From: Atopococcus tabaci DSM 17538
GTDB lineage: Bacteria > Bacillota > Bacilli > Lactobacillales > Carnobacteriaceae_A
Assembly: GCF_000429585.1 (NCBI RefSeq)
Contig: NZ_AUCD01000016.1
Span: 1 to 33,180 of the forward strand
Direction: 5' to 3'
DNA length: 33,180 bases
A program made the position numbers and the translations under genes. Below are positions 1 to 33,180 of this stretch, piece after piece; within the stretch, counting starts at the first letter, position 1; every line of letters begins with the position of its first letter. Below the pieces are notes generated by a model. It saw only the letters and a program-made list of their open reading frames with translations, was not told where the DNA came from and made no database searches.

Positions 1-1
1 A

Positions 2-241
2 GCCAAAGGGGCTGGAAACTTAGCTTCCATTATTTCAGCTCGTAAAAACGGAACGCTTTTAGAAGCTTTGAGAGCGGAACTACCTGCATTTGAACAAACC
101 ATTGTCCCTGAATTTAAAGGGGCTGTTAGAGCTGTTTTGAAAAAGATTCATCGTCCTTCTATAGGGGTTAAAATAGGTGAAATAGCTAATTATAGTTCCA
201 CATCAAGTCCAATGGGACAACTGAAGAAAATGTTTGGGTAA
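2..241 (+). CDS. C-terminal 79 residues of an unidentified protein (5' end outside window)
   Basis: An open frame enters from the left edge and stops at TAA 239-241. The visible 79 residues begin AKGAGNLASIISARKNG and end SPMGQLKKMFG; they are lysine/arginine rich (IHRPSIGVKIGE in the middle) with no membrane segment. I do not recognise the family and assign no function. The frame is open over all 79 visible codons. Codons such as gct, tct, ata and aat are more frequent than in the genes to the right, so this could be the edge of a segment with a different history. It could be the end of a mobile-element or phage gene, but nothing visible proves that. No clear terminator follows directly. Confidence 0.55.
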   Translation, partial: AKGAGNLASIISARKNGTLLEALRAELPAFEQTIVPEFKGAVRAVLKKIHRPSIGVKIGEIANYSSTSSPMGQLKKMFG

Positions 242-318
242 TGAAACACACAGAACGAGCCATTTTAATATTAAAATTGAAGAGTTACCATCTCTAGAGA
301 AAAGTTTCCGCCAAAGTA

Positions 319-347
319 TTGACACATACAAAATCTAAATGTGTGAA
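319..347. promoter_or_regulatory. 9-bp inverted repeat, operator-like
   Basis: TTGACACAT at 319-327 and ATGTGTGAA at 339-347 are inverted copies with one mismatch, separated by 11 bases. The pair lies just upstream of the extended -10 at 365-373, a position suited to an activator or repressor site. A 16-bp perfect AT-rich palindrome (262-277) lies further upstream. No regulator is identified. Confidence 0.3.
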
Positions 348-364
348 TGATCGAGTCTGATTTG

Positions 365-373
365 TGTTATAAT
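365..373 (+). promoter_or_regulatory. extended -10 promoter element TGTTATAAT
   Basis: A perfect extended -10 (TGn plus TATAAT, 368-373) has no good -35 at 17 bp, so it would depend on the TGn motif or an activator. The predicted start is near 380, directly at the base of the inverted repeat 382-441. Confidence 0.5.
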
Positions 374-381
374 TACCTGTG

Positions 382-447
382 GACATGAAGATTCTCCTTT
401 GCTTATTTTGTGGTGATTTAAGTATAACGAATCTTCATGTCTTTTTG
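382..447 (+). ncRNA. possible short hairpin RNA or attenuator ending in a T tract
   Basis: GACATGAAGATTC (382-394) is repeated perfectly inverted as GAATCTTCATGTC (429-441), with a 34-base loop and then CTTTTTG. Preceded by an extended -10 whose start would fall at about 380, this could give a free RNA of roughly 65-70 nt, or act as an attenuator in the leader of the gene at 608. The loop contains TCCTTT, able in principle to pair with a Shine-Dalgarno sequence. The long loop is unusual for a plain terminator. No RNA family is recognised. Confidence 0.35.
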
Positions 448-563
448 TATTTTCAGAAATTACTGTGTGTTGCAATTCATTTTACAACACACCAGTTTTT
501 TTGCTTTACACCCTTCTTCCTCCACCCGTCCCAAAGAATCATCTTTCTCTTTTAGAAACCATG

Positions 564-572
564 TGGTAGAAT
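564..572 (+). promoter_or_regulatory. extended -10 TGGTAGAAT upstream of the gene at 608
   Basis: TGG followed by TAGAAT (567-572) matches an extended -10, and transcription would start near 579, about 29 bases before the GTG start at 608. The -35 region is poor. Confidence 0.4.
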
Positions 573-607
573 TTGAAAAGTGGAATGAATTACAAGGAGT
601 GTTTAGA

Positions 608-967
608 GTGAATGGGATTTGGATTATTGTCGTTCTATTACTAGCGGCAGCCGTCGGTCTGTTGATTGCATCCTTTTTCAAGAAGGATTCCGGCAACCAG
701 CTGCAAGAAGAAGTTGAGGAATTGTCCCTCGATATGCTTCATGACATACATATCATGAAACAACGCGTCAGCTACTTGGAAAGGGAGATGGGCTTCAAGT
801 CGCCTCAAGAAGTAACCGAAGAACGCGTCTTAGGCATCACAAAAAACCAAGTTGTCAAACTGTACACACGAGGATTGACTGTGGATCAAATTGCTGCTGA
901 ATTGAAATTGAACAGCGAGACTGCTCAAGCAATTATTGATGCATATATTTCTGAAGGTTTGGAATAA
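608..967 (+). CDS. small membrane-anchored protein with HTH-like C-terminus
   Basis: 119 residues. The GTG start at 608 is chosen because AAGGAG (594-599) sits 8 bases upstream and the protein then begins at once with a hydrophobic helix (IWIIVVLLLAAAVGLLIASFF). The frame is open back to 437, but that part has no ribosome site. After the membrane anchor comes a charged, probably coiled-coil stretch (about residues 28-65). The C-terminus, about residues 75-115 (VVKLYTRGLTVDQIAAELKLN...AQAIIDAYIS), reads like a helix-turn-helix of the sigma region 4 type. The layout resembles uncharacterised membrane proteins of Bacilli; function unknown. The next gene starts 15 bases downstream, so the two are probably co-transcribed. 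Confidence 0.75.
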   Translation: MNGIWIIVVLLLAAAVGLLIASFFKKDSGNQLQEEVEELSLDMLHDIHIMKQRVSYLEREMGFKSPQEVTEERVLGITKNQVVKLYTRGLTVDQIAAELKLNSETAQAIIDAYISEGLE

Positions 968-982
968 GAAAGGAACAATGCA

Positions 983-1498
983 ATGAAATTAGACAAAACC
1001 GCCTTGCGTTTTCTTGCCCTTGGCTTTTTCGTTTCCGCAATTCTTCTTTCTGTATATGGTGTATTGTCTCCAGGTTCTTCTCTCTCAGCAGAAGAGCAAT
1101 CTTACAAAGTGAGATATGAGGAACTCGTAGCAGAAACCAACTCATCCAGTGACAGCGCAAGTGTTGCCGAGCAACCTGCTGACAGCTCAAATGAGCCCGT
1201 TGAATCTACTGAAGACTCTTCCGCGGATGTCACAGACTCCAGCGAAGACGTTCAAGAAGAGCCTGAGAAAGAAAACAACACAGACGCTATTTCAACTGTT
1301 ATCGTCATCGAACAAGGAGATCCAAGCAGCTTCGCTTCCACACAGCTGCAAAATCAAGGAATCGTTGAGAGTGCAATTGAATTCAATAATTTCTTGGAAA
1401 ACAATAACTACACAGGAAGTCTCCGTCCTGGTTCGTATGAAGTCAACAGTGAGATGAGTTTTGAAGAAATTGCCAGAACTTTGATGGACGAAAGATAA
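983..1498 (+). CDS. membrane-anchored protein with short YceG/MltG-like domain
   Basis: 171 residues with ATG at 983 and AGAAAGGA shortly upstream. The order is one membrane helix (about 9-30), a low-complexity Ser/Glu/Asp linker (about 45-108), and a C-terminal domain (about 108-171). That domain, with VIEQGDPSSFASTQLQNQGI, LRPGSYEV and FEEIARTLMD, resembles the LysM-like substrate-binding part of MltG/YceG endolytic transglycosylases. It is far shorter than true MltG (usually 330 residues or more) and ends before the region where the catalytic domain would lie, so enzymatic activity is not expected. An outside-facing peptidoglycan-associated role is inference. It is probably co-transcribed with the gene at 608 and ends at a strong terminator. 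Confidence 0.75.
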   Translation: MKLDKTALRFLALGFFVSAILLSVYGVLSPGSSLSAEEQSYKVRYEELVAETNSSSDSASVAEQPADSSNEPVESTEDSSADVTDSSEDVQEEPEKENNTDAISTVIVIEQGDPSSFASTQLQNQGIVESAIEFNNFLENNNYTGSLRPGSYEVNSEMSFEEIARTLMDER

Positions 1499-1508
1499 CC
1501 ACAGACAA

Positions 1509-1546
1509 AGCCCTCCGCTGAATTTTTGAGCGGAGGGCTTTTGTTT
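1509..1546 (+). terminator. intrinsic terminator of the 608-1498 pair
   Basis: AGCCCTCCGCT (1509-1519) pairs with AGCGGAGGGCT (1529-1539), followed by TTTTGTTT. It lies 10 bases after the stop of the YceG-like gene. Confidence 0.9.
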
Positions 1547-1555
1547 GTAGCGTAT

Positions 1556-1599
1556 AAAAAGAGGAGGTCGGGAAAAATTCCCGACCTCCTCTTTTTTTT
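1556..1599 (-). terminator. terminator of the PBP gene, bidirectional
   Basis: A 14-bp perfect stem, 1561-1574 with 1578-1591, has a 3-base loop, As on the left and Ts on the right, so it can stop transcription both ways. It sits directly after the stop codon of the minus-strand PBP gene. Confidence 0.9.
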
Positions 1600-1603
1600 A
1601 GGG

Positions 1604-3793
1604 TCATTCCTCTTCGTTTGTCTCTGCTTCTTGATTCGCGTCTGCATCTGTCTCTTCTTGGTTCATAGCAGAATCATCCGCATTTTCTTCTGCCGCATTT
1701 TCGTTTCGGGTGTTTTCAAACTCTCCTACTTGGAAAAATGCGTCCATGACTCTTCTGGCAACTCTTGTATTTTCGTAGTTGGTGTTGCGCTCAGGCAAAT
1801 AAGGAACGACCACGGCAACGGCGATTTTAGGATCATCATAAGGCGCGTAACCAACGTATGTTTTATTGATTACACTTTCTCCCCTTCTGTCTTTCACTTC
1901 GCCAAAATATAACGCCTGTGCTGTTCCGGTCTTGCCGGCTGACTCGTATTCAGCCCCGGCAAACGCTGAACGGGCTGTTCCGTTGTCTCCGTTGACCACT
2001 TCATACAGTCCGCGGTGGACCCGTTCCATGCCTTCTTCACTGACGTTGATGGTGTTCAACACTCGCGGCTCTATTTCTGTCTTCAACGGTCCGACATTTC
2101 CGCCTTCATCGGTTCCACGAACTTCAGAAACCAAGCGCGGGGCTAAACGAGTGCCTCCATTTGCAATGGTTGAAATGTATTGAAGCAGCTGCATGGTTGT
2201 ATAGGTGTCGAACTGTCCGAAAGAAAAGTACAGCGCTTGACCCGGCTGGGTTGCTTGGCCTTTGTACCCTGTCTGTTCGTTCGGCAAATCAATTCCAGTT
2301 CTGGCGCCTAACCCAAACATCTCATAATATTTACGCATCTTGTTCACTACCATGTCGGTATCCATTACCAAAGAAGAACCATTTTGGAATTCGTTGATTC
2401 CCCCCATGCGCATAGCCAGTTTAGCCGTGTAAATGTTGGACGAACGTTCCAACGCGGTGATATCGTCCACACGAACCGATCCGCTTTGGTTAAAGAGTGA
2501 GCGAATCGCCGGAGTCTGTGCAATTTTCAGTGGGGTGTCAATCATCACATTGTTATCAGCTGTCAGGACACCGTCCATTTGAGCAGCCAGTATCGTGGCC
2601 GCCTTTACGGATGACCCCATCTCAAACGCTTGAGTGGTAACACCTTGAGCGTCGTCTATGATTTCGCCTGTCTCTTTGTCGATTTTCTGTCCGGTCATCG
2701 CCAAGATTTCACCTGTTCGCGGATCCATAGCCGCAACATAAATACTGTCGTTCAATCCTTGGTGGTTTTCCTTCAATGATTGCCGCGCAATCTCTTCCAC
2801 CTGTTCTTGGAAGGCAATATCTATCGTCAATACTAAGTTGCTGCCTTTTTCTCCAGGATATTGCTCAGTTTGATTGATAATGTCCCCATTGTTGTTTGTT
2901 TCTGTATAGGACTTCGCTTTTGAGCCTTTCAATACTGTTTCGTATTGCAGTTCCAAATTACTTCTTCCGACACGATCGTTGCGTGCGTATCCTTGAGCCA
3001 TATAGGTGAGGTATCCACTGTCCGGAACACCTTGTTCCTCTGTGGAGACAGTTCCAAGAATACTGCGCAGCATCGAACCTTGAGGATAGGTGCGTACCCA
3101 ATCGGTGCCGGTGTCAATGCCTGGAAGTTGCGATAAGTTTTCACTTACTGCCGCAATCTCTTCATTGGTCACATTTTGATTTTTGATATTGATAGTTGTC
3201 AGTGCATAAGCGCTGTTCATTTGCTTGTAGATAGCTGCGGCTTCTTGCTCTCTTTGGTCGAATTGAATGTCTTCTTCCGCCACTTTGTCCACTTGAGCTA
3301 AATACAGTTCGCTACCAGTGAGTTGTTTCTCTTCTTCAGACAGACGTTCATTGACTTCTGCCGAATGAAGTGCCAACCAATAATCTTCCAAATCCCGTTT
3401 GGACAAATCATAGTCCTCTTCGTTTTCAAATATTGTAACATTAGGCATCTCCATGTATTCCGCCAACTTGTAAGCCAACTCAGCCATATCTTTGCTGGAT
3501 ACACCGGTTCCCCGTGTGTATGTGATGGTTTGAATCGGTTTATTCCCAACCAACTTTCTTTGTTGTGCATCATATATTTCGCCTCGAGGGACATTACTTG
3601 TTGCAAGCGTCGTCTCGGTCCGTGCGACTTCTGCTCGGAATTCTTCCCCTTGAACGATTTGTAAGTATCCTAATCTTAATATCAATGTGGCGAACAATAA
3701 GAACACCATCAAAAATAGCAGATTCAAGCGAAAAGGGATATGTGATTTATGTTTTTCGCGTTTTTTCTTTTGTTTTCCGGTAGTATTCTTCAA
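1604..3793 (-). CDS. class B penicillin-binding protein (PBP2B/PbpA-type transpeptidase)
   Basis: 729 residues, usual for elongation-type class B PBPs of Bacilli. It cross-links peptidoglycan as a D,D-transpeptidase outside the membrane. A basic cytoplasmic start and one membrane anchor (about 21-44) are followed by the PBP dimerisation domain, which includes PRGEIYD near 69-75. The transpeptidase domain has the SxxK motif S394-S-V-K397 (Ser394 the acyl-enzyme nucleophile), SSN at 451-453 and KTGT at 621-624. The tail after about 690 is very acidic and Asn/Glu rich. The start is TTG at 3793, with AGAAAGGGG upstream; the next in-frame ATG would cut into the membrane segment. It diverges from yfhO. 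Which septal or lateral-wall role it has cannot be told from the sequence alone. Confidence 0.93.
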   Translation of the reverse strand: MKNTTGKQKKKREKHKSHIPFRLNLLFLMVFLLFATLILRLGYLQIVQGEEFRAEVARTETTLATSNVPRGEIYDAQQRKLVGNKPIQTITYTRGTGVSSKDMAELAYKLAEYMEMPNVTIFENEEDYDLSKRDLEDYWLALHSAEVNERLSEEEKQLTGSELYLAQVDKVAEEDIQFDQREQEAAAIYKQMNSAYALTTINIKNQNVTNEEIAAVSENLSQLPGIDTGTDWVRTYPQGSMLRSILGTVSTEEQGVPDSGYLTYMAQGYARNDRVGRSNLELQYETVLKGSKAKSYTETNNNGDIINQTEQYPGEKGSNLVLTIDIAFQEQVEEIARQSLKENHQGLNDSIYVAAMDPRTGEILAMTGQKIDKETGEIIDDAQGVTTQAFEMGSSVKAATILAAQMDGVLTADNNVMIDTPLKIAQTPAIRSLFNQSGSVRVDDITALERSSNIYTAKLAMRMGGINEFQNGSSLVMDTDMVVNKMRKYYEMFGLGARTGIDLPNEQTGYKGQATQPGQALYFSFGQFDTYTTMQLLQYISTIANGGTRLAPRLVSEVRGTDEGGNVGPLKTEIEPRVLNTINVSEEGMERVHRGLYEVVNGDNGTARSAFAGAEYESAGKTGTAQALYFGEVKDRRGESVINKTYVGYAPYDDPKIAVAVVVPYLPERNTNYENTRVARRVMDAFFQVGEFENTRNENAAEENADDSAMNQEETDADANQEAETNEEE

Positions 3794-3826
3794 TGAATCC
3801 CACCACCCCTTTCTAAAGCTTTTCCT

Positions 3827-3835
3827 ATTTTATCA
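3827..3835 (-). promoter_or_regulatory. extended -10 TGATAAAAT for the PBP gene
   Basis: Read on the minus strand, TGA plus TAAAAT forms an extended -10 about 35 bases upstream of the TTG start. The -35 region is weak. Confidence 0.4.
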
Positions 3836-3969
3836 AAATTCCCCCCTGATTGCTATGTACCGGAGAATCTTTCATTTCTTCTTCATAATTCTGTCAAATA
3901 TGATATTCTAGAAGGGAACGTTTGCCTCTGCACGACAATCAAACAGTAATTTCAGAGAGGAGGCATTGT

Positions 3970-6732
3970 ATGTCTGAACGTGTCAAAACTTTCACTTCAA
4001 AAAATTGGCCGTTTTTAGTTGCTTTTTTTGTGCCGGTGCTGCTGATGGGTGCTATTTACGCTTTCCAAGGAGTTTATCCTTTCGGTGACAGTACATTGCT
4101 GACAATTGACTTAGGACAGCAGTACATTGACTTTTATTCTGAATACCAACATACATTCCGTGACGATCCGTTGCGATTGATTTATTCCTTTACCAAATCA
4201 TTGGGCGGAGAAATGATTGGCATTTGGGCCTATTACTTGATGAGCCCATTGAACGCATTATTTTTGTTCTTCCCTTCTTACTCATTGGATGTAGCCGTCA
4301 CCGTGTTGACGTTAGTGAAAATCGGTTTGATGGGTCTTTCCTGTGCTTTTTACCTGCACAAAACTTTCGGCGGAAAATCCTGGCTCCTTGCTGTTTTTTC
4401 CATCAGTTATGCACTCATGGGTTACACCATTGTCTACCAATTGAACTTGATGTGGTTGGATGGCACCATCTTACTGCCACTGGCTGCGTTGGGGGTCGAA
4501 CGGTTGCTGAAACAAGGCAGCGGCCTCCTTTATTCCTTGGCTCTTGCAATGGTTTTGTTTACCAATTACTACATAGGGTACATGATCTGTTTGTTTCTTG
4601 TTCTCTATTTCCTTTACCGGCTTCCGTCCGCTTATTGGACAAGCAATGTGAAATGGGACCGTTTGGATAAACTGAGCTATGCACTTAAAAAATTCATTTT
4701 ATTTGTCTGGCACTCTCTTTTAGGAGCAGGACTCGCTTCCTTCTTATTAATCCCCGTTTACTCGTCCCTGCTGAACAGTAAAGCGGATTACACAAACGGT
4801 TCATTGGAATGGGAAATGGCGTATCCTCTCCAAGAAATTCTCTCGAAATTTGTGATTGGCGCATTTAATTTTGACCAGATGCCATCAGGTTATCCAAATG
4901 TGTTTATCGGCAGTGTGGCATTGATTTTATTTGTACATTTTTTCTTCAACCGCGCATTCCCTTTGAAGGAACGTTTATTGACAGGAGCTTTGACCATCCT
5001 GTTTCTACTTTCCGTCAATATAGAAGCATTGAACAAAATTTGGCATGCCATGCAGTTTCCTGTCTGGTTTCCGTATCGTTTCTCCTTTGTGTTCAGTTTC
5101 TTTATGATTTTGAACGGTTACCGCAGTGCACGGACGTTTGATTCTTTGCCGCCAAAGCATCTGTTGGTCGGCGTCTTAGGAACGCTGGCGGCAGGACTAT
5201 ATGTCTTCCAAAAAGATTTTGATTTCTTGGAACCTGTTCAAATTTTCCTTTCTTGTTTGTTTACCATAGGAGTCTTGACGTTGTTGATGCTGACAAAGAG
5301 AAAGTGGCGGTGGATTGCGCCGGTCTTGTTCCTTTTTGCAGCCACTGAGTTGACTGCGAACGCAGCCATCACGTTGTCTCGTCTGGGGCATGTAAAGCAC
5401 TCTTCTTTCACATACTCCCAGTATTTATTGGACAAAATCGTGGATCCGATTCAATTGCAGGACGACGGATTGTACCGAATTGAAAAAACCTTTCACCGTT
5501 CAAAGAATGACAGCCATCAAGCCGATTACAACAGTGTCACTCATTTCAGCTCAACGTATGAAAGTGACATGCCGGTGTTTTTTGAAAAATTGGGGCTTCC
5601 GGCCGGAAATGGCTTTTCAGTTTATTCAAACGGCACGCTTTTTACAGATGCATTCTTTGGAATCAAATATTATATTTCCGATAAAGAGACGCATGCGCAT
5701 CCCTATCACCTTCTTCCCAGCAAAAAAGTGCGGGAAGCATGGATGACACCAACAGAAATGCAGCTGGAAAACAAGTGGACACCAAAACCGGTTGGAAGAC
5801 CTCTTTCTTACTCACTGGATGTTGTCCAGACCAAGCCGGATGTCCAATACTATCCGGTACTGCATTCTGTTGAAAATTTGGCAGATGTCAGATACAATCC
5901 CTATTCCCTTCCAATCGGCTTCAGCAGCGACGAAGCGGTATTGGATGTGCCGTTGTACAAAGATCAGCCAATCCAATTGCAGAATGCGATGTTCCGCGCA
6001 TTGAGAGGCGAAGACAACGAAGATCCGTTGTTTGTTGAAGAGGAATTTTCTTCCATCGAATATACCAACGTCACTGTTTCCGGCGGTGAATGGAGCAGAA
6101 AAGCTGTGAAAAACGACCCGGAGCAACCGGGAGCCATCACGCTTCATTTAGAAACCAATCCTCTGGATGCCTATTATTTAACGTTTCATCCGTCAATCAG
6201 AGATGAGGATGTAACCCTCACATTAAACGGAGAGCCGTTCCATCAATACAAAACGTATTATGATCAATTGGTGCTGAACTTGGCTGGAAGAAACGGCCAA
6301 GGGCATGTGACTTTCCACATCGAGCTGAAAGAAGAAAGCATCGATTTATCAGGTATGCAGCTGTATCGGTTGGACCACGAGCGATTCACGGACGGCATCG
6401 AGGAATTGCAAGCAGGCGGCATCAAAGTACTGGAGCACAGCAGCAATTCCCTCACAGCAAATGCCACGGTCAGTAACAATCAAGAGTTGGTTGTGTTCAC
6501 CCTTCCTTATGATGAAGGATGGTCCATCAAAGTGAACGGAGACTCGGTGGAACCGATAGAAGTGTTCAATAGTCTGCTGGCTGTCCCCCTCTCTCCGGGG
6601 ATGCACCGAATCGAAATGACATACCAGACGCCTTATCTGGCAGCCGGAATTTCTGTGAGTTTGATGTCACTTGCAGCACTTTCCGTCACCGTATTGCTGG
6701 AGAAAAAATATTCAAAAACACTCCTCTCTTAA
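3970..6732 (+). CDS. YfhO-family polytopic membrane protein, probable teichoic acid glycosylation enzyme
   Basis: 920 residues. ATG at 3970 is chosen because GAGAGGAGG lies just upstream; the frame extends to a TTG at 3922 without a ribosome site. The N-terminal two thirds carry about a dozen membrane helices, with an early extracytoplasmic loop containing DLGQQYIDFY that is typical of YfhO. A large soluble domain follows (about 490-890) and one last helix lies near the C-terminus. YfhO proteins are GT-C-fold glycosyltransferases; in Bacillus subtilis and Listeria they add sugars to lipoteichoic or wall teichoic acid outside the membrane. The exact acceptor here is unknown. It is divergent from the PBP gene and convergent with ddl, so the neighbourhood is devoted to the cell envelope. 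Confidence 0.9.
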   Translation: MSERVKTFTSKNWPFLVAFFVPVLLMGAIYAFQGVYPFGDSTLLTIDLGQQYIDFYSEYQHTFRDDPLRLIYSFTKSLGGEMIGIWAYYLMSPLNALFLFFPSYSLDVAVTVLTLVKIGLMGLSCAFYLHKTFGGKSWLLAVFSISYALMGYTIVYQLNLMWLDGTILLPLAALGVERLLKQGSGLLYSLALAMVLFTNYYIGYMICLFLVLYFLYRLPSAYWTSNVKWDRLDKLSYALKKFILFVWHSLLGAGLASFLLIPVYSSLLNSKADYTNGSLEWEMAYPLQEILSKFVIGAFNFDQMPSGYPNVFIGSVALILFVHFFFNRAFPLKERLLTGALTILFLLSVNIEALNKIWHAMQFPVWFPYRFSFVFSFFMILNGYRSARTFDSLPPKHLLVGVLGTLAAGLYVFQKDFDFLEPVQIFLSCLFTIGVLTLLMLTKRKWRWIAPVLFLFAATELTANAAITLSRLGHVKHSSFTYSQYLLDKIVDPIQLQDDGLYRIEKTFHRSKNDSHQADYNSVTHFSSTYESDMPVFFEKLGLPAGNGFSVYSNGTLFTDAFFGIKYYISDKETHAHPYHLLPSKKVREAWMTPTEMQLENKWTPKPVGRPLSYSLDVVQTKPDVQYYPVLHSVENLADVRYNPYSLPIGFSSDEAVLDVPLYKDQPIQLQNAMFRALRGEDNEDPLFVEEEFSSIEYTNVTVSGGEWSRKAVKNDPEQPGAITLHLETNPLDAYYLTFHPSIRDEDVTLTLNGEPFHQYKTYYDQLVLNLAGRNGQGHVTFHIELKEESIDLSGMQLYRLDHERFTDGIEELQAGGIKVLEHSSNSLTANATVSNNQELVVFTLPYDEGWSIKVNGDSVEPIEVFNSLLAVPLSPGMHRIEMTYQTPYLAAGISVSLMSLAALSVTVLLEKKYSKTLLS

Positions 6733-6751
6733 AAAAGAAAGGAGTGTTTTT
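6714..6751. terminator. bidirectional terminator between yfhO and ddl
   Basis: AAAAACACTCCT (6714-6725) pairs with AGGAGTGTTTTT (6740-6751). The yfhO stop codon lies inside the loop region and the ddl stop is at 6753-6755, so one hairpin serves both convergent genes. Confidence 0.85.
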
Positions 6752-6752
6752 G

Positions 6753-7852
6753 TCATACAGTTTCAACCTGCTTGTCTTTTCGTTTCTTCGCCTCATACTG
6801 CTCGATCCCTAAGCGAATCAATTCTTCCATCAATTCCGTGTATGACAGACCGCTGTGTTCCCACAGGCGGGCAAAAATGCTCTTCGAGAAGAATCCGGGA
6901 ATCAAATTGAATTCATTTAAGTAGACTTTCCCGTCTTCCGTCATAAATAAATCCGCTCTTCCCATTCCGTTTCCATCAATCGCTTGGAATCCTTTCAATG
7001 AATACTCCTGAAGCAATGCTTTTTCTTTTTCAGTTACTTCTGCAGGATACTGCTGTTTGGCACTTCGTTTGACGTACTTGTCTTCGTAATCGTAAAATCC
7101 GTGCCCTTTCTCTTTGACCAATTCTCCAACGACCGAGACTTTCAATTCAGTGTTTCCGATGATGGATACATTCAACTCACGCGCTTCTATGCCTTGCTCA
7201 ACGACCACCCTTCGATCGTAACGCAGTGCTTTGTTGAAGCCTTCCACCAATTCTTCACGCGAATTAGCTTCTGTGATTCCTATGCTGGAGCCCATATTGG
7301 CCGGCTTGATGTAAATTGGATAAGTCAGTTCGCTTTCGCACTTATCCAATACAACTCCAGTTTCTTCCTCCCACTCTTTTTCCGTGACGGAAAATATTCC
7401 GTCTGCGGGATACGGGCTTTGGAGAACAAATCTTGGGAAATAATCTTATCCATGCCACAGGCGCACGGAACCACTCCCGGCCCTGCATAAGGAACATCCA
7501 ATAATTCAAGTAAACCTTGAACGGTCCCGTCCTCCCCATTTGGACCATGCAGCAAAGGGAATACGAGAGAGTCCGGCTCTTTCTATTCATCAAAACTGAA
7601 CGCTTTCCCTTTGAACGGAGCGCCATAAGCTGTGGATTCATCTTCCAGAGGCGACAACTTCAATTGCTTTTCCGACTCAAGTTTTTCTGAATAAGTCAAC
7701 AGAGGGCCTCTTAACCAGTTCCCTTCTTGAGTGATATAAATCAGAGTCACCGTGTGACGCTCAAATGACACGCCCCTTAGAAAAGAAGCCGCTGAGTTTA
7801 CGGATACGTCATGTTCAGGAGATTTTCCTCCGTAGACTAAAAAGACATGCAT
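6753..7852 (-). pseudogene. ddl: D-alanine--D-alanine ligase, disrupted by an amber codon and a frameshift
   Basis: Read on the minus strand from ATG 7852 (AGGAGG at about 7860-7865), the three parts together make an almost complete Ddl of about 365 residues: VFLVYGGKSPEHDVS at the start, then LLHGPNGEDGTVQG, YIKPANMGSSIGI, KGHGFYDYEDKY and a C-terminal GRADLF...NEFNLIPG. Ddl joins two D-Ala in an ATP-dependent step for peptidoglycan. The frame is broken twice: an in-frame TAG at 7583-7585, with the same frame resuming immediately, and a one-base loss in the T5 run 7377-7381 (six would restore KKEWEEETG). The Tyr in EDKY is the type associated with D-Ala-D-Ala rather than D-Ala-D-Lac ligases. 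The gene is normally essential, so either another ligase exists or these are sequencing errors. Confidence 0.88.
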
Positions 7853-7934
7853 TGGTATCGCCTCCTATGTTTATAGTGGTTACCTCATTACAACAACTTG
7901 CAACCCCTTTCACTAACGTTTTCCACTGAGCACA

Positions 7935-7965
7935 AAAAGAGCCAAGGGTTACCCCTGGCTCTTTT
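7935..7965 (-). terminator. terminator of sodA, possibly bidirectional
   Basis: The stem is AAAAGAGCCAAGGG (7935-7948) with CCCCTGGCTCTTTT (7952-7965), with one mismatch. It lies about 20 bases past the sodA stop and upstream of ddl. Confidence 0.85.
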
Positions 7966-7986
7966 ACATGCAGCGTTGTGCGTGAT

Positions 7987-8595
7987 TTATTTTGCTTCAG
8001 CGAAACGACGTGCAACTTCTTCCCAGTTAACAACGTTCCAGAATGCGCTGATGTATTCTGGGCGTTTGTTTTGGTATTTCAAGTAGTAAGCGTGTTCCCA
8101 TACGTCCAGACCCAAGATTGGAGTCAATCCTTGGCTCAATGGAGAGTCTTGGTTCAAAGTGTCAACGACTTCCAATTTGCCGTTGTTTACAACCAACCAA
8201 GCCCAGCCGGATCCGAAACGTCCAGCAGCAGCTGCCGCGAATTTTTCTTTGAATTCATCAAAGCTGCCAAATGCAGACTCGATGGCTTCTTTCAATTCAC
8301 CTTCTGGTTCACCGCCGCCATTTGGAGACAAGATTGTCCAGAACAAACTGTGGTTGGCATGTCCTCCACCATTGTTGCGGACTGCTGTACGGATATCTTC
8401 CGGTACAGTATCTAATTTTTGCATCAACTCTTCGATGCTCAATTCCGCTAATTCAGGATGGTTTTCCAAAGCACTGTTTACTTTGGTCACATACGTGTTG
8501 TGGTGCTTATCGTGGTGCAAACGCATTGTCTGCTCATCGATGTAGGGCTCCAACGCATTGTAATCATAAGGTAATTCCGGCAAGTTATAAGCCAT
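7987..8595 (-). CDS. sodA: superoxide dismutase, Mn/Fe type
   Basis: 202 residues, the normal size. It converts superoxide to oxygen and hydrogen peroxide in the cytoplasm. The start ATG ([17 protein letters not shown]) is at 8595 with AGGAGG upstream; the longer frame to 8676 has no support. Metal ligands are visible as His27 (LRLHHDKHH), His82 ([10 protein letters not shown]), Asp164 and His168 (DVWEHAYY). The GGGxxxxH and WLV context suits Mn-type enzymes of Bacilli, but metal preference is inferred. The gene is monocistronic: a promoter with a palindrome over it lies upstream and a terminator follows. It is transcribed divergently from the DUF1189 gene. Confidence 0.96.
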
Positions 8596-8624
8596 AGTGA
8601 ACATTCCTCCTACTATTATTATCA

Positions 8625-8639
8625 TACAGTATAACTGTA
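8625..8639. promoter_or_regulatory. palindromic operator candidate on the sodA promoter
   Basis: TACAGTATAACTGTA is two 6-base inverted arms around a 3-base centre. It covers the predicted -10 and the transcription start of sodA, so a bound protein would block the promoter. It does not match the PerR/Fur consensus, and the TACA/TGTA spacing differs from CopY boxes. Confidence 0.4.
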
Positions 8640-8662
8640 CCATTCTTTTGATTTTTTGACAA
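8634..8662 (-). promoter_or_regulatory. sodA promoter
   Basis: On the minus strand, TTGTCA (8662-8657) is followed after 17 bases by TACAGT (8639-8634), preceded by TGG, giving an extended -10. The start would be near 8628, about 33 bases before the ATG. Confidence 0.55.
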
Positions 8663-8712
8663 AAGATTCGATACACTTCTTTTCCGAATACGAACTTTTT
8701 TATATAAAAGAA

Positions 8713-8740
8713 TTGTAATTTCTTCTGCTTCAGTTAAAAT
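8713..8740 (+). promoter_or_regulatory. possible promoter of the DUF1189 gene
   Basis: TTGTAA (8713-8718) and TAAAAT (8735-8740) are spaced 16 bases apart, about 75 bases upstream of the TTG start at 8815. Confidence 0.35.
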
Positions 8741-8814
8741 GAAAAGTGGACCTTCCTCTTCCGTAATTGATTGCAGAATGTGGAAGACACTTACTATAGG
8801 AGGGTAATGTAGGA

Positions 8815-9591
8815 TTGATTGATTTAATGAAAACAGCTTTTGTGCAACCATTAAACATCCACAAGGCTAAAAATATCCGTAAAGGAAAAGCATTTTTGTA
8901 TCTCACGGTACTGGCAATTTTCATGGCTGTTCCCTTTCTTGTTCAAGCGTTGCGGACGCTGTCTTCCATTCATGAAGACGGGCAAGAAATTGCACAGAGC
9001 ATTCCAGATTTCCAGGTACAAAACGGAGAAGTGATTTTGGAACAGGATGCCGAAAGTTTTGTGTATCAAACCGACACCTTCCTCTTCTTTTTTGATCCGG
9101 AAGGAAAAATGTCCACTGATACCATCTCTCGGAACACACAGCGGTTAGGTGTGCCAATTGGGTTCGGCGTCATGGAAAATGAGCTGCATTTTTCTGTTCT
9201 TTCTTATGATTTGGGACTTCCCTACAACCAACTTGACGGCTTGACGGGTGCCGAGTTACGTGGACTCATGAACAGTGTCGGAACCTACGATGCCGTTTAT
9301 CTATTGTTGTTTTTCCTTGTGTTCTTCGTCATCAGTTTGGCGAATCTCGCTTTTGAATTGTTGGTGTATACTATTTTTGCAAATCTTGTAGCAGCTGTCT
9401 TACGTAGACGATACCGTTTTGGTGAGAATTGGAAGATGATTACTGTCTCCGCCACTGTACCGGTTATCCTGTTTGCTGTGTTGAACCTCATGGGCGTCTA
9501 TCTTTTGTGGCAGATTGAGCTGAAAGGGTTAGTGACGCTGCTTTACTATTACAATGCCATCAAGAACGACAGCTCTCATTCCGCCGCTTAA
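8815..9591 (+). CDS. DUF1189 family membrane protein
   Basis: 258 residues. TTG at 8815 is chosen because AGGAGGG lies about 10 bases upstream; the next ATG (8827) is too far from it. The pattern is a short cytoplasmic start (FVQPLNIHKAKNIRKGKAFLYL, typical of DUF1189), a membrane helix near 27-46, an extracytoplasmic domain (about 50-155), then three or more helices to the end. Relatives include the Bacillus YvdJ-like proteins sometimes linked to maltodextrin genes, but no biochemical role is established and no sugar genes adjoin here. It is divergent from sodA and convergent with cshB across a shared terminator. Confidence 0.85.
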   Translation: MIDLMKTAFVQPLNIHKAKNIRKGKAFLYLTVLAIFMAVPFLVQALRTLSSIHEDGQEIAQSIPDFQVQNGEVILEQDAESFVYQTDTFLFFFDPEGKMSTDTISRNTQRLGVPIGFGVMENELHFSVLSYDLGLPYNQLDGLTGAELRGLMNSVGTYDAVYLLLFFLVFFVISLANLAFELLVYTIFANLVAAVLRRRYRFGENWKMITVSATVPVILFAVLNLMGVYLLWQIELKGLVTLLYYYNAIKNDSSHSAA

Positions 9592-9604
9592 CTTTAACCA
9601 GTAC

Positions 9605-9651
9605 GTAAAAAAACACCTCCCCAGGTTCAAGCCGGGGAGGTGTTTTACGTT
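9605..9651. terminator. bidirectional terminator between the DUF1189 gene and cshB
   Basis: AAAACACCTCCCC (9610-9622) pairs perfectly with GGGGAGGTGTTTT (9634-9646). The flanks ACGTAAA and TTTACGT extend the symmetry. Confidence 0.93.
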
Positions 9652-9680
9652 CTTCGAAAATCATTCATCAACGAAGAAGG

Positions 9681-10997
9681 TTATTTTTTTCGTTGATCGC
9701 GTCTTTGCTGCACTTGTTTCTTTCTCTTGATTTGCTGTTTGAGTTTCTTCTTGTACCCTGGCTTCACTTTTTTCTTGGCTTTTTTAATCATGCCGTGAAT
9801 TTCCGGATCAAACTCTTTCCGCTGGGTGTCTTTCCGTTTTTCGCGTCGTTTACGGTCAAATGTATCCATCACTTCACCGTTTTTCAGCTGTTTCGGTTGG
9901 AAGGAGATGCCTTTGTCCTCCAACTGTTCAATCAGCTTTTCTTCATCCGGACTGTACAGCGTCATGGCGACACCAGATAAATTGTTGCGCCCAGTACGTC
10001 CCACACGGTGTACAAAGAACTCCAAATCACGGGGAATCTCTGCATTAATTACATGGGAAACTCCTTCAATATCAATTCCACGTGCAGCCAAATCTGTGGC
10101 AACCACATATTGGAATTCCAAATTTTGGACCCGTTTCATGATTTGACGACGTTCACGCGGTTGGATATCTCCGTGAATTTTTGCCACTTTTAATCCTCGT
10201 TCGATTAAATAGTCCGCAATCTTGTCGACATTGGATTTCGTGTTGGCAAAAACCAACGCCAAATACGGCTGTCCGATGGTCAACAGTTCATAAATCAGTT
10301 CCAATCGGTTTTGCCCCTTGGTGGAAATCAACCAGTTTTCTACCGCTTCCGCAATTTTATGTTGGGAATCCACTTGGATCAATTCCGGATTCTTCATGTA
10401 CTTACGCAAGAATGGCTGAAGCTTCTCTGGAATTGTCGCAGAAAAGACCATCATGTGTAATTTATCCGGCAGACGTCCTGCAAGTTGGTCCACTTGTTTC
10501 AAGAATCCCATGTCCAACGTCATATCTGCTTCGTCCACAACGAAATGAGAAGCCGTATGAACCAAAAGCGCACCGGAATTGGTTAAATCCCATAATCTTC
10601 CCGGTGTTCCGATAGCCACATGCGGTTGTCGGTTTGTCAGTTTTTCGATTTGCCGTTCTTTATCGGTTCCGCCGATATAGTTTTGGACTACAATTTCTTG
10701 TGGGGATTTTGAAGCCAATTGAACAGCGGATTGGTACAATTGTTCCGCTAATTCTCTGCTCGGAGCCGTAACAACGACTTGGACTTCTTGTCTTTCCGGA
10801 TCGATATGGTTAAACAATGGCAGAAGAAATGCGTGTGTTTTCCCAGATCCGGTCTGAGATTGTCCAATCACATCGCGGCCTTTGTTGATTTTTGGAATAA
10901 CAAGACGTTGAATTTCTGTCGGTTCTTGGAACCCTATTTCAGAAATTGCCTCTATTAAAAAGGGCTTTAATTTATATTGTTCGAATGGGTGTTCCAT
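9681..10997 (-). CDS. cshB: DEAD-box RNA helicase, CshB type
   Basis: 438 residues. It is an ATP-dependent RNA helicase of the cold-shock/ribosome-assembly and RNA-turnover group. Motifs run in order: Q motif EPTEIQ (25-30), Walker A QTGSGKT (48-54), Ia PSRELAEQ (79-86), Ib GTPGR (130-134), DEAD (155-158), SAT, VFANT, ATDLAARGID and HRVGRTGR. The tail after about 370 is strongly Lys/Arg rich (KKAKKKVKPGYKKKLKQQIKRKK in outline), matching the CshB/YqfR subgroup and serving in RNA binding. ATG 10997 has AGAGAGGTGAT just upstream. The gene stands alone, ending at the shared terminator. Confidence 0.93.
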   Translation of the reverse strand: MEHPFEQYKLKPFLIEAISEIGFQEPTEIQRLVIPKINKGRDVIGQSQTGSGKTHAFLLPLFNHIDPERQEVQVVVTAPSRELAEQLYQSAVQLASKSPQEIVVQNYIGGTDKERQIEKLTNRQPHVAIGTPGRLWDLTNSGALLVHTASHFVVDEADMTLDMGFLKQVDQLAGRLPDKLHMMVFSATIPEKLQPFLRKYMKNPELIQVDSQHKIAEAVENWLISTKGQNRLELIYELLTIGQPYLALVFANTKSNVDKIADYLIERGLKVAKIHGDIQPRERRQIMKRVQNLEFQYVVATDLAARGIDIEGVSHVINAEIPRDLEFFVHRVGRTGRNNLSGVAMTLYSPDEEKLIEQLEDKGISFQPKQLKNGEVMDTFDRKRREKRKDTQRKEFDPEIHGMIKKAKKKVKPGYKKKLKQQIKRKKQVQQRRDQRKK

Positions 10998-11084
10998 TCT
11001 ATCACCTCTCTGTTTCTACATTATGTGAGTTTACCATGTTTTTGGGTTCATCGAAAGCTTTTTCGTATACAGCACACTCAACTC

Positions 11085-11393
11085 TCATTTTTTAAACCGC
11101 TTATTCCAGATAATCATCGTAGCGATTAAAACGAGCATGAGTATCAGCATGTATATAATGATGAAAATTGGAAGGACCAATAAATCATACAGGAAAAAGC
11201 CGATGAGGGTCCATACAAGCGTCAAAGCTCCCGCTGCCTGCATGGCTCCCGCCGCCAAGCGTGTCTTGCGTTCGTCTTTTCCGACATGGAATTGACGCAT
11301 CAACGGTCGAATCCGGTCCTGTTTTCGCACTGCCTGTCCATCGATGATCAATATAATACTGATAATGCCGAATACTAAAAAAAGAAAATCCAT
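11085..11393 (-). CDS. small membrane protein of unknown function
   Basis: 102 residues from ATG 11393, where AGGGGTGA lies 5 bases upstream; a GTG three codons earlier (11402, AAGGAA upstream) is the alternative. Hydrophobic segments are near 2-18, 48-68 and 72-92, with a basic loop (RKQDRIRPLMRQFHVGKDERKTR) between the first and second. I do not recognise a named family. It lies 87 bases upstream of cshB on the same strand, with no clear terminator between, so read-through into cshB is possible. Confidence 0.7.
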   Translation of the reverse strand: MDFLFLVFGIISIILIIDGQAVRKQDRIRPLMRQFHVGKDERKTRLAAGAMQAAGALTLVWTLIGFFLYDLLVLPIFIIIYMLILMLVLIATMIIWNKRFKK

Positions 11394-11522
11394 CTGTTTC
11401 ACCCCTATTCTTCCTTAGTTTACCATGGAAACAAGCCCAGCAAAAATGAAAGAAACGTGCCGCACTCTTCTAACTTTTCCTACTTCTTTTCATCTAGCCT
11501 TATTTTTCTTCTCTATTTGTTG

Positions 11523-11672
11523 TAGAATAGAAGTGCATGTGTGGAAAAGACACTGCACCACCTTTCAGCAATGCTTCTTTTAAGTTGCTTACTCCGTATT
11601 GGACAAGTACAATACATAGTGAAAGGATGCAGGCAATCCTCGTTCGATATTATTGCAAAAGAGGGATTTTCA
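11523..11672 (+). other. -10-like element and structured 5' leader of zwf
   Basis: TAGAAT at 11523-11528 could be a -10, though its -35 is weak. The following leader of about 140 bases holds three successive hairpins. They are GTGCA/TGCAC with GTGT/ACAC (11533-11558), GTATTG/CAATAC (11596-11601 with 11610-11615) and AGGAT/ATCCT (11624-11628 with 11636-11640). The last ends about 32 bases before the ATG. No riboswitch family is recognised. Confidence 0.4.
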
Positions 11673-13136
11673 ATGGAAAAAGAGAAAAAAGCACTATTTA
11701 TTATTTTTGGGGGAACAGGAGATCTGGCCCGAAGAAAACTGTATCCTTCCCTTTACCGTTTATACAAAAAAGGTTATTTGAAAGACCATTTCGCGGTCAT
11801 CGGCACAGCACGCCGTCCATGGTCCGATGAGCATTACCAAAGCATCGTCATGGAGACGATTGAAAGCATCCAAGTGTCAAAAGAAGATGCTGCGGAATTC
11901 GCGAGCCACTTCCGCTATCAATCACATAATGTGAACGATACTGAACACTACGATACGTTGCTGACACTGGCAGAAGAATTGGATGAAGAATACGACTTGG
12001 AGCAAAACCGGATTTTCTACTTGTCCATGTCTCCACAGTTCTTCGGCACCATCAGCCAACACTTGAAATCCCAAGGTTTGCTGACATCTTCTGGTTTCAA
12101 CCGTGTGGTCATTGAAAAACCATTCGGTCATGACTACGAAAGTGCGCTTGAGTTGAACGATGAAATCACCGAGGCGTTTGATGAAGACCAGTTATACCGC
12201 ATCGATCATTACCTTGGAAAAGAAATGGTCTTGAATATTCCGGCATTGCGTTTCGGAAACCACTTCTTGGAGTCCGTGTGGAACAACAACTTCATCAGCA
12301 ACGTCCAAATCACCCTCAGTGAAGATATGGGGATGGGCGAACGCGGCGGATATTACGACGACAGCGGCGCGCTCCGGGATATGGTGCAAAACCATGTCTT
12401 GCAAATTTTGGCGTTGCTGGCAATGGAGCAACCTTCCAGCTACAGTGACGAGGACATCCGTTCTGCCAAAACAACTGTCTTGAAAGCTCTCAGAACATAC
12501 GACAAAGAAAACGTATTGAAAAACTTTGTGCGGGGTCAATACGGACCGGCCGAATCCGTTCCTGGGTACCGTGAAGAAGACAAAGTCGCTCCAGATTCCC
12601 AGACAGAAACGTTTGTCGCCGGTAAAGTCTTGGTCGACACTCCACGTTGGGAAGGCGTCCCATTTTATGTGCGGACAGGAAAACGGATGAAAGAAAAAGT
12701 CGGCCGAATCGACATTGAATTCAAGTCAAATGACAGTCATTTCTTCCAAGCGGACGTTCAAAATCCGTTGGCTGCCAACTATTTGACGATTAACCTGGCA
12801 CCGGAAGAAGGGTTCTCGTTCCAACTGAACACCAAAAAAGCCGGACCCGGAATGGAGCCGTCCCAAGTGGCTCTCTCACACCACTATTCAAAAGAGGAAG
12901 TGGACAACAACCCGGAAGCTTACGAAAAATTGATTCTGGACTGTTTGAACGGCGATTCCACCAACTTCATTCACTGGGATGAATTGGCTGAATCATGGAA
13001 ATACATCGACACCATCCGCAAAGTATGGGATGAAGAAGAAGCGGAATTTCCCAATTACACAGCCGGTTCAATGGGGCCGCACGCTAGTGACGAGCTTCTT
13101 GAAAAAGATGGCTTCCGCTGGATTTGGAACCCGTAA
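11673..13136 (+). CDS. zwf: glucose-6-phosphate 1-dehydrogenase
   Basis: 487 residues, the normal size. It oxidises glucose 6-phosphate to 6-phosphogluconolactone with NADP+, the first step of the oxidative pentose phosphate route. ATG 11673 is chosen for AAAGAGGGA upstream and because the protein then begins right at the nucleotide-binding strand; the upstream open frame is leader. Visible motifs are FGGTGDLARRKLYPSLY (12-28), EKPFG (148-152) and the catalytic signature RIDHYLGKE (176-184). The C-terminus (ELLEKDGFRWI) is typical. It is convergent with the phosphohexomutase gene, and both draw on the hexose-phosphate pool. Confidence 0.97.
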   Translation: MEKEKKALFIIFGGTGDLARRKLYPSLYRLYKKGYLKDHFAVIGTARRPWSDEHYQSIVMETIESIQVSKEDAAEFASHFRYQSHNVNDTEHYDTLLTLAEELDEEYDLEQNRIFYLSMSPQFFGTISQHLKSQGLLTSSGFNRVVIEKPFGHDYESALELNDEITEAFDEDQLYRIDHYLGKEMVLNIPALRFGNHFLESVWNNNFISNVQITLSEDMGMGERGGYYDDSGALRDMVQNHVLQILALLAMEQPSSYSDEDIRSAKTTVLKALRTYDKENVLKNFVRGQYGPAESVPGYREEDKVAPDSQTETFVAGKVLVDTPRWEGVPFYVRTGKRMKEKVGRIDIEFKSNDSHFFQADVQNPLAANYLTINLAPEEGFSFQLNTKKAGPGMEPSQVALSHHYSKEEVDNNPEAYEKLILDCLNGDSTNFIHWDELAESWKYIDTIRKVWDEEEAEFPNYTAGSMGPHASDELLEKDGFRWIWNP

Positions 13137-13151
13137 ATCAGGCACAAAACC

Positions 13152-13195
13152 GAAAGAAGGTCTGTCTCAAATCGAGGCAGACCTTCTTTCTTTAT
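13152..13195. terminator. terminator between zwf and the phosphohexomutase gene
   Basis: GAAAGAAGGTCTG (13152-13164) pairs with CAGACCTTCTTTC (13178-13190), with Ts following on the plus strand and GGTTTTG on the minus strand. Confidence 0.88.
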
Positions 13196-13196
13196 C

Positions 13197-14717
13197 TTAT
13201 AGTTTAGAGGAATCGATGACTTCGAACACTTCAAAAAATGTGCCCAAAATGGATCGAATGAATGGAATCTTCCCTTCTTCATCGCTTTCGATTTGCAGCA
13301 CGAGTTTCGGTTCGTGAAGACTCATTCGCAGCAACATCCACCCTTCTCCCAGAGGCCCGGAAGTGTTGACACGAATTCCTTCTTTGTTGTTCGGAACGAC
13401 TTCCATTCCCGGTGTGTAGGTCGCGAAATCAGAAAATGCCTGCAGCGTCCGTTCGCCGGTTTCTTTATAGTCGGCTGTTCGGATTACAAACCGCACCTCC
13501 TGAGTTTCCACAGGTTGCTTCAAGTCGCGGATCAGATCTGTCAGGGTGCTGCCTTCTTCTTGAAGGATGGCATCTGCAATCAAGAGTTTGGCAACCAAAT
13601 AGGCTCCATCATCCAGAAAGTAGTTTTCACGCAGAGCCGCGTGTCCACTTGTTTCGATCGCTAAAGGACAGTTCACGCCCTGTTCGTTGAGTTCAACGCC
13701 GCGGTTGATGACGTTCCGGTAACCCGAGATGTAGCGGTCCACTTTTCCGCCCAATGAAGCGATGAAATTTTCCAAATGATTGGACACAGGCGAATTGGTC
13801 ACAATCGTGGCGCCCGGTTCTTCTTTCAAGATCACTGCACCGATCAAGCCGATTAAGTTATTGCGATTGATGCTGTTTCCTTCTTCGTCCACAATGGCGG
13901 AGCGATCCGCGTCCGTATCGAAGATGATTCCCAAGTCAGCTTTTGAGTCGAGGACCGCTTGTTGGATGCTGGCCATCGCCTCTTTATTGTCGGGGTTCGG
14001 CACATGGTTGGGGAACGTCCCGTCTGGCTCCAAAAACTGGCTTCCGGTTGTGTCTGCCCCTAAAGGCTGCAACACTTGGTCGACGAAAAATCCTCCTGCC
14101 CCGTTTCCTGCGTCCACAATGATATGACGGCCTTTCAGCGGCTGCTCTTTATCGATGGTTTCAGGCAGACCCGCTCGGATTTTGTCTCTCAAATCTGCTG
14201 CATAATCGGCAATCAACTCTTTTTGGACAACTTTTCCGCTCCTGCTTTCTGAAGGCACTTCCCCGTCTCCTGCATAAGTCAAGATGGCGGTGATGTCTTC
14301 ATGCTCCAACCCGCCTTTACGCGTAAAGAATTTCAATCCGTTGTATTCCATCGGCAAATGACTGGCGGTAATCATGATGGAGGCATCGCAATCATACTCA
14401 CTGTATCGTGTGGACATAAACATGGCAGGAGTGGTGGCCAATCCTACATCAAAGACCGTCACACCGGCTGCGACCAATCGCTCGGTCAAATTTTCTTTGA
14501 TGTCTACGCCGGTCACCCGGCTGTCATGTCCCACTGCCACGACCGCATTCTTCAAATTCACGCCCTGATCTTTTTCCAGCCAAGAAGCAAACCCGTCTGC
14601 GATACGGCGGATGGCCTCAGCAGTCAAATTCTTTTTCTGTTCCGGTGTATCCAATGCGAACCCTCGGATGTCCGAACCGTTTTGCAGCGCCAAGTAGGCA
14701 TTGTCTTTCTCTGCCAT
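13197..14717 (-). CDS. alpha-D-phosphohexomutase (phosphomannomutase/phosphoglucomutase)
   Basis: 506 residues from ATG 14717, where GGGAGAGGAA lies just upstream; an ATG at 14741 has no ribosome site. It moves a phosphate between C1 and C6 of glucose or mannose through a phosphoserine. TASHLP at 117-122 contains the phosphoserine (Ser119). FDTDADRS at 266-273 binds Mg2+, ETSGH at 355-359 is the sugar-binding loop and RVNTSGPLGEGW near the end binds phosphate. Whether glucose or mannose (or both) is the substrate cannot be decided. It follows argR after 13 bases on the same strand, so it may be co-transcribed with the regulator. The shared neighbourhood with zwf points to a role at the sugar-phosphate node. 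Confidence 0.9.
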   Translation of the reverse strand: MAEKDNAYLALQNGSDIRGFALDTPEQKKNLTAEAIRRIADGFASWLEKDQGVNLKNAVVAVGHDSRVTGVDIKENLTERLVAAGVTVFDVGLATTPAMFMSTRYSEYDCDASIMITASHLPMEYNGLKFFTRKGGLEHEDITAILTYAGDGEVPSESRSGKVVQKELIADYAADLRDKIRAGLPETIDKEQPLKGRHIIVDAGNGAGGFFVDQVLQPLGADTTGSQFLEPDGTFPNHVPNPDNKEAMASIQQAVLDSKADLGIIFDTDADRSAIVDEEGNSINRNNLIGLIGAVILKEEPGATIVTNSPVSNHLENFIASLGGKVDRYISGYRNVINRGVELNEQGVNCPLAIETSGHAALRENYFLDDGAYLVAKLLIADAILQEEGSTLTDLIRDLKQPVETQEVRFVIRTADYKETGERTLQAFSDFATYTPGMEVVPNNKEGIRVNTSGPLGEGWMLLRMSLHEPKLVLQIESDEEGKIPFIRSILGTFFEVFEVIDSSKL

Positions 14718-14730
14718 AGTTTCCTCTCCC

Positions 14731-15201
14731 TTAAGATTCATTGTGAGTCAATGTAGTGTATTTTTTCAATAAGTTGTGTACTTTGTCTGCGTCTTTTTCA
14801 TCTTTGGAAATAATCAGGCAGGTGTCATGCCCCGCCACCGTTCCAACGATTTCCGGATAAGATAAATCATCCAATAAGGCTCCGACTACATGAGCATTCC
14901 CAGGCAGAGTCTTCATCACATTCACAAACTGCACTTTTGTCAATTGAATGACCACATCTTGCAAGGTTGCTTCCAGTTTACTTTCCAATGAAGACTGATT
15001 GTGCTGGAACAAGGTGTACTTCGTGCTGCCGTTCAAAGCCGGTGTCTTGATTAAGTTCAATTCCTTGATGTCTCTGGAAATAGTTGCCTGTGTTGCTTCC
15101 ACTCCTTCTTCTCTCAAGTATTGCAGCAGTTCTTCTTGTGTAGCGACGTCGTGATCAAGCACAATTTGTTTGATCAGCAATTGCCGTTCCTTCTTTTTCA
15201 T
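14731..15201 (-). CDS. argR: arginine repressor ArgR
   Basis: 156 residues, the family length. It is a hexameric DNA-binding regulator of arginine genes that normally uses arginine as co-repressor. The N-terminal winged helix contains ATQATISRDIKELNL (36-50), the classic SRDIKEL recognition helix. The C-terminal oligomerisation domain has GTVAGHDTCLI (120-130). In E. coli and Bacillus ArgR/AhrC this stretch reads GDDT, and its Asp pair contacts arginine; here the first Asp is His125. ATG 15201 has GGGGGGAG upstream. It is divergent from argS across an ARG-box-like site, so it may regulate itself, argS and arcA. Confidence 0.94.
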   Translation of the reverse strand: MKKKERQLLIKQIVLDHDVATQEELLQYLREEGVEATQATISRDIKELNLIKTPALNGSTKYTLFQHNQSSLESKLEATLQDVVIQLTKVQFVNVMKTLPGNAHVVGALLDDLSYPEIVGTVAGHDTCLIISKDEKDADKVHNLLKKYTTLTHNES

Positions 15202-15274
15202 GTTACTCCCCCCTAATAAGTGCCTATAGTACTTTTCATTATCATATCGTTTTCACGAGAAAAAATCCAGAATT

Positions 15275-15292
15275 AATGAATAAATATGCCTC
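15275..15292. promoter_or_regulatory. ARG-box-like operator between argR and argS
   Basis: The core TGAATAAATATGCC (15277-15290) matches the ARG consensus TGNATWWWWATNCA at all specified bases except the last. It lies 13 bases upstream of the argS -35 and 76 bases upstream of the argR start, a natural place for ArgR to act on both. Confidence 0.5.
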
Positions 15293-15302
15293 CTGTTTTT
15301 CA

Positions 15303-15331
15303 TTGACTCTCTATTGGCCATTTGCTATAAT
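15303..15331 (+). promoter_or_regulatory. argS promoter
   Basis: TTGACT (15303-15308), a 17-base spacer, then TATAAT (15326-15331) preceded by TGC: a near-consensus extended promoter. The start would be near 15338, leaving a leader of about 190 bases. Confidence 0.85.
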
Positions 15332-15337
15332 GCATTT

Positions 15338-15526
15338 GACTTATGGGCTTTTTTCTTTCCTTATTATGTACAGAAATGGCAGGAAAAATCTCTGTATACA
15401 TCCACAAGAGTGTATCATGAATGGCCAAGAGTACTTTACAGGCTCTTGGTTTCTTTCTTCTTGCTGATAAACAGTAGAAACTATCCCAACTTTTTTAACC
15501 ACTATCTATCCCAAGGAGGACTACAC
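15338..15526 (+). promoter_or_regulatory. long argS leader with an attenuator-like hairpin
   Basis: CCAAGAG (15425-15431) pairs with CTCTTGG (15443-15449), followed by TTTCTTTCTTCTT, about 75 bases before the argS start. A 33-codon frame (15366-15467) spans the hairpin; it starts MYRNGRKN, with two Arg codons, but has no ribosome site. No T-box consensus was found, so this is not a standard T-box leader. Confidence 0.4.
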
Positions 15527-17221
15527 ATGGAATACCAATTGTCCATCGCTGAAGCACTATATCCCCATTTGAAAGACCATTTGACGATGGAAGACATCTT
15601 AGCTTTGCTGGAAAAGCCAAAAACGGCAGAACACGGAGATATGGCTTTCCCTGCTTTTCAGTTGGCGAAGATTTTTCGCAAAAATCCTGCTCAAATCGCT
15701 TCTGAACTGCAAGAAAAAATTTCTTCTCCTCTGATTGAAAAAACAGAAACGGTCGGACCTTATTTGAACTTTTTCTTGAAACGTGACATGGTCGGTAAAC
15801 AGGTCATCACAGAAGTCATCGAACAAGGTGCGCACTACGGAGAATCCGATTTTGGAAAAAACCAAAACGTTCCGATTGACATGTCTTCCCCAAACATCGC
15901 CAAACCGATGTCCATGGGCCATCTGCGTTCTACCGTAATCGGGAACTCCCTAGCAAAAATTTATTCGAAGATGGGCTTCCATCCGGTTAAAATCAATCAC
16001 TTAGGTGACTGGGGAACTCAGTTCGGAAAATTGATTGTCGCTTATAAAAAATGGGGCACTGAAGAAGAAGTCCGTGCAAACCCCATCACTGAGCTGCTGC
16101 GGTTGTATGTTAAATTCCACCAAGAAGCCGAAGACGACCCTTCATTGGAAGAAGAAGGCCGGAGTTGGTTTAAGCGGTTGGAAGACGGCGACAACGAAGC
16201 TCTTGAATTGTGGGAATGGTTCAGAGAAGAATCTTTGCAGGAATTCAATAAAGTGTATGATCGTTTAGGCGTCTCTTTTGATTCCACAAACGGCGAAGCA
16301 TTCTACAACGACAAGATGGATGAAGTCGTCGAATTGTTGGAAGAAAAAAATCTGTTGACGGTTGACCAAGGTGCGCATATCGTTGATTTGGAAAAATACG
16401 ATTTGAACCCTGCTTTGATCAAAAAGACAGACGGTGCGACACTGTACATTACTCGTGATTTGGCAGCGGCTCTTTTCCGCCACCGCACCTATGACTTCAC
16501 TCAGTCCTTGTATGTAGTGGGCCAAGAACAAACCAACCACTTCAAACAATTGAAAGCTGTGTTGAAAGAAATGGGTTACGACTGGGCTGATGATATTCAA
16601 CACATCCCATTCGGCTTGATCACACAAGGCGGCAAGAAGCTGTCTACGCGTCAAGGGAAAGTCGTATTGTTGGAAGAAGTATTGGACGAAGCGGTTGCCC
16701 AAGCATTGGACCAAATCAACCAAAAGAATCCAGACTTGCCAAACAAAGAACAAGTCGCAGAACAAGTCGGCGTCGGCGCAATTGTTTTCCACGATTTGAA
16801 AAACGATCGTTTGAACAGCTTCGACTTCACCATCAGCGAATTGGTTCAATTCGAAGGAGAAACCGGCCCTTATGTTCAATACACCCGTGCTCGTGCGATG
16901 AGTATTTTACGCAAAGCCGGAGCATTGGATGCTCAACCGGTTGAAGAGTTCAACTTGAGCGACGATTACAGCTGGGAAATCATCAAATTGTTACAGGAAT
17001 TCCCAGAGACCGTTCAACGTGCGTATGAAAAACGTGAACCTTCTGTTATCGCGAAACACTCTCTTCACCTTGCGCAGGCATTCAACAAGTTCTATGCACA
17101 TGTCCGCGTATTGGATGAACATGAAGAGCGTGACTCCCGCCTTGCATTGGTTCATGCGGTCACCGAGATATTGAAAGAAGATTTGAACTTGCTGGGTGTC
17201 AACTCACCTGACGAGATGTAA
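15527..17221 (+). CDS. argS: arginyl-tRNA synthetase
   Basis: 564 residues, the usual size for Firmicutes ArgRS. It charges tRNA-Arg with arginine using ATP. ATG 15527 is chosen for CAAGGAGGA upstream; the frame open to 15314 is leader. The Arg_N domain covers about 1-85. The class I HIGH-equivalent is in [20 protein letters not shown] (121-140) and the KMSKS-like loop is [11 protein letters not shown]. The DALR anticodon-binding domain at the end contains [16 protein letters not shown]. It is divergent from argR and convergent with arcA, so regulator, consumer and catabolic enzyme of arginine sit together. Confidence 0.97.
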
Positions 17222-17233
17222 TCATCTATAGAC

Positions 17234-17285
17234 AAAAAGACCACGAATTTCCTAAATAGACAGGATATTTGTGGTCTTTTTCTAG
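17234..17285. terminator. bidirectional terminator between argS and arcA
   Basis: A stem of about 20 bp, AAAAAGACCAC... (17234-17253) with ...GTGGTCTTTTT (17262-17281), has two mismatches and lies between the convergent stops. Confidence 0.85.
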
Positions 17286-17291
17286 TTTTTT

Positions 17292-18542
17292 TCAAATTTG
17301 TTTTATGTCTTTCCTTACGAGCGGCATGCTCATGCATCGTGGTCCTCCCCGGCCTCTGGAAAGTTCGCTTGAAGCAATTTCAATCACTTTGATGCCGTGC
17401 TGGCGCAGCAAATCGTTGGTCACATAATTTCGGTCATAAGTAACCACCACTCCCGGAGCAATCGCCAATGTATTCGATCCATCCGTCCACTGCTCTCGCG
17501 GAGCGACAATTTCATCTCCGCCGCCGCATGGAATCAATACCAAGTCATCCAAGCCCAGCGCTTCTTTCAGTACTTCTTGAAGGTCGGTTTGGTGAGTCAT
17601 CGCAAAAGTTCCTTCTTCGTCACCTTTTTCAAGAATGTACGTATCAATCGATCCGTCAAGATTCAATATCCCAGGATGAATGGTGAATTTGTCATGGTCC
17701 ACCATTGTAAACACGGTGTCCAAGTGCATCATCGCCCGCACATTCGGAATCTTGATGGCCAGAATTTTTTCAAACGACAAGTTGCGCCGGAAAATTTCCT
17801 GAGCCAATTCTTCGATGGCGGCTGCCGACGTCCGTTGGGATATGCCGATGGCAAGAACCTGAGGGCTCAACACCAACATGTCTCCGCCCTCCATGCTTGC
17901 TACGGACTCACGTCCATGATAAATCGGAAGTTCTTTTCCTGCAAAGCGAGGGTGATGCTTCACAATGTATTCCATAAACAAGGACTCCCGGACGCGCGCT
18001 TCGTATTTCATGGAGTTGATGGTCAACCCGTTCCCCAACACTACCGCCGGATCCCGAGTGAAGTAAAGACTCGGCATTGGATTCAAATAAAACGGGTTGT
18101 CGTCTTCTTTGGATAGTTCAAACAATCCGGGAGCATATATCGGAATATCCTTTTTCCTGATTCCCGCCATCACTTCATCCACCAACTGGGGGGTGTCCAG
18201 TGACATCAAATGAGTTTTCACTGCCTCCCTGGCAGTTTGAGAAGCTACATAAGATTCTTCAACGATTGCATCCACAAACTCTTCTTTCACTTGACCGGCA
18301 TCGACAGCCTCTGCCGTCAGCTTTTCCAAATATACAACTTCAGCGCCATTCTCTCTCAATACTTTCACAAACGCATCGTGTTCGTTTTGAATGGCAGGAA
18401 GATACGGGATATCGTCAAACAACAACCGCTCCATAATCTGGGGTGTCATATTTTCTACTTCTCTTCCCGGTCTTCTCACTAAAACTGTCTGCAATTCTCC
18501 AATTTCCGAGAATACGTGGACAGGTTTTGTGTGGTCCTGCAT
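17292..18542 (-). CDS. arcA: arginine deiminase
   Basis: 416 residues, the full family length. It hydrolyses arginine to citrulline and ammonia, the first step of the ADI route that yields ATP and raises pH. Catalytic features are FTRDP (161-165), MEGGD (217-221), HLDTVF (273-278) and the nucleophilic Cys403 in [12 protein letters not shown] 18542 has GAGGAG upstream. No arcB, arcC or arcD is adjacent, so ornithine carbamoyltransferase, carbamate kinase and the antiporter must lie elsewhere or be missing. A cre-like site lies upstream, and an ARG-box-like sequence lies further up. Confidence 0.97.
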
Positions 18543-18584
18543 CTATACTCCTCCTCAACATCTCTTGCACAAAAAATTTCTTTC

Positions 18585-18598
18585 TGAAAGCGTTGTTT
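18585..18598 (-). promoter_or_regulatory. cre-like (CcpA) site upstream of arcA
   Basis: TGAAAGCGTTGTTT matches the cre consensus TGWAANCGNTNWCA except at its last two bases. It is 43 bases upstream of the arcA start. CcpA repression of arc genes is known in lactic acid bacteria; here it is inferred from the match alone. Confidence 0.35.
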
Positions 18599-18713
18599 AT
18601 CCACTTTCCTCCCTCATCCTAACGAATTTACATCAAAAAGCGAATAAAAATGACTTACCATCTATTCATTTTCTCTCCACTCCAACAAAAACAAACATAA
18701 ACATACCCGGCAT

Positions 18714-18727
18714 TGAATAAGTAATCA
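18714..18727. promoter_or_regulatory. weak ARG-box-like sequence upstream of arcA
   Basis: TGAATAAGTAATCA agrees with TGNATWWWWATNCA at 10 of 12 specified positions, about 170 bases upstream of arcA. The rest of 18543-18788 is AT-rich noncoding DNA with no frame that looks real. Confidence 0.25.
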
Positions 18728-18788
18728 TTTATTTCTTTTCATCCCGAATAAAACATGAATGAACAAGCAGCCATTTCGATTCTTAAAA

Positions 18789-18802
18789 ATACAATATTGT
18801 AT
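18789..18802. repeat. 14-bp perfect palindrome ATACAATATTGTAT
   Basis: A perfect palindrome sits directly beside the terminator of the ABC exporter operon. It may be a protein-binding site or chance AT symmetry. Confidence 0.4.
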
Positions 18803-18805
18803 TAA

Positions 18806-18837
18806 AAAGAGCGTTTCTTGTTTAAGAAACGCTCTTT
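18806..18837 (-). terminator. terminator of the ABC exporter operon
   Basis: AAAGAGCGTTTCTT (18806-18819) pairs perfectly with AAGAAACGCTCTTT (18824-18837) around a 4-base loop. The stop codon of the exporter gene lies inside the hairpin. Confidence 0.92.
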
Positions 18838-20567
18838 GCCGCCTGCATGCGGTACATTTGTGCATATTGGCCGTTTTGAGAAAGCAATTCGTCGTGGGTG
18901 CCTCTTTCCACAATTCTTCCTTGATCGAGCACCAATATTTTGTCTGCATTTTGGATGGTGGACAATCGATGCGCAATAATAAACGTCGTACGTCCCTGCT
19001 TCACGACATCCATCGCATGTTGAATCATTTCTTCCGTTTCTGTGTCGATGTTTGACGTTGCTTCATCGAGAATCAATACAGATGGATCAAATGCCAGCGC
19101 CCGGGCAAATGAAACCAATTGCCGCTGCCCTGAGGACAACGTGGCTCCTTTGTCAACTACCGGCTCCTCCAACCCTTTCGTGCTGTTTCCAAGGACAGAT
19201 GACCCGCCGACCGCTTCGAGCGCGCTTGTGACTTGTTCATCGCTGATGTCGCCCTCACCCAATCGAACATTGGATGCGATGGTCCCTTTGAAGAGGTATG
19301 GATCCTGCAGCACAATACCAATGTGTTTTCGTAAACTTTTGCGGGAAACACTAGTGGTTGATACGCCATCAACGGTAATTGTCCCTTTTGATGGATCATA
19401 GAACCGGAACAACAAGTTCATGATGGAGCTCTTTCCCGACCCGGTATGGCCCACCAATGCGACGGTCTCTCCTTTTTTAGCAGTAAACGAAATGTCTTTC
19501 AACACATACTCTTCGTTGTTGTAAGCAAACCAAACATGATCGAACACCACTTCCCCGTCCGAAGACATCAACTCATTGTCCACTTCTTTTTCAACTGGCA
19601 TTCCCATCATGTCAAATACCCGGCCGGCGGAAGTCAGTGCTTGTTGCAAATAAGCCCACTGGGATACGATTCCTTGGATTGGGTCGAACAACCTGGATGT
19701 GTACTCCACGAAAACATACAAAAACCCGACTGTGATCCCCAGTGTTCCCTCTATCGTTCCTATCCCAAAGTACAAGACCAGCAGAAGCAAAGACAAGTTC
19801 CGTAAACTTCCGATGAAACTCCAAGAAGCGATCGCATCCAGCATCATAAATTTTTGACTGTAACGGAACCATTCATCGTTTGACTCATCAAACTCATCAC
19901 TGATTTTTTGTTCCTGCTGGAAGGATTGAATAATCGGCATCCCCTGGATGGCTTCATTCAGTTTGGCGTTGATGTCACTGATCAAACTGCGAATTTTAGA
20001 AGTATACACTTTGGCGTATTTTTGGTAGATGATTGCCCAGACAATAAAGAGTGGCACCAGCAGCAACGCCGTCAACCCAAACGGCAGATGAAGCCGGAGC
20101 AAAGCCACATAGATTCCGACCAAATAAGCTACATTGGTCAATACCTGCCCGAAAACAATCACATAAAAAATGCGCAGCTGTTCCGTGTCGTTGGTGATAC
20201 GGGACACCACTTTCCCCGCCGGCATATTGTCAAAATACCGAATCGGCATCTTCTGAACGCGAGCATACAAGTCATTCCGCATGTTCCGTACGATGGTATT
20301 GGCGCCCACCGTCAGCAACAGAAAGCTGAAATAACGGGATGCCGCTGTGACAAGAGACAACCCCATGTAAACCGCCAGCAATCGAACCAACAACGATGTA
20401 TTCAATCCCGCTTCCAAAGCCGGCGTGAGCACACGGTCAATCACTTGCTGAATGTACAGCGGGCGCATCAAGTCCGCTCCTACAGCTGCCAACAAAAGGA
20501 TCAGTCCGAAGAGAAATGCCCCTTTTTTCTGCTTTGTATACCCCAACATTTTTCCAAGAGTTCTCAT
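18822..20567 (-). CDS. ABC exporter half-transporter with canonical ATPase site (BmrD/LmrD-like)
   Basis: 581 residues. The N-terminal membrane domain (about 1-320, six helices) is followed by a nucleotide-binding domain. That domain has Walker A GHTGSGKSS (373-381), signature LSSGQ (477-481), and Walker B VLILDEATS with the catalytic Glu502 present. It is the second gene of a pair: its ATG overlaps the stop of the upstream gene by 4 bases. Partners of this kind form heterodimeric exporters of drugs or other amphiphiles (BmrCD, LmrCD, EfrAB); the substrate here is unknown. This subunit carries the full catalytic residues. Transcription stops at a hairpin that overlaps its last codons. Confidence 0.92.
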   Translation of the reverse strand: MRTLGKMLGYTKQKKGAFLFGLILLLAAVGADLMRPLYIQQVIDRVLTPALEAGLNTSLLVRLLAVYMGLSLVTAASRYFSFLLLTVGANTIVRNMRNDLYARVQKMPIRYFDNMPAGKVVSRITNDTEQLRIFYVIVFGQVLTNVAYLVGIYVALLRLHLPFGLTALLLVPLFIVWAIIYQKYAKVYTSKIRSLISDINAKLNEAIQGMPIIQSFQQEQKISDEFDESNDEWFRYSQKFMMLDAIASWSFIGSLRNLSLLLLVLYFGIGTIEGTLGITVGFLYVFVEYTSRLFDPIQGIVSQWAYLQQALTSAGRVFDMMGMPVEKEVDNELMSSDGEVVFDHVWFAYNNEEYVLKDISFTAKKGETVALVGHTGSGKSSIMNLLFRFYDPSKGTITVDGVSTTSVSRKSLRKHIGIVLQDPYLFKGTIASNVRLGEGDISDEQVTSALEAVGGSSVLGNSTKGLEEPVVDKGATLSSGQRQLVSFARALAFDPSVLILDEATSNIDTETEEMIQHAMDVVKQGRTTFIIAHRLSTIQNADKILVLDQGRIVERGTHDELLSQNGQYAQMYRMQAAKSVS

Positions 20568-22309
20568 ACGGTCTCTTCTCCCCTCATCTGCTGGCGTCTG
20601 TATTGTGTGAGATACCAGCTTTCTTCATTCTGAAGCAAATCTTCGTTTGTGCCTTCTTCAATGATTTTTCCATCTTCCAAGACCACGATCCAATCTGCGT
20701 GACGAATAGCGGAGAGACGATGAGTGGTGATCAAGGTTGTTTTCCCTTTCCGCAATTTCCGAATGTTTTCAATGATTTGTTTTTCTGTCTTGGCGTCCAC
20801 CGCTGAAAGAGTGTCGTCCAAAATCAATATGTCAGGATTCTTCAGTAAGGCACGAGCAATGGAAATCCGCTGTTTTTGTCCTCCGGATACTGACACGCCT
20901 CTTTCTCCTATCAGTGTATCCAGCCCTTTCGGCATCCGCTTCAAGTCTTCTTCAAAGTTGGACATCCGCACCGCTTCCATGATTTCTTCGTCTGTCGCAT
21001 CCGGTTTTCCAAAAGCGATGTTGTCCCGGATGGAACGGGAGAAGAGAATGTAGTCTTGTGGAACGTAACCAATGGTCTGCCGCAATTCATTCGACTCGAT
21101 TTCTTGGATGGAATGACCGTCCAACTGGATGCTTCCATCTCCCAATGGATATTGCCGGAGCAACTGCCGGATAAATGTGGTTTTCCCGCTGCCAGTTTTC
21201 CCGACGATTCCGATGGTCTGCCCACTTTTAATCTTTAACCGCAATTGGTTTAAGTTTGGATGGTCAGAACTCGGGTAGCGGAAAGACACGTCCGAAAAGT
21301 CCACGTCTGGATTTTCGGAGAGTTTCTTCATCCCTTCTTCTTCCATCTCATCCCCGGATTCGAGCACTTCTTTCACACGCGAAAGCGATGCGCTTCCCTG
21401 TTCAGTCAGATTGATCAGTTCTCCAATGGATTGGACAGGCCAGACAATCATGCTCAGGTAGACTTGGAAAGCAACTAATTCACCGACCGTCAATTCACCG
21501 TTGGCAATCAGTATGGCCCCGTATCCAAACGCGATCACATAGCTGACGCCCAACAAGATGGTGATGATGGGCTGGAAGGTCGAATTGATTTTAGCGACGG
21601 CGATATTTTTTTGAAGCACATTCTCAGTTTGAGCCTCAAACTGTTCCTGCTTCTTTTCTTCTTGTACATAGGCGCGGATGACCCGCACTCCTTCCACCGA
21701 TTCCAACACTTCGTCGTTGATTTCCGCAAAAGCATCCTGCGATTCCCGGTACCGTTTGTTGACTTTATCTCCCAACACTTTCAAAATATACCCCATCAAC
21801 GGAACAGGGAGCAGCGTAAAGAGCGTCAATTTCCCTGATATCGAAAAAATCATCATCAAAACGATGGCTCCCAAAAATGCCGTGGAATCCAACGTGACCA
21901 TGACCCCATAACCGGCCATTTCAGATATCGCTTGCAAATCATTGGTTGCGCGAGCCATTAAATCCCCGGTTCTGAACCGCTCATAAAACACGGAACGCAT
22001 TTTTAGGAAGTGTGCCATCAATTGACGGCGCAGTTTCCGGGTGAGGACGTTTGATCCCCCAAACAATTGATAAGTCCAAAAAGCGCCTACAAAGTAGGAA
22101 AGAACAATCACCGCCGCAAATAACAATACCCGTTGAAACAACCATGCACGCGTCAACGTTCCTTGAAAAATCGAATCAATAACCGTCCCTAACAAGTAAG
22201 GTGGAACCAATACCAATAAATTGTCCACAATCATTCCCGTCAAGGCGAAACCGTACCTCTTTTTATTTTCAATAAAAAAAGGTTTCAAGTACTTCACTAC
22301 TGAAAACAT
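20564..22309 (-). CDS. ABC exporter half-transporter with degenerate ATPase site (BmrC/LmrC-like)
   Basis: 581 residues, first gene of the pair. The membrane domain covers about 1-315. The nucleotide-binding domain has Walker A GKTGSGKTT (370-378), signature VSGGQ (474-478), and Walker B ILILDDTLS with Asp499 where the catalytic Glu is expected. This is the pattern of the non-hydrolysing half in heterodimers such as BmrC and LmrC, so one of the two sites should bind ATP without efficient hydrolysis. The ATG is at 22309. About 150 bases separate it from trmL, and no leader peptide or attenuator like that of bmrCD was recognised. Confidence 0.92.
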   Translation of the reverse strand: MFSVVKYLKPFFIENKKRYGFALTGMIVDNLLVLVPPYLLGTVIDSIFQGTLTRAWLFQRVLLFAAVIVLSYFVGAFWTYQLFGGSNVLTRKLRRQLMAHFLKMRSVFYERFRTGDLMARATNDLQAISEMAGYGVMVTLDSTAFLGAIVLMMIFSISGKLTLFTLLPVPLMGYILKVLGDKVNKRYRESQDAFAEINDEVLESVEGVRVIRAYVQEEKKQEQFEAQTENVLQKNIAVAKINSTFQPIITILLGVSYVIAFGYGAILIANGELTVGELVAFQVYLSMIVWPVQSIGELINLTEQGSASLSRVKEVLESGDEMEEEGMKKLSENPDVDFSDVSFRYPSSDHPNLNQLRLKIKSGQTIGIVGKTGSGKTTFIRQLLRQYPLGDGSIQLDGHSIQEIESNELRQTIGYVPQDYILFSRSIRDNIAFGKPDATDEEIMEAVRMSNFEEDLKRMPKGLDTLIGERGVSVSGGQKQRISIARALLKNPDILILDDTLSAVDAKTEKQIIENIRKLRKGKTTLITTHRLSAIRHADWIVVLEDGKIIEEGTNEDLLQNEESWYLTQYRRQQMRGEETV

Positions 22310-22396
22310 GCTTTCTCCCCCACAACTTTCGCCTGAATCTTGCGTTCTTTAGACTTTATTGTAGCCATTTTACCCCGGTTTCACAACATCATTTTA

Positions 22397-22441
22397 TGCA
22401 AAAAAAGAAACCGATGGATGCCATGATCATCCATTGGTTTC
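22397..22441 (-). terminator. terminator of trmL
   Basis: GAAACCGATGGATG (22407-22420) pairs with CATCCATTGGTTTC (22428-22441) with one G-T wobble. On the minus strand it is followed by a run of eight Ts. Confidence 0.9.
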
Positions 22442-22457
22442 TGATGCGTTTTCCCGT

Positions 22458-22970
22458 TTAGTCTAATTTATCATTCTCGTAATGGTGCGTGAGATCCATA
22501 TTTGCGAAATCTTGCTGGCGGAGAGCTTCGTAAATCAAAATCGCCGCTGTATTGGATAAATTCAAGGAGCGGACATGCTTGTCGTTCATCGGAATACGCA
22601 GGCATTCGTCTTCGTGTTCACGCATGAACTCTTCCGGCAGCCCCGTCGTTTCTTTTCCAAACAGAAAATAGTGATCTGTATCGGTATCCGAAAAATCTTC
22701 TTCCGTATAGACTCTATTAGCGAATTTACTGATGAGGTGCAGCTTGCCGTTTGCAGCCGTCTCCATGAACGCCTCCAAGTTTTTATGGTAGACAACATTC
22801 ACGTCATTCCAATAGTCCAAACCGGCCCTTTTTAAGTGTTTGTCGTCTGTTTTAAATCCCAGTGGCTCGATCAAATGTAGGGAGGCATTCGTTCCCGCGC
22901 AAGTACGCGCAATATTCCCGGTGTTGGCTGGAATTAACGGTTCAAATAAAACTATGTGATTAGGCATCAT
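22458..22970 (-). CDS. trmL: tRNA (cytidine/uridine-34-2'-O)-methyltransferase TrmL
   Basis: 170 residues. It is a SPOUT methyltransferase that methylates the ribose of wobble nucleotide 34 in certain tRNA-Leu species using S-adenosylmethionine. Family motifs are [15 protein letters not shown] near 9-24, [13 protein letters not shown] in the middle and [27 protein letters not shown] at the end, which together form the trefoil-knot SAM pocket. Two tandem ATGs (22970 and 22967) both suit the AAGGAG upstream. It lies 57 bases downstream of queG on the same strand. Both enzymes act at tRNA position 34. Confidence 0.95.
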
Positions 22971-23027
22971 CGTTTCTCCTTGCTTCTTAAGTTTCTAATA
23001 ATAGTTTTGATCGTCTGAATATGTCAT

Positions 23028-24173
23028 TCAGTTTTTCGATTGGATCTCTTCAATCGCTTTTTCAAATTCTGAAATGGTTTCTGCATCTGTTTCTTTCTCC
23101 AGCGCTTCTTCTAAAAACTCCACAACCATTTCATCTCTTGCGGTCACAATTTTAGAAATAGCCCACGCAGCCGTTCCACGTATGACCGGACGGACATCTT
23201 CTTCCACGCACCGCAACAAATCAGGCAATGCGGTTCGGTCGCGGTAGTTCCCCAAAGCGATGATGGCGTTCCGCTGCAATGGCTTCTTTCCGCGCCAGGA
23301 ACCAGACATAGGGCCGAACTCATCTTTAAATTCCCGATTGCTGATGGTGAGCAGCGGTTTAAGCTTTGGCTTGACTTTTTCCGGGTCAGGTTCCATTTCC
23401 GGGTGACGGTGTTCGTCGATTCCGCGGTTATAAGGACACGCTATTTGGCAAATGTCGCATCCGTAAATGACATGCCCCATTTTACGCCGGAATTGTTCAT
23501 TCATGTATCCTTTTGTCTGAGTTTGATAAGATAAACAAATTTTGGCATTCATCCGTCCGTCCCCTAGCAGCGCCCCGGTAGGACAGGCTTGAACACACCG
23601 CATACAATCTCCGCAGCCGAACGGCACTTGTTCATCAGGTTCGAACTCCAAATTCGTCAATACTTCCCCTAGGTAGACATAGGTCCCAAATTCTTCCGTA
23701 ATCAATAAGCCGTTGCGGCCAATGAAGCCCAGGCCGGCTCTCTGTGCGACCGCCACATCCACCACTTCCCCTGTATCCACCATAGGTTTGAAGCGCGCCT
23801 GAGGTCCTGCTGCTTCCTGGATGTACGCCACAAGCTGGTCCATCTTGTCGCGGAGAATGGTATGGTAGTCCACTCCCCAGGACGCACGGGCAAATTCTCC
23901 TCTTCGTTCCCCTCTCACTCTCTCTGGAGGATTTTTCAATTTATTGGGGTAAGCCAAGGCGATGGAGATGAACGATTTGGGTTCTTCGAAAATTCTCTCC
24001 GGGTATACACGGTCTTTGATGTCATTGTGTTCGAAGCCGGAATGGTAGCCTTTCTCTCTTTGAACGGTCAGCCGGTCTTCCAGTTCGTAAAAAGGTTCAG
24101 CCGTGGCAAATCCGATTTTGTCGATGCCGATTTCTTTGCTCTTTTCAATGATTTGTTCTTTCAACGACAGCAT
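23028..24173 (-). CDS. queG: epoxyqueuosine reductase QueG
   Basis: 381 residues from ATG 24173; GGGAGGAG lies about 10 bases upstream, and a GTG one codon earlier is possible. It performs the last step of queuosine synthesis, reducing epoxyqueuosine at tRNA position 34, and needs cobalamin and two [4Fe-4S] clusters. VDTGEVVD contains the conserved Asp133. Ferredoxin-type cysteines are C187-x2-C190-x2-C193-x3-C197 and C213, C239-x2-C242-x3-C246, two complete sets. After about 300 the chain looks like HEAT-type helices ([32 protein letters not shown]), as in the long form of Firmicutes QueG. Confidence 0.95.
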
Positions 24174-24288
24174 CACACCCACGCTCCTCCCATCGATATG
24201 TAAATTGATTTCACTTTATTATACACGATATTGAGGAAATGGTTGAGCAGAGACCATTCAAAAACTGTTTTGTTTTTTATTTTAGACA

Positions 24289-24335
24289 TGAAAAAACGTA
24301 TTACCTCGGTGTCCAGCACGGCGAGGCAATACGTT
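24289..24335 (-). terminator. terminator of the candidate small RNA (and possibly rlmA)
   Basis: AACGTATTACCTCG (24295-24308) pairs with CGAGGCAATACGTT (24322-24335), with one mismatch. On the minus strand it is followed by TTTTTTC. Confidence 0.88.
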
Positions 24336-24418
24336 AATTAAGCCTTTGACAATTCCTTCCTTTTTATCAGCTTCTGATGGGATGACTGATAAAAACAAAC
24401 GAACCAAAATAGCTTATG
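24289..24418 (-). ncRNA. candidate small RNA between rlmA and queG
   Basis: On the minus strand a strong promoter (24453-24425) is followed by about 130 bases without a plausible ORF and then an intrinsic terminator. The predicted RNA has a 10-bp hairpin (CTGATAAAAA/TTTTTATCAG, 24361-24395) whose 15-base loop contains the C-rich stretch TCATCCCATCAG. A purine-rich AAGGAAGG follows, then the terminator stem. The only start after the purine run encodes four residues. No known RNA family is recognised. Alternatives are a decayed gene, or a leader used to end rlmA transcripts. Confidence 0.5.
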
Positions 24419-24424
24419 ATTCAC

Positions 24425-24453
24425 AATATAACACGGGTAAATAAAGAATGCAA
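24425..24453 (-). promoter_or_regulatory. promoter of the candidate small RNA
   Basis: On the minus strand, TTGCAT (24453-24448) is followed by exactly 17 bases and TATATT (24430-24425), preceded by TGT, an extended -10. It lies 64 bases after the rlmA stop and points away from rlmA towards the terminator. Confidence 0.65.
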
Positions 24454-24516
24454 GTCTCTCTCTTGGTATTTTGTCGCTAAACAAACTTTTGTCTTTTAAA
24501 ACCACTTGTTTTTTTC

Positions 24517-25368
24517 TTACTCCTGTTTGTTTCCCATTAAAATGACTGCGTCTACAGTGATTTCTTCAAGCCCAGAAGCGAGAACGGCATCTATTTTCTC
24601 CTGAGACGCATTCCAAGACAGCGGCGTCATTTCCAACAAATGTTTTGTTTGTTCGCCATTTAAGGCGAACGTATAACGAACCGGTTTAATTTCAGCATCC
24701 GGATAGTGTTCTTTGAACTTTTTAAATACCAATTCATTGGAATAGGCGTCTTTTTCTTGATCGCCGTGGTATAAGGCTTGCCGCAATTCATAAAGGTGAT
24801 ATTCTCCAGGAATCACTTTTACTACCTGCCCGCCCGGTTTCAATAATCGGGAGAACTCATCGTAATTGGAAGGAGAAAAAATATTCAACAGTGTATCATA
24901 CGAGTGAGACGCAAACGGCGACTGTGCCAAGTCCGCCACACACCAAAACGCCGCAGTGAAATGGGCGGCAGCCAGCTGGATGGCCTCTTTTGAAATATCA
25001 AATCCAATTTTTGTCCCCTGCAGCCCTTTTCCATGTAAATAGTCCAGATGTGATCCTTCTCCGCATCCGATATCGAGCGTCACGCCTGTATGGTGTTGGA
25101 TAAAAGGATAGATTTCATCAAGGATTCCATTAAACAGACCGTCTTGCGCGATGGCAAAGCGGGAACGCAGCATCTCTTTTCCATAATCATTTTTTGAAGG
25201 CTTCAGCAGAAAGTGAAGCGAGCCTTTCTTAGCGACGTCGAAGGAATGACCTTCTTTGCATACAAAGCTGCCTTCTTGGACGCCTAGAAACGTGTTGCTA
25301 CATACCGGACACTGAAACAAGTGCCGATTTCTATTCAAAAATTCAATTGCTTGTTGCTTTTTACTCAA
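24517..25368 (-). CDS. rlmA: 23S rRNA (guanine-N1)-methyltransferase RlmA family
   Basis: 283 residues. It methylates N1 of a guanine in the helix 35 region of 23S rRNA; Gram-positive members (RlmA-II/TlrB type) act at G748. The N-terminal zinc finger is formed by Cys20, Cys23, Cys37 and His41 (CPVC...CKEGH). The Rossmann methyltransferase motif I is LDIGCGEGSH (98-107), and NIFSPSNYDEFSRLLKPGG follows. The start is TTG at 25368 with AAGGAAGGG just upstream and no better ATG nearby. It follows the epimerase-like gene after 15 bases and is probably co-transcribed with it. Confidence 0.9.
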   Translation of the reverse strand: MSKKQQAIEFLNRNRHLFQCPVCSNTFLGVQEGSFVCKEGHSFDVAKKGSLHFLLKPSKNDYGKEMLRSRFAIAQDGLFNGILDEIYPFIQHHTGVTLDIGCGEGSHLDYLHGKGLQGTKIGFDISKEAIQLAAAHFTAAFWCVADLAQSPFASHSYDTLLNIFSPSNYDEFSRLLKPGGQVVKVIPGEYHLYELRQALYHGDQEKDAYSNELVFKKFKEHYPDAEIKPVRYTFALNGEQTKHLLEMTPLSWNASQEKIDAVLASGLEEITVDAVILMGNKQE

Positions 25369-25383
25369 CGGAACCCTTCCTTT

Positions 25384-26271
25384 TCACTTGTTCTCTACTT
25401 GTGCGCGAAGCTCTCGGATGAGCGGCTTCAGCCATTCTTCCAATGTGGACAATTCAAAGCCTTCGCGGATCAATTTATCAGACACCAAATACTGGTCATG
25501 CTTCACGCTGAACGGGGAATCCGGCTCCGGTTGTCCTGAATACACCACTTGAATGGGTTTGCCCACGCCTTCTTCCAGCCATTGGATAAAGGTCTGAACC
25601 GGAATGGCGTCTCTGGAACTGATGTTGAAGATGCCTTCTTTTTCATGTTCAATCAGCCAGACAATCGCCTCTGCTGCTTCCGATCCTTTGACGTAGTTCA
25701 CCAGGACGTCTGAGTATTGGAATCGGATGGTTTCTTCGTTGACGCCTTTCTCGACATAATAAAGCAGACGTTCTGTATAGTCGTCAGTGTCCAACACAAT
25801 CGGCAGTCGGAAAGAAGTCACCGGGAACGGAGCCTCAGTGTAAAAAACAGTTTCCGCCTGGCGCTTTCCCTCACCGTATGTGACTTGCTTTTCAGGGTCA
25901 ATCGTATACGTGAACGGATCAAAATCCGATTCTTCGTAACCGTCTTTATCTCCTTGGTATACCGCCATGGAAGAAGTGAAAAATAACTGCTCCATGTTTC
26001 CTTGCAATTTTTCGATAATCAACCGAGCGTCTTCTTTTGTATAGCACACATTGTCAAATACAGCATGCCACGAATGGGAAGTCACTTCTCGCCAGCCTTC
26101 ATGAAAACCATCTCTCGCATCCAAGATGATGTGATCTACCTTATCTCCAAATGCGTGCGGTGTGTTTCCTCTTGTCGCGATGGTCACTTGATACCCTTTT
26201 TCAAGCAGCAGATTCACTGTTTTCTTTCCAAAAAACTTCGTGCCGCCCAATACAAGAATATTCTTCTTCAT
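25384..26271 (-). CDS. NAD-dependent epimerase/dehydratase family protein
   Basis: 295 residues from ATG 26271, which has AAAGGAGA upstream; the frame extending to 26310 is leader. It is an extended short-chain dehydrogenase-like Rossmann protein. The nucleotide motif near the start is LVLGGTKFFGKKT, with a TSSMAVYQ strand (serine position) and YGEGKRQAE as the YxxxK catalytic motif. The C-terminal part (about 170-295) would form the substrate domain. Substrate and product cannot be told. It precedes rlmA in a likely two-gene operon and diverges from the DUF2188 gene. Confidence 0.85.
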   Translation of the reverse strand: MKKNILVLGGTKFFGKKTVNLLLEKGYQVTIATRGNTPHAFGDKVDHIILDARDGFHEGWREVTSHSWHAVFDNVCYTKEDARLIIEKLQGNMEQLFFTSSMAVYQGDKDGYEESDFDPFTYTIDPEKQVTYGEGKRQAETVFYTEAPFPVTSFRLPIVLDTDDYTERLLYYVEKGVNEETIRFQYSDVLVNYVKGSEAAEAIVWLIEHEKEGIFNISSRDAIPVQTFIQWLEEGVGKPIQVVYSGQPEPDSPFSVKHDQYLVSDKLIREGFELSTLEEWLKPLIRELRAQVENK

Positions 26272-26354
26272 CGTATGGTCTCCTTTCAAACGTCCCTTGC
26301 TTTTCTCCACTATACCAAAGTTTCACTCTCCATTGCACGTTGGAATCATATTTC

Positions 26355-26383
26355 TGGATGATTTTGCCTTCAAATGCTATAAG
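26355..26383 (+). promoter_or_regulatory. promoter of the DUF2188 gene
   Basis: The extended -10 TGC+TATAAG (26375-26383) lies 17 bases after a weak -35, TGGATG (26355-26360), about 30 bases before the ATG. Confidence 0.45.
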
Positions 26384-26411
26384 TGAAGAAGAGCGAAAGG
26401 AGGCGAATGCT

Positions 26412-26858
26412 ATGCCCTGGGATATGAATGATTACCCTGCATCCATGAAAAATATGGACTCCCTTGTCCGGAAAAAAGCGATTGACATTGCCAACGCACT
26501 TCTAGAAGACGGCTACGACGAAGACCGGGCCATTCCCATCGCCCAATCACAGGCAAAGGAATGGCATCAAGATGCTTCGGATGAGGAAAAAAGAGCCTTT
26601 GAAAAAGAAGCCGACCCCACCAAGCATGATGAACACGAGTCCAGCAGCAATGAAGATTTAATCGATAATGACGTAGAAGTGTTCTTTGAAGAGGACGTTT
26701 GGAAAGTCCAAACAAAAGGAGCCGAACGTCCGGCACAAACATTTGATAAAAAGACGGACGCGGTCAAACGCGCCAAAGAGATGGCGGCAAACAAAGAGAG
26801 CAAAGTAATCATTTATAAAAAAGACGGCAGCAAACAAAAAGAACAAACACCGGATTGA
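26412..26858 (+). CDS. DUF2188 domain protein with an N-terminal helical region
   Basis: 148 residues. ATG 26412 is chosen for AAAGGAGG about 8 bases upstream; the frame is open further left without support. Residues 1-55 (MPWDMNDYPASMKNMDSLVRKKAIDIANALLEDGYDEDRAIPIAQSQAKEW) form a compact helical segment seen at the front of several DUF2188-type proteins. A charged linker follows, and then the DUF2188 domain (about 88-135): W-KVQTKGAERPAQTFDKKTDAVKRAKEMA...VIIYKKDG. The family is widespread and small, and often stress-associated in annotation, but without a proven function. No membrane segment. It is monocistronic, with its own promoter and terminator. Confidence 0.87.
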   Translation: MPWDMNDYPASMKNMDSLVRKKAIDIANALLEDGYDEDRAIPIAQSQAKEWHQDASDEEKRAFEKEADPTKHDEHESSSNEDLIDNDVEVFFEEDVWKVQTKGAERPAQTFDKKTDAVKRAKEMAANKESKVIIYKKDGSKQKEQTPD

Positions 26859-26865
26859 TAGGAAC

Positions 26866-26907
26866 AAAAAAACTTCCCAACCAATTTCCAGGTTGGGAAG
26901 TTTTTTT
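26866..26907. terminator. bidirectional terminator between the DUF2188 and YtxH-like genes
   Basis: A 17-bp perfect stem, AAAAAAACTTCCCAACC (26866-26882) with its inverted copy (26891-26907), has As and Ts at the outer ends. Confidence 0.95.
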
Positions 26908-26918
26908 GCCGTCTTCTT

Positions 26919-27326
26919 CTATGGTCTTGGTTCGTGTTCTAAAGGATCGGCTTCACGGTAACGCGCATCTTCTGCCACACCATTCGCCACAGTAGGAGCG
27001 ACTGACGGAACCGGCGCTTCCGACGTTTCTGGTGCCGGCACATCGGCGTGGAACTGTTGATCAACCGCCAAAGCGTCCGTAGCATCGCCCACCCCTTCAT
27101 TGGTGCTGTAAACGGTGATGTTATCAGAGGTTTCTCCAGCTTTTGAAGGAGCAACTTTTTCTTTTAGTTGAGTGCCTTGTTGTTTGGCTTTTTCAACATA
27201 TTCTTCTGCTTTCGCTTTCCATTCTTCTTGTGTTTCTTTTCCAGGTTTCGGAGCCAAGAAAGACGCTGCCGCGTAACCTGCCAATGCGCCAATCAACATC
27301 CCAAATCCAAATGTTCCTTTTGACAT
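26919..27326 (-). CDS. YtxH-like membrane-associated protein
   Basis: 135 residues from ATG 27326, with AAAAGGAGAGG upstream; the longer frame has no ribosome site. The first 27 residues (KGTFGFGMLIGALAGYAAASFLAP) are a glycine-rich hydrophobic segment followed by KPGKETQEEWKAKAEEYVEKAK, the usual YtxH layout. The tail is unusual: from about 85 it is Ala/Pro/Glu rich (VPAPETSEAPVPSVAPTVANG) and probably disordered. YtxH proteins of Bacilli are stress-linked and not enzymes. It lies 72 bases downstream of the aminotransferase gene on the same strand, so the two may share a transcript. Confidence 0.8.
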   Translation of the reverse strand: MSKGTFGFGMLIGALAGYAAASFLAPKPGKETQEEWKAKAEEYVEKAKQQGTQLKEKVAPSKAGETSDNITVYSTNEGVGDATDALAVDQQFHADVPAPETSEAPVPSVAPTVANGVAEDARYREADPLEHEPRP

Positions 27327-27398
27327 AATGCCCTCTCCTTTTCGTTGGTTTCTTCCTATATTGTATCGTTTCTTTCCTTGTGATGCATATATTAACAC

Positions 27399-28640
27399 TT
27401 ACTGCAAGGTGACCCATTCAATACAGACCGCCAAAGCTTCCATTGCTTGCTCCAGTTCCGATGCCGGTACCGATGTTGGAGCCAGACGAATGCTGTTGTC
27501 ATCCGGATTGTGTCCATATGGGTATGTGGCATTGGCCGGTGTCAATTGGATGCCGATGTCCTCTGCAGCACGGACAATTTTTGATGCGCATCCTTTTTTG
27601 GTCGTCAAATGAACGAAATACCCTCCATTAGGCGTGGTCCACTCCACCAGTCCGGATTTTTCTCCTTGGAAATATTCTTTCAGCTTGTGTTCGATCATCT
27701 CAAACTTAGGTCTCAAAATGTCAGCATGCTTTTTCATATGCGCTTCGACCCCATCTTTGTCTTTCAAAAACTTCACATGCCGCATTTGATTGATTTTGTC
27801 AAAACTGATGAGTTGTTTGCCGAGCATTTTTGTATAATACGAAACATTTTCTTCAGAGGTGCTGATGGCAGCCACTCCCGCTCCCGGGAATGTAATTTTC
27901 GATGTGGACGTGAACATCCACGCGCGATTTGGGTTTCCGGCTTCTTTGCATGCCGCCAACAGATTTTTCGCCTGTTCTTTTTCTTCATTCAGATGATGCA
28001 CCATGTATGCATTGTCCCAAATGACGATAAAATCACGCGACTTCGTTTCCATCGCGGCCAAACGGTCCACTACTTCATCCGAATAAGTGGTTCCGGTCGG
28101 ATTGCTGTACGTCGGCACACACCAAATGCCTTTGATGGTTTCGTCTTCAGCGACCAATTTTTCAACTTGATCCATGTCCGGACCGTCGTCCTTTAAATCA
28201 ACGGGAATCATATGGATGCCGAAGTGCTCTGTCATTTGAAAGTGGCGGTCGTATCCCGGGCTGGGACATAAGAACGTCACTTTCCCCTCGTTTCTCCAAG
28301 CATCTTCGCCGATGTTCATCTTGCTGTTCAGTAAAATGTACATCAACTGTAAACTGGAGTTTCCTCCTACAACGGTTTCCTCAGGAGTGGTGTCAAAGAG
28401 ATTGGCGAAAAGTTGTTTGGCTTCCGGAATACCTGTCAATCCCCCGTAATTTCTGTAATCCGTGTTGCCTTCTCCAATCAAGTCTTCAGGCGACAACACA
28501 TTGAGCAACGGTTCACTCAATTGCAGTTGTTCTCTGGAAGGGACTCCTCTTGTGATGGCCAACTGGAACGGAGACTGTTTCCACTTCTCGTATTTCGTGC
28601 GCAATTCATTGATGCGCTTTTCGTCAGGATGTGTACTCAT
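27399..28640 (-). CDS. PLP-dependent aminotransferase, MocR-like/aspartate class
   Basis: 413 residues. It is a fold-type I pyridoxal-phosphate enzyme related to the Aminotran_MocR/Asp aminotransferase group. Key sites are the SNPTGTTYSDEVV segment (179-191), Asp209 and Tyr212 in WDNAYMVHH for the cofactor ring, the Schiff-base Lys248 in TSTSKITFPGAG, and an Arg near the end in SIRLAPT for the substrate carboxylate. ATG 28640 has GGAGGAAC upstream. There is no DNA-binding domain, so it is an enzyme and not a MocR regulator. Aspartate/2-oxoglutarate transamination is the likely reaction, but aromatic or other substrates are not excluded. Confidence 0.9.
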   Translation of the reverse strand: MSTHPDEKRINELRTKYEKWKQSPFQLAITRGVPSREQLQLSEPLLNVLSPEDLIGEGNTDYRNYGGLTGIPEAKQLFANLFDTTPEETVVGGNSSLQLMYILLNSKMNIGEDAWRNEGKVTFLCPSPGYDRHFQMTEHFGIHMIPVDLKDDGPDMDQVEKLVAEDETIKGIWCVPTYSNPTGTTYSDEVVDRLAAMETKSRDFIVIWDNAYMVHHLNEEKEQAKNLLAACKEAGNPNRAWMFTSTSKITFPGAGVAAISTSEENVSYYTKMLGKQLISFDKINQMRHVKFLKDKDGVEAHMKKHADILRPKFEMIEHKLKEYFQGEKSGLVEWTTPNGGYFVHLTTKKGCASKIVRAAEDIGIQLTPANATYPYGHNPDDNSIRLAPTSVPASELEQAMEALAVCIEWVTLQ

Positions 28641-28734
28641 TTTGTTGTTCCTCCTTCACTTCTTTCTATGTATTTTCCCATTATATCTTAGAATACTGAA
28701 ATTGAATACAGAAAAGGATTTGATGCACACACAG

Positions 28735-28779
28735 AAAAAACCAGTAAGCCACCGGATACAAGGCGTCTACTGGTTTTTA
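28735..28779. terminator. terminator of the sugar ABC operon
   Basis: AAAAACCAGTA (28736-28746) pairs with TACTGGTTTTT (28768-28778), extended inwards by GCC/GGC. It lies just past the YesL stop and upstream of the aminotransferase gene. Confidence 0.88.
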
Positions 28780-28789
28780 ATGTCTGCTT

Positions 28790-29410
28790 TCATCGTCTGT
28801 GTTTCTTTCGATTCTTTTCGAGCGCAAGAGAAACAGCTTTCGTTCCAAGCCATGCAGGCGCACTGAATGAAAAGAAAAAAATCACGGCCGGCCATTTCAA
28901 GAAGATGAAAAACAGCCCAATCAAACTGATCAATAATCCCAGGCTGATAATGGGATGCGCAACCGCCAGCATTATTCCCATCAGAAAGGTCTGCAGCGTG
29001 TTTTTTTGGATTTTCTTCAATAAAGGATATCCATATAAAAGACCGACTACAAACACTACAAATAATGTATAAACGGCATACTTCAATACTTGAAAACCAG
29101 CTTCCGGAATCGATTGCGAACTTAGAAAAAGGATATCAAGAATAAAAATGATCGCTATCACCAGCATGGGCAAGCCAAATTTGTAGCTGCGTGTAAAATT
29201 CTTCTTGAATGTTTGAGCGAATAACCGAAAAACAGATTGCGTCGGGCCTTCCTCTTCCCAACAGTTCAACAACTCAAACGCTGTATCGGTGGCTGGAACC
29301 ACTGTGAGAACCGGGAGAGAAAACAGCAGCCACGAGACATTCAATACCGCCATCCGTGACACCCATTCCGTTCCATGCACCACGATTTTTGTTGTATCTA
29401 CTTTTTTCAA
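28790..29410 (-). CDS. YesL-type DUF624 membrane protein
   Basis: 206 residues. The start is TTG at 29410 with GGAGGG about 8 bases upstream; the next Met lies inside the first helix. The N-terminus holds the DUF624 signature region (WVSRMAVLNVSWLLFSLPVLTVVPATDTAF), and about five membrane helices are spread through the protein. DUF624/YesL proteins are nearly always encoded with CUT1-type sugar ABC importers for complex or plant-derived sugars; a chaperone or coupling role has been suggested but not shown. It is the last gene of the operon, 18 bases after the second permease. Confidence 0.88.
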   Translation of the reverse strand: MKKVDTTKIVVHGTEWVSRMAVLNVSWLLFSLPVLTVVPATDTAFELLNCWEEEGPTQSVFRLFAQTFKKNFTRSYKFGLPMLVIAIIFILDILFLSSQSIPEAGFQVLKYAVYTLFVVFVVGLLYGYPLLKKIQKNTLQTFLMGIMLAVAHPIISLGLLISLIGLFFIFLKWPAVIFFFSFSAPAWLGTKAVSLALEKNRKKHRR

Positions 29411-29428
29411 CCTGTTTCCCTCCTGCTG

Positions 29429-30343
29429 TTAACCTTTCGTTCCTCCCGTCAAGTCCATGCCTTCGATAAAGTATTTCTGTGCGAAGAAGAACAAAAGAAC
29501 GGTCGGCAGCAAGACCATTGTTGCTCCTGCCATCAAATAGTTCCATTGTGTTGTGGACTGATTTTGGAAAATCTGGAGTCCAATTTGTAGTGTGTACATT
29601 TCTTCTTCATGGATATAGAGCAACGGACCTAAGAAGTCGTTCCACGCGCCGTTGAACGATTGGATACCGATAGTGATTAACGCCGGTTTGGTCAACGGAA
29701 TCATCAAGCGACTCCAAATGTACAAGTGATTCGCCCCATCCATATGAGCCGCTTCAATCAATTCGTCATTGATTGACATATAAAATTGCCGCATCAAGAA
29801 AATGTTGAAGGCACTCCCGAAGAAAGAAGGCACGATCAATGGTAGATACGTTCCCACCCACCCCAATTGGGTGAACAAAATGTATTGGGGAATCATCGTC
29901 ACAAATCCCGGCACCATCATGGTGGACAAAACCAATCCGAACAACAGATTTTTTCCGGGAAACGAAATTTTAGCGAATCCATATGCGATAAACGAGTTGG
30001 ATACGACGTTACCCAATACAACGAAGAACGTGATAAACAACGTATTGCGTGCGTATTTGAAAAACGGAAAAGCTTCAATCGTACGTGTATAGTTTTCCCA
30101 TTGGAATGTTTCCGGGAACAGGGTCGGAGGGAATTGGACAATCTCTTCCATCGGTTTCAACGAAGTGGAAACCATCCAAACAAGCGGTGTCATCAAAACG
30201 ATGCTGATTAAAATCAAAAGAAAATAAGTGATGAACTTCCCGATTTTCTTTTGACGCTTGCGGCTCTTGAAGTACTTCGTCTTTGCGACCGGTTCTTCAA
30301 AAGAACGCGTCTTCTCTTTAGATTGTGTAGATGTATCAATCAT
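29429..30343 (-). CDS. carbohydrate ABC transporter permease (MalG/UgpE-like)
   Basis: 304 residues and six membrane helices after a basic start (KYFKSRKRQKKIGKFITYFLL). The EAA loop reads EAAHMDGANHLYIWSRLMIPLTKPALITI, the coupling segment that binds the ATPase. As in MalG-type permeases there is a large extracellular loop after helix 1 (about 55-95). ATG 30343 overlaps the stop of the upstream permease by 4 bases, and GGAGGAGG lies upstream. It forms a pair with the gene at 30340; the ATPase is not encoded here and may be a shared MsmK-like subunit. Substrate unknown. Confidence 0.93.
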   Translation of the reverse strand: MIDTSTQSKEKTRSFEEPVAKTKYFKSRKRQKKIGKFITYFLLILISIVLMTPLVWMVSTSLKPMEEIVQFPPTLFPETFQWENYTRTIEAFPFFKYARNTLFITFFVVLGNVVSNSFIAYGFAKISFPGKNLLFGLVLSTMMVPGFVTMIPQYILFTQLGWVGTYLPLIVPSFFGSAFNIFLMRQFYMSINDELIEAAHMDGANHLYIWSRLMIPLTKPALITIGIQSFNGAWNDFLGPLLYIHEEEMYTLQIGLQIFQNQSTTQWNYLMAGATMVLLPTVLLFFFAQKYFIEGMDLTGGTKG

Positions 30344-31272
30344 GCGTTTTCCCCTCCTCCATAGTGTACCCAGCGAGGAGCCAGTTTCAGATTAATAAAG
30401 GTCAGTATTAAAACAATGACGAAAAGTATCATCGACATGGCCATCGCATACCCCATGTCATAGGCTACAAATGCTTTGTTCCACATATGGAAATTGTAGA
30501 AAAGCAAGGAGTTGGCCGGTCCAGCCGTACCGCTTTCTGTCATGACGTACGCTTCTTGAAAGATCTGAAACGCTCCAATAGTAGATGTGACGACATCATA
30601 AAAGATAATCGGCGTAATCATCGGCAGCGTTATATGGCGGAATTGACCAAAGGGGCTGGCACCGTCAATTTCAGCGGATTCATACAGCTGTTGCGGGACG
30701 TTTTGCAACGTTGCCAGATACAGCAGCATCGCGCCACCTACACTCCACAGTTTCATTAAAATCAGTGCTGGCTTGGTCCAATTGGGATCAAACAACCATG
30801 CCGGTCCGCTGATTCCAACCCAAGACAATACCGTATTCACCAACCCTGTGGACGGCGACAGCAACTGCATCCATAACACATATACTGCAACCCCAGACAA
30901 GATTGCCGGCAGGTAAAAGATCGTCCGGAATACCCGAATGCCCCGGATACGTTGGTTCAATAAGACTGCCAATAAGACGCTTCCTATCGCTGTCAAAGGA
31001 ACGTTGAATGCAACGTAGTAAGCAGTATTGTACAAAGACGTCCAGAAAAGCTCATCTTGTGTAAACATCCTCTTAAAGTTGGCTAATCCGATAAAGTCCA
31101 TTTTAGAAGTCAAGTTGTAATTGGTAAAACTTCCGTAGAATGAAAACAACATCGGGCCAAGCATAAATACTGCAAATCCTATGATAAAAGGAGACACAAA
31201 AAACAAACCCCACAACGCTTCTTTTTTCTGTTTTTTCGTCCACTTCCTTTTTGTTACTGCCTTTGCAGCCAT
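30340..31272 (-). CDS. carbohydrate ABC transporter permease (MalF/UgpA-like)
   Basis: 310 residues from ATG 31272, where AGGTGG lies 5-6 bases upstream; a TTG at 31299 with GGAG is the alternative. Six helices follow, the first two in WGLFFVSPFIIGFAVFMLGPMLFSFYGSFTNYNL, which is typical for this subunit. The EAA-type loop is YESAEIDGASPFGQFRHITLPMITP. It partners the permease at 29429. It follows the binding-protein gene after 112 bases, a gap that contains a hairpin able to reduce read-through. Confidence 0.93.
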   Translation of the reverse strand: MAAKAVTKRKWTKKQKKEALWGLFFVSPFIIGFAVFMLGPMLFSFYGSFTNYNLTSKMDFIGLANFKRMFTQDELFWTSLYNTAYYVAFNVPLTAIGSVLLAVLLNQRIRGIRVFRTIFYLPAILSGVAVYVLWMQLLSPSTGLVNTVLSWVGISGPAWLFDPNWTKPALILMKLWSVGGAMLLYLATLQNVPQQLYESAEIDGASPFGQFRHITLPMITPIIFYDVVTSTIGAFQIFQEAYVMTESGTAGPANSLLFYNFHMWNKAFVAYDMGYAMAMSMILFVIVLILTFINLKLAPRWVHYGGGENA

Positions 31273-31330
31273 TTTATCCACCTGCTTTCTAGAAGACAAA
31301 AAGTCTCCGCTTCTTCATTCGTACTTGCCA

Positions 31331-31369
31331 AAAAGAGGGCGACAAGACATCTCTGTCACCCTCTCTTTT
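31331..31369 (-). terminator. hairpin between the binding-protein and permease genes (partial terminator)
   Basis: GAGGGCGACA (31335-31344) pairs with TGTCACCCTC (31354-31363) with one mismatch, flanked by AAAA and CTTTT. Such hairpins commonly lower transcription of permeases relative to the binding protein. Confidence 0.6.
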
Positions 31370-31384
31370 ATTCAAAGTTCGAGA

Positions 31385-32731
31385 TCACTGATGTTGTTCC
31401 ACAAGATTTTCCACTGATGCCTGGGCTTCATCCAACGCTTCTTTGGCCGATTTATTGCCTAAGAAGGCTTCGTCAATCTGGCCGTTGATTAATGGATTAA
31501 AGTCCGGCGCAGTCAAAGGAACCGGTGTAATAACGGTGTTTTCCAAGTTTTTGTGTGCCATCTGGTACATCTCGCGCCCTTTTTCAGTTAAGTCCGGATG
31601 TTCCATTAAGTTCTCATTGGCTTCTTGGTTTGCCATGATATCAAAGCTGTCCATCCCAAACTGCTCTTGAACTTCGGTTGAAGTCAAGTACTTCATCACT
31701 TCATAAGAAGCTTCCGGGTTTTCAGCACCTTGAGGGATCTCCAATACAAAACCACCGCCCCAAGACCAGTTTCCGGATCCTTCTTCATATTCAGGAAGCG
31801 GAGCGACGCCAAAGTTGAAATCTTCTGGAGCGTTGTCGCGCAGACTTAAGTAATAGTTGATGTTTTGTCCGCGCATTCCCACTAATCCGGAAATGAACGG
31901 GTCTGCAATGCCCTGTCCAAACTCTGCTTCGTAACGGTTGATAGTGTCTGAACCATAGTAATCTTGCCACTCCAGCATCCATTCTAAAGCAGCGACCTTG
32001 TTCGGCGTGTTGACTTTCACGTTGTCTTCTTCGTCAAACCAACTTGTTCCGCCATCCGCATTTAAAGCCCATACATCTGCACCGATACTCCAACGAGGAT
32101 AGAAGCCGATACGTTCCCAGTTATCACCATTTTTCACGTCCAACGCGCGGGCAGCTTCTTCCAATTCTGTCCAAGTGGCCGGTGGTGTTTCAGGGTCCAA
32201 TCCCACTTCTTCAAACATATCCTTGTTATAGAACAACACTTGCGTATCCGTGTTAAACGGCAGTGCGTACGCCTCTCCTTCATGGATCACCGTATCCCAT
32301 AACTGTGGATAGAAACGGGATTGAATATCTTCTTCCTCTTGATCGAGGTATTGTTGAATGTTTGTCGCCTGCTCCGCATCCGCACGTTGACGGACCGAGT
32401 TGATGTCTTGCACAATAATATCAGGCGGATTCCCCGCTGCAATTGCCGCAAGAGATTTTGTCCAAATATCTCCCCATGGCTGGTAAACATACTCCACTTC
32501 AATCTCATCTTGGGAGCTGTTATACTCGTCCAGCGCCGCTTCAATAGCATCTCGGCGTGCGCCTTCTCCCCAGAAGGACCACATTTCCAAGTGGATTTTA
32601 TCTCCGCTTGCCGCGTCACCGCCGGTATCTGTCCCGTCGGCAGCTTCTCCTCCGCCGCAAGCAGCCAAAATTAATGCAGCGCTTCCTGTAATTCCCAACG
32701 AAAGCCATGACTTCCATTTTTTTATCTTCAT
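31385..32731 (-). CDS. sugar ABC transporter substrate-binding lipoprotein
   Basis: 448 residues. It begins with a lipoprotein signal: a basic start, a hydrophobic stretch and the lipobox LAAC at about 22-25, so Cys25 would be acylated and hold the protein outside the membrane. A Gly/Asp-rich linker follows, then a two-lobed CUT1 binding fold (IHLEMWSFWGEGARRDAIEAALDEYN, GNPPDIIVQDINSV, PFNTDTQVLFYNKDMFEEVGLDPE). The domain is rich in Trp and acidic residues, as in oligosaccharide binders, but the ligand is not determined. ATG 32731 has GAAAGAGGTAAGG upstream. It is the first gene of the operon. Confidence 0.94.
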   Translation of the reverse strand: MKIKKWKSWLSLGITGSAALILAACGGGEAADGTDTGGDAASGDKIHLEMWSFWGEGARRDAIEAALDEYNSSQDEIEVEYVYQPWGDIWTKSLAAIAAGNPPDIIVQDINSVRQRADAEQATNIQQYLDQEEEDIQSRFYPQLWDTVIHEGEAYALPFNTDTQVLFYNKDMFEEVGLDPETPPATWTELEEAARALDVKNGDNWERIGFYPRWSIGADVWALNADGGTSWFDEEDNVKVNTPNKVAALEWMLEWQDYYGSDTINRYEAEFGQGIADPFISGLVGMRGQNINYYLSLRDNAPEDFNFGVAPLPEYEEGSGNWSWGGGFVLEIPQGAENPEASYEVMKYLTSTEVQEQFGMDSFDIMANQEANENLMEHPDLTEKGREMYQMAHKNLENTVITPVPLTAPDFNPLINGQIDEAFLGNKSAKEALDEAQASVENLVEQHQ

Positions 32732-32872
32732 GACCTTACCTCTTTCCTAAGTATTATATGTAAGCATAGAAAGTAAAGCGACTTTGCTTAACAGTTGAGA
32801 GTATAAAATATTTTGTGTAAATAGAAAAAAGGAAGTCCCTTCTGTAGAATAAAGTTACCACACCCATTCACA

Positions 32873-32899
32873 GATAAAGTCCATATAATTGTGTAAAAG
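32873..32899 (+). repeat. left terminal inverted repeat of the IS256-family element
   Basis: A 27-base stretch beginning GATAAAGTCCATATAATTGT corresponds to the IS256 terminal repeat. Its partner copy should be past 33180. Confidence 0.85.
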
Positions 32900-32972
32900 A
32901 TAAAAGGCCATGTAACAGCCCTTTTACGGTACAATGTTTTTAACCACAAAAACATACCCAGGAGGACGTTAC

Positions 32973-33180
32973 ATGACCCAAGTACATTTTACACTGAACA
33001 ACGAAGAGGTTCAAAGTATTATTGAACATTCGGTAAAAGATGAAGTTTCTAAAAATATTTTGACCACTGTTTTCAACCAATTGATGGAAAATCAACGAAC
33101 AGAATATATTCAAGCCGATGACTATGAACGTTCAGAAAGTCGTCAGAGTCAAAGAAATGGCTATTATGAGCGAGACTTTA
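32973..33180 (+). CDS. IS256-family transposase, N-terminal 69 residues
   Basis: The reading frame starts at ATG 32973 with CAGGAGGACG upstream and runs off the window. The first residues are MTQVHFTLNNEEVQ, and SVKDEVSKNILTTVFNQ, QADDYERSESRQ and QRNGYYERDF follow; this is the typical N-terminal (non-catalytic) region of IS256-type DDE transposases of lactic acid bacteria. No frameshift is seen in the visible part. Whether the rest is intact cannot be judged. Confidence 0.95.
   Translation, partial: MTQVHFTLNNEEVQSIIEHSVKDEVSKNILTTVFNQLMENQRTEYIQADDYERSESRQSQRNGYYERDF

Follow-up and report, generated by a model that had tools for sequence, protein, structure and literature searches.

What kind of RNA, if any, is made from the gap between rlmA and queG of Atopococcus tabaci DSM 17538, and does it act by itself or as the leader of the genes that follow it? 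The window analysed here is the whole 33,180-nucleotide stretch of contig NZ_AUCD01000016.1, and all parts of the feature lie on its minus strand. An earlier note, made from the letters of the window, had described a promoter, a hairpin and a terminator in this gap, had taken them for an independent sRNA-like unit of no recognised family, and had proposed that its C-rich loop pairs with Shine-Dalgarno sequences. All three parts are present where they had been placed. The -35 hexamer TTGCAT (24453–24448) is followed after a spacer of 17 nt by an extended -10, TG-T-TATATT (TGTTATATT, 24433–24425); the transcript start is predicted near 24418, and the predicted transcript, ending at about 24292, is ~127 nt long. 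Hairpin 1 (24403–24353) has arms at 24403–24386 and 24370–24353 and a C-containing loop of 15 nt (24385–24371, UCAUCCCAUCAGAAG). An outer helix, P1, in which AAGCU (24415–24411) pairs with GGCUU (24344–24340), is present in the single-sequence fold and in the covariation alignment. The bulged intrinsic terminator (24335–24291) includes the 14-bp stem (24335–24322/24308–24295) and the T run (T6, 24296–24291) that had been noted, and also a 2-nt bulge, CC (24321–24320), below an apex (24319–24309) in which three more pairs, GUG/CAC, surround a 5-nt loop. The AAGGAAGG segment to which attention had been drawn is there as well (24362–24355, minus strand), but it is base-paired, as part of the 3′ arm of hairpin 1, and shows no conservation in the relatives.

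The impression that this RNA belongs to no known family did not hold. A covariance search of the whole window against Rfam gave a single match, RF01065 "23S-methyl" (24405–24290, minus strand; model positions 1–102 of 102, 58.3 bits, E = 4.9e-7), where the gathering score, the curated cut-off, is 50 bits. Both hairpins are aligned over their full length, the second is followed by a U run, and the family occurs in Lactobacillales at about one copy per genome; the source genome has one copy. The element is thus, to near certainty, a 23S-methyl RNA, and it is an additional member of an RNA family already known from lactic-acid bacteria but unexplained in function. Among close relatives 43 of 60 genomes have RF01065 above the cut-off, one copy in each, and in the order as a whole a match at E 0.001 or better occurs in 275 of the 395 genomes and one above the cut-off in 250; in a sample of the class all matches fell inside the order and none outside it. 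A pattern scan of named loci found the element in Alkalibacterium, Marinilactibacillus, Desemzia, Carnobacterium, Enterococcus, Tetragenococcus and Granulicatella, and the QueG protein of the window is closest to that of Desemzia (77.5%) among the loci compared.

Folding, the Rfam E-value and covariation confirm that the feature is not a product of chance. The window RNA has a folding z of -6.3, with none of 200 shuffles equally stable, and the structure was aligned in the window plus 30 members of its own and its sister family (f1 and f2). In this alignment 95.8% of the cells of the three helices are paired, 18 pairs have changes in both partners (mean of 8.1 in shuffles, none of the 500 reaching the observed value), doubly changed cells number 49 against a shuffled mean of 11.8, and sliding the helix partners abolishes the pairing signal. 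Compensatory changes had been suggested as a check on both stems, and both have them: double changes occur in 7 of the 17 pairs of hairpin 1 (94.1% of cells paired) and in 8 of the 17 pairs of the terminator helix (99.8%). The putative outer helix P1, which is absent from the Rfam model, is likewise supported by covariation, with 87.7% of its cells paired and double changes in three of its five pairs. Across families the terminator keeps its 14-pair stem, a 2-nt bulge that starts with an invariant C, and GUG/CAC; its lower stem covaries freely, unlike the bulge and GUG/CAC, and the bulged apex is the most conserved part of the RNA across all families. Two other interpretations of the apex were considered and rejected. 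It is not a widespread repeat, since pattern and model searches give essentially one copy per genome (the rare extra copies found in these searches are located after tRNA genes), and its loop, CUUGACA in many relatives, is not an embedded -35 of the downstream gene, since no -10 lies at a suitable distance.

The promoter is present and conserved in relatives, but the TTGCAT of the window, read directly, agrees with the -35 consensus at only three of six positions, and a generic promoter scan of the window does not detect the site because this -35 is so weak. Support for the promoter therefore rests on its TG-extended -10 and on conservation of the promoter as a whole, not on the -35. The TG extension is found at 92 of the 101 loci compared, TTGCAT is kept in relatives, most families have a spacer of 17 and f4 one of 16, and the distance from promoter to element is nearly constant within each family (for example, 13–14 nt at 30 of 30 f3 loci). 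The best promoter score in the 65 nt upstream of the element has a mean of 10.8; the corresponding means are 8.5 for shuffles and 8.0 for control regions taken from the same loci. Conservation of promoter and stems in relatives, which the earlier note had named beforehand as the point on which its proposal turned, is thus what the comparison found, and it is likely that the element is an autonomous transcription unit. The statement that the region has no open reading frame is true for frames of 60 aa or more, but a 41-aa frame with a TTG start crosses the element; we rejected this frame as coding, since in nearly all relatives it stops after at most about 20 codons.

The neighbours of the element bear directly on the choice between a self-standing RNA and a leader. 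The naming feature of the 23S-methyl motif is its position ahead of a gene that carries an rRNA methyltransferase annotation, and the Rfam type assigned to RF01065 is Cis-reg. In the window the gene for the rlmA-type 23S rRNA guanine-N1 methyltransferase (25368–24517, minus strand; NF008300, E 1.1e-45, below the curated cut-off) precedes the RNA rather than following it; the next gene downstream is queG (24182–23028, minus strand; TIGR00276, 397.5 bits, cut-off 200), and the second is trmL, of SpoU type (22970–22458, minus strand; TIGR00185, 199.2 bits, cut-off 190.6). In our survey of 113 loci with the element, rlmA is directly upstream at 81, and a same-strand trmL, queG-trmL or ddl-queG-trmL operon is downstream at most. 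Most close relatives (L021–L025 and L028–L031) have between element and queG a gene of ~340 aa that looks like a D-alanine-D-alanine ligase gene (ddl) by its sequence and that is preceded by a GTGTATAATAC promoter. The gap between element and next gene is longer in the window and f1 than in f4 and f8, and in f1 a promoter score of at least 9 is reached in 89% of those gaps to the next gene that measure at least 55 nt, versus 23% in shuffles; in the window a candidate separate queG -10, TATAAT (24223–24218), lies 36 nt upstream of the queG GTG. In three separate lineages (L078/L081, L097 and L206/L209) the gene downstream of the element is convergent, so no gene there could be regulated in cis by a leader; promoter, stems and terminator are nonetheless intact at all five of these loci, and at L206 and L209 both rlmA and trmL are missing from the neighbourhood. 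These convergent cases and the separate promoter-like sequences of f1 together suggest an autonomous unit. From these comparisons we think it probable that the locus encodes an autonomous sRNA of ~127 nt that would also end rlmA transcripts and, in some families, double as a trmL leader.

The main alternative is a cis-acting attenuator, to which we would give a real but minority chance. In this model queG-trmL, the tRNA-wobble-modification operon, would have the RNA as its terminated leader, and a signal that disrupts the terminator would allow read-through and raise queG and trmL. The operon found downstream on the same strand at most loci and the proximity of terminator and trmL in f4 and f8 fit both this model and the Cis-reg label: in the Streptococcus-like f4, which has no rlmA nearby, trmL begins ~20–30 nt downstream of the terminator, and f8 has a median gap of 29 nt. 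Such gaps leave no space for a further promoter, and trmL must in these two families be transcribed through the element. In f3, f4, f8 and f9 trmL is mostly the immediate downstream neighbour. In f3 and f8, moreover, pairing of the hairpin 1 3′ arm is equally good with the 5′ arm (98.7% of cells) and with the linker that precedes the terminator (97.6%), possibly a conformational switch. This alternative pairing is seen at L002, L011, L015, L077 and others, in columns 53–77 of alignment A2. Against the attenuator, however, are the three lineages that retain the element upstream of a convergent gene, the candidate TATAAT that queG of the window has for itself, and the lack of a conserved antiterminator. 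The alternative helix is strong in f3/f8 only, shares only about 3 nt with the terminator and is weak in the window, for which a riboswitch-like role of it was rejected. The three convergent-gene lineages argue against cis regulation as the universal function of RF01065, and the cis-regulatory label appears on this comparison to be incomplete.

Pairing of the hairpin 1 loop with Shine-Dalgarno sequences in trans, the mode of action that the earlier note had favoured, seems to us improbable. Within f1/f2 the loop hardly varies (CCAUCAGA), the same holds within f3/f8 (CCUGUU, also the motif of f4), and seven of its nucleotides in the window (UCCCAUC, in the loop at 24385–24371) are complementary to GATGGGA (24194–24188) at the queG ribosome-binding site. 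The loop is conserved only in some families, however, and many f5/f9 members have lost the C-containing motif; the queG ribosome-binding site of L026, a close relative whose queG occupies the same position, has no GATGGG; and the exact 10-nt loop complements in the genome are not systematically placed at start codons, only one of those near an ATG preceding a clear start codon. The searches with exact 10-nt loop complements found no target or protein partner of the window RNA, which is mostly paired and has little seed sequence left; these points, like the weak -35, speak against the autonomous sRNA proposed here. That the element is a mere strong terminator (3′ UTR structure) of rlmA with a fortuitous promoter and a functionless RNA is very improbable, since, although rlmA is so often its upstream neighbour and no other terminator is visible between the two (weak fold, -5.4 kcal/mol), element and promoter persist without rlmA in all f4 and several f1/f9 members, and neither the covariation of hairpin 1 and P1 nor the sequence conservation of the bulged apex is necessary for termination.

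For the autonomous sRNA we envisage the following. A vegetative extended -10 promoter (24453–24425) would drive the transcript, which would fold into hairpin 1 closed by P1 and end at the 17-pair terminator with its conserved 2-nt bulge; the same terminator would presumably end rlmA read-through transcripts as well. Where trmL starts within ~40 nt of the terminator (f4, f8 and part of f9) the unit must also serve as a partly read-through trmL leader, a role that is unlikely to be the main one in the window because queG has its own candidate promoter. The chances that the RNA has a function in trans seem to us about even; such activity is suggested because the element persists without its neighbour genes. 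The bulged apex at the top of the terminator hairpin could be what the stable RNA presents to a protein, as the universality of the apex across families suggests; alternatively, the RNA could pair through the 15-nt loop of hairpin 1. The broadest proposal, in which 23S-methyl acts in trans as an RNA conserved in Lactobacillales, with a protein-binding bulged apex, also carried by some tRNA transcripts, as its functional core, and in which the Cis-reg label is simply wrong, we consider doubtful. This question about the family is more telling than the element of the window itself: more than half of the Lactobacillales genomes sampled carry the RNA, the pathogen genera Enterococcus and Streptococcus among them, and it is catalogued as a methyltransferase leader. 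The comparison resolves the promoter, hairpin 1, P1 and the bulged terminator as separate parts, and the natural cases without any possible cis target make cis and trans models separable by simple deletions.

Compared with the RF01065 motif, the window shares the two hairpins, the second a terminator, with rlmA upstream and the trmL operon downstream; it differs in that its next gene is queG rather than a methyltransferase gene, an outer helix and a promoter are added by the present analysis, and the Cis-reg label fails at loci with a convergent downstream gene. Trans-acting sRNAs of Firmicutes with C-rich loops have an unpaired C-rich seed that is conserved across the family and pair with the Shine-Dalgarno regions of their targets, and 23S-methyl differs from them in having no such family-wide seed.

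The motif has been annotated as sRNA_111 in E. faecalis and sRNA_106 in E. faecium, ~90% identical between the species and predicted sRNAs that were validated by northern blot, with no function stated in the passages on them (PMC7724050), and it belongs to the core set of 27 S. agalactiae genomes, where the passage on it likewise states no function (PMC6064168). The two enterococcal RNAs are homologues of the 23S-methyl RNA predicted in the window and speak in favour of its autonomy; they differ from it in a shorter loop (CCUGUU) and in the alternative helix that the window is without.

Finally, intrinsic terminators of some tRNA transcripts in the same order have a lower stem, a 2-nt bulge starting with C, GUG/CAC (or GCG/CGC), a short loop and a T run like those of the window, but they have no hairpin 1 and no promoter of their own, and are located after tRNA-Lys or a tRNA cluster. 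Such bulged terminators directly follow tRNA-Lys(CUU) at L210:1534–1578, L211:1501–1546 and L214:1591–1636, where their lower stems largely differ from that of the 23S-methyl terminator, and they end tRNA clusters with tRNA-Gln last at L213:1501–1546, L277:1501–1545 and L278:1501–1546. In genus g15 of f7, which is without RF01065, a tRNA-Gly gene and then an AACGCA...UGCGUU terminator occupy the site upstream of queG-trmL (L275:1404–1543; L279, reverse complement, 1413–1543), and the sRNA may have taken the place of a former tRNA transcript.
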